In this document: positions 1-37,001 of the stretch, one piece after another
Layout of the letters: the number at the start of each line of letters is the position of its first letter
How positions within the stretch are numbered: the stretch's first letter is position 1
Source of the DNA: a virus
DNA: 37,001 bases
IMG/VR virus record: IMGVR_UViG_3300037517_001415
Coordinates: 1 to 37,001 of that record
Direction: 5' to 3' (one strand)
Notes under the pieces: model-generated
Databases searched by the model: none
Seen by the model: only the letters and a program-made list of their open reading frames with translations
Told to the model about the DNA's origin: nothing
Translations under genes and position numbers: made by a program

Positions 1-24
1 TTGAGCCGAGTCTAGTATATCACC
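1..24. repeat. Terminal overlap, left copy (circular join)
   Basis: These 24 bases are identical to positions 36978-37001. The metallophosphoesterase frame continues without a break when the two copies are merged, so this is the overlap of a closed circle and not an inserted repeat. It may be an assembly overlap of a circularly permuted or cohesive-ended genome. The sequence alone does not show a cos or pac site. Confidence 0.93.
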
Positions 25-306
25 ATTCAGTATGATATTCTCTACTCGGTCTTGTTTTGCATATTGAATCGCTGCAATAAGCGCCGCTTTGTCATGGATA
101 CCTAAGTGAATATCACTGAAGACCGCCGTCTTGCCTTGAATGCGCAAAACGGGCAAAACCTCCTCGCGTCCATCTTCAAAGGTATTTAGCCATTCAGGTA
201 CGATCTCGGGCTTGTCTTCAGGGCTAGGCTCAAAGCCTTTACCTATCCGATAGTTAAGCACCGCCGTGTACTCTTCATGGTTTAAGCGGGGTCTGTATTG
301 ACTCAC
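1..306 (-). CDS. Calcineurin-like metallophosphoesterase, N-terminal part (continues at 36977)
   Basis: This is the first 102 codons of a roughly 285-residue phosphoesterase whose other part is at 36426-36977. The GTG start at 306 overlaps the stop of the upstream fibre-associated gene as GTGA. Metal-binding motifs are visible in order: FSDIHLG (D65, H67), then NGDILD (D96, D99) at the join, and GNHE (N144, H145) in the other part. Such enzymes hydrolyse phosphodiesters or phosphomonoesters with two metal ions. Its place between the fibre and terminase genes is common in phages, but its substrate is unknown. The frame stays open a little upstream of 306, so an earlier non-ATG start cannot be excluded. 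Confidence 0.88.
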   Translation of the reverse strand, partial: MSQYRPRLNHEEYTAVLNYRIGKGFEPSPEDKPEIVPEWLNTFEDGREEVLPVLRIQGKTAVFSDIHLGIHDKAALIAAIQYAKQDRVENIILNGDILDSAQ

Positions 307-527
307 TTGGTAGGAATCCCGTACTTTTCTAAAAGAGCCTGCAATAATTGCTGCTCTGGATTAAGTTCTGTTTGCTCTGGTGCGGGAAATTTTGCAGACC
401 ACTCGGCTTCGTGCTCTTCAGTGCAAGGCACTGCATTACATCCATTAGGCCATTGAATTTCAGAAACACCGTCCCATAAAACTATATTTTCGACTTCATT
501 ATTAGCATTAATTAAAGCGTATTTCAT
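303..527 (-). CDS. Small fibre-associated protein (possible tail-fibre assembly factor)
   Basis: A 74-residue protein that begins one base after the stop of the glycine-rich fibre gene. The ATG at 527 is preferred over a GTG at 539 that lies inside the upstream gene. The N-terminus (MKYALINANNEVENIVLWDG) resembles short phage proteins that start MKYALI..., carry an ENI(I/V)xWDG segment, and lie just after tail-fibre genes. By analogy it may help fold or attach the fibre, or be a small virion component. The C-terminal third is Glu/Gln/Leu-rich and probably helical. No enzymatic motif is visible. Its function is inferred from position only. Confidence 0.75.
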   Translation of the reverse strand: MKYALINANNEVENIVLWDGVSEIQWPNGCNAVPCTEEHEAEWSAKFPAPEQTELNPEQQLLQALLEKYGIPTK

Positions 528-528
528 G

Positions 529-1785
529 TTATCCCTCACTTACAACAATTACTAAACCACCACCACCATTACCGCCTGCTCCGGAATTATGACCGTTATC
601 TGAAGCAGCGCCGCCACCGCCACCAGCACCATATCCACCATTGCCACCAGCACCAGTTGCTTGTCCAGTTTTATACGATCCGCCGCCGCCTGCAGAGCCG
701 AAATATAAAAACCCTGCTTGATTATTATCGCCATTGCCACCATTACCGCCATTAGTCCCTTGGCTTCCATAATTCCAATTAGAAGCAGGCTTGCTTGCCA
801 TCCAATTTGCAGGCCTATGTCTACCACCTTCGGACATTGCTGTTGAATTAGCTGCAGCTCCTCCTCCTCCTCCTCCAGATAAGCTAATAAAAGCTGGTCT
901 ATCTGAAGAAAAATTACTGCCATTAGTGCTCGTACCGGTCAGACCATTGCCAACAGGAACTTGATAATAATTTACAGGTTGAGGAGAAGTACCGCCCCCT
1001 GCAGTTGAGGAAGTGCCTCCGCCTGAACCGCCACTTGGCCTATCACTTTCTATAATATTTTGGAAAGTACCTAATCCTGATATACCTCCATTTGATCCAT
1101 TTGCGCCACTAGTATCATCAGTAGTGCGACTTGCGCCACCATTTCCACCTGCTCCAACAGTAACGGATTCAGTACTACCAAGTGCAGAAGCTTCAAGAGT
1201 AATGCTGTAATAACTTGCTGCACCACCACCGCCTCCTCCACATCTTATAGCAGTTGTAGCTCCTCTTCTTCCAGACCCTCCACCAGCGCCACCTGATAAA
1301 GAATAAACTGTTACTCTTTTGGCAAAAGAGGGTTTAGTCCATGTCCCCGAACTAGTAAAAGTATCTATTTGGATTTGATATCCACCACCGCCACCACTCG
1401 CAGCCAAAGTAGTGCCCGTCATTGTCAAGCCCGTGCCTAGAGTAATCTCTTGCACATCACCAGAACCTGAGTCACCACGGCCTAAAAGTTTTGAAGCGGC
1501 TGATACATTCTGAATTTTTGCATAAGTTACCGCGTCATTATCTACAGTCCAAGTAGCACCCGAACTAGAGACGGTAATATCGCCCTTGTCTCCATCGGTT
1601 ATACCACCACCGCCCGCCGTAGCCCAAGATAAAGTACCACTACCATTAGTAGATAATACCTGACCATTTGACCCGCCTGCAATGGATAGCTTGGTAAGAT
1701 TCGTATTGATTGTATTGCTTGTCCCGATTGTCTTTGAATCAAACGAGTTAGGCAATTGGCCGTTATTTAGTTTTGTTGTAGGCAT
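529..1785 (-). CDS. Glycine-rich tail fibre / adhesin
   Basis: A 418-residue fibre protein. Residues 1-130 are a low-complexity Asn/Ser/Thr-rich shaft with phrases such as NGQVLSTNGSGTLSW. Next comes the fibre motif FTSSGTWTKP near residue 145. The C-terminal half holds long runs of Gly separated by short loops (GGGGGG, GAGGNGG) and ends in a hydrophobic strand, GLVIVVSEG. Gly-rich tips of this kind in phage adhesins can fold as packed polyglycine-II helices whose loops bind the receptor. This makes it the best candidate for the host-recognition tip. It is followed immediately by a small possible chaperone gene, and two more fibre genes precede it. Confidence 0.85.
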   Translation of the reverse strand: MPTTKLNNGQLPNSFDSKTIGTSNTINTNLTKLSIAGGSNGQVLSTNGSGTLSWATAGGGGITDGDKGDITVSSSGATWTVDNDAVTYAKIQNVSAASKLLGRGDSGSGDVQEITLGTGLTMTGTTLAASGGGGGYQIQIDTFTSSGTWTKPSFAKRVTVYSLSGGAGGGSGRRGATTAIRCGGGGGGAASYYSITLEASALGSTESVTVGAGGNGGASRTTDDTSGANGSNGGISGLGTFQNIIESDRPSGGSGGGTSSTAGGGTSPQPVNYYQVPVGNGLTGTSTNGSNFSSDRPAFISLSGGGGGGAAANSTAMSEGGRHRPANWMASKPASNWNYGSQGTNGGNGGNGDNNQAGFLYFGSAGGGGSYKTGQATGAGGNGGYGAGGGGGAASDNGHNSGAGGNGGGGLVIVVSEG

Positions 1786-1789
1786 CTTA

Positions 1790-2614
1790 TCACTTCAAAT
1801 AATCAGCAAGTAAAACATCTCCGCTAATTGGAGCCGTCGCCATCGTGATTGTATTCGTTGAAATCGTGTAATCATTACCCGCGCCGCTTCTTAGCCTCAT
1901 ACCGTTCAAGTGCAAACGCAAAGTCCCTGCAGTCGGAGTGTCGGGTAAAGTGTAAGCCGTATTCGAACCGTCAATATTTCCGCTTGGTATGACTTCAGTT
2001 GCAAAGTTGCTCGGAGTCAAAGTTCCTGACTCATCTTGCACGTAAGTGACCGCCGTAGAACCAAGAGTACCGCCTGAATTTGAAGTGCAATAGAATCTCT
2101 TATCGCCATAAGTCGTACCCGCGTCAACATGAACAAAAGAGCCTGTAAGCTCGTCCCATGCATCCGAATCAGTTGCACGAGTTAAAGCGCTTGAAGAGCC
2201 ATTAAAAACATAGATACCGTTTTGGCTTTGAGTCGATTGCTGCCATACCAAAAGGCGTTGCCCGCTTGTAAGTTGGTGACCGTCGAAAGTATCCGTTCCG
2301 GGATTGCTTATGGTGATATTCGCAGTCGTAGCCGCGTGGACATTGCGATACTTGTAAGCACTTGACAAGCCTGCTATTTGCGTATCTACATAGCCCTTAG
2401 TTGCAGCATCGCCTGAGTCAGTCGGAGTTGCAATGGTCGTAAGCTTGTTGTTACCCATTGACTGAGCGCCCGTAAACGCTACGCTCCCATCCTTTTTGAC
2501 AAAGTTCGCGCCGTCCGCTAATTTACTCGAATCTATTGCAGCGCCCGCAGCTACTTTCGCGTTGGTTATCGCACCATCGCGTATCTGGCGGCCTGCTATT
2601 GTGGTCTCTGGCAT
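1790..2614 (-). CDS. Tail fibre protein
   Basis: A 274-residue fibre protein. The N-terminus (TTIAGRQIRDGAITNAKVA) and the segment DSGDAATKGYVDTQIAGL are typical of phage fibre shafts and trimerisation regions. The last 65 residues, starting at GNIDGSNTAYTLPDTP and ending VLLADYLK, match the C-terminal region of the next gene upstream (2619-2921). They share the pattern GN-I-(D/N)-GSN, an x-V/L-x-(I/L)-NG centre, and a GDV(I/L) close. The gene lies 4-5 bases from both neighbours in the fibre cluster. A structural role in the tail fibre or baseplate is well supported, but the exact attachment is not. Confidence 0.82.
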   Translation of the reverse strand: MPETTIAGRQIRDGAITNAKVAAGAAIDSSKLADGANFVKKDGSVAFTGAQSMGNNKLTTIATPTDSGDAATKGYVDTQIAGLSSAYKYRNVHAATTANITISNPGTDTFDGHQLTSGQRLLVWQQSTQSQNGIYVFNGSSSALTRATDSDAWDELTGSFVHVDAGTTYGDKRFYCTSNSGGTLGSTAVTYVQDESGTLTPSNFATEVIPSGNIDGSNTAYTLPDTPTAGTLRLHLNGMRLRSGAGNDYTISTNTITMATAPISGDVLLADYLK

Positions 2615-2618
2615 CGTA

Positions 2619-2921
2619 TTATCCTAGTTTGTAATGTATTCGTATAACATCACCAACGACAGGCGAAACATTCAAAGTTATTGTCGTCGATCCGCTTGTC
2701 GTATAATCGTTTGTAAGCACTTGCAATACGCCATTAATGAAGACTTGCAAAGAGTTAGGGACAAAGTTCTGCAATGATGTGAAAGTCGCATTTGAGCCGT
2801 TGATATTTCCAGTCGGCGTTTCATTCCAGATAAAAACCGCCGCGCCTGAGTTGATTGTAGCACCAACTGAAACTCGGACAACTTCAGGAAGCGCCGTAAT
2901 GACTACATTGTTAGTACTCAT
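2619..2921 (-). CDS. Short fibre/baseplate protein with NGSN-type domain
   Basis: A 100-residue protein. After about 30 residues it carries the phage fibre domain GNINGSNATFTSLQNF, LQVFINGVLQ, VVGDVIRIHY, which also closes the following gene (1790-2614). This is a beta-strand-rich module found in many tail fibre and baseplate proteins. Its start overlaps the stop of the upstream gene by four bases. Probably a connector or collar of the fibre complex. Confidence 0.72.
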   Translation of the reverse strand: MSTNNVVITALPEVVRVSVGATINSGAAVFIWNETPTGNINGSNATFTSLQNFVPNSLQVFINGVLQVLTNDYTTSGSTTITLNVSPVVGDVIRIHYKLG

Positions 2922-3259
2922 GAAGTCACCGTATCGATAATATCCAAATCACCACCAAGCCAATACTTTGTATCACCGCCAAGCCATTCGATTTTTACAT
3001 CGTAGACTAGTCCCTTTTGCGGAGTTAAAGCAAGGCTTGTAGCTCCCGGCAAAGAGATTGAAAACTTGCCACCGCTTGCAGGGGAGGTTATTGTCGTATT
3101 GAAAGTAAAGAGCGTCGCATTCGTAGCCTTTACTCTGCATTGTGCGGTCAAAGTCGCATTCACCAAAGTAATAGCCGCGCCATCCGCGTCTTTCAATTCG
3201 ACTGCAAGACTGAAAGTCTCACCTCGGTAAATTGCTATATTGAATCTATCTCTTCTCAT
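2918..3259 (-). CDS. Beta-rich virion protein, BppU-N/Ig-like
   Basis: A 113-residue protein with alternating hydrophobic strands and no signal peptide. The order RGETFSLAVELKDADGAAI, then TAQCRVKA, then GKFSISLPGA, then YDVKIEW resembles the N-terminal Ig-like domain of baseplate upper proteins and related fibre-anchoring domains. It overlaps both neighbours by four bases. Its position between small membrane proteins and the fibre genes fits a baseplate or fibre-attachment role. The family match is by pattern only. Confidence 0.62.
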   Translation of the reverse strand: MRRDRFNIAIYRGETFSLAVELKDADGAAITLVNATLTAQCRVKATNATLFTFNTTITSPASGGKFSISLPGATSLALTPQKGLVYDVKIEWLGGDTKYWLGGDLDIIDTVTS

Positions 3260-3456
3260 GGCTTATCCGTAAAAAGCTTAGCAATGAAAGACCCACCAAC
3301 CGCGAAGCTCAAGAGCGTAATCGCCAAGGCTATGTTATCGCGTAAATAGGCAAAACCGCAACCGGCAATGCCAGCGGCGGCTAAAGCTCCCGCGACTCTG
3401 CGAATCTTCGCAGGTGTAGGCTCGTTCCAATATTTAAAGCCAAAATGCAAACTCAC
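3256..3456 (-). CDS. Two-helix membrane protein, holin candidate
   Basis: A 66-residue protein with two hydrophobic segments, about residues 21-39 (VAGALAAAGIAGCGFAYL) and 43-61 (IALAITLLSFAVGGSFIAKLF), separated by a short charged turn. The N-terminus is polar and the C-terminus short and charged. This is the layout of small class II-type holins. It lies downstream of the endolysin terminator and in the same run as the fibre genes. A second holin-like protein sits immediately upstream of the endolysin (4344-4610), so which one acts as holin is unresolved. Confidence 0.6.
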   Translation of the reverse strand: MSLHFGFKYWNEPTPAKIRRVAGALAAAGIAGCGFAYLRDNIALAITLLSFAVGGSFIAKLFTDKP

Positions 3457-3749
3457 TTGTTAAGCCCTGCAATTATGGAGTAGATCTGATCAAGTCTTGA
3501 GTGAACCAAAGCAAATTGCTTGTCTATCGATTCGGCTTGCTCTTTTTCGGTCTTTTCCAGTTGAGCTACTCGGTGTTCAAGCGTCGCAGTATTAAATACA
3601 TGCTTAGCCGTTTTCTCAATGACATCTGCAATCTGTTTTGCGTGTTGCAAGCGTTCCCTATTCATAAATCTGAAAAACATGATAACAATCGTTACCGTAC
3701 TTACCAGAGTCGCTAGAACATTACGCAAGAGTTCACTAAATATATCCAT
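3453..3749 (-). CDS. Membrane-anchored coiled-coil protein
   Basis: A 98-residue protein starting at the ATG at 3749 (MDIFSELLRNVLATLVSTVT). The reading frame is open further upstream to 3848, but that extension would run through a terminator hairpin. One membrane segment spans roughly residues 8-26. It is followed by a long charged, heptad-like region (IADVIEKTAKHVFN, HRVAQLEKTEKEQAESID), probably a coiled coil. The layout fits an inner-membrane spanin or an anti-holin-like regulator. The neighbours are the lysis genes and a two-helix membrane protein. Function is inferred from layout only. Confidence 0.68.
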   Translation of the reverse strand: MDIFSELLRNVLATLVSTVTIVIMFFRFMNRERLQHAKQIADVIEKTAKHVFNTATLEHRVAQLEKTEKEQAESIDKQFALVHSRLDQIYSIIAGLNK

Positions 3750-3760
3750 TGTATCTATCT

Positions 3761-3789
3761 TAAAACAAGGGCTTCCCGAAAGAAGCCCT
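3761..3789 (-). terminator. Intrinsic terminator after the endolysin gene
   Basis: On the minus strand AGGGCTTC, a TTTCGG loop and GAAGCCCT form an 8-bp GC-rich stem (3768-3789), followed by TGTTTTA. It lies about 85 bases past the endolysin stop and just before the next start at 3749. It probably ends or attenuates the replication/lysis transcript ahead of the late genes. Confidence 0.8.
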
Positions 3790-3874
3790 CGCGGAGTGAA
3801 GGCATGAGATAAGGAGTGCCTATGTTGGCAAAACAAATATAAGCACAACCAAAAGGGACTTAGAAATTTTATTT

Positions 3875-4432
3875 TTAATAAATTACAAAGTCCGTAATCC
3901 TGAAGTATGAGGTAGGGTTAATTACTCGCGTCCGTGCCCAAACGCCATCACCGTCATGCTGCGAGCCTCGAAGCCCCGAGCTTGTATTCCCTTCGACAGT
4001 CGTGCCCTTTTTCCCTTGCCATTTATCTACTATCCCTGCATGACCAAAGGGAGTAGTTCCCCTTCGCCATACAATGATCGTGCCCGGTGGTAGTGTCATG
4101 TTTTCAGCAATGACCTTAGTAGCCTTTATGGTCTTATTCCGAGTAGCGAAATGCCTAGCAAGTCCCGAACCCGTGAACGGCAAGCCTTTGACCCCTGCAG
4201 AGTCTAAGCAAAAGTTCACGAAACTTGCACACCATTGAGCGCCTCGCGGGCTCTTGGTCGAAGCTTGAAAGCGGCGAACCCAGTAGCCGCCGTTATTCCC
4301 CTCTTCTTTCGTGCCTATAAAGCCCTTGGCTATAAGCAGAACCTTAGGACTGACTGAAGCAGAGAGCGGCTGTAATGATGTTAGCAGACAAGTAAAGAGC
4401 GTAAGCGATAGGATTTTGTGCGATAATTTCAC
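3875..4432 (-). CDS. Exported CHAP-domain endolysin
   Basis: A 185-residue peptidoglycan hydrolase. Residues 1-26 are a Sec-type signal peptide: KLSHK, then a hydrophobic core LSLTLFTCLLTSL, then an SAS cleavage region. The CHAP domain follows, with GAQWCASF (candidate catalytic C68), FGHAGIVDKW (H131) and the VEGN segment (E147/N149). CHAP enzymes cleave cross-bridges or act as amidases in the cell wall. The start is GTG at 4432, preceded by a perfect AAGGAGGT with 8-base spacing. The first 29 codons overlap the C-terminal end of the holin-like gene in another frame. A terminator follows the gene. Confidence 0.9.
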   Translation of the reverse strand: MKLSHKILSLTLFTCLLTSLQPLSASVSPKVLLIAKGFIGTKEEGNNGGYWVRRFQASTKSPRGAQWCASFVNFCLDSAGVKGLPFTGSGLARHFATRNKTIKATKVIAENMTLPPGTIIVWRRGTTPFGHAGIVDKWQGKKGTTVEGNTSSGLRGSQHDGDGVWARTRVINPTSYFRITDFVIY

Positions 4433-4610
4433 GAGTATTTACCTCCTTGATTAAGTACGAATCCACAAACCACGCCGCCCCAACTGCAAGTGCATACTTG
4501 CTAAGACCGACCGCGAATGTGCTAAAACTCCCATCTCCCACTCCTAAGGTCGCACCAAGTGCAATTACTGATAATGCGACCAAAGGGACAAAGGTCTTCA
4601 ATGCATCCAT
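4344..4610 (-). CDS. Holin-like membrane protein
   Basis: An 88-residue protein with hydrophobic segments at about residues 8-24 (VPLVALSVIALGATLGV), 35-50 (SKYALAVGAAWFVDSYL, weaker) and 67-84 (IAYALYLSANIITAALCF). It has no enzymatic motif. It lies directly upstream of, and partly overlaps, the CHAP endolysin, which is the usual place for a holin. Its last 29 codons are read in a second frame as the endolysin signal peptide. It is small, has few charges, and carries a polar loop (IKEVNTREIIAQN) between segments. An anti-holin or other membrane protein is possible. Confidence 0.7.
   Translation of the reverse strand: MDALKTFVPLVALSVIALGATLGVGDGSFSTFAVGLSKYALAVGAAWFVDSYLIKEVNTREIIAQNPIAYALYLSANIITAALCFSQS
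4441..4448 (-). promoter_or_regulatory. Perfect Shine-Dalgarno for the endolysin GTG start
   Basis: The minus strand reads AAGGAGGT, then 8 bases, then GTG at 4432. This fixes a non-ATG start inside the upstream holin-like gene. It is also the strongest ribosome-binding site I saw in the window. Confidence 0.85.
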
Positions 4611-4621
4611 TGTGATTATTC

Positions 4622-5257
4622 CTAAATAGAGACTAAAATGCGTCTAAGCTGTGGATTAAATCGCTTAGACTCTAGTATTGTATATTGCGTTGTTTTAATT
4701 CCGCTCTTGGCTTCCGTATCCAAAAGCGAAGCCTGAAACTTAGTCCAGTTTTCCTCTTGCCATTTGTCATAGTTCTCACGGTCATGGTCATCACTGTAGA
4801 ACCAGCCCTCCCTTCTTGCAAAGCCTGTCAATACGCATCTCCAATATAGATCGTCATCGTCAACGGCCCAACCCCAATATTCATTGGAGTAGCCGTTTAT
4901 TTTGCGGTATGACTCTTTGTCAAATAGCGTTACTCCACCAAAGTAAGCACGGTAAGGCATATCCCATTCGTATTGCTCTACATACCTTGCCAAGTGAGTC
5001 GGCGTAAAGACTGGTGAATAGTCTGCATCTTTTGCGTACATATCCACGTCATGAAAGCAAAAGTAATCAGCATGCTGAGACTCTAGGAACCCTATGTTTT
5101 TCATCATGCCGGTATTGAATAACTTGCCCTCTTCTTGCTCTACAATCGTTATGCCAAACTCCAAGCCTTGAGCCTCAAGCGTCTTAAATAAGTGAGGTAT
5201 CTGTTTACGGATGTGAGCCTCGCGATTGCGATAGGGAATAATTACTTCAAGTCTCAT
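4622..5257 (-). CDS. Beta-1,4-galactosyltransferase-like glycosyltransferase (GT7 type)
   Basis: A 211-residue glycosyltransferase whose motifs follow the GT7 beta-1,4-galactosyltransferase family known mainly from animals. They are IIPYRNRE (residues 6-13), FNTGMMKNIGF (47-57), FHDVDM (68-73, the DxD metal/UDP-sugar site), YFGGVTLFDKESYRKINGY (105-123) and NEYWGWAVDDDDLYWR (125-140). In the animal enzymes the last motif reads WGWGGEDDD, and here the two Gly are Ala-Val. It probably transfers a sugar from a nucleotide sugar. It overlaps the GT25-like gene by 11 bases and has no membrane anchor. Acceptor and sugar are unknown; virion or host-surface glycan is likely. Confidence 0.85.
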   Translation of the reverse strand: MRLEVIIPYRNREAHIRKQIPHLFKTLEAQGLEFGITIVEQEEGKLFNTGMMKNIGFLESQHADYFCFHDVDMYAKDADYSPVFTPTHLARYVEQYEWDMPYRAYFGGVTLFDKESYRKINGYSNEYWGWAVDDDDLYWRCVLTGFARREGWFYSDDHDRENYDKWQEENWTKFQASLLDTEAKSGIKTTQYTILESKRFNPQLRRILVSI

Positions 5258-5852
5258 GTAATTCTCCGCTTGTTAGTGATTCCCATTTGTTAAGTGAATA
5301 TCTTGCATTCGACTGTATGAAGTACGGCTTGCGAACTGCATAGACATTAAAGTTCTCTTGAATATGTCCAAGCATGACATCAAGTGGAACTTGCTCTTCG
5401 TAAATTGCTACTCTGATTGCATTCTCTGCATAGGCTTTGAATCTTGGACTAAGATATAGTATAGCATGCGCCGCCGCTAAGCCTGTAACCTTTACCAAAT
5501 TCTCACTAAAGGCCTTGACCGTAGTCTTCGGATTAGCATGACTCCAACCAAGGTAAATAGCATCCGCGCCGTGTGGAATATCTATCTCTTCGCAGTAGTG
5601 TTCAGTCACTTGAGCGTCATCCTCGAATATCAGCAAGGGTGCATCGCCTGACTGCAATGCATCTATGTGAGATTGTCCACATCCGACAAAGTGCTTATCA
5701 AAGCGCGTGTCTTGAGGAGGCGGTATAGTCTTTGCGCTTATCCTTCTAGTCTTATTCATACCAAGCATTCCAAACTGACGCTCCATCTCTATCCGATTGC
5801 TAAGAGCCGTATCTAAGTTGATATACCTAACCTCGCACTCGGATAGTCTCAT
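5247..5852 (-). CDS. Glycosyltransferase family 25-like protein
   Basis: A 201-residue protein matching the GT25/LPS galactosyltransferase pattern: an N-terminal YINLDTALSNRIEMERQ strand-helix with a conserved Arg, GCGQSHIDAL (57-66), LLIFEDDAQV (73-82, the acidic metal site), and GLAAAHAILYLS further on. These enzymes add galactose or glucose to lipooligosaccharide or to collagen-like acceptors. It overlaps the gene upstream by four bases and the GT7-like gene downstream by 11, so the two transferases are probably co-translated and may act in series. Confidence 0.83.
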   Translation of the reverse strand: MRLSECEVRYINLDTALSNRIEMERQFGMLGMNKTRRISAKTIPPPQDTRFDKHFVGCGQSHIDALQSGDAPLLIFEDDAQVTEHYCEEIDIPHGADAIYLGWSHANPKTTVKAFSENLVKVTGLAAAHAILYLSPRFKAYAENAIRVAIYEEQVPLDVMLGHIQENFNVYAVRKPYFIQSNARYSLNKWESLTSGELHET

Positions 5853-6109
5853 TCTAAGTTCTCCAATATGTAAAACTCCGCCTTTACCATCGCATCGTTA
5901 AGACTCATATTACGGAATCTAAGCTCCAAAGCGTATCGGCCTGTTATCTTGTTGGTTAACTTCAGCTTCCATCCCGAACCTGCGAGAAACAGGCGCGCCT
6001 CGAAAGGCACGCCGTTTTTCATTATCTCGGTCTTGAAGTCTTTGTCTTTGAGCTCCTCCCAGTCAAGAGTAGGCATCTCATCAAAGCTATCGTCAAAATG
6101 GTATAGCAT
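5849..6109 (-). CDS. Small acidic hypothetical protein
   Basis: An 86-residue protein that I do not recognise. The first 30 residues are very acidic (FDDSFDEMPTLDWEELKDKD). The rest alternates strands (FEARLFLAGSGWKLKLTN) with a final helix ending ILENLE. It overlaps the SSB-like gene upstream by 17 bases and the GT25 gene downstream by 4, so it is translated with both. No catalytic or membrane motif is seen. A DNA-mimic or partner of the SSB is conceivable, but nothing shows it. Confidence 0.65.
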   Translation of the reverse strand: MLYHFDDSFDEMPTLDWEELKDKDFKTEIMKNGVPFEARLFLAGSGWKLKLTNKITGRYALELRFRNMSLNDAMVKAEFYILENLE

Positions 6110-6416
6110 CGGGAACCTCTACAGGCGCGGGCTTGTTTTCGTAAATCTTAGCGAGCTTGATACTGGTGATGTATCCAATCCCGCCTTCTTTCTTTTGGTA
6201 TTCCTTACCACCGACAAAGCCCTCTGCAGTTACTTGAGTACCTACAGGATATCCTCGCATGAGTTCGACCTTGTCATTAATCGCCTCGAACTTGATAAAT
6301 TCAGGATACTTGCTTGTCGAATCCTTTACCACGATCTCCGCTTTGGTGAATTTATCGGAATACTTTACAGGCGCTCCGACATACACCACCTCGCCGCTAA
6401 TCTCAATCTTTGCCAT
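6093..6416 (-). CDS. SSB-like OB-fold protein (DUF3127 type)
   Basis: A 107-residue protein. The run ISGEVVYVGAPVKYSDKFTK, AEIVVKDSTSKYPEFIKFE, VGTQVTAEGFVGGKEYQ follows the DUF3127 single-strand-binding-like family common in Bacteroidota and their phages. The tail ends PDAIPF, similar to the acidic-hydrophobic DIPF tip through which bacterial SSBs recruit partners. The ATG at 6416 is preferred to a GTG at 6425 because AAGGAG lies eight bases upstream of it. It overlaps the methyltransferase gene by 14 bases. Likely role: coating single-stranded DNA in replication and recombination. Confidence 0.82.
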   Translation of the reverse strand: MAKIEISGEVVYVGAPVKYSDKFTKAEIVVKDSTSKYPEFIKFEAINDKVELMRGYPVGTQVTAEGFVGGKEYQKKEGGIGYITSIKLAKIYENKPAPVEVPDAIPF

Positions 6417-6984
6417 TCTCTTCACTCCTTGAAATGTATAACCATGACTTGCCGACTATTTGCAAGTCCGTAAAATATGTATCTACTGCATTCTTTACTG
6501 TTTCATGCGTCGTATAATCGTGACCGCCGATCATTCCGCCCGGCTTGAGCTTCGGAAGCCATATCTCGATATCCACGCAAACAGAGTCGTAATCATGCGA
6601 GCCGTCGATAAAGATAAAGTCAACGCTTCGCTTCTTGAAATTCTTTGAAGCTTGCGCGCTTGTCATGTCGTAGGTTTTAATCACCTTGCTAACAGGCTCG
6701 ATGTTTGCATGATATTCCGTTCGTAATTCGCCACTTTGGCATTTAAAGTCGTAAAAGTCACTCACGGGATTGCGGTGCTCTTCAGAGCCTAAGAAGTGAT
6801 CTACTGCATAGTAAGTGATAGCCTTCCCACTATTCAAGATCTCAACGCCCGCGTAAGCGGCGCTCTTGCCCTTCCAGGCTCCAATCTCTACGAACTTTGC
6901 GCCGTCTTCGGCTTTGTCAATGGCTAGCTTGATTATCTCTTCGTAGTCAAACCAGCCTTGGATGTTTTGGTAGTAATGATTCAT
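6403..6984 (-). CDS. Class I SAM-dependent methyltransferase
   Basis: A 193-residue methyltransferase of the Methyltransf_24 type. Motif I is KFVEIGAWKGKSAAYAG (residues 30-46). VDFIFIDGSHDYDSVCVDIE is the acidic metal/substrate loop, and LKPGGMIGGHDYTTHETVKN is the post-motif region. Members often methylate sugars or small O-acceptors. With two glycosyltransferases just downstream, a glycan-modifying role is more likely than DNA methylation, and no DPPY-type DNA motif is present. A good AAGGA precedes the ATG at 6984. Confidence 0.83.
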   Translation of the reverse strand: MNHYYQNIQGWFDYEEIIKLAIDKAEDGAKFVEIGAWKGKSAAYAGVEILNSGKAITYYAVDHFLGSEEHRNPVSDFYDFKCQSGELRTEYHANIEPVSKVIKTYDMTSAQASKNFKKRSVDFIFIDGSHDYDSVCVDIEIWLPKLKPGGMIGGHDYTTHETVKNAVDTYFTDLQIVGKSWLYISRSEENGKD

Positions 6985-7023
6985 GTTATCCTTTTTGCCG
7001 AATTCAGCAATATGGTAATATAC

Positions 7024-7344
7024 TCAAATATCTATGGACTTTACAAACTCTTCAAAATTTCTTATTATGCAGTATCGATATCCTGCATTCTCTACTTGGC
7101 TTTGCCACCACTTTTGCCGGTCTGTTTGCCGGCCCGTCGGAGTCTTAAACTCCAAGAATATCGGGCCGCTCTTGGATAGGTAAGTCATATCAGCTACTCC
7201 CGATATCATACCCATCACCTTCAATTGAGCGCCTTGCCTCGCATCGCGGGGGTTATTGTGATTCATGTACAAAAGCCCGCGCTCTTCAGGTCGCGCGTTC
7301 CAATGCCATGTAAAGCAGTGCGCTTGTAGTTGTTGTTCAGTCAT
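7024..7344 (-). CDS. VRR-NUC domain nuclease
   Basis: A 106-residue protein from the ATG at 7344; an earlier ATG at 7368 would overlap the upstream gene by 32 bases. The VRR-NUC/PD-(D/E)XK core is GVADMTYL, GPIFLEFKTPTG, and TDRQKWWQSQVENAGYRYCI, where the D of GVAD and the E-x-K of LEFK form the metal site. Stand-alone VRR-NUC proteins of phages act as structure-specific, Holliday-junction-type nucleases. It probably resolves recombination intermediates before packaging, alongside the Sak4 and RecB-like proteins. Confidence 0.88.
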   Translation of the reverse strand: MTEQQLQAHCFTWHWNARPEERGLLYMNHNNPRDARQGAQLKVMGMISGVADMTYLSKSGPIFLEFKTPTGRQTDRQKWWQSQVENAGYRYCIIRNFEEFVKSIDI

Positions 7345-7852
7345 GGTGGTACTTTGTATATTTCCCATAGGGTTTCGGTATTTTCATAACATCAACCAAA
7401 GCATTAATAGTACCTGTTGTTTTGGCTGAGTAAATAATGTCAAATGTCTTGATATTATTCATGAACCATGGCTTAAATAACCTAAAATCTATATCTATAA
7501 CATCGTACAAAGCACCATCTAAGTATCGGAAATATATCAATCTATCAGCATTGCATTTATAAAACCAGCCGATAGCTATGTTGACATCATAAGGATTAAT
7601 CCTTTGCGGCATGGATATATCGATTTTTTGTAAGTATGGAGTGCTTTGTATAAGCTCAACCAATATATCAAGTTCATCCAAAAGGTCTTTACCTTTTGGT
7701 GAAGTAAAGAAACGCTCTTTATATTCAATAGAAAAATTCACATTTCTATCATTTGCATAAATATCAAAACAGTAGTTCCTATCTTCTAAACTCGCTAATG
7801 ATATATCTTGCCCATATTGATTTTTCAAGTGGTTTACTATTTCCTGTTTCAT
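7337..7852 (-). CDS. Putative nuclease-like protein paired with the adenine methyltransferase
   Basis: A 171-residue protein without a clear family. It overlaps the ParB/MT-A70 gene by four bases and is, like that gene, visibly more AT-rich than its neighbours. Near residues 26-47 the pattern CFDIYANDRNV, NFSIEYKERFF places a D about 15 residues ahead of E-Y-K, the spacing of many PD-(D/E)XK nucleases. The rest is mixed alpha/beta with many aromatics (IGWFYKCNADRLIYFRYLDG). A nuclease acting on DNA not modified by its partner is a testable idea, but a plain hypothetical protein remains possible. Confidence 0.6.
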   Translation of the reverse strand: MKQEIVNHLKNQYGQDISLASLEDRNYCFDIYANDRNVNFSIEYKERFFTSPKGKDLLDELDILVELIQSTPYLQKIDISMPQRINPYDVNIAIGWFYKCNADRLIYFRYLDGALYDVIDIDFRLFKPWFMNNIKTFDIIYSAKTTGTINALVDVMKIPKPYGKYTKYHHD

Positions 7853-8997
7853 ACTTCATTACCCCAAAAATACCAATTTTCTTTCTTTGCTTGTCTTGCA
7901 AATAACTCAATTCTATTGCCATGCTGATAAAGATTATCAATTATGTTCAAAAATTCTACAGGCTTTTCCGAATGTTTATCACTTCTTTCAATACTAATAA
8001 CGCTATCGTAAAGGTGCTTTATGTCTGGAGTGGATTTCCCGCGACCGCCGATCAAAAGAAATTCATGTCTTACTGAATTATAGTGGCCCATGTTGTGCTT
8101 GACTTTATCCCATACAAAAGAAGTTTTATATTCAAATCCCCACGCTTCCATAAGTTGCAAGAATAAATTAAGCTTAGGACTTGTAATCCATAAAAACAAA
8201 ACCGCATCTTTGTCAGCTATATCTTTAATCGGCAAAGCACATAGTTCTTCAATTGACATAGAGTTGTAGTGTTTTATAGCACCGCCTAAGTTGGGACTGG
8301 TTTGTTCTAGATCATATTGCCATGGTGGATCTGCATAAATAACTCTATACTTTTCTCTAGTGTCAAATATATTTACTTTAAATTCATTTACTGATACTGT
8401 TGCAATTCTTTGTTCGTATTCCTTCTTTTTCTCAACTTGGATTTCTTTCTTCTCTTCTTTCTTGATCTCTTGGTAAGCTTGGTTGATTGTAACTTCATTA
8501 CTCAAAACTTTTTCTTCTAGTTCTGGAGTAGCTTTCTTAAATACAATATCAGCCATTGCAACCTTGCCGGTACTCCAGTCAAGCGCCTTTGCAATTTCTT
8601 TTTGCGTGTTGTGTTTTGGTTCTAACTTTTTATCAATAGTTGATAAAATGTCCGTTCTTGTTCCTTGTGTTTCTTTACCCTTTTCTAAAAGTATTTCCTT
8701 TTTAACTTGCTGTAACTTATACTTCCATCCATCTGTTAAATTCCGCCTTCCGCTTTGGTTATCAATCATCCAAAGTTTTACTTCGTTGCTATCCTTGAAG
8801 TCTTTGTTTACGGTCTTGTAATCCAAACCATGTTCAGTCGCTATGGCATATCGGTTGTGGCCATCTACCAAGTATCCTTTCCATAATACCAAAGGATCTC
8901 TAATACCTTCGCTTAAAATATTGGCTTCTAACTGTTTGAACTCTTCACCAGTCAAAGCCGGTATAAGCTTCTTAAACTCTTCTCTTATCACTATCAT
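7849..8997 (-). CDS. ParB-domain / MT-A70 adenine-N6 DNA methyltransferase fusion
   Basis: A 382-residue protein with three parts. Residues 1-60 carry a ParB/Srx-type domain with IRDPLVLWKGYLVDGHNRY. Residues 70-200 hold an HTH/KorB-like region (NTQKEIAKALDWSTGKVAMAD) and a Lys/Glu-rich linker. Residues 215-382 are an MT-A70 methyltransferase with the catalytic ADPPWQYDL (DPPW 223-226), AVLFLWITSP, and a closing NRIELFARQ. The family transfers methyl from SAM to adenine N6. The ParB/HTH part probably gives sequence preference. The gene is AT-rich compared with its flanks and is coupled to a possible nuclease downstream, suggesting joint acquisition. Confidence 0.92.
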   Translation of the reverse strand: MIVIREEFKKLIPALTGEEFKQLEANILSEGIRDPLVLWKGYLVDGHNRYAIATEHGLDYKTVNKDFKDSNEVKLWMIDNQSGRRNLTDGWKYKLQQVKKEILLEKGKETQGTRTDILSTIDKKLEPKHNTQKEIAKALDWSTGKVAMADIVFKKATPELEEKVLSNEVTINQAYQEIKKEEKKEIQVEKKKEYEQRIATVSVNEFKVNIFDTREKYRVIYADPPWQYDLEQTSPNLGGAIKHYNSMSIEELCALPIKDIADKDAVLFLWITSPKLNLFLQLMEAWGFEYKTSFVWDKVKHNMGHYNSVRHEFLLIGGRGKSTPDIKHLYDSVISIERSDKHSEKPVEFLNIIDNLYQHGNRIELFARQAKKENWYFWGNEV

Positions 8998-9039
8998 GCT
9001 ACATTCTCCAATGTATTTTGAGCTACTTACTTGTATAGC

Positions 9040-9201
9040 TCAGTCATTTAACAAATAATCCATCATTGCGTAAAACTTCGGACTCCATCTTAGTAACTCT
9101 GCAAGCCAAGCGAATAGCATAATACGAGCCGTATCGTGAGACACGCCGTATTCCATGACTATGTCGTCTATCATGTCGTTAAGCCATTGCTCGGTAGTCA
9201 T
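9040..9201 (-). CDS. Small 53-residue protein after the helicase
   Basis: A short gene starting ATG at 9201, overlapping the helicase stop as ATGA, and ending TGA at 9040. The protein (MTTEQWLNDMIDD..., ending MMDYLLND) is acidic and helical with several Trp. It is not recognised. The tight coupling and the absence of a gap between its neighbours support it as a real gene, perhaps a partner of the helicase. Confidence 0.7.
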   Translation of the reverse strand: MTTEQWLNDMIDDIVMEYGVSHDTARIMLFAWLAELLRWSPKFYAMMDYLLND

Positions 9202-10619
9202 CTCAAGTGTCCTGTCTTGTCTTTGTGTATGAATAGCCAGCCTCTCGCATATCCCATCGCATCTCGGTAGTCTTCGGCTTCGCTTCGCAACTTACATAAA
9301 CTTTGCAGAACATACAAAGGATGTAACTTACCCGCCTTGGTTAAGGCAATCCAATCCGGCAAGCCTCCGAGCTTAGCCATCTCGCGAGCTTCGTGCTTTG
9401 TCAATATAACCAACTCTTCAAGAACTTCGCGTTCTGTTTTCGGAATAAGTTTTCCACACTCCGAGCACACGCGAGCGGAGGCATATAGGAACGCATCGCA
9501 ATGAATGCAATTCTTGTAAACTGCTAATCCGTCCCGCTTCTTTTTAGGCGGCTTAGTCCAGTCGCGGTTATCGTCCCACATGCCAAATCGGTAAAGGTTG
9601 TTACCGAAGTCCAAGACCGTGAATTTATCCTTACCCTCGCAAGTCCTTGATCCCCGTCCGACCATCTGAAGAAACAACGGCAAACTCTTAGTAGCTCGGT
9701 ATAAAATTACCGTCTCAATACTCGGCTCGTCAAAGCCCGTGGTAAAAAGTCCTACATTGATTAAAACGGCGGCGGGGGTCTCTTTATACCACTTAAGAGC
9801 GTTTCGCCTCTCCTCGCGCCCCGCAGACCCGTCTAATGATATTACAGGGTGTCCCACCTTCTCAAATTCTGCATAGAGTTCAGCCGCGCTCTTTAAATTC
9901 GGCGCGAAAGCTATGGCCTTGGTATTCGGTGTCCATCGCTGGTAGTTTTGCACGGCTCCCTTGAATATCTGCATTCGTGAGTATTCGGCTCCTAGTGAAT
10001 CAGCGTCAAAGTCACCGCCTTTGGTTTTTACGCCGCTTAGATCGATAGGAACGGAATAGTACGAAGGCTTGGCTAAGTAGCCATCAGAGATAAGACTCGG
10101 AATAGTTGAAGCCTCGACCATGTGAGTATACAAGTCAGTCAACGGCGTTCCCTTCCCCTCTCGGTATGGTGTGGCCGTAGCTCCGAGCACCCTCGCATGA
10201 GAGGGAAGAAGAGGGAAGAGCTTATCGAATGTCCGCTTATGGCATTCATCGAATATGAATAAGTCAACCGAGTTTAGCAGTTCGCTGTAGATCCGCTGTT
10301 CAGCTCGGCGGTATATCGTCTCGATCATAGCCACAAAGATTCGCTGACTTGAGTTAACTCTGGTAGTCTCGGCTGTAATGAGTTCCGGCACGATAGCAAG
10401 GTTATTAAGCGCCCCGCCTGCTTGCCATAGTAGCTCGCCTCGGTCGGTAAGTATCATTACTCTTTTGCCTTTCTGCAGTGCGCTTTGTGCAATAGCAGAG
10501 AACATTATTGTCTTACCAGCTCCAGTCGGAGCGCAAAGAATTACGGCGCGGTGTCCATCGGCAAAAGCTTTGCGGAGGTTCTCAATTGCATCGGCTTGGT
10601 ATTTGCGTAGTTGTATCAT
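9198..10619 (-). CDS. SF2 DEAD/DEAH-type helicase with C-terminal zinc ribbon
   Basis: A 473-residue helicase from the ATG at 10619 (MIQLRKYQADAIENL). It shows a Q-like motif, Walker A APTGAGKT (about 30-37), DECH box (124-127), GATATP (motif III), and LQMVGRGSRT (motif VI), followed by a Cys cluster CIHCDAFLYASARVCSECGK that should bind zinc. A longer frame to 10667 would run through the repeat cluster and is not preferred. Such UvsW/RecG-like helicases remodel forks and recombination intermediates. It is the first gene after the origin-like region and probably starts an operon. Confidence 0.92.
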   Translation of the reverse strand: MIQLRKYQADAIENLRKAFADGHRAVILCAPTGAGKTIMFSAIAQSALQKGKRVMILTDRGELLWQAGGALNNLAIVPELITAETTRVNSSQRIFVAMIETIYRRAEQRIYSELLNSVDLFIFDECHKRTFDKLFPLLPSHARVLGATATPYREGKGTPLTDLYTHMVEASTIPSLISDGYLAKPSYYSVPIDLSGVKTKGGDFDADSLGAEYSRMQIFKGAVQNYQRWTPNTKAIAFAPNLKSAAELYAEFEKVGHPVISLDGSAGREERRNALKWYKETPAAVLINVGLFTTGFDEPSIETVILYRATKSLPLFLQMVGRGSRTCEGKDKFTVLDFGNNLYRFGMWDDNRDWTKPPKKKRDGLAVYKNCIHCDAFLYASARVCSECGKLIPKTEREVLEELVILTKHEAREMAKLGGLPDWIALTKAGKLHPLYVLQSLCKLRSEAEDYRDAMGYARGWLFIHKDKTGHLR

Positions 10620-10669
10620 GTGGTAAGGTGGTAAGAGTGTGGTAAGCAATTTTTTTACTCTTACCACAC

Positions 10670-10683
10670 TTTAAGTTCTTAAA
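10670..10683. promoter_or_regulatory. 14-base palindrome, operator-like
   Basis: TTTAAG, two bases, CTTAAA is a perfect dyad between repeat copies four and five. It lies 50 bases upstream of the helicase start, so it could be an operator or part of the origin. Confidence 0.5.
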
Positions 10684-10722
10684 AATTATTGAGTTACACT
10701 ATTATGTGGTAAGTGGTAAGAG

Positions 10723-10762
10723 AATATATATATATATATATATATTATATATAGTATAGTAA
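10723..10762. other. (AT)n tract, candidate DNA unwinding element
   Basis: About 30 bases of almost uninterrupted alternating AT (10723-10752), followed by AGTATAGTAAG. It is flanked on one side by paired GTGGTAAG repeats and on the other by a terminator hairpin. An easily melted tract beside iterons is the usual shape of a replication origin. It may also supply a -10 element, but the sequence is too simple to call one. Confidence 0.65.
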
Positions 10763-10778
10763 GTGCAATCACACACAT

Positions 10779-10810
10779 AAAAAATGCCAGGAAGTTTTAG
10801 GGCGTTTTTT
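10779..10810. terminator. Bidirectional terminator after the primase-helicase gene
   Basis: AAAAAATGCC, a 12-base loop, GGCGTTTTTT forms a hairpin with A and T tracts on both sides, so it can stop transcription in either direction. It lies 45 bases past the primase-helicase stop (10855) on the minus strand. Confidence 0.7.
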
Positions 10811-10828
10811 ACCTCTAGTCTTACCACA

Positions 10829-10841
10829 CGCCACAATGGCG
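10829..10841. repeat. CGCCA-CAA-TGGCG inverted repeat
   Basis: A perfect 5-bp dyad with a 3-base centre lies between the primase-helicase stop and the last GTGGTAAG copy. A further TTCGCCA copy lies just beside it (10847-10853). It may be a protein-binding site belonging to the origin region. Confidence 0.45.
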
Positions 10842-10854
10842 AAAAATTGGCGAA

Positions 10855-13059
10855 TTAACCGTAACTGCTGAAATTTGATGTGGTAGGCAGTATCTCTTTT
10901 ACCTTGTAGCACTTCACTGACTTACCATTTTTGCGCTTTGAGGTCCTTTCAAATCCTAAATTTCTGAGAGCGATTCCGACTCTTTGAGTGTTAAAATGCA
11001 GTTTTGAGTACTGCATCATGTAGGATATGATCTCGGTTGTTGTTTTCGTATTTGATTCATGATTCGAGTCAGTTTTCTCAAAAAACATCATGATAGCCTC
11101 TTCGACTGTATCTACTTGCTCGTTATATGAAGTGAGCTGGTTCAGGTTTTCGATATCCTCTTTGGATAATTGCCAAGAGCTATTACCTTCAGTGTGATAG
11201 ATGCGATATGCCTCCATGAATAACTCTGTTTTATCGATTGCGTTGAATGCCTCGAAGTCAATTGCTTTTATATTGATAGGCACGATACGGCGGTTCCCGG
11301 TCGGGTCGTTTATGATCTCAAGGTCGTTTGAAGTTCCTGAAAGCACGGCATATCGTGTAAAGTCTTGTGTTCTGCGGCCGTATGGCAATCTAAGAGTGAT
11401 AGTTTGCTTTGAGCTTATGTCTTTGATATGCTTGTACTCGCTTTTGTTTTTACCTGAGAACTCATCATCGCATAGGATTAGTTTTGTACACATAAGCATA
11501 AGATCATCCTTGCCGGTATCGAGTTTGGATTCTCCGTAGTAGCTTCTTAGCTCTTTTGGCAAGAGCCATCTAAAGAAATTAGTTTTCCCAATGCCTTGAC
11601 CTCCGACAAGCACTAGGATAAGAAGCGAGTAAGTGCCGTGCATGGATGCAACGATTGATACTATCCATTTGCGCAAGAAAGCATGCGCATATGCTTGATA
11701 TTCTTCGTATGTAACTCCTTGAGAGTCAAAGGTGATACACTCTGCGAGCTTTTCAATGTTGTTTTGGGTTACTTTATCTTTATTTGCCTCAAAAAACTGC
11801 ATAAATGGGTTATATCGAGGCGTTGCATCCGAATTTATGATGTCTTCGATGGTTGTTTTAGCACAACGCGTTCCAAGCGAGTCAGCTATCTCACCCCAGA
11901 TGGTATTTACATCCCAGTCGGTAAGTGCTCGGTCTTGGTATTCGATCATGTTAGTTACTTCATTCAATTTTAGGCCGTATGTAGCCAGCGCGGCGCGGAT
12001 TTCGGGTAATAGGTTTGCTTGTTTCTCTTTTGTTAGCTCCGAGCGTGGTATGGCGAGCGTTTGCTCTGCTATATCTTGAGCTATCTCGGTTGCTATACCG
12101 TCTTGCTTGGCTAGTTTAGTGACTGACTCGACTATTTCTGCGTCCGACTTGAAGCCCTGCAGCATTTGCGCTTTAGTATATCGTTCTACTTTGCGACTCT
12201 CCTCCGTTTGTATCTCAATACCGGCTTCTTTGCACTTGTAAAAGAAGGTGTTGATTTTTACGCGTCCATTGCCAGTCCGTAGGCATTCGGTATACTTAGC
12301 ATCACACTTTGCAGCGTCATACTTAGATCCTTGTTGAGATATGCAGTGAAAGTAGTGACGGCCTTGTTCTCCGTAGTGTCCTGCGATTGCAAATCCGATT
12401 TGCATCCAGTCATAGTAAGAGTCTACTAGGTCAATGCCACGCGAGCCTATTTGCATGAGGATATGATCTATATCGGATTTGGTATGTGGATAATACCGAC
12501 GCGCCTCTGCTTTTGGTTGTTTTAGGTATCGTTTAAATACTTGTGTTTTGCCCTCGCGTCTATAGAGATGCGGATCAAAGGAGACAAAGCGCAAACGGCT
12601 CGTATCCTTGCACGCTGGATCGCAAATAAGGTGATAACTATCGGCTAGGTGCTTTTCGATAGCGTGGTAGGCTTCTAAATGCTTTGTAGGCTCAATTAAG
12701 AAGTAAACAGCATAGCCATATCCTCCGACTGAGCGGTGATAGGCATAAACGAATGGATCTGACTGCAGTTGTTCTATTTGCATTTCGGGATTGTCTTTCT
12801 CATCGATATCCATGCAAAGAATACCAGAGTGAGCTTCGAGCGCGTCCGCTTTGCGTTCTGCGAACTTGCCGGACGGTGAGATAGCAGGGAGCTTGCGTTT
12901 AAAGTTGGTTTTGTTTTCGCCTTCGGGTAGATTCCGGTAAGTAATAACGATATCTTGCCATATACCTTGTTCTACTGACTTCAGAAAAAAGTCGAAGTCC
13001 ATAGTCTTCGCGGCTTTGGTTTCGCGTGTTGAGTTGAAGAAAGAAATAGTGATACTCAT
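10855..13059 (-). CDS. BT4734/VirE-type primase-helicase
   Basis: A 734-residue fusion. Residues 1-190 match the BT4734-like N-terminal domain: SGILCMDIDEKDNPEMQIEQ with acidic catalytic-type residues, then SVGGYGYAVYFLIEP and SRLRFVSFDP. Residues 195-280 are PriCT-like (DSYYDWMQIGFAIAGHYG, KINTFFYKCKEAG). Residues 400-690 are a VirE-type P-loop helicase with Walker A GGQGIGKTNFFRWLL, Walker B LILCDDEFSG, and GNRRIVPI as arginine finger/sensor. This family is typical of Bacteroidota phages and plasmids and should prime and unwind DNA at the fork. ATGA overlap couples it to the DnaA-like gene upstream. A repeat-rich origin candidate follows. Confidence 0.9.
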   Translation of the reverse strand: MSITISFFNSTRETKAAKTMDFDFFLKSVEQGIWQDIVITYRNLPEGENKTNFKRKLPAISPSGKFAERKADALEAHSGILCMDIDEKDNPEMQIEQLQSDPFVYAYHRSVGGYGYAVYFLIEPTKHLEAYHAIEKHLADSYHLICDPACKDTSRLRFVSFDPHLYRREGKTQVFKRYLKQPKAEARRYYPHTKSDIDHILMQIGSRGIDLVDSYYDWMQIGFAIAGHYGEQGRHYFHCISQQGSKYDAAKCDAKYTECLRTGNGRVKINTFFYKCKEAGIEIQTEESRKVERYTKAQMLQGFKSDAEIVESVTKLAKQDGIATEIAQDIAEQTLAIPRSELTKEKQANLLPEIRAALATYGLKLNEVTNMIEYQDRALTDWDVNTIWGEIADSLGTRCAKTTIEDIINSDATPRYNPFMQFFEANKDKVTQNNIEKLAECITFDSQGVTYEEYQAYAHAFLRKWIVSIVASMHGTYSLLILVLVGGQGIGKTNFFRWLLPKELRSYYGESKLDTGKDDLMLMCTKLILCDDEFSGKNKSEYKHIKDISSKQTITLRLPYGRRTQDFTRYAVLSGTSNDLEIINDPTGNRRIVPINIKAIDFEAFNAIDKTELFMEAYRIYHTEGNSSWQLSKEDIENLNQLTSYNEQVDTVEEAIMMFFEKTDSNHESNTKTTTEIISYMMQYSKLHFNTQRVGIALRNLGFERTSKRKNGKSVKCYKVKEILPTTSNFSSYG

Positions 13060-13496
13060 GCCTTTGCCTTGCGAATAAGTTGTAAGTAGATTTCGTTAAA
13101 GTTCGGGTCTAGGATGCGCTCGTGTTTTATATTTCGGGCTGCAATTATAGGCAATTTACGATCGCAATTAAATATAAAAGCGATATCCGTCATTGTAAAG
13201 CTAAAGTCTTGATAGCATATTGTTATGGCCACATGACGCGCGAAGCTTTGGCGCTGGTGAATATGCTGAACCGATATCTCATAGTATTCGGCTACCACTT
13301 GAATAACCCGCTCGGATACTTCATATAGCTCGGCCGTGTTCAGTTTCCGAACACGCCCGCGGGGTTTTTTTGTTCGATTTCCGAACAACTCCTCACGTTC
13401 TATTTTAAGAATCGCAGAAAGCGGGAGCGTAGCCAGCGGCTTAGGGTTTGTATCTTGCGCGAGATCACTGATGTGACCGATCGGATGTAAGGGCAT
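13056..13496 (-). CDS. DnaA domain IV-like protein with AT-hook-like segment
   Basis: A 146-residue protein. Residues 24-37 (LPLSAILKIEREEL) carry the short motif shared by the three genes upstream. Residues 40-50 (RTKKPRGRVRK) look like an AT-hook. Residues 62-135 (VIQVVAEYYEISVQHIHQRQ, ARHVAITICYQDFSFTMTDI, CDRKLPIIAARNI) follow the order of DnaA domain IV. The DnaA DHTTV signature is replaced by DRKLPII, so it would not read a standard DnaA box. There is no ATPase domain. Translationally coupled to the primase-helicase, it is a good candidate for the origin-recognition protein. Confidence 0.75.
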   Translation of the reverse strand: MPLHPIGHISDLAQDTNPKPLATLPLSAILKIEREELFGNRTKKPRGRVRKLNTAELYEVSERVIQVVAEYYEISVQHIHQRQSFARHVAITICYQDFSFTMTDIAFIFNCDRKLPIIAARNIKHERILDPNFNEIYLQLIRKAKA

Positions 13497-13535
13497 ATTT
13501 TTTCCTCTATGTAATATCCGACTTGTAAAGTAGTT

Positions 13536-14099
13536 TCACGATCTAAATTGTTCATGTCGAGTCCAGAGATAGTCTTCGATTTTTTGCGCTGTTAGTTGCA
13601 CTTGAGAGTAAGTATCGAGCTCATCCATAGCCGCGTAAATATGATGCGATAGAGTCGAGCGATTCATGTTTAGGTATTCGGCGATCTTGAATGATGTAAG
13701 CTTCAGATATACGGTTGCAAAGAATATAAACATTCTCTTTGCTGCTATTAGCTCTTGGAATCTGACTTTATCACGAAGCGTGTGATTTGTCGGGAAATGC
13801 TTAAGTACTTCGACTTCAAGACCGGATAGCTCCGCGTATGGATTTGCAAATGAGAAGTCTATGCCTCGCTTCATAAAGTGAGCGCTTTTGGTTTTGTGGT
13901 TAATTTGAGCGTATTGAAGCTGTGGCCTCTTTTGTTTTGCAAAGTAATAATCTGCAAGGTTATTCTTAGTTTTTATTGCTTGGTTTGTTTTGCGTTCGAG
14001 TTCTTCGCGTTCCTCTCGAAGTTGCTCTGATAGGCTTTTGCCTTTAACGAAGGGGGTCGGTAGACCTTCCCCCTCATCGTAAATAGCCACATGATTCAT
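13536..14099 (-). CDS. Motif-sharing DnaA-IV/HTH-like DNA-binding protein
   Basis: A 187-residue protein. Its first 35 residues (MNHVAIYDEGEGL, then KGKSLSEQLREEREEL) are homologous to those of the next gene upstream. Residues 95-187 (RFQELIAAKRMFIFFATVYL, KLTSFKIAEYLNMNRSTLSH, HIYAAMDEL) resemble the DnaA domain IV helix-turn-helix, with NRSTLSHHI where DnaA has DHTTVLHAI. No nucleotide-binding motif is present. It overlaps the upstream gene as ATGA and is followed by a 39-base gap. Likely a replication initiator or regulator acting with the other three proteins of the cassette. Confidence 0.72.
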   Translation of the reverse strand: MNHVAIYDEGEGLPTPFVKGKSLSEQLREEREELERKTNQAIKTKNNLADYYFAKQKRPQLQYAQINHKTKSAHFMKRGIDFSFANPYAELSGLEVEVLKHFPTNHTLRDKVRFQELIAAKRMFIFFATVYLKLTSFKIAEYLNMNRSTLSHHIYAAMDELDTYSQVQLTAQKIEDYLWTRHEQFRS

Positions 14100-14404
14100 T
14101 TTACATCCTCGAAATCTTTAAAGTACATAGTTAGTGCTCGGCGGAATAGCTCTCTTTGTGAGATATTTTGCGCCTTTGCAAGTGCTCGGAATCGATCTGC
14201 CATTGCGTTTGGTAACTTGAGAGCAAGCGGCGTAATGCCTTGTCTTTCATCTGGTGTGAGTCCTTCGCCTTTGCTTTTTTGGTATCCGATTGCAGTTTTC
14301 TCAATTACTTTGCGTTCCTCTCGCAATTGCTGCGACAATGGCACGCCGAGCTTAAGCGAAGTTTCGATACCGGCTACTTCTTTGTATAGGGCGGATATTT
14401 TCAT
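14096..14404 (-). CDS. Motif-sharing ribbon-helix-helix protein
   Basis: A 102-residue protein. Residues 20-33 (GVPLSQQLREERKVIE) carry the cassette motif, and the following residues through LTPDERQGI also resemble the gene upstream. Residues 55-98 (ITPLALKLPNAMADRFRALA, KAQNISQRELFRRALTMYF) are a typical ribbon-helix-helix DNA-binding domain. RHH proteins bind DNA as dimers, often at tandem or inverted short repeats. It overlaps both neighbours by four bases. It could bind the GTGGTAAG repeats or autoregulate the operon. Confidence 0.75.
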   Translation of the reverse strand: MKISALYKEVAGIETSLKLGVPLSQQLREERKVIEKTAIGYQKSKGEGLTPDERQGITPLALKLPNAMADRFRALAKAQNISQRELFRRALTMYFKDFEDVK

Positions 14405-14739
14405 AGTTCACCTCGCTGGTGCATTGAGATTACTGCAGATATGAGTTTTACTTTGATATGCTGCTCGGTTGGTAGTTCGAGCGTTGCTTTTACAAGCTCG
14501 GTGAAGCCATCAGTCACCGCTTTCGGAGTGTAATTTGCGCCAAGCTCTTTGCGTGGTCTTCCACCGCTTCCTGGCTTTGGTCCGCGTCTTATTGGCGCTC
14601 CAAGTTCATCGGGTGTGGCTTTATGTTTGATTGCAGATTTCTCTACAATTTCTCTTTCTTGTCTTAATTGCTGACTCATAGGTACTCCTTTTTTAAATGC
14701 TGTTTGTTCTGGTGGTACGGGAACTGGTTTGATATTCAT
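14401..14739 (-). CDS. Motif-sharing protein with AT-hook-like basic segment
   Basis: A 112-residue protein. Residues 18-31 (GVPMSQQLRQEREIVE) carry the cassette motif in nearly the same form as the next gene. Residues 49-64 (IRRGPKPGSGGRPRKE) are basic and Gly/Pro-rich with a GRP core like an AT-hook. The C-terminal 45 residues are helical (DGFTELVKATLELP, KLISAVISMHQRG) and unassigned. It overlaps the PD-(D/E)XK nuclease gene upstream and the RHH gene downstream by four bases each. DNA binding is inferred from the basic segment. Confidence 0.7.
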   Translation of the reverse strand: MNIKPVPVPPEQTAFKKGVPMSQQLRQEREIVEKSAIKHKATPDELGAPIRRGPKPGSGGRPRKELGANYTPKAVTDGFTELVKATLELPTEQHIKVKLISAVISMHQRGEL

Positions 14740-15353
14740 GCTAGTACTCCTTCTTTCAATTGCAAAACATCCTCTTTATCAAGCCCTCTCACTAAGATAT
14801 ACTCATGCAAGTAGTGTATCATATTTCGAACATATTCGTAATTGTACGCGGGTCTCGGGAATGAGTATTCCGCTTTGTTTTTAAAGTCCATCGCTTCAGG
14901 TGAGTCGAACTCAAATATCTTGTAATGGACAAAGGGGGCGTTGAATAACTCGCAATACACACGCCATTGTATTGAGTTGTAATAGTCATCAAAACTGATT
15001 GTACTATACTTGGTTTTGATTTCGACCACATCAAGCCCGATAAGCTGATCTGCAACGCCTGTTACTGATATATCACCGAATTGAGTACGAAACACGCGGC
15101 GGACTTTATACTCGAATACTCGCGAGCGATAATCCATGCAATTGCGGGCGTTTAGGATGCAATCAGTGCTGAACTTGCCTTCAAACTCCATAGGATAGTC
15201 GGTTTGCATCATCTCATGGAATGCAATCCCGCGTTGCATCATTGCATTCGGCGGGTCGAGTCTCAAGAGAGAGCGCTCGAATTGCTCGACTGTAATCAGG
15301 CCATCAAGAAAGCGGCGGTAAGATTCAAGCTGGGTGGCGGAGATTTTAATCAT
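14736..15353 (-). CDS. RecB/Cas4-like PD-(D/E)XK nuclease
   Basis: A 205-residue nuclease of the PDDEXK_1 type. RGIAFHEMMQ (41-50) is the conserved G-x-x-x-H motif. VTGVADQLIG supplies the Asp (D102), and VVEIKTKYS (109-117) the E-x-K. The later YNSIQWRVYCELFN is motif QxxxY-like. Such phage enzymes digest DNA ends and commonly partner with a single-strand annealing protein, here the Sak4-like ATPase at 16301-17194. It overlaps its neighbours by four bases on both sides, so it is produced together with the small genes upstream and the motif cassette downstream. Confidence 0.88.
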   Translation of the reverse strand: MIKISATQLESYRRFLDGLITVEQFERSLLRLDPPNAMMQRGIAFHEMMQTDYPMEFEGKFSTDCILNARNCMDYRSRVFEYKVRRVFRTQFGDISVTGVADQLIGLDVVEIKTKYSTISFDDYYNSIQWRVYCELFNAPFVHYKIFEFDSPEAMDFKNKAEYSFPRPAYNYEYVRNMIHYLHEYILVRGLDKEDVLQLKEGVLA

Positions 15354-15583
15354 ACTTCCTCCTGTCCATATACTAGTCTATAATACGCTTCCGGCGTGCA
15401 TGCTTCTTTAAGTTTTGCGCCCGCCTCGAATGCTTTAATAATTTGCTCGCGTTCTTTTGCAATAAGGTCAACTGTTTGGAATCTTATCTGCGAAAGTACC
15501 TCACCTGGCGTCCTAGTCACTGAAGCCTCGTAATATGCGAAGTCGAGTGATTGCCGAAGCGTCTGCATTGCGGTTTTACTCAT
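15350..15583 (-). CDS. Small helical hypothetical protein
   Basis: A 77-residue protein. The ATG at 15583 is preferred over one at 15595 because GGAGG lies five bases before it. The sequence (MSKTAMQTLRQSLDFAYYEA..., ending YRLVYGQEEV) is helical and charged, with a segment REQIIKAFEAGAKL like that in many small early phage proteins. Unrecognised. It overlaps the nuclease gene by four bases. Confidence 0.75.
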   Translation of the reverse strand: MSKTAMQTLRQSLDFAYYEASVTRTPGEVLSQIRFQTVDLIAKEREQIIKAFEAGAKLKEACTPEAYYRLVYGQEEV

Positions 15584-15674
15584 GTTCGCCTCCATGAAGT
15601 TTGCTTTTTACATATCCAATTATTAAAGCTATCCAAAATAATGCGGAAAAACATTTTACAATTGTTTCAAACAT
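15576..15674 (-). CDS. 32-residue single-pass membrane peptide
   Basis: A tiny gene with a very strong ribosome-binding site (AAGGAGG six bases before the ATG at 15674). It ends in TAA at 15576, overlapping the next start. Residues 9-22 (FSALFWIALIIGYV) form one membrane helix followed by a basic tail (KSKLHGGEHE). It is too short to classify. The good start signal and exact fit between neighbours support it. A host-interfering membrane peptide is possible. Confidence 0.65.
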   Translation of the reverse strand: MFETIVKCFSALFWIALIIGYVKSKLHGGEHE

Positions 15675-15684
15675 CTTCGCCTCC

Positions 15685-15900
15685 TTAAAATATTCTTATT
15701 GCAATAAGCCTTTGTAAATTTGCCTTATCAATTTCCAAAAAATTACAAAATATGTTATAGTGCTCCATCATCTCAATATCTTTCTGTAATTTTTTAGTAA
15801 TTGGTACAAGTCTGGTAATTATATCGTTAAATTCTTTCGATGATTCCAAATAAGAATCTATTGTTTCTCTTGCTTGTTCTTGCGTTGGTCGATTACTCAT
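15685..15900 (-). CDS. Small coiled-coil-like hypothetical protein
   Basis: A 71-residue protein (MSNRPTQEQARETIDSYLES...). It is mostly amphipathic helix with ITRLVPITKKLQKDIEMMEHY as a heptad-like stretch. GGAGG lies five bases before the ATG at 15900. It overlaps the upstream gene by eight bases. Unrecognised. Its first codons resemble the MSN/MSK starts of its neighbours. Confidence 0.75.
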   Translation of the reverse strand: MSNRPTQEQARETIDSYLESSKEFNDIITRLVPITKKLQKDIEMMEHYNIFCNFLEIDKANLQRLIAIRIF

Positions 15901-16105
15901 TGTCGCCTCCGTAGGTTTGTTTGTAATATTGTTTGCCTTTGTTTAATAAATTGCCAAACTCCGAAGCTTCGTAACCAATATCAAACGCATCCTCAATTTG
16001 TTCTTTTCCCATTTGCTCGGCTTCGTTACTCAATGATAGCGTCAAAGGTATGCCTTCTAATAATCTACAAATTAACCATTGCACCGCTGTTTGTTGCTTA
16101 CTCAT
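15893..16105 (-). CDS. Small conserved early protein (AEQM...QIEDAF type)
   Basis: A 70-residue protein. The central run NEAEQMGKEQIEDAFDIGYE matches a pattern seen in many short proteins of Bacteroidota phages, where a x-M-E-K-E-Q-I-x-x-A-F/Y helix is followed by GKQYY. No function is established for them. It overlaps the gene upstream by eight bases and the one downstream by eight. Confidence 0.78.
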   Translation of the reverse strand: MSKQQTAVQWLICRLLEGIPLTLSLSNEAEQMGKEQIEDAFDIGYEASEFGNLLNKGKQYYKQTYGGDNE

Positions 16106-16304
16106 CTCTATACTCCTGATACGGGTCTTTTAAATTGCGAATCTTCACTTGTTCGCGTTCGTGTATTGTAATGCGGGCAATTGATACCATCTCTTTCTCA
16201 AAGCGGTCATAAGCCCACTCTCTGACATCCTCTTCGGATAGCGAGTAGTCTAGGAGCACATCGTCCTCATCGAATGCGCCCCAGACTTCAAAGGTGTTAC
16301 TCAT
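16098..16304 (-). CDS. Small acidic hypothetical protein
   Basis: A 68-residue acidic protein (MSNTFEVWGAFDEDDVLLDY...), with strands then a helix (EEDVREWAYDRFEKE) and a basic end. It overlaps the Sak4-like gene upstream as ATGA, so it is translated with it. Unrecognised. A regulatory partner of the ATPase is possible by position only. Confidence 0.72.
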   Translation of the reverse strand: MSNTFEVWGAFDEDDVLLDYSLSEEDVREWAYDRFEKEMVSIARITIHEREQVKIRNLKDPYQEYRDE

Positions 16305-17194
16305 CTCACCACCTCCTCAAACTTACCGCTTTCTTTATTCCACTGCAAGCCGCGTTCGCCGAATGTAGTCACTACTGAAGCCCAAACCGCGCGCTTTAAA
16401 GCATCCTCAAGCCCTGCTTTGCTAAGTTCTGATACAAACTTATTAGCATCCTTTGCGGCTTTTGCCTTTTCGGACCACTCGCTGACCAAAGCGATTGCGG
16501 CCTCTTGCTCTTTGGAGCGTCGGCTTATTGCCGATTTGGTATGTTCTAAGATATCTGCAAGGCAAGTAGTCATAGAGTGCAAGCCGTCGACATGTACAGG
16601 CGCGATTTCCGCGCAATTTTTGGCTACGATGCTATCAGAGAGGTCAAAGGTCAATACTCTCTTATTGCCTTGCGTCGTATAATATCCTACAAGGTCGCAT
16701 GACTGCATAAGTAGGTCGTAACTTGCGCCTGGTATCAATGGCCTCTTAATTCGCATATCGCCTTCTTCTTTCTCTTTGGCATGTGCTATGAAAACTACAT
16801 TCTTACCGCTAAGCTTCAGAGGCGTAAAAAACTCTTGGAATGTTCGCTTTGTTTCGCCCCATAGCTTGATTGTATTGCGAAGAAGTCCGGGGTTATTGAT
16901 AGTAAGGTGCATCTGCATAAGCTCAATAACAGTGCCCGCCGTATCGATAATGATCGTATCATGCTTGGCTAGGATGCTATCAAGTTCAACCTTGTTATTC
17001 AGCAAGTCTTGCCATGATTCGAACTGCAAGCCGTTTTTAAGTAGTGAGGAGCGGTGAAGCCCTCGGTCAAAGTCCAATACAATTGGATTAGGCGCGGTAT
17101 TCGCGAGTGTGGTTTTTCCGATACCGGGATCGCCGTAGATTAGGACATTCAGCCCATTTACTTGCATCCCGCCTGTTTGTGTGATTAGTCTCAT
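16301..17194 (-). CDS. Sak4-like RecA-type recombinase ATPase (AAA_24)
   Basis: A 297-residue P-loop protein. Walker A is GDPGIGKTT (21-29), Walker B TIIIDTAGT (80-88), and a sensor-like IAHAKEKEEGDMRIKR follows near 137. This is the Sak4/AAA_24 'phage nucleotide-binding protein' type: a short RecA-like core that anneals single strands, usually with SSB. The C-terminus is Lys/Glu-rich and helical. AAAGGAG precedes the ATG at 17194. With the PD-(D/E)XK nuclease (14736), SSB (6093) and VRR-NUC (7024) it forms a recombination set. Confidence 0.87.
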   Translation of the reverse strand: MRLITQTGGMQVNGLNVLIYGDPGIGKTTLANTAPNPIVLDFDRGLHRSSLLKNGLQFESWQDLLNNKVELDSILAKHDTIIIDTAGTVIELMQMHLTINNPGLLRNTIKLWGETKRTFQEFFTPLKLSGKNVVFIAHAKEKEEGDMRIKRPLIPGASYDLLMQSCDLVGYYTTQGNKRVLTFDLSDSIVAKNCAEIAPVHVDGLHSMTTCLADILEHTKSAISRRSKEQEAAIALVSEWSEKAKAAKDANKFVSELSKAGLEDALKRAVWASVVTTFGERGLQWNKESGKFEEVVR

Positions 17195-17214
17195 GTCTCA
17201 ACTCCTTTAATAAA

Positions 17215-17400
17215 TTAACGTTCGTAATCAGTGCCTAAAAGTAGCATCTGTTCTGTTGCTTGTTCGAGTTCGTTCTCTGCTTGTTCAAGCTCTTTCTCAA
17301 GTGCTCGGACTCTTTCTGTTGCTTTCATGTGTCTAGCAATTGCCTCTCGGCATTTCATTTGTTCGACCTCTACCATTGTGTCGATATCGCATTCATTCAT
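17215..17400 (-). CDS. Small coiled-coil protein
   Basis: A 61-residue protein with an acidic N-terminus (MNECDIDTMVEVEQM) and a clear coiled coil (ERVRALEKELEQAENELEQA). AAGGAG lies seven bases before the ATG at 17400. It lies between the Sak4-like gene and a small hypothetical gene. It may mediate oligomerisation, but the function is unknown. Confidence 0.7.
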   Translation of the reverse strand: MNECDIDTMVEVEQMKCREAIARHMKATERVRALEKELEQAENELEQATEQMLLLGTDYER

Positions 17401-17420
17401 GTCTCGTCTCCTTTAATTAA

Positions 17421-17660
17421 TTAGATTTTATTGCCCCAGTTCACATAGGGCACTTGTTTTGCAAAACTTGCCATAAACTCATCGAAGGTTTTGCCTTCTT
17501 GTCCGTATCGCCATGCAAGTTGAAACTGCATATTCTCGGTCTGTCTCACATAGCGTAGAATATCCTCTACTTTTGCAAAGTCTTGCGGGCTTAATGCCTC
17601 GCGAAGTTCTTCAGTTGCTCTATGCGCGGCGGGCATAGTGTGTTTTGCCATTGTTTTCAT
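17421..17660 (-). CDS. Small helical hypothetical protein
   Basis: A 79-residue protein (MKTMAKHTMPAAHRATEELR...). It is helical, with conserved-looking QFQLAWRYGQEGKTFDEF and Trp/Tyr at the end. Its ATG overlaps the stop of the HTH gene upstream (ATGA). Not recognised. There is no membrane or enzyme motif. Confidence 0.72.
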   Translation of the reverse strand: MKTMAKHTMPAAHRATEELREALSPQDFAKVEDILRYVRQTENMQFQLAWRYGQEGKTFDEFMASFAKQVPYVNWGNKI

Positions 17661-17869
17661 CTCTTCGCTCCTAGTATTCTTTTTAATTCGTTATAGTTTA
17701 ATAGATACATTGTCTTTTCGCCGTAGGGCACTTGCTTTACTTGTCTTAGAACCGCCTCTTTTTCGTTTCGGACTTTACTTGCAGGCCGTCCGACGGCCAT
17801 ATAGTGCAAGAGTCTTCGCGATACTTGGAATAATTCGGCGGCCTCGCGAATAGTCAGCCAGTCACTCAT
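17657..17869 (-). CDS. Excisionase-like HTH protein (HTH_17/MerR type)
   Basis: A 70-residue DNA-binding protein. WLTIREAAELFQVSRRLLHYM (4-24) is the winged-helix turn of the HTH_17 family, and the wing continues through GEKTMYLLNYNELKRIL. The ATG at 17869 overlaps the upstream stop as ATGA. The frame runs further upstream to 17893, but that would overlap the small gene needlessly. No integrase is present, so it is more likely a transcriptional regulator than an excisionase. It could act on the control region at 18203-18673. Confidence 0.82.
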   Translation of the reverse strand: MSDWLTIREAAELFQVSRRLLHYMAVGRPASKVRNEKEAVLRQVKQVPYGEKTMYLLNYNELKRILGAKR

Positions 17870-17964
17870 TTGATCTCCTGTCCGTATAGCCAAAAGTCAA
17901 AAGCTCGGATCGCTACAAAGCAAAGTGCAAAAATTACCACCATATGCCAAGGTTTGAGTTTCAT
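17866..17964 (-). CDS. 32-residue membrane peptide (MKLKP family)
   Basis: A tiny gene, ATG at 17964 and TGA at 17866, ATGA-coupled on both sides. It starts MKLKPWHMVV with one hydrophobic segment (VVIFALCFVAI). The first five residues and the surrounding 16 bases are identical to those of the gene at 18202. Real by coupling; function unknown. Confidence 0.6.
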   Translation of the reverse strand: MKLKPWHMVVIFALCFVAIRAFDFWLYGQEIK

Positions 17965-18071
17965 CGTACTAGTCCATTAATGATTGCGTAAACAATTAAG
18001 TAGCTTAAAAACAGGCCGCCGAAGAGTCCGACGGCCATCTCGAATATCGCCTGCTTGGTTTCGGGCTTCAT
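17961..18071 (-). CDS. 36-residue membrane peptide
   Basis: A tiny gene, ATG at 18071 and TGA at 17961, overlapping both neighbours as ATGA. After MKPETKQAIFEM comes one hydrophobic helix (AVGLFGGLFLSYLIVYAII). It is a single-pass membrane peptide with no further clue. The tight coupling makes it credible. Confidence 0.6.
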   Translation of the reverse strand: MKPETKQAIFEMAVGLFGGLFLSYLIVYAIINGLVR

Positions 18072-18202
18072 TTTGCACCTCGCTTGAGGATTACCCATTT
18101 GCCGTTATATGGCATGACTTGAGCCTCGCCTGGAGGATGCAAGAAGATTGCAGCCATTGCCTCGGCGAAAGAGTTGTAAATTTTGTGTGGTTTGAGTTTC
18201 AT
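18068..18202 (-). CDS. 44-residue first protein of the early operon
   Basis: A tiny gene, ATG at 18202 and TGA at 18068. The protein (MKLKPHKIYNSFAEAMAAIF...) ends VMPYNGKWVILKRGAK. It is soluble and mildly basic. It is the first gene after the promoter at 18245-18273 and is ATGA-coupled to the next. Not recognised. Confidence 0.65.
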   Translation of the reverse strand: MKLKPHKIYNSFAEAMAAIFLHPPGEAQVMPYNGKWVILKRGAK

Positions 18203-18244
18203 CGCGTTCACTCCGTTTGTTAGTGCGTTGTTAATTACGGTGCG

Positions 18245-18273
18245 AACTTACGAAACAAAACAATACTTGTCAA
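18245..18273 (-). promoter_or_regulatory. Early promoter, sigma70-like
   Basis: On the minus strand TTGACA (18273-18268), 17 bases, TAAGTT (18250-18245), with the first gene starting at 18202. The same bases also fit the Bacteroidota form TTG, 20 bases, TAAGTTCG. It should drive the chain of small genes from 18202 leftward. Confidence 0.72.
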
Positions 18274-18286
18274 GTCTTTTTTTTTA

Positions 18287-18496
18287 TTATCTAATTATTT
18301 CTACTTTCGAGGGCAGGTGCAAAGAGCGTAAGTAGTTGAATTCTCTGGGAGTTATGGCAAAAATAAAAATTTTCGTTATGTCGCAAATTTGTGCAAGATT
18401 TACGACTGCATTTAGAGAGGGGACGGCGGCGCGGTAGCTCTGGCCTGAAATTTTATGTATTTCTATTTGAATCATTTTAGTATATTTGTTTGTCAT
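18287..18496 (-). CDS. Small basic protein in the control region
   Basis: A 69-residue frame from the ATG at 18496 (a second ATG is three bases earlier, at 18499). It begins MTNKYTKMIQIEIHKISG and ends LRSLHLPSKVEIIR. It lies between a strong promoter/hairpin (18544-18611) and the early promoter (18245-18273). No family is recognised and the ribosome-binding site is weak, so it is a modest prediction. The promoter upstream is the main support. If real, a regulator of the switch between transcripts would fit the place. Confidence 0.45.
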   Translation of the reverse strand: MTNKYTKMIQIEIHKISGQSYRAAVPSLNAVVNLAQICDITKIFIFAITPREFNYLRSLHLPSKVEIIR

Positions 18497-18543
18497 CATG
18501 CTCAATTTTGCAGGTGGCCAAATACTCAAAGCATTGGCGTGCG

Positions 18544-18576
18544 AAAAGGCTACCCGGGGAAGGTAGCCTTTTTTTT
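18544..18576 (+). terminator. Strong hairpin with T8, terminator or attenuator
   Basis: AAGGCTACC (18546-18554), a 7-base loop, GGTAGCCTT (18562-18570), then TTTTTT (18571-18576). It is a strong plus-strand intrinsic terminator. On the minus strand the same stem is followed by only four T and lies right at the start of the transcript from the promoter at 18583-18611. There it would act as a weak terminator or attenuator. Confidence 0.75.
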
Positions 18577-18582
18577 ATTTGC

Positions 18583-18611
18583 ATTATACGGTTTTTTTGG
18601 TTAGATTGCAA
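18583..18611 (-). promoter_or_regulatory. Strong minus-strand promoter, TATAAT
   Basis: On the minus strand TTGCAA (18611-18606), 17 bases, perfect TATAAT (18588-18583). Transcription would start near 18576, at the edge of the hairpin, and run toward the small gene at 18496 and the early operon. Confidence 0.7.
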
Positions 18612-18652
18612 TCAGCGGCCTATCATAGCCGCGTGTCTCCCCCCAGAGCTGA

Positions 18653-18685
18653 AGCCTTGAAAGCCATAAACTTTCAGGGCTTTTT
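18653..18685 (+). terminator. Plus-strand terminator overlapping the end of the tail operon
   Basis: AGCCTTGAAAG, loop CCATAAA, CTTTCAGGGCT (one G-U pair), then TTTT. The T tract is on the plus-strand side. The stem overlaps the stop codon of the minus-strand gene at 18674. It may block any rightward transcript from entering the tail operon antisense, or protect the 3' end of the late mRNA. Confidence 0.6.
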
Positions 18686-18871
18686 ATTATAGTAGTCTTC
18701 CTTCATGACTTTCAGCATGAATTTACAAGTTGCTATCTCGCCTTGTGCCATAAGAAGCTGATCGCATTCTTTTACGGCCAAAGATACGGCCTTATTTATT
18801 GGTAGCTTCTTGCGAATAGCATAGGCTCTAATAGCCCGCTCTTCTTTTGGGTCGGTAATGCGAATGACCAT
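18674..18871 (-). CDS. Small ribbon-helix-helix-like protein, last late gene
   Basis: A 65-residue protein. VIRITDPKEERAIRAYAIRK, KLPINKAVSLAVKECDQLL has the strand-helix-helix pattern of Arc/CopG-type DNA-binding proteins, followed by a helical Lys-rich end. Its ATG shares one base with the stop of the tail gene upstream (TAATG). A regulator at the end of the late operon, next to the control region, could turn the early promoters off. The match is by pattern. Confidence 0.62.
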   Translation of the reverse strand: MVIRITDPKEERAIRAYAIRKKLPINKAVSLAVKECDQLLMAQGEIATCKFMLKVMKEDYYNKKP

Positions 18872-19362
18872 TAATCGCGTCTCAGTACGATTTGACCTTT
18901 GATGGTTGCACCTGATGCGAAAGTATTAGCGTCTTTGATTTCGGGAACCATGTAAAGCGTTTTGCTTGTAGGCTGACATACATATTCAATTGCTATATTC
19001 TTTTGCAATATTCTTACGCCTGTACCCGCTGCTATCCAATCAGCTTCTGCAATATCAGCATAACCTACCATAAGATCCATTTGAGCGCTTGTAAAGGCTT
19101 GCGGACTATTCCGCGCGGCTGGTGTAATTGCCGAGCCGAAAAACCAGAGGCGCAAAGCTGGGACTTGAACTGTACCCGATGAGGTTTCTTTTAGTATTAT
19201 GCGTTCCATCATACCTGAAAACCCAAGGAATCTAGCCGCGTCAATTGAGATAGCGCCTGAAGTGAGAATGTCATTTGCAGCATATGCGGCGGTATCGAGC
19301 GTTCCGAAGTCAAAGGCTCTTAATACTCTATCTTGTCCTGTTTTACCTGTATAAAATTCCAT
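18871..19362 (-). CDS. Tail/receptor-associated protein, paralogue 2
   Basis: A 163-residue protein clearly homologous to the next gene upstream (19365-19841). Shared points in order are FDFG-x-L, D-(I/V)-LTSG, FG-x-x-I-x-P-A-x-N, FT-x-x-QMD-x-x-VG, YV/YVCQP, LY-x-V, FA-x-x, and a final (I/V)LKRD or LRRD. It is beta-rich with no signal peptide or enzyme motif. The position after the tail-tip genes suggests a virion protein of the baseplate or a small decoration protein. The tandem pair points to duplication with functional divergence. Confidence 0.68.
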   Translation of the reverse strand: MEFYTGKTGQDRVLRAFDFGTLDTAAYAANDILTSGAISIDAARFLGFSGMMERIILKETSSGTVQVPALRLWFFGSAITPAARNSPQAFTSAQMDLMVGYADIAEADWIAAGTGVRILQKNIAIEYVCQPTSKTLYMVPEIKDANTFASGATIKGQIVLRRD

Positions 19363-19364
19363 GT

Positions 19365-19841
19365 TTAATCTCTTTTTAGAATGAAGTGTCCTGTAACTTT
19401 CGAGGTTGCAAAATAACCATCTGCTTGACTGATTACAAATACAATATACAGCGCATTTGAATCTGGCTGAGTAACGTAAGGCATATCAATTGTCTTGTAT
19501 ACAACGTATCCATCCGAAGTTGATCTATACTCATTTGATGATAGAGTAATAAGCCCAACAAACTTATCCATTTGCTCCGCAGTAAAGTCTCTTGGCGCGT
19601 TTTGCGCTGGTGGATCAATCGGAGCGCCAAAGATATACATAGAACCTACCGGAACTGCATTTATAATTTTAAAGTAAATTGCTTCAATGACTCCAGATGA
19701 TTGACCAGTCCTACCGGTATAAGCTGGTATATTACCAGAGGTTAGTACATCTAGTGTGCTATAACTTCCTGTTAATACGCCGAAGTCAAACTCTGATTTA
19801 TAATTATCATTTCCAATGCTACCGAGATACCGATTATTCAT
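19365..19841 (-). CDS. Tail/receptor-associated protein, paralogue 1
   Basis: A 158-residue beta-rich protein, tandem paralogue of 18871-19362 and two bases from it. SEFDFGVLTGSYSTLDVLTS (16-35), GAPIDPPAQN, FTAEQMDKFVGL and FILKRD line up with the sister gene. The N-terminal half differs: this one begins NNRYLGSIGNDNYK, while a GRTGQ phrase at residues 43-47 reappears at the very start of the sister as GKTGQ. Both proteins probably form part of the tail tip. No family is recognised. Confidence 0.68.
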   Translation of the reverse strand: MNNRYLGSIGNDNYKSEFDFGVLTGSYSTLDVLTSGNIPAYTGRTGQSSGVIEAIYFKIINAVPVGSMYIFGAPIDPPAQNAPRDFTAEQMDKFVGLITLSSNEYRSTSDGYVVYKTIDMPYVTQPDSNALYIVFVISQADGYFATSKVTGHFILKRD

Positions 19842-19848
19842 CTCTCAC

Positions 19849-20607
19849 TCACGCAAAATTGTATGTATTTTCATCTTCGAAGGGTCTTAGCCAAATTATC
19901 TGAAGTTGCGCTTCGACATTGTCATCGTCAAGCTCGTATACTTCAGCGCCGTGCCCGGGGTTTTGGCTTCTAAATTCTATCTGTATTCCACCATCGATTG
20001 TCGTGCTTGGTTTTCCTAGGTTATTACCCCCCGGAACGCCGATAAGCGTTGAGAGGCGCAAAACAGGGTATGTATCCGTAATGCAGACATCTTGCATTGT
20101 ATAGAATGAGTCTTGTTGATCAACTGCGAGAGCTCTAAGATAATATATTGAGTTGTTATGATACCACTCGGTCTGTAAAAATATCACATTTACGAGATAC
20201 CATCCTTTCTTGCGAACTCGGATAATGGTCGGGTCTTCAGTGTCGATATATGCGAGGCTTGTATTTATTCCATAGGCTTCATTACGCGGGTCTGATTCCC
20301 ATTTAATGAGGCTATTGCCGAGATGGCTTGAATTAACAACGTGCTCCCAAGGCACTACGGTCTTAATTCCCCAGACTTCATTCATATTATTGCTAATTGC
20401 AGAGCTTGCAGCGGAATAAGCAATGACGCGGGCACTTTGCACGGCTTGTGCAAGTACGGCATCGTCTTGGCCTGTTTGCGAGCCTGTATTATTGCCATCA
20501 TTGTCTTGATCTTGGATAAGAGTAAAGGCGCTCGGATTATTACCAATTTCGAATGCGACTTGTCTTCTTCCAATACCAGCGGGTCTTACGGGTTCATTGA
20601 ATTTCAT
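19849..20607 (-). CDS. Tail-tip protein with C1q/TNF-like jelly-roll domain
   Basis: A 252-residue protein from the ATG at 20607, which shares one base with the upstream stop (TAATG). A GTG at 20646 is less likely. Residues 100-252 (IIRVRKKGWYLVNVIF, YYLRALAVDQQD, TYPVLRLSTLIGV, GGIQIEFRSQN, QLQIIWLRPFED) look like a C1q/TNF-type jelly roll, where a 'G-x-Y-x-V' strand is followed by solvent-exposed strands. Such domains end phage fibres and bind receptors. It may be a second adhesin at the tail tip. The domain assignment is by pattern. Confidence 0.62.
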   Translation of the reverse strand: MKFNEPVRPAGIGRRQVAFEIGNNPSAFTLIQDQDNDGNNTGSQTGQDDAVLAQAVQSARVIAYSAASSAISNNMNEVWGIKTVVPWEHVVNSSHLGNSLIKWESDPRNEAYGINTSLAYIDTEDPTIIRVRKKGWYLVNVIFLQTEWYHNNSIYYLRALAVDQQDSFYTMQDVCITDTYPVLRLSTLIGVPGGNNLGKPSTTIDGGIQIEFRSQNPGHGAEVYELDDDNVEAQLQIIWLRPFEDENTYNFA

Positions 20608-22418
20608 TATTCGGGCTCCGCGTCGATTCGTAGTGTAATATCGCACATGCCTTCATATATTTTATGAGTGTGCTTTGTCAGGACTGCAAGGGCTGTAGGC
20701 TCGCCGTAAATTGACTCTAAGAGCGTGTTATAGTCTGCAAGATCGATAGTGCATCGTTTGGCTACGTCGTTTGTCTTAGCGGTTGTAAAGTTGGTAGTTA
20801 AACTAGCCTCTGCTTGCTTTGGCCGTCCGAGAAAGTTTACAAGCGCCTCGGATATAGTGCGTCCGATTCCTGACTGCTGTTGTTCGAGTATCATTTGATA
20901 CTCTGGTAGTTGGTCGTAAGGTGAAGAAGGCACTGCAAGTGCGAAGTCTTCGCCTCCAAAGAAAACCGAGCATAGAGTATTGACTTTCTTTGAATCAAAA
21001 ATGCCTGTTTCAGGTGATTCATATGATAGTAAATATCCTGCGTTTATGGTATTTCTATACCATCGATTTAAGCCGTCCTCATTGTAGCTATTACGGTAGG
21101 TAATAATCGGCAAATTGTGAAACATGATATTCAAATCTTTGCTATTATCGCCGCTTGTACCTTGCTTGCCAAATCCGTACTCGGTCGTATCTTGTTCACC
21201 GCTGATTGTCGATATATCTACATTAACTTGATTGAGTCCTTCGGATAGCATTTTAATTTTTACCGAGCTATATGTATTATCTTGATCAAAAGTCACAAAC
21301 GGCGTAAAAGGATAGGGATTATCAGCTACCATTGTGACCGTATAAGCGTCGGGCGTTCCGCTTGTAAAAGTATAAGAAGCTCGGAGCGTTTCGAGTGAGC
21401 TTTCTACGATGTTTTTATAGACTTCAAAGAAGTTGGTATATTTTCCGAACATTTTAGGGTCGATATGAGCACCACCGACAAGAGTCAAAGTGCCTTCTAC
21501 ATTCGACCATATCTCCGAGATATATTGCATATAGGGAGCTATACCAGTTTGCGACTGATTCTTGTAAAATATCAAAGTCTTAGTAAAGAAGTCAGCTGCT
21601 ACGAATGATGAAGTTAGTTTTTGCGTAATAGCTCGCATATATGCAGAGTACATCGTGCCTATTTTACTTGTAAGGCGCGTAAACAATTGCATATGATAGT
21701 AGCTATTTCCATCAAGTATATCTACTGCATAAAAGGGGTCTAATGATTCAATTGTATTTACATATCCTTGGCCTATTTCTATGCCTCTTAATGCAGTGCC
21801 TTCACCAGTAGAGAAGCTAGCATTCCATGCGACTGTATCGGTCGTAGGTTTTAGCGCTTTTACCCATACATCCTGATTTATGATTTCTCCAATGCATCGG
21901 AATATATCGAATATCTCAATAGTGTAAGTTATCACATTATCAAGCGATGTAATTTCGAGTTCATTCTCTGCAGAATACTTTTGGCATCCAATAAAAGCGG
22001 TCTTGAATCCAGAGCCGTCGTTATACTGCAGAACAAAAGTATTGAATGCATCAAATCGTCTTTGCGCTATATCAGGAATATCCGATGCTAAATACTCCGA
22101 GCCGTCCGCGTTCAAGGGCACGCGTTTTGCGGTCGTGCCTCTAAGTAGGTCGGCTCTTAGGTCATTGAGCGCTGTAGTGCCCTGCAAAGCGGCTATATTG
22201 ACATTTATCTTAAGTACTTGGCTAACAAGCCCCGCGGGGATGCTTCCAAGCTCGGTATCGAGACTCATATCCCTAAGCAGAAACTCACTAGGGAGCGTCA
22301 CATTCGAACTCAAGGCGGGGGTAATGTAATCTACACTACTCGGTATGATATACATACGCCATTGAATGCTATCCTCTGAAGTCCAAGTAGTTACAAATCT
22401 TTGGTTTGATAATGCCAT
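20607..22418 (-). CDS. Large tail-tip/baseplate hub candidate
   Basis: A 603-residue protein following the tape measure and a 153-residue tail protein, the place of the tail-associated hub (Tal) protein in siphoviruses. It is rich in beta strands and aromatic residues (YNDGSGFKTAFIGCQKYSAE, VITYTIEIFDIFRCIGEI), with no peptidase motif that I can see. The stop and the next start share one base. The length and position fit a tail-tip structural protein, but I do not recognise the family. Confidence 0.65.
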   Translation of the reverse strand: MALSNQRFVTTWTSEDSIQWRMYIIPSSVDYITPALSSNVTLPSEFLLRDMSLDTELGSIPAGLVSQVLKINVNIAALQGTTALNDLRADLLRGTTAKRVPLNADGSEYLASDIPDIAQRRFDAFNTFVLQYNDGSGFKTAFIGCQKYSAENELEITSLDNVITYTIEIFDIFRCIGEIINQDVWVKALKPTTDTVAWNASFSTGEGTALRGIEIGQGYVNTIESLDPFYAVDILDGNSYYHMQLFTRLTSKIGTMYSAYMRAITQKLTSSFVAADFFTKTLIFYKNQSQTGIAPYMQYISEIWSNVEGTLTLVGGAHIDPKMFGKYTNFFEVYKNIVESSLETLRASYTFTSGTPDAYTVTMVADNPYPFTPFVTFDQDNTYSSVKIKMLSEGLNQVNVDISTISGEQDTTEYGFGKQGTSGDNSKDLNIMFHNLPIITYRNSYNEDGLNRWYRNTINAGYLLSYESPETGIFDSKKVNTLCSVFFGGEDFALAVPSSPYDQLPEYQMILEQQQSGIGRTISEALVNFLGRPKQAEASLTTNFTTAKTNDVAKRCTIDLADYNTLLESIYGEPTALAVLTKHTHKIYEGMCDITLRIDAEPE

Positions 22419-22879
22419 TAGATCAAGTCCCTACGATAGCAGGTTATAGTAAATTTCTCAAGTCCTGAAGCCCACTGTTTCTCATTACTGAAGTCGCATC
22501 GTGCAAAGACAAAGGGAATAAGCGCTTTAGAGTACGTGAAAGAGCTTGTGGACTGATACCTTGTCGGCATTTGCTTTGGCGCGGTCGGTTCTACTATGCG
22601 AGTGTATTTCTTTTGCAGAATCTCTTGCAATAGGTAATACACATTATCACTATTCACCGTGCCATAGTCCCAGGTACTTACCGGGATGCAATCTACTTCA
22701 AGTGCTATCCTGATTCGGCGCTGTCCTATTTCTGTTCCTGACATGCTGACTTCATTCGAGGACTCTACTGTAAAGGTCGGCAATATCCCGAAAACAGGTA
22801 ACTCAACCCCGAGTGTATTTATCGATGCAAAGGTCGGATCGTTTGACCCTTCGAATTTGACCCAATATCTCCAAGACAT
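22418..22879 (-). CDS. Tail-tip protein, distal-tail (Dit) candidate
   Basis: A 153-residue protein directly downstream of the tape measure gene, where siphoviruses carry the distal tail protein. It starts MSWRYWVKFEGSND and contains several strands and a C-terminal EKFTITCYRRDLI. Its stop shares one base with the next ATG. The family is not recognised. Dit is suggested by gene order and size only. Confidence 0.58.
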   Translation of the reverse strand: MSWRYWVKFEGSNDPTFASINTLGVELPVFGILPTFTVESSNEVSMSGTEIGQRRIRIALEVDCIPVSTWDYGTVNSDNVYYLLQEILQKKYTRIVEPTAPKQMPTRYQSTSSFTYSKALIPFVFARCDFSNEKQWASGLEKFTITCYRRDLI

Positions 22880-22882
22880 ATA

Positions 22883-25800
22883 TTATCCTCTCCTTGCATT
22901 ACGGCGGCGGTCTCTTTCGATCACGGCCTTTATTGAGTTATTATCGGCTACAAGCGCGCCGCTTATTTCTACATGAGTATTTCGGTTGATTTGCTTGCCT
23001 AGCCCGCGTGTTTCTTCGCGAAGTTTCCTAACCTCTGCAATAAGGTTGCCATCCTCTTGCACTGAATATCGAACTTGCGGAGCTTGCGCTGTAAAGTAGT
23101 CGCGTATACTCATACCAGGGTTGTTATTCATCCATTCGAGTTCTTGTCGGTTTGCTTTCGTGCCCGCGGCTGTAATAACTGACTCGCCTTTCGATAGCCA
23201 TGCGGGTATAGAATCGCTTCTTTCAGTGCCCGGGCCTTCGAGTCCTACGACACCGTCTTTGAAGCCTAGAGCGCCTCTGGCGTTTGCTAAAAGCAGTTGA
23301 AGCCCTGCAGTTAGGGTAGCTGCAATAAGCGGCCCTGCAATCGGTCCGAGTGTGGTGATCGAGCTTCCCAAAATACCTACGACAAAAGACGGTATCATTT
23401 TAGAGACGGCATCGAACGCCGCGCCCGCGGCTGCATTTCCGAAGTCTGCAAGAGTAGCCTTTCCTGAAGCGGCGAGCGTTCCAAATTGTTCTAAGGTTTG
23501 ACCGACAAATTGATTAAATACTTTCTGATTGCCTTGCATGCCTTCGGCGTTTTTCTTAAATATCTCGGATTGAGATTTGAATACGCTCGCGGCCGCTTGA
23601 TCCCCTGCAGTTTTGAGTCTTTGCAAGAAAGTGACTTCGGTTTGCTCTTCAACTTGTTTTCTTTGCGCGTCAATATCTGCAATTTTGGCAGCATAGTCTT
23701 CGAAGCTAATTTCTCGCTTTGCTAGGCTCTTTGTAAGATCATCTTCTTCAGCATTAAGAGCGCCAAGGCGTTCCTCTCTTATGGCATCATTAGCCTCTTT
23801 TTCCTTTCTGATTTTCTCCGAGTTGAAGGCATCAAGAATGCTAGTTTGCAAGGCGGTCTGTATTTGGAATTGCAATGTGGACTCGAGAGCCGCTTTTTCA
23901 ATGGCCGCCTTGCTATCCGTACCGAAACGCTCCAAGCGAGAACTCAGCAAATTGATATTCTGGATATTGGTTTGGATTGACTCTCCGAATTTATCCGCCG
24001 CCTCTTGATTTCCCGCCGCCAAAGCCTCTGCTTGTTTGAGTGCAATCTCGTCATTTTGAAGCTTTATGAAGTCGATATATTGCTGAACCGTTGCAATAGT
24101 ACCATCAAGCGCCTCTTGACTCGTAGCGAGGGTTTTAGGCACTAAAGACTCGGATGTTTTATTGATCTCTTTTGCAAGGTCTGTATATTCTTTTAGAAAC
24201 TCTTTGAAGTCTTCAGGTTTTGGCTTTATTCCAGTTTCGATTTTCAGCTCGGGGTCTTTTGCTATCTTTGCAGTCTCTTCTTTTATTGCAGCCTTTGTTT
24301 CAGCGGTTGCTTTTGGCTTAATTACCGCGGCGCTTGTGCCTTGCTCTTGGAATGTTTTAAACTCTTTGCCTGCTTCTTTTACTTGATCGCCTGTTTTCTT
24401 AAGCTCGGCTCTTGCTTTTGTAAGATTCGAGCTAAAAGCACTTACCCATGTTTGAGATTCAAAGACGCTTGATAGCTTTTGAACGGCTCCATCAAAGTCA
24501 AGATTCAAAGCGGCTGTAAAAGCCTCGCCAATGATACCGAAAACAGTCTGAAAAGTACCTCCGATTGCTTTGAGATACGCTTGAGATTCTGCAATAATGC
24601 CCGGCAAGCCCGCAAAGAAATTGTAAACATTATCAAACGCACTACCTAGAGCGTTGATTGCAGTTTGCACGCCTGGTATTCCGCTGATAAAATTACCAAT
24701 TGCCTTGCCAATGCCTACAAAAGTCTCAATAACTGAAGTAATTACGGAGATAACACCCTTGAATGCAAAGACTACCACATCAATAAGTATTTTTGCAAGC
24801 CCTTGAAGTACATCAAACACCGCGCTTATCGCACCACTCATAAAATTCATAGCTTCTTGTAGCATTTTTACCACATCTATACCCTCTCCCATAGCTCCAT
24901 CAAGACCAAGAGCTGATTTGATTGCATCTATGAGAGGTTGCACGGCAAGAATTACTTGATCAAATGCGTATACTGCAGTTTCATAGAATAGATTAAGCGT
25001 CTCAATAACTGTAGTCAATATATTGCTAATAGCTCCCATTAACAAAGCGCCTAATCCTGCTAAAATAGGCTGAACTACAGACCACATACGAGAAAAATAA
25101 CCTCCGATATTTTCTATTAGCTCATTTACACTTGGCCCTATCGATTCTGCTAACATACCGAAAGACATTTGCATCCCTTGATAAAAAGAGATTGCAAAAT
25201 TATCTACATTCGATTTGATTCGATTCAAGCTCTCATCAAAGGTAGCCATATTGATAGCAGCTTGGTCATATGCTGTATTAGTCCCTGTTAGCTTCTTGGT
25301 AAGGTCATCCATACCACCGCCCGCGCCTTTAATCAAGATCGTAGCGGCCGCCGCGTCAGTTCCAAAGAGCTTAGTCTTCAATGCAGCATCACCACTGATC
25401 TTTTCAAGCTCGCGAAGACGCTCTGAAAAGCTAATTGTCGTATCTCCGAGCTTGTTTATATCCACGCCTGCAGATTTAAGCTCTTGAGCCGTATCTTTTG
25501 GCAAGAATCTACCCTCGCCGAGCTTATTCAAAACATTTCGCAAAGAAGTCCCCGCTTCAGCTCCGACTTTACCGCCAGCTGCAAGTATTTGAATAGCAGA
25601 GTTAGTTTCTTCGAATGATACTTTTGCACCGGAAGCGGCCACACCCGCCACATTAATAGCAGCCGCCACATCAGGAACCTCTGAAGCTCCCTCTTTTGCA
25701 CCCGCTGCGAGAACATTCATAGCCACGGCCATAGCATCAGCTGCTTTTACGGGGTCATCAAGCGATACACCAAATTGCAATAGAGCACCCGTCAAAGCTT

Positions 25801-26479
25801 CGGTAGCTTTACCCGGGTCATCGCCTGTAGCTTTCGACAAAGTATTTACACTTTCGGCCATTGAATTCAAGGCTTCAGGGCTTTTCGCAATATCAGGACC
25901 GAGCTTTGAGAGGATAGTTTTGAAAGCATCGATATTCGCACTCGCTTCAGTTCCAAACTTAGCGGCCATAGCTTGCGCTTTTTGGCCTAAGTCATCAAGA
26001 CCCGCGCCTGAAACACCAGTAATAGAGCTTAATGATGCTAGTTGAGTCTCAAATTCTTTGCCCTTCTCGATTGCATAGGCTATTCCACCACCAATTGCAC
26101 CGATACCCGCTACTATACCACCACCTGCAAGAACACCACTTAATGAACCGAGACCAGGCACTAGGGAAGTCACACCACCAGAGAGGGATTGGAATGCATT
26201 ACCGAGGCCGCCTGTTTGCCCTCCGAGTCCTGCAAAGGCATCACCAAGCCCGCCAAGTTTTCCCTTTGCACTTTCAACACCGCCGCCGAGATTCTTATCA
26301 ATTGCATCGCCTGTTTGCTTTGCCTCTTGCTCGATCTTGTTAAGATCAGCAATGATAGGGCCTTCTTGTATATCGACTTTGGTAGTGCTTAGTTTATTAA
26401 GCTCGCTAGTTGCCTTTGTAATGCCATTGAATAACTCAGTAGCATCCAGTCCAAGTTTGATTTTGATATCATCGGCCAT
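22883..26479 (-). CDS. Tail tape measure protein
   Basis: A 1198-residue protein, the longest in the window. It has an N-terminal Ala/Gly-rich coiled coil (KGKLGGLGDAFAGL...), a TP901-type central region with many A-x-x-A and G repeats, hydrophobic helices around residues 460-640 (FDVLQGLAKILIDVVVFAF and similar), a long Lys/Glu coiled coil at 700-950, and a membrane-like Gly/Ala stretch near 1060 (IAGPLIAATLTAGLQLLLA). The family sets tail length and is ejected into the cell. At about 0.15 nm per residue this implies a tail near 180 nm. The tail chaperone genes precede it. Confidence 0.93.
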   Translation of the reverse strand: MADDIKIKLGLDATELFNGITKATSELNKLSTTKVDIQEGPIIADLNKIEQEAKQTGDAIDKNLGGGVESAKGKLGGLGDAFAGLGGQTGGLGNAFQSLSGGVTSLVPGLGSLSGVLAGGGIVAGIGAIGGGIAYAIEKGKEFETQLASLSSITGVSGAGLDDLGQKAQAMAAKFGTEASANIDAFKTILSKLGPDIAKSPEALNSMAESVNTLSKATGDDPGKATEALTGALLQFGVSLDDPVKAADAMAVAMNVLAAGAKEGASEVPDVAAAINVAGVAASGAKVSFEETNSAIQILAAGGKVGAEAGTSLRNVLNKLGEGRFLPKDTAQELKSAGVDINKLGDTTISFSERLRELEKISGDAALKTKLFGTDAAAATILIKGAGGGMDDLTKKLTGTNTAYDQAAINMATFDESLNRIKSNVDNFAISFYQGMQMSFGMLAESIGPSVNELIENIGGYFSRMWSVVQPILAGLGALLMGAISNILTTVIETLNLFYETAVYAFDQVILAVQPLIDAIKSALGLDGAMGEGIDVVKMLQEAMNFMSGAISAVFDVLQGLAKILIDVVVFAFKGVISVITSVIETFVGIGKAIGNFISGIPGVQTAINALGSAFDNVYNFFAGLPGIIAESQAYLKAIGGTFQTVFGIIGEAFTAALNLDFDGAVQKLSSVFESQTWVSAFSSNLTKARAELKKTGDQVKEAGKEFKTFQEQGTSAAVIKPKATAETKAAIKEETAKIAKDPELKIETGIKPKPEDFKEFLKEYTDLAKEINKTSESLVPKTLATSQEALDGTIATVQQYIDFIKLQNDEIALKQAEALAAGNQEAADKFGESIQTNIQNINLLSSRLERFGTDSKAAIEKAALESTLQFQIQTALQTSILDAFNSEKIRKEKEANDAIREERLGALNAEEDDLTKSLAKREISFEDYAAKIADIDAQRKQVEEQTEVTFLQRLKTAGDQAAASVFKSQSEIFKKNAEGMQGNQKVFNQFVGQTLEQFGTLAASGKATLADFGNAAAGAAFDAVSKMIPSFVVGILGSSITTLGPIAGPLIAATLTAGLQLLLANARGALGFKDGVVGLEGPGTERSDSIPAWLSKGESVITAAGTKANRQELEWMNNNPGMSIRDYFTAQAPQVRYSVQEDGNLIAEVRKLREETRGLGKQINRNTHVEISGALVADNNSIKAVIERDRRRNARRG

Positions 26480-26765
26480 TGATTCTGCGCTCCATTTTGC
26501 GGCGTTCTTTGTGATAGGTTATGGTATAGGCATAAGTACGGATTACATCCACACGCGGAGTATCGTAATATAGTCTTAGATACGCTGCAGGATCGCCGCC
26601 TGCAACGCCTTTGAATATCCAATATGAGCCTACAATTTCGCCAAGGTAATAAGCACTCTCATCTCCGTCCGTCTCTTCATACTCGTCATCGTCTGGGTCG
26701 TTGAAAACAGTCAAGTCTTCAAGATAATACTCACATAATGCGGACTCTTCGGCATACTGTTTCAC
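26469..26765 (-). CDS. Tail assembly chaperone, T-like extension (frameshift product)
   Basis: A 98-residue frame that starts GTG at 26765 inside the end of the upstream chaperone gene and runs to the tape-measure start. It is acidic at first (NDPDDDEYEETDGDES) and ends very basic (YHKERRKMERRINGR). The overlap is 35 bases. Such a frame is usually made as a fusion with the upstream gene by programmed frameshift, as lambda gpG/gpGT. The frame needed is +1 (equivalently -2). A TTTTTTC slip site lies at its head. Separate initiation at the GTG cannot be excluded. Confidence 0.75.
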   Translation of the reverse strand: MKQYAEESALCEYYLEDLTVFNDPDDDEYEETDGDESAYYLGEIVGSYWIFKGVAGGDPAAYLRLYYDTPRVDVIRTYAYTITYHKERRKMERRINGR

Positions 26766-27228
26766 GAAAAAACTTTAGTGAGTCCAAGATTCCGTCTAAG
26801 TCTTGGTTTTGCCAAAAGTCGCTTGAAGGCTCGGACTGAATACCCGCTAAAAGCTCGGTATTTTGCACCTTGCTTTCATCAATTACGGCCTTTACAAACT
26901 CAAAGATTTTCGGAATGGTAGTTTCATCGACATTGATAAGCTCGAATAGATTTGCTCGGACTTTCAAATATGCAGTCTTAACAATTTCTTGGAACTCGAA
27001 CTCTTGCATAATGTCCTTAAAAGCGTCTTGCCCCTTTGTTAAGTCTATCTTTTTTGCAAGGCTCTCGCGGCTAAATACCTTCTCCATGATCTCGGTCTCG
27101 GCGGCTGCTTGAGCGCCTTTAGTATTTGCAAGTTCAGAGAGAAGCGGCGTAACCTTGTCATAAAGAGCGGGGGTCAATTTTGAATAGAGTGCTACTTCGT
27201 GTGCTGTTTCGTTTAGATATAATTTCAT
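26731..27228 (-). CDS. Tail assembly chaperone, G-like
   Basis: A 165-residue, mostly helical protein between the major tail protein and the tape measure gene, the place of gpG-type chaperones. GGAG precedes the ATG at 27228. It ends ...DSLKFFRETVCRRVRIM. The TTT-TTT codons for the FF pair form the likely frameshift site, after which translation could enter the T-like frame. The family assigns it to binding the tape measure during tail assembly, and it is not expected in the virion. Confidence 0.8.
   Translation of the reverse strand: MKLYLNETAHEVALYSKLTPALYDKVTPLLSELANTKGAQAAAETEIMEKVFSRESLAKKIDLTKGQDAFKDIMQEFEFQEIVKTAYLKVRANLFELINVDETTIPKIFEFVKAVIDESKVQNTELLAGIQSEPSSDFWQNQDLDGILDSLKFFRETVCRRVRIM
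26766..26772 (-). promoter_or_regulatory. Candidate programmed frameshift site TTTTTTC
   Basis: On the minus strand the zero-frame codons read AAG TTT TTT CGT. A tRNA-Phe in the P site could move +1 (UUU to UUC) or -2 (UUU to UUU) with full pairing, and both moves enter the downstream frame. A stop in that frame lies just before the slip site (26777-26775), so the switch must happen here or before the zero-frame stop at 26731. Confidence 0.65.
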
Positions 27229-27251
27229 GCTGTCTCCATAGTAAAAATAAG

Positions 27252-27272
27252 GGGGCGGGTTTTGCCCGCCCC
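27252..27272 (-). terminator. Hairpin after the major tail protein gene
   Basis: GGGGCGGG, a 5-base loop, CCCGCCCC form a perfect 8-bp GC stem, followed on the minus strand by CTTATTTTTA. Partial termination or 3'-end protection after the abundant tail-tube gene would keep chaperone and tape-measure levels low. Confidence 0.78.
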
Positions 27273-27279
27273 GTGTGAA

Positions 27280-27819
27280 TTAAGGGGCTGTAAACCAGAT
27301 CTCTTTGTAACCAATCTTTGCAGGGATTGTGACCGCAGTCGCACCGCTTACAAGAGTAGTTAAAAAGTAACTTGTCCCGATAACAAGATCAGTATCATTA
27401 TTTACCACATCGCCGCCTACTTTTGGCTTTGTGTACTTACCTGATTCTTGGTCAAACGCACCCGCGTCTTGTGCTAATTTGCAAAGCATCAATACTACCT
27501 TACGCTTGTTTAGAGTTGTATCAACACCACCATATACGATTTGCAAAAGTGTATCGCTTGTCGCTTGTGAAGAGTTGAATTTTGTCCCGTCCTCATATTC
27601 CCCTTGATCTGCAGTGACCGTTGTAATAGGTGCATAGTTTTCAAGGAATGAAGTCAATTCCGGATTGTCTTCGTTTTGATCGATTGTGAAAGTCGTGCGT
27701 GTTAATGAAGTTTTAATTTTACGCTTCATTGTATGAATTGCGGTAGCTCCTACTGTAGGATTTGTACCGAGTTCATTTGCTGTATAGAATACGCTAAGGT
27801 TAGCGCCGCCTACTACCAT
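27280..27819 (-). CDS. Major tail (tube) protein
   Basis: A 179-residue protein placed two genes before the tape measure and followed by a strong hairpin, both typical of the siphovirus tube protein. It is strand-rich (MVVGGANLSVFYTANELGTN, TLLQIVYGGVD, KRKVVLMLCKL) with a short helix and a hydrophobic C-terminus (GYKEIWFTAP). It has no signal or enzyme motif. The assignment rests on order, size and composition. Confidence 0.8.
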   Translation of the reverse strand: MVVGGANLSVFYTANELGTNPTVGATAIHTMKRKIKTSLTRTTFTIDQNEDNPELTSFLENYAPITTVTADQGEYEDGTKFNSSQATSDTLLQIVYGGVDTTLNKRKVVLMLCKLAQDAGAFDQESGKYTKPKVGGDVVNNDTDLVIGTSYFLTTLVSGATAVTIPAKIGYKEIWFTAP

Positions 27820-27823
27820 GATA

Positions 27824-28519
27824 TTACCTCTTAGATAATTGTTTTAGATATGAAAATGTGTTGACTAAATAATCCCAGTTTCTTTGTGATTTATCGCGTG
27901 TGTATTCTCTTACCATCAAGCCGCCGTTCCGTTCTGCTTTATGCATTAAGACTTCAGTGTCTTGGCTATATCCTTTGTGGTATAGCAATATGTCTGTATC
28001 AGCTACGACCGTACCATTCGGATCTACTTCGAGCGTCTCATGGCATATTCTTTGCCATTTGAGAAAAGCGCTTCGGCGGTGCAGTCGCATTGCCGGTATG
28101 TTATACCGCTTTCGTATGTGCGTATATTGCGGGTCAAGATCAGCATTGCACCCTGCAATTGACAAATAAGCTGCGACCGCTTCGCTTTCGTTAAGCTCTT
28201 GAATATAAACCCAAAACTCATCTTCAGGACTTGCAAGGCGCTCGTCTGAATCCATGTGCAAAATCCAGTCACCAGTCGCATATTCATCGAGCTTATTACG
28301 GCAATAACTGAAGTCGAAATACTCTTCGAAGTCGGGATATTCCCATGAGAGCACAATATGGTCCGAAGTACGACCGACTTCTTGAAAAACAGGCTCTTTA
28401 AGTTTCGGATTTACCGCCGTGCGAAGTGCAATGACTTCGACATTATCACTGGGCAAAGAATCCCTCCATCCTTTCAGGTCATCTCCATCCTGAAAGATTA
28501 CACATGCACTTAACTTCAT
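27824..28519 (-). CDS. Glycosyltransferase family 2-like protein within the tail module
   Basis: A 231-residue protein. SACVIFQDGDDLKGWRDSLP (4-23) and DFSYCRNKLDEYATGDWILH (69-88), then MDSDERL with DSD at 90-92, follow the GT2 fold: nucleotide-sugar strand, R-N helix, and DxD metal site. A later RLHRRSAFLKW and ILLYHKGY resemble acceptor-side motifs of the same family. It sits between tail terminator and major tail protein, an unusual place for an enzyme. AGGAG precedes its ATG. It may glycosylate a virion protein. Confidence 0.83.
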   Translation of the reverse strand: MKLSACVIFQDGDDLKGWRDSLPSDNVEVIALRTAVNPKLKEPVFQEVGRTSDHIVLSWEYPDFEEYFDFSYCRNKLDEYATGDWILHMDSDERLASPEDEFWVYIQELNESEAVAAYLSIAGCNADLDPQYTHIRKRYNIPAMRLHRRSAFLKWQRICHETLEVDPNGTVVADTDILLYHKGYSQDTEVLMHKAERNGGLMVREYTRDKSQRNWDYLVNTFSYLKQLSKR

Positions 28520-28980
28520 ACATCTCCTCTATAATATACCGTCCTAAAAGTCATGAAAGATATGCCTTTCGTTTCATCGTCATTGAATGTGACCGCTTGC
28601 GCGTCGATAAAATGCACTGGCGCAAAGTATGTCCTTTCATAATCTGACTCATAGACATCGGGCTTGTAGTTTGTGAGCTTATTCTCGATTGCCTCGCAAA
28701 GATCAGCAAGGGCTTCTCTCAAATTAGCTTTACCCGCCGTGCTATTCTTTTTTACTTGCACTCCGACAAGCAAATACATATCCAGCGTGCCTTTATTTGC
28801 AAAGGCTGAATCGTCTTCAAGTCCTATTACCTCGCGAGCATCTGCACCTGACAAAACACCGACAAAAGGGAACTGGTAAGTATTCCATTTATCTAGCATT
28901 ACTTGGTCATAGACTTTGACTCCACTCATTGTGCGAAGTCTATCTGTTATGGATTTGATCGCCGCTGACTCTCTTGCCAT
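28516..28980 (-). CDS. Tail terminator / completion protein
   Basis: A 154-residue protein. MARESAAIKSITDRLRTMSG followed by the strand-rich middle (FPFVGVLSGADA, TLDMYLLVGVQV) and a helix (LREALADLCEAIENKL) matches the general shape of gpU/gp17-type tail terminators. Its position after the gp10-like gene supports this. It overlaps the gene upstream by 34 bases and the glycosyltransferase gene by four. Confidence 0.72.
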   Translation of the reverse strand: MARESAAIKSITDRLRTMSGVKVYDQVMLDKWNTYQFPFVGVLSGADAREVIGLEDDSAFANKGTLDMYLLVGVQVKKNSTAGKANLREALADLCEAIENKLTNYKPDVYESDYERTYFAPVHFIDAQAVTFNDDETKGISFMTFRTVYYRGDV

Positions 28981-29489
28981 TGTTGTATTCCGTTTATGAC
29001 TTGTTGTTTTATATCGCTTGCGAACTTGGTATCATTTCGAAGTCTATCGACTGCAGGATTAAAGTAAGGTCGGGCTGGTATGTTTACGCCGCCTTTCTTT
29101 TTTACGCTTAATGCGATATTCTTAAAATACGGCTGTTTAGTCTCTGCAAATTTAGCCCAAAAGTACTTGTGCATATTGCCTTTGCTTGCAATGAAGCCGC
29201 CAAACTCTTGCACTCTTGCATATGGCAAGTCTGACCCGTATTCTACCTCGAAGTTATCGCCTTCTTGCGAGACTCTGAAAACATTTCCGGGCTGACCTTT
29301 GGAGAAACTACGAAACAAATTACCTGAGTTAATCGCGAGCTTAGAACTTGTCGAAGGTGCTATTCTATCGGCCGCGCCTCTGAATTCCATATTAGCTCCG
29401 ATATACGCTTGCATCACAAAAGGCATGCGCTCCAAGCTCTTCAGAATAACAGGCCGTAGAATGCCCTTTAAAGCTTCGCTATTGATCAT
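28947..29489 (-). CDS. HK97 gp10-like head-tail joining protein
   Basis: A 180-residue protein. YARVQEFGGFI and, 40 residues later, IPARPYFNPAVDRLRND are the hallmark pair of the HK97 gp10/phage morphogenesis family: a conserved EFGG, then A-R-P-Y/F-x-x-P-A. The N-terminal half is basic and amphipathic. It follows the head-tail connector by two bases. Members act in head closure or tail attachment. Confidence 0.85.
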   Translation of the reverse strand: MINSEALKGILRPVILKSLERMPFVMQAYIGANMEFRGAADRIAPSTSSKLAINSGNLFRSFSKGQPGNVFRVSQEGDNFEVEYGSDLPYARVQEFGGFIASKGNMHKYFWAKFAETKQPYFKNIALSVKKKGGVNIPARPYFNPAVDRLRNDTKFASDIKQQVINGIQQWQESQRRSNP

Positions 29490-29491
29490 AA

Positions 29492-30118
29492 TTACACCGT
29501 TGGTATAACGAACTGAGCAAAGTACTTATGCCATCCTATATCGGTTTTAAGTGATTGGCTGACTGTTTGACCCGCGCCACCTGTTGCGACGGAGTTAAGC
29601 CCGAACCAATTACCGCCTTGAGGGCTTTGCTTATATGCAAGAGTGACCATTTCGGCTATGCCTTGCAAGATTGTATAAGGCATTGACGCATCACTGAAGC
29701 CAGTTGTTAGCGTCGCCTTAAATTGTCCATTTGTCTTATCACGAAAGACAATGTAATTAGCATACGGCTCGGCGTTCCATGCATAGTTACCCGCGTCGAA
29801 GTTCGCATAAGTTGCAAACTCATTCTCGCGCCACTGCAAAGCCGTAAGAGCCGTGTTAGCATTGTAGGGGATATATTTCCATGAGTGATTCGCTTCGAGG
29901 CCGCGTTGAGCTTTTGAGGCGTAAAATTGGTAATATATCGTCCCACTACGGAGAGGCTGACCGCAATAGCCTTCAGCCTCTACATAGCAAGTTGTTATCA
30001 GGTCATCAAACCAAGTATACAGCGCCGTATCCTCGGAGGTCGGATCGCCATTAACTTCCAAATTAAGAAAGGTCATGAGAGCATTAAACGCCCTCGGATT
30101 TGCGCTTGTATATGGCAT
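29492..30118 (-). CDS. Head-tail connector (gp6-like)
   Basis: A 208-residue protein. FNALMTFLNLEVNGDPTSED, ALYTWFDDLITTCYVEAEGY, CGQPL is the typical start of gp6-like connectors: helices binding the portal and ending in a CGxPL-type turn. Strands and loops follow. The terminal helix includes LQGIAEMVTLAYKQSP. It lies after the capsid gene and a 52-residue gene, as expected for the adaptor ring under the portal. Confidence 0.82.
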   Translation of the reverse strand: MPYTSANPRAFNALMTFLNLEVNGDPTSEDTALYTWFDDLITTCYVEAEGYCGQPLRSGTIYYQFYASKAQRGLEANHSWKYIPYNANTALTALQWRENEFATYANFDAGNYAWNAEPYANYIVFRDKTNGQFKATLTTGFSDASMPYTILQGIAEMVTLAYKQSPQGGNWFGLNSVATGGAGQTVSQSLKTDIGWHKYFAQFVIPTV

Positions 30119-30120
30119 GG

Positions 30121-30279
30121 TTATTTACCTGTTTTCTTTGTTTCTACTTTCGGCGCGGGCTTTGCATCTTTCGCCTTGCCTTGTTTAATAAGAGCCTCGG
30201 CAATCTCGGCAGGGAGAGAAGTCTCATACCCTGCCGAAACACCTTTATACGGCTCGATTAGAATTACATCTACGAGCAT
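30121..30279 (-). CDS. 52-residue protein between capsid and connector
   Basis: A short gene, ATG at 30279 and TAA at 30121, ending two bases before the next start. The protein starts MLVDVILIEPYKGVSAGYET. It then has SLPAEIAEALIKQGKAKD and a Lys/Pro-rich tail (AKPAPKVETKKTGK). Short proteins like this often sit between capsid and connector genes, and some are capsid-associated. Function is unknown. Confidence 0.75.
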   Translation of the reverse strand: MLVDVILIEPYKGVSAGYETSLPAEIAEALIKQGKAKDAKPAPKVETKKTGK

Positions 30280-30290
30280 AAATCACCTAA

Positions 30291-31475
30291 TTAGGTTGTT
30301 GAAGTTTTGAGAACACCGATAGCACTTGGAGCTGGGAATGCGAAAGCAACGCGCTCGACAACTTCGATACCTTTTTGATGAGTACCACCCAAACCAGTCG
30401 CGCCGAAATACTCTTTGTATTCGTTAACTGTTACATCCTCGCGGATACCCATAACAGTGAACTGATTCCAATCAGCATAGAATGCAGATGCTGTATTCGC
30501 TGCACTTGTTGGGAAGAGTGCATCTGGTACGACATGCATCGGGCGGCCTGTTGGAGTAAAGTATGAATTACCTGTAAGTGCAGTCAAGCCGATTGATGTG
30601 ATCTCGATAGGACGAACCATGTCGAAAACAGGGCGTGAGCCTGCTGTTTCTTTCATCAAGAATCCGAAAACTGATTGAGGCACTACGAAAGCACCATTTG
30701 CACCAACGCCAGAATTTACACCGAGGCGCAAGTTCCAAAGGTCAGTCCAAGAGATTTCGCCGAATGTATCCTTACCAGAATTATTAGCACCACCTTGGCG
30801 AACTGTTGTAGTTCCGGAGATACCTGTTAAGCCTGTAAAGTTTGGAGCTGTACCATTACCATTGAAAAACTGCTTGTCTTCAGTTTCAGCAAGAGCGCGG
30901 CCAAGACCGTTCACTACATAATCCAAGAATGCAGGGGTAGCATCTTGAAGTTGCTCTTCGGAGATAATAGCACCGGCTACAATCTTACGAGCTGTAAGTT
31001 GAGTCGCTGTAAAGAAGTTAGTTGAGTCAGTCAAAGTAAGACCAGAACCTTCAGCAACTACCGCGCCAGTGAACGCGCCGCTTGATACCAAGTTTTCAGT
31101 TTTACCGCGCATTGGATAGATCTTCGCGAGTGCTCTTGCATATCCGTACTGATCTGCAAAATTCATGATCTCTTCGACCCAAAACTGAGGAACCGCCGCG
31201 CCGCCTTGTGCTGCTGTACCTGTATTGAAGTCAGCTCTTGTGATGTACTTTTCGTTTGCTTTGCGTGCGATATCGTCTGCTTGTCCTTCGCGGCCTTTGT
31301 GAACTGCAAGAATATAGTCAGCAACTACGCGAGCTTGGTCGCGGCGTGCATCATGATCTGCTTTGATTGTTACAAAGCCATTGTTACTTGATGGCTTTTG
31401 TGTACGAAGTTGATCAGCAACTTTGCGGTCAACAACTTCTTTCAGTTGGTCTTTTGTTACGATAATGTTTTCCAT
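30291..31475 (-). CDS. Major capsid protein, HK97 fold
   Basis: A 394-residue capsid subunit. Residues 1-90 are a helical, charged delta-like domain (QLKEVVDRKVADQLRTQKPS, DYILAVHKGREGQADDIA), which the protease probably removes. The body begins near FNTGTAAQGGAAVPQFWVEE and continues with the N-arm, E-loop and P-domain features (GAIISEEQLQDATPAFLDYV, TEDKQFFNGNGTAPNFTGLT) common to the family. It follows the protease gene by 12 bases. Confidence 0.92.
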   Translation of the reverse strand: MENIIVTKDQLKEVVDRKVADQLRTQKPSSNNGFVTIKADHDARRDQARVVADYILAVHKGREGQADDIARKANEKYITRADFNTGTAAQGGAAVPQFWVEEIMNFADQYGYARALAKIYPMRGKTENLVSSGAFTGAVVAEGSGLTLTDSTNFFTATQLTARKIVAGAIISEEQLQDATPAFLDYVVNGLGRALAETEDKQFFNGNGTAPNFTGLTGISGTTTVRQGGANNSGKDTFGEISWTDLWNLRLGVNSGVGANGAFVVPQSVFGFLMKETAGSRPVFDMVRPIEITSIGLTALTGNSYFTPTGRPMHVVPDALFPTSAANTASAFYADWNQFTVMGIREDVTVNEYKEYFGATGLGGTHQKGIEVVERVAFAFPAPSAIGVLKTSTT

Positions 31476-31487
31476 TATGCAATATCC

Positions 31488-32468
31488 TTAGATTAAATTG
31501 AGTAATTCGTCTGTGTTGAGTTTTTTAGGCATGTTCAAAGTAATTGAACGGCCTGCTTCGCCGGCTACTGCAGATTTGATAATCTTGTAACCGTTTTGAA
31601 TCATATCCATACCTTCATTGATTTGCGCTTGTGTTGAAGCTGCAATTTTCTTACCGACTCGAGTTTCGGGAACCTCGAAACTAGCCTCGATGGACTCTGC
31701 TACCACTTCGACTGGGGGCTCGGCGGCGGCTGGTTCTTCGGCTACTTCAGGCTCTACTTCGCCTTGCAAAACTGCTAGCATAGGAGGAGCGCCTGCAGTA
31801 ATAAAAGCGTTTACGGATGCTTCGGCTTCTTCAGGTGAAAAGCCGAGATTAATTACCTCATTAACAAACGCTTCCTTAATTGCCGGAAGAAGTTCGTCTT
31901 TGATCTTGGCTTCGATCTCTGGGGTTAACATTCTCTTTTCCTTTTTGTATTTTTGAATTGAATCTTGGAGTAAAGTCTTGATTGATTTCTTAAGCAAGGC
32001 TTGGCGATTTGCAGGAACTGATACGACGCTAAACTCTACAAGTTCGGACTTTGTGTAAACAGTTACCTTTTGCCCGTCGATTGTTTTATCTTCGTATTCA
32101 TTTGGTATGATACCAACTGAAACGGCCTTTACAAAACCTGCATTGATTAGCTTATTGAGTTTCTTACCTTCTTCGGTAATACACTCAATTTGAATTGTAG
32201 CTTCTAGGTTTTCGCCATTCATTGCAAAACCCAAACAGCGACCGATAGGCCACTTGTCCGAGTCATGTTGAGCTAAGACTATGGGATTATTTAGATATGC
32301 TTGATAGTCTATTCCACTTGGAACTATGATAGTCCCATAGCGGTCAACTTCGGGAGTCGATACTACGAAAGTATAGAGATCATTCTCTTTCTCTTCGTAG
32401 CCTTCCTCTTTTTCGTATTCGTAGCCGTCCCTAAGTTGTAGGTTCAGCTCGCGTGTTATTAAATTCAT
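31488..32468 (-). CDS. HK97-type prohead protease with scaffold-like C-terminus
   Basis: A 326-residue protein. The protease lies in residues 1-165: DLYTFVVSTPEVDRYGTIIV, LAQHDSDKWPIGR with H68, KAVSVGI with S117, and SELVEFSVVSVPANRQAL with E145, the His-Ser-acid set of the U35/S78 family. From about 175 it is helical with a Pro/Ala/Glu-rich linker (EVEPEVAEEPAAAEPPVEV) and a Lys/Asn-rich end, as in fused scaffold regions. It matures the capsid and probably also supplies scaffolding. Confidence 0.9.
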   Translation of the reverse strand: MNLITRELNLQLRDGYEYEKEEGYEEKENDLYTFVVSTPEVDRYGTIIVPSGIDYQAYLNNPIVLAQHDSDKWPIGRCLGFAMNGENLEATIQIECITEEGKKLNKLINAGFVKAVSVGIIPNEYEDKTIDGQKVTVYTKSELVEFSVVSVPANRQALLKKSIKTLLQDSIQKYKKEKRMLTPEIEAKIKDELLPAIKEAFVNEVINLGFSPEEAEASVNAFITAGAPPMLAVLQGEVEPEVAEEPAAAEPPVEVVAESIEASFEVPETRVGKKIAASTQAQINEGMDMIQNGYKIIKSAVAGEAGRSITLNMPKKLNTDELLNLI

Positions 32469-32483
32469 ATTAAACCTTTATTT

Positions 32484-34502
32484 TTATTGCTTTTCAACTG
32501 GGAATAATTGACATCTGCAGTTCACTGCATTTGAAGCGCTTAGTCCACTACCAAGCGGGCGCTGCGCTTTCTCGGTTTTGACTTCAATGATATTGCCTTC
32601 TTTATCGCGAACTTCAGTCACTACCGTAAAGTATCCGTCCGCGCCTTGAGTCGAGCCTTCCATAGCAGCATGAGCGGGTCTTACGCGGCCGTCTCTTTGT
32701 GTAAGCCATACCATCTCAAAGCCCTCGTCTTTGTACACAGCGTATTGCATTCCGCTTGTGACATTTGCGGCGGTCGTATTTGCGATTGCACGCGCTCTGC
32801 TTGTTTGAAGTGAGTCGAACTTGGTATTCAAAATCTTGAATAACTCGTCTTTATCCTTACCAGCGTTTGCAGTGAGAGTCGCTTGTACTTCTTGCTTGAT
32901 AACTCCGATAGAATCTCGGATTTGAGCGCTTGACTCTTCGACCAAGGCGATAACCTCTGCAGTCGGAGGAACGCCGCCCTCGATTGCAAGAGTCGCATAA
33001 AGTTCGGTAGCTACTTGATTTGCAGCCTCTGCTATGATTGCGTCGTATTCTGCAAGTTCGCTCTCGGGAATATCTACCGTAGCCAAGGTCAACACGCCGT
33101 CATCTGCAAGCTGAAAGACTTGCTCTTTGATTTGAGCTATGATCATCTCAACTACATTCTCGAGGCTACCTGCATTCGCTTCAGTTATCCCGTCAAAGTT
33201 TCTCCAAAACAAGTCTTTTGCATCGGCTGTAACGATAGGGAGCTTAGGATTTGCTCGGGTTAAGAGTTTTCGAGCCACCACGGGCGCGGGAGCGGGATTT
33301 ACGGCGCTTTGAAGCGGGACAAAACCATTAGCAATAAGCGGCGTATTGCCTTCAGGTATAGGATCATATCCGCGCTCGCCTCTTGCATCGTTGATCGTCT
33401 TAATTCCCCACTTAAGCTCGAACTCTTCTTGCCTCATATCAGCATCGGGATCTGCATATTCGTACGGATGCGCTTCAATTAAGACATCCTCTTCCCATCT
33501 TCTAAAATGGCGTGTAAACTCTTCGGCAATATAAAGAGCTTCGGGGTCTATCGTGTTTTGTCTAAAAATTGCAAACTGAACCTCTGCAGTCGCTCGGTTT
33601 TGGAATGATCCATCAAGCATTCCAGGGGGCACGCCGAAGACTTGAGCGATTTGCGCGCGTGTATCACGGCTAACCGCGTCATAGCTCACTGCAAGCTCGC
33701 CTTTTGGTGGGAGTTCTAATTGCATACCACCACCGAGCAAAGCGCGTAGCTTGTAGTCTGGTAGTTCTTCATTCCAAGCGCTTTTTAGCTTTTGCCATTC
33801 ATCTTGGTCAAACCTTTCTGGGAACTTTGCAATAAGCGGCGGGACTGTATTATTCGCAAAAAGGCGTGCAAGATAAGCACTAACCTCGCGGTCTATATTC
33901 GCATATTCCAAAGCGGCTGAAACAAGACCAACGCCAAAGATATTCATTCCGATAATTTCTTCAGGACGCGAGGCGGGGTGAAGCTTTGCAAGGTGAATAA
34001 TCTCTTTCTCTGGTATAGCTATATTGCCTTCTTGTGCTGACTGATATACATAGCCATCAATAAAGTTATTCTCGCCTTTAATGACTCGCATTCTTGTCGG
34101 ATTTAATACCCACATCTGCAAGGGCACGCGGTAGCCATTTGTCGGAGTCCATATAAACGCATTGCCATTAATGCTAAGCCAGTTTTCAATATAGCCGAAA
34201 ACTTGCGAGCGTGTAAAGTATGGATTAGGATTGCTAAGCAGCTCGTTTGTCCAATGACCGCGTCCGAGTTCTTCTTTTTCCCAGTTCTGCTCTTTATACG
34301 CATCAAACTTAATTCCGCTCAAAGCATTTGCTCTATGCTGCAAGCAAGCGAAGACCGTCCCTCGAAGAGAGGCGCTTAACTCATTACCGACTTGAGTCGC
34401 ACCGATATTGCGAGAGCCACCCGACCGAATATACGGTCTGTCGTTTCTTCGCGGTGCAACTGCGCTCGCGATTCTATCTCTAAGTTGGTCAAGTAGACTC
34501 AT
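32484..34502 (-). CDS. Portal protein fused to an SPP1 gp7/MuF-type minor head domain
   Basis: A 672-residue fusion. Residues 1-410 are an HK97-type portal (GTVFACLQHRANALSGI, WLSINGNAFIWTP, VFGVPPGMLDGSFQNRATAE). Residues about 550-672 carry the minor head domain: ARAIANTTAANVTSGMQYAV, WLTQRDGRVRPAHAAMEG, NAVNCRCQLFPV. The two are usually separate neighbouring genes. A helical linker of about 130 residues joins them. There is no toxin domain after MuF. It overlaps TerL as ATGA. Confidence 0.92.
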   Translation of the reverse strand: MSLLDQLRDRIASAVAPRRNDRPYIRSGGSRNIGATQVGNELSASLRGTVFACLQHRANALSGIKFDAYKEQNWEKEELGRGHWTNELLSNPNPYFTRSQVFGYIENWLSINGNAFIWTPTNGYRVPLQMWVLNPTRMRVIKGENNFIDGYVYQSAQEGNIAIPEKEIIHLAKLHPASRPEEIIGMNIFGVGLVSAALEYANIDREVSAYLARLFANNTVPPLIAKFPERFDQDEWQKLKSAWNEELPDYKLRALLGGGMQLELPPKGELAVSYDAVSRDTRAQIAQVFGVPPGMLDGSFQNRATAEVQFAIFRQNTIDPEALYIAEEFTRHFRRWEEDVLIEAHPYEYADPDADMRQEEFELKWGIKTINDARGERGYDPIPEGNTPLIANGFVPLQSAVNPAPAPVVARKLLTRANPKLPIVTADAKDLFWRNFDGITEANAGSLENVVEMIIAQIKEQVFQLADDGVLTLATVDIPESELAEYDAIIAEAANQVATELYATLAIEGGVPPTAEVIALVEESSAQIRDSIGVIKQEVQATLTANAGKDKDELFKILNTKFDSLQTSRARAIANTTAANVTSGMQYAVYKDEGFEMVWLTQRDGRVRPAHAAMEGSTQGADGYFTVVTEVRDKEGNIIEVKTEKAQRPLGSGLSASNAVNCRCQLFPVEKQ

Positions 34503-35659
34503 ACATATATCTGTGGAGTTTTGCGAATAGCATTGAAGGCATAGCCCAATGCGTCAATAAAGTCATCATGCTTGTCTTGTGGAGTGCCCGTAAACGAAAG
34601 CAGCTCCTCGGTAAATTCCGGATTGATATGAGGGACATGATAGACAAGGCCTTGCTCATATCTTGCCTCTACAGGCTGAAATCGTATTACCTTGTCTCGA
34701 TCCGCTCTCACACCTACGACATTCATCTTAGTATTGCGTTTTAGCTCTTGCACCATCCAAGCTTGCGCCTGGTTTGATTCCACTGCAACTACTCTTGCAT
34801 TCCATCTTTGCTCGGCTGACATGATCTTACGGCCTATCTCTTGGAATTGCGCTCTAAAATGGTCGGCCTCAACTACAACAACCTCACCATCTTTTGTCGT
34901 GCCTATTACCACAATCGCCGTATAATCTGCAGTCTCTTTCTGGCTAATTGCCAAGTCCACTCCAATGTAATACGCCGTACATTCTTGGCCGTTTGTCGTG
35001 CGTAACCATTCGCGCTTGATCTTAGCCGCTGATCTATCGACATATTCTGCAAGAAACTCTTGCGCAAACACTAAGCTCGGTAATAGCTCCTTTTGTCTAT
35101 CGACTTCGCTTATCTTGATTTGCCCGCCGTCGTATGTCGAGTAGTGGAATGATTGCCAATCTGACATAATCTCGGAGAGCTGATCTAATTGCCAAAAGTG
35201 ATTCTTACCTTTTGGCGTTGAAAAGAAATAAGCATCTCCTTCGTAATCTGCTAGCATCGGACTAAGCACAAAGTTCCAATCGTCTTCAGCATTCGGGCAA
35301 TGTGCCCACTCATCGCAAATCACTCTATGAAACTTATTACCTCTTAAGCCATCCGCTCGGTAAATACCTTGCAAAACCAATGTACTACGACCTAGTTTAA
35401 TCTGGCCTTGTTTGTAAGTTGCGCCAAGCGGTGCAAAGAAATTTTGTGCTTCGGTTTCTCGTCCTGAGAGTTCGGTGTATGAGGGCGCGGTGTAGAGAAC
35501 ATACGAGCCATCAACTTCCAGCATTTTCTCAAGGGCAAGAGCAAAAGCCAGATAAGACTTGCCAAAGCGACGACCGCACCGAACAACATTAAAGCGCTTC
35601 CTATTCCGAAGTATCTCAAGCTGTTTATCATGCGGTTTTATCCGTATCACTGTATCCAT
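34499..35659 (-). CDS. terL: Terminase large subunit
   Basis: A 386-residue packaging motor from the ATG at 35659; an upstream TTG at 35677 is less likely. The ATPase shows Walker A GRRFGKS (29-35) and Walker B VICDEWAH (113-120). The RNase H-like nuclease begins YYIGVDLAISQKETADYTAI (catalytic D235), continues AVESNQAQAW, and closes HDDFIDALGYAF. It overlaps the TerS candidate by 32 bases and the portal gene by four. It cuts and translocates DNA into the prohead. Confidence 0.95.
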   Translation of the reverse strand: MDTVIRIKPHDKQLEILRNRKRFNVVRCGRRFGKSYLAFALALEKMLEVDGSYVLYTAPSYTELSGRETEAQNFFAPLGATYKQGQIKLGRSTLVLQGIYRADGLRGNKFHRVICDEWAHCPNAEDDWNFVLSPMLADYEGDAYFFSTPKGKNHFWQLDQLSEIMSDWQSFHYSTYDGGQIKISEVDRQKELLPSLVFAQEFLAEYVDRSAAKIKREWLRTTNGQECTAYYIGVDLAISQKETADYTAIVVIGTTKDGEVVVVEADHFRAQFQEIGRKIMSAEQRWNARVVAVESNQAQAWMVQELKRNTKMNVVGVRADRDKVIRFQPVEARYEQGLVYHVPHINPEFTEELLSFTGTPQDKHDDFIDALGYAFNAIRKTPQIYV

Positions 35660-35966
35660 TTTGCGAACCCCACTCAATTATCATTTTGCCTTTCTCTGCT
35701 ACCTGATTATCCATGTGAGATAGCAACTCCATTAGCAGTTTCATTGCTGTAATATCTTCCTTAAGCAAGATCTTTTTATGAATCAGCATTTCGATTATAT
35801 CACCAGCTACGGTTTCTTTTGTTTTGCCGGGCTTTGATAGCTCTTCAGCTGCCATCTTTGCAAGGTCTTTGAGATACACGATGCTACCCTTTGGCCTACC
35901 ATTTCGATTGATACGCTCGGGCTTGTCTCTGAAGCTATGTCCTTTGAGATTATCAGCGCCTGCCAT
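35628..35966 (-). CDS. Terminase small subunit candidate (DUF5681-like)
   Basis: A 112-residue protein directly upstream of TerL. The N-terminus FRDKPERINRNGRPKGSIVY matches the DUF5681-type N-G-R-P-K-G-S signature common just ahead of large terminases. The middle and C-terminal helices (LKEDITAMKLLMELLSHMDN) fit an oligomerising core. It should recognise the packaging start. The basic N-terminus is the probable DNA-contact region. Confidence 0.75.
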   Translation of the reverse strand: MAGADNLKGHSFRDKPERINRNGRPKGSIVYLKDLAKMAAEELSKPGKTKETVAGDIIEMLIHKKILLKEDITAMKLLMELLSHMDNQVAEKGKMIIEWGSQNGYSDTDKTA

Positions 35967-36429
35967 AATAAACTCCCAAACCTAATCCAACACCAAGAGC
36001 ACCAACAACCCATCCCCAGTTGCTTTCCGTACGAACTTCAGTCGGTAAAGTAATTACCTTAATTGAATCAGGGCGCGGGCGGTAAACAAGTGAGAAGTGC
36101 CCCTTGCGATTTGCATAGGCAAAAGCCATATTGATAGTATCGCGAGTCGCAGTAATTACGCTATCGCTTTGAGCGATAAACGAAGTATCTCCACAAGGAA
36201 TAATTACGGGCTTATCAAGAAAGTAAATAGTGTCCTTAGTCTTGATAGTAACTGACTTCGTATGTACTGAGTCTCTAATCGTTACAGGGCGTTCAATAAG
36301 TTGCACGGTAGTAATTGTATCAGTTACACGCTTTTGGCTTGTCTTGCCTATGTGAAGCCCCGAAACAAAGCCAATAATAAGCAAGACTGCAACTATCATC
36401 ATCGCATTAAGCACATCATTGAATCTCAT
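35953..36429 (-). CDS. Membrane-anchored protein, spanin-like
   Basis: A 158-residue protein. Residues 8-26 (NAMMIVAVLLIIGFVSGLHI) form an N-terminal membrane anchor. The following periplasmic part is Thr/Val/Ile-rich with TVQLIERPVTIRDSVHTKSV, like the 'DT-x-V' repeats of Bacteroidota spanin-like proteins. A Gly-rich hydrophobic segment (GWVVGALGVGLGLGVYY) lies at the end. A bridge between inner and outer membrane, needed for the last step of lysis, would fit. A structural membrane protein is also possible. Four-base overlap with the phosphoesterase gene. Confidence 0.62.
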   Translation of the reverse strand: MRFNDVLNAMMIVAVLLIIGFVSGLHIGKTSQKRVTDTITTVQLIERPVTIRDSVHTKSVTIKTKDTIYFLDKPVIIPCGDTSFIAQSDSVITATRDTINMAFAYANRKGHFSLVYRPRPDSIKVITLPTEVRTESNWGWVVGALGVGLGLGVYYGRR

Positions 36430-36977
36430 TGCACTACTCCATTCTCGATAAACAGATTATCTACCATACCATTCTCTTGAATGATTGCAAAACCATGATT
36501 GCTATTTGAGTGTGGCATATATGCTTGTCTTAACTTGCATAGGCATCCCATTGTATATGCCTTGTAAAACTTACCGTCCAAGCTCTTGATAGATGCAAAT
36601 GAAGTACGATGCACATGACCCATCACGACATTAGCCGCCGCTTTGAGAATCAAAGCGCGGGCGGGGTTTACGCCGCCTGATACTTTCATCTCGTGACCGT
36701 GGACTATGTATGTATTTTCAACTTTCATAAATTGCGTAGATTCGACAAAGCGTATTCCAAGATCATCAAGTTTTAGCAGTTTGCGGAAATCAATTAAACC
36801 AGCAAGCGCGTCTGCATTCTGCATTAAGTACCGCTCCAAGCGGTCTTCATGATTGCCAATTTTAAAGTAGATAATCTGGTCTTTGAACTCGGACCTCAAG
36901 CCTTCTAAAAACTGCTTTGCAAGTTCGATCTCATTTAAAAACTTTGGCGTATCAGCGTGTTTCGGGTGCCTTGAGAT
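36426..36977 (-). CDS. Metallophosphoesterase, C-terminal part (continues from position 1)
   Basis: Codons 103-285 and the stop of the enzyme that starts at 306. In order: the end of the NGDILD site at the join, QIIYFKIGNHEDRLERYL (GNHE near 143-146), YIVHGHEMKVSGG, and VVMGHVHRTSF, whose histidines complete the binuclear metal site. The full calcineurin-like core is therefore present. Its stop overlaps the membrane protein gene at 36429 as ATGA. Confidence 0.9.
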   Translation of the reverse strand: MSRHPKHADTPKFLNEIELAKQFLEGLRSEFKDQIIYFKIGNHEDRLERYLMQNADALAGLIDFRKLLKLDDLGIRFVESTQFMKVENTYIVHGHEMKVSGGVNPARALILKAAANVVMGHVHRTSFASIKSLDGKFYKAYTMGCLCKLRQAYMPHSNSNHGFAIIQENGMVDNLFIENGVVQ

Positions 36978-37001
36978 TTGAGCCGAGTCTAGTATATCAC
37001 C
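36978..37001. repeat. Terminal overlap, right copy (circular join)
   Basis: Identical to positions 1-24; see the left copy. The phosphoesterase codons over this stretch (…QASDLIDG…) are the same in both copies. Confidence 0.93.

Follow-up and report, generated by a model that had tools for sequence, protein, structure and literature searches.

A short N-terminal module on neighbouring DNA-binding proteins of one phage clade, a candidate docking tag beside a VirE-type primase-helicase

Why would several small proteins with DNA-binding domains of different kinds begin with one and the same short peptide, and why would their genes stand in a row ahead of a primase-helicase gene? The question is raised by four genes, here called A, B, C and D, in the window, that is, the whole 37-kb stretch of a virus record that was analysed, whose genes for tail tape measure, major head, portal, terminase and endolysin mark its source as a tailed phage. 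The first-pass annotation had described four consecutive, translationally coupled genes sharing one motif, and had read this motif as a docking or assembly peptide of a multi-protein initiator. The open reading frames and the four motif strings were all recovered (Table 1), and the row does lead into the primase-helicase, whose gene D overlaps by 4 nt. The proposed coupling agrees with the 4-nt overlaps at the A-B, B-C and D-primase junctions, but not with the C-D junction, a 39-nt gap bridged by the small ORF X.

Table 1. Coordinates and composition of the features of the locus in the window.
Feature	Coordinates	Strand	Length	Composition
Gene A	14401..14739	(-)	112 aa	accessory gene; module at residues about 1-47, core GVPMSQQLRQERE, then basic AT-hook-like segment and variable C-terminal domain
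Gene B	14096..14404	(-)	102 aa	module at 1-42, core GVPLSQQLREERK, then ribbon-helix-helix (RHH) domain at 62-94
Gene C	13536..14099	(-)	187 aa	module at 1-48, core GKSLSEQLREERE, then linker and helix-turn-helix (HTH) domain at about 91-187, family uncertain
Gene D	13056..13496	(-)	146 aa	probable module, core LPLSAILKIERE at residues 24-35, then basic segment and predicted DnaA domain IV fold at 54-123
Motif core of A	14650..14688	(-)
Motif core of B	14309..14347	(-)
Motif core of C	13998..14042	(-)
Probable motif core of D	13386..13427	(-)
Small ORF X	13400..13555	(-)	51 aa	spans the C-D gap; other frame over the first 32 codons of D
Nucleotide-level conserved block	13350..13500	(-)		covers D codons 1-50; may be a cis-element or a recombination tract
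Primase-helicase	10855..13059	(-)	734 residues	BT4734-like N-terminal, PriCT-2 and VapE/VirE ATPase domains

In A, B and C the resemblance lies well above chance and points to real homology. The Smith-Waterman scores of the N-terminal 50 residues are 95 for A-B, 63 for A-C and 70 for B-C, with a composition-shuffled mean of about 22, and were matched by none of 2000 composition shuffles; among the 1,485 window gene pairs they rank 1, 4 and 3, respectively. Profile HMMs built by leaving one family out find A at E 5e-12, B at 1e-10 and C at 4e-9 among the 302 window ORFs, and hhalign pairs B with C from the first residue onwards (E 4e-9, 38 columns); that two of the proteins align from residue 1 had been noticed at the outset. 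Rank 2 is occupied by an unrelated pair of tandem paralogous genes (18871-19362 and 19365-19841, N-terminal alignment score 86), and a near-match such as MSYQLQSERKELRR (10508-10645, plus strand, antisense to the helicase gene), like others similar to it, was put down to chance. The module itself has no match in Pfam, PHROG, NCBIfam or PDB, the comparison with PHROGs giving chance-level matches only and the PDB sequence search with the C profile and the module profile giving none.

The pattern of substitutions shows that it is the peptide that has been kept. The pN/pS of the module is 0.15 in A, against 0.69 for the C-terminus, and 0.08 in B, against 0.25 for the RHH domain; in C, at 0.16 against 0.12, the constraint on the module does not exceed that on the HTH domain. 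Synonymous divergence within the module is ample in these genes (pS 0.30-0.42), and the pairs formed among A, B and C differ from each other at many synonymous positions with their residues unchanged. In two relatives, moreover, A keeps 49/49 and 47/49 of residues 1-49, and just 18/63 and 17/63 of residues 50-112. All of this indicates strong purifying selection at the protein level on the module of A, B and C; the low pN/pS, together with an A N-terminus that is kept while the remainder is swapped, means that the peptide is retained for its amino-acid sequence and that the domain behind it is replaceable.

The fourth gene is a more delicate case, and the claim of one motif in four genes, which stands for A, B and C, is only probable for D. 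The D of the window does not match the A/B/C HMM significantly (E 2.1 among the 302 ORFs), and its pairwise alignment scores are reached by 48-246 of 2000 shuffles. When the register is not supplied, hhalign nevertheless aligns C with D on exactly the motif columns (E 0.002) and begins the alignment of B with D on them (E 2e-4). The D allele of contig 3300047557_002754, PLSQQLRIEREIL (LSQQLRIERE), is picked up by the A/B/C HMM (E 1e-3) in a search of 10,535 ORFs, and the L018 allele, of whose 16 motif codons 3 are identical to those of the window, 9 synonymous and 4 replaced, retains P-L-S-x-x-L-(K/R)-I-E-R-E. This divergent allele carries more weight than the overall conservation of the D N-terminus, which has to be discounted as inflated, since codons 1-50 lie within a block that is conserved at the DNA level beyond the needs of the protein: pS is about 0.12-0.25 there, against 0.3-0.6 over codons 51-105, and identity to L065, 90-95% at 13350-13500, falls to some 65-80% over most of the sequence next to it.

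This block of about 150 bp, with unusually low nucleotide diversity across the relatives, contains an imperfect palindrome, GATCGGTCAC-ATCA-GTGATC; it may be a cis-element, or it may be a recombination tract. The palindromic stretch (13463-13482) is a single copy for which no repeat was found, and RNA structure near the start of D gives no signal (z -0.58). As for ORF X, its codons 7-20 change in the manner of coding sequence (pS 0.19, pN 0.03) and its codons 21-48, which overlap D, do not; most relatives start it with ATG, L065 with GTG and L027 with ATT. The constraint on both X codons 7-20 and D prompted the idea of a programmed frameshift from X into D, which was rejected as the main reading because the A-run is lost in L027 and L065.

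The DNA-binding domains first proposed, AT-hook-like in A, RHH in B and DnaA domain IV in both C and D, fared unequally. That of B is recognised by Pfam (RHH_1, 25.3 bits, cut-off 20.5). D remains below the gathering score of Bac_DnaA_C (21.5 bits against 31.5), and it is its predicted structure (domain pLDDT 67-82) that has the DnaA domain IV fold, Foldseek pairing it with 3pvp and 1j1v at a TM (target) of 0.78-0.79, an rmsd of 1.9-2.2 Å, prob 1.00 and E 0.007-0.017. On inspection of its sequence D has no DnaA-box recognition loop of the DHTTV type, with RKLPIIAA at the corresponding place, and DnaA boxes are neither enriched nor clustered in the window, which has 73 where 76 would be expected. 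For C the assignment is doubtful: Bac_DnaA_C matches the window member at E 0.044 (14.3 bits, cut-off 31.5) and weakly all 16 of 16 family members (best E 0.013), and the AlphaFold model (pLDDT 43) is too poor for a fold search, so that C is taken as an HTH protein of uncertain family, not convincingly DnaA domain IV. The same model places the C motif, with low confidence, in a helix at 23-55. In A the AT-hook is a basic GRPRK / KRGRKP stretch seen by eye, with no Pfam, PHROG or NCBIfam match. Neither C nor D has an AAA+ match, and at 187 and 146 aa they are not full-length DnaA initiators.

How general is this arrangement? Whether B, C, D, the module or profiles served as the query, scanning IMG/VR led to one and the same group of some 30 contigs, the wider viral scans with the B, C and D profiles giving nothing beyond it, and the counts that follow were taken over 29 related viral contigs, which represent one clade of uncultured phages. 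C is present in 29 of them, B in 28, D in 27 and A in only 7, the absent copies of B and D falling at contig ends. Every copy of A, B, C or D in these contigs retains the motif core, without exception; no homologue that keeps the DNA-binding domain and lacks the motif was found within the clade, and the conservation there goes beyond generic coiled-coil composition. The clade is narrow, its most diverged contig being 64% identical in B and C, and the conservation seen spans this range. In the contigs of 19 relatives the module is confined to the A/B/C/D genes, bar one weak match that lies on the other strand of G002 and covers 14 positions (E 0.008). Among isolate phages tblastn, queried with C, with D and with the N-terminus of the L065 B, brought up no relative, and scans of GTDB genomes for the module and for the primase gave none that was confirmed.

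The consecutive order, true of the window, is the exception among relatives: A-B-C-D follow one another without insertion in only 3 of the 29 contigs (L007, L019 and L028). The B-C junction, examined in 28, is a 4-nt overlap in 13 and is opened by an insertion of 2.2-2.4 kb in 15; the insert checked against Pfam, that of L027 (1025-3395), encodes a helicase (ResIII, SNF2-related) and an N6/N4 DNA methylase. The slot of A is occupied by PAPS-reductase/DUF3440 and ParB-like proteins in L031 (2797-4998), by a protein that matches GmrSD_N weakly in L044 (2959-3717) and, in L027 (403-723), by a small protein whose match to a recombinase is weak. D overlaps the primase gene in those relatives whose primase was fetched. 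Nor do primases of the VirE type always have the motif beside them: phages whose VirE-type primases are 38-46% identical lack it where looked at, among them Cellulophaga phi46:1, which has a DnaA-like protein of its own.

The explanation that we favour is that an N-terminal module of some 25-40 residues would have been duplicated within one phage clade, its copies coming to stand in front of DNA-binding domains of different kinds (AT-hook-like, RHH, HTH and DnaA domain IV). The module would probably be a short helix with a P-L-S cap and a conserved surface formed by L27, R28, E30, R31 and E35 (numbering of B and C), and would act as a docking tag bringing these DNA binders to one common partner. 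One peptide on different DNA-binding domains, under protein-level selection and retained while the DNA-binding half of A was swapped, is what such a docking or assembly tag predicts; against it stand the weak motif of the window D and the partly DNA-level conservation of that gene, a module in C held no more tightly than its HTH domain, the relatives in which A and the B-C adjacency are dispensable, and the related primases that function without the motif. We regard the docking tag as the best explanation, granting it about as much credence as we withhold. Since C, X, D and the primase form an unbroken series while A and the B-C junction vary, the first candidate for the partner would be the primase-helicase or the nucleoprotein assembly formed on the phage origin, a host protein coming second, an identification that we offer tentatively. 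The strict four-part initiator of the first-pass annotation is weakened by an optional A, by the frequent distance of 2.2-2.4 kb between B and C and by the related primases without the motif. A looser form, a split multi-subunit initiator whose small, interchangeable DNA binders of different specificities would use the common peptide to address one receptor, the adjacent primase-helicase, seems to us unlikely.

The module could instead be an association helix by which A, B, C and D bind one another, in a mixed helical bundle with no further partner, which we consider possible if somewhat doubtful. Inspection of B gives a partly amphipathic series (L23, L27, I34, A38), a helix is predicted in C with low confidence, the genes are neighbours with 4-nt overlaps, and a dispensable A is what interchangeable subunits would show; yet the conserved positions are mainly charged or polar (Q26, R28, E30, R31, E35), closer to a recognised surface than to a coiled-coil core, and the core extends over just two to three heptads or so. 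Could the likeness be merely inherited, the N-termini of A, B and C descending from a duplicated gene start whose 3′ part was replaced, and being held by ordinary folding constraint only? The alignment of B and C from the first residue, some codons common to both and the swapped C-terminus of A are in accordance with this, but ancestry accounts for the origin of the module and not for its retention, and against a mere relic the module tolerates less change than the DNA-binding parts do in A and B, and the pairs keep its residues across many synonymous differences; as a full account we find it distinctly unlikely.

A role outside replication, in which the four proteins would regulate transcription of the early operon and of accessory genes, the module bringing them to a host factor such as RNA polymerase, is more improbable still: RHH proteins are usually regulators, and the A slot and the B-C junction gather accessory genes, some for DNA modification, whereas the predicted DnaA domain IV fold of D and the overlap of D with the primase gene speak against it. 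Finally, the stretch might be a nucleic-acid signal, for translation or in the DNA, translated by chance, as the DNA-level conservation of D codons 1-50 would allow; to this we attach next to no credence, as the synonymous sites of A, B and C vary freely with the residues fixed, and the start of D gives no sign of RNA structure.

The docking-tag reading has parallels among known systems. Clamp-binding motifs and the SSB tail are cases in which one short peptide on several unrelated proteins addresses one partner, and the likeness to the module extends to the common partner, here only inferred; the module differs in its sequence, in its N-terminal position and in being limited to neighbouring DNA-binding proteins of one phage clade. 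No description of such a common peptide on neighbouring DNA-binding proteins was found in the open-access literature, in keeping with the first impression that no system of this type had been described; the idea of a common interaction peptide is known, and the sequence and placement of this module are new to us. D shares its fold with proteins that tailed phages encode as a stand-alone DnaA domain IV (annotated “Chromosomal replication initiator, DnaA C-terminal”), of which BFVD holds many, but its N-terminal module is missing from the DnaA-like protein of phi46:1 and from those of phages with 43-46% identical primases. B resembles the CopG/RHH regulators (RHH_1) in its C-terminal half and differs from them in its 40-residue N-terminal module; it has no full-length homologue in plasmids, and phage records gave no module match. 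The primase-helicase adjoining D has the same domain set as the primases of mobile elements, in which a BT4734-like primase is combined with a VirE-family ATPase (families named in PMC5862659). Other phages with a BT4734-like/VirE-type enzyme lack module-bearing genes, none being seen beside the primase in the two annotated isolates examined.

We know of no route by which phages of this kind deliver their VirE-type primase-helicase to the origin, and the receptor of the module would offer a concrete and readily tested handle on its recruitment. The locus also illustrates clearly how a short functional module persists when the DNA-binding domain that follows it is swapped. It lies in a part of the window (10500-15000) where GC skew is positive, the flanking regions, coding on the same strand, being negative.
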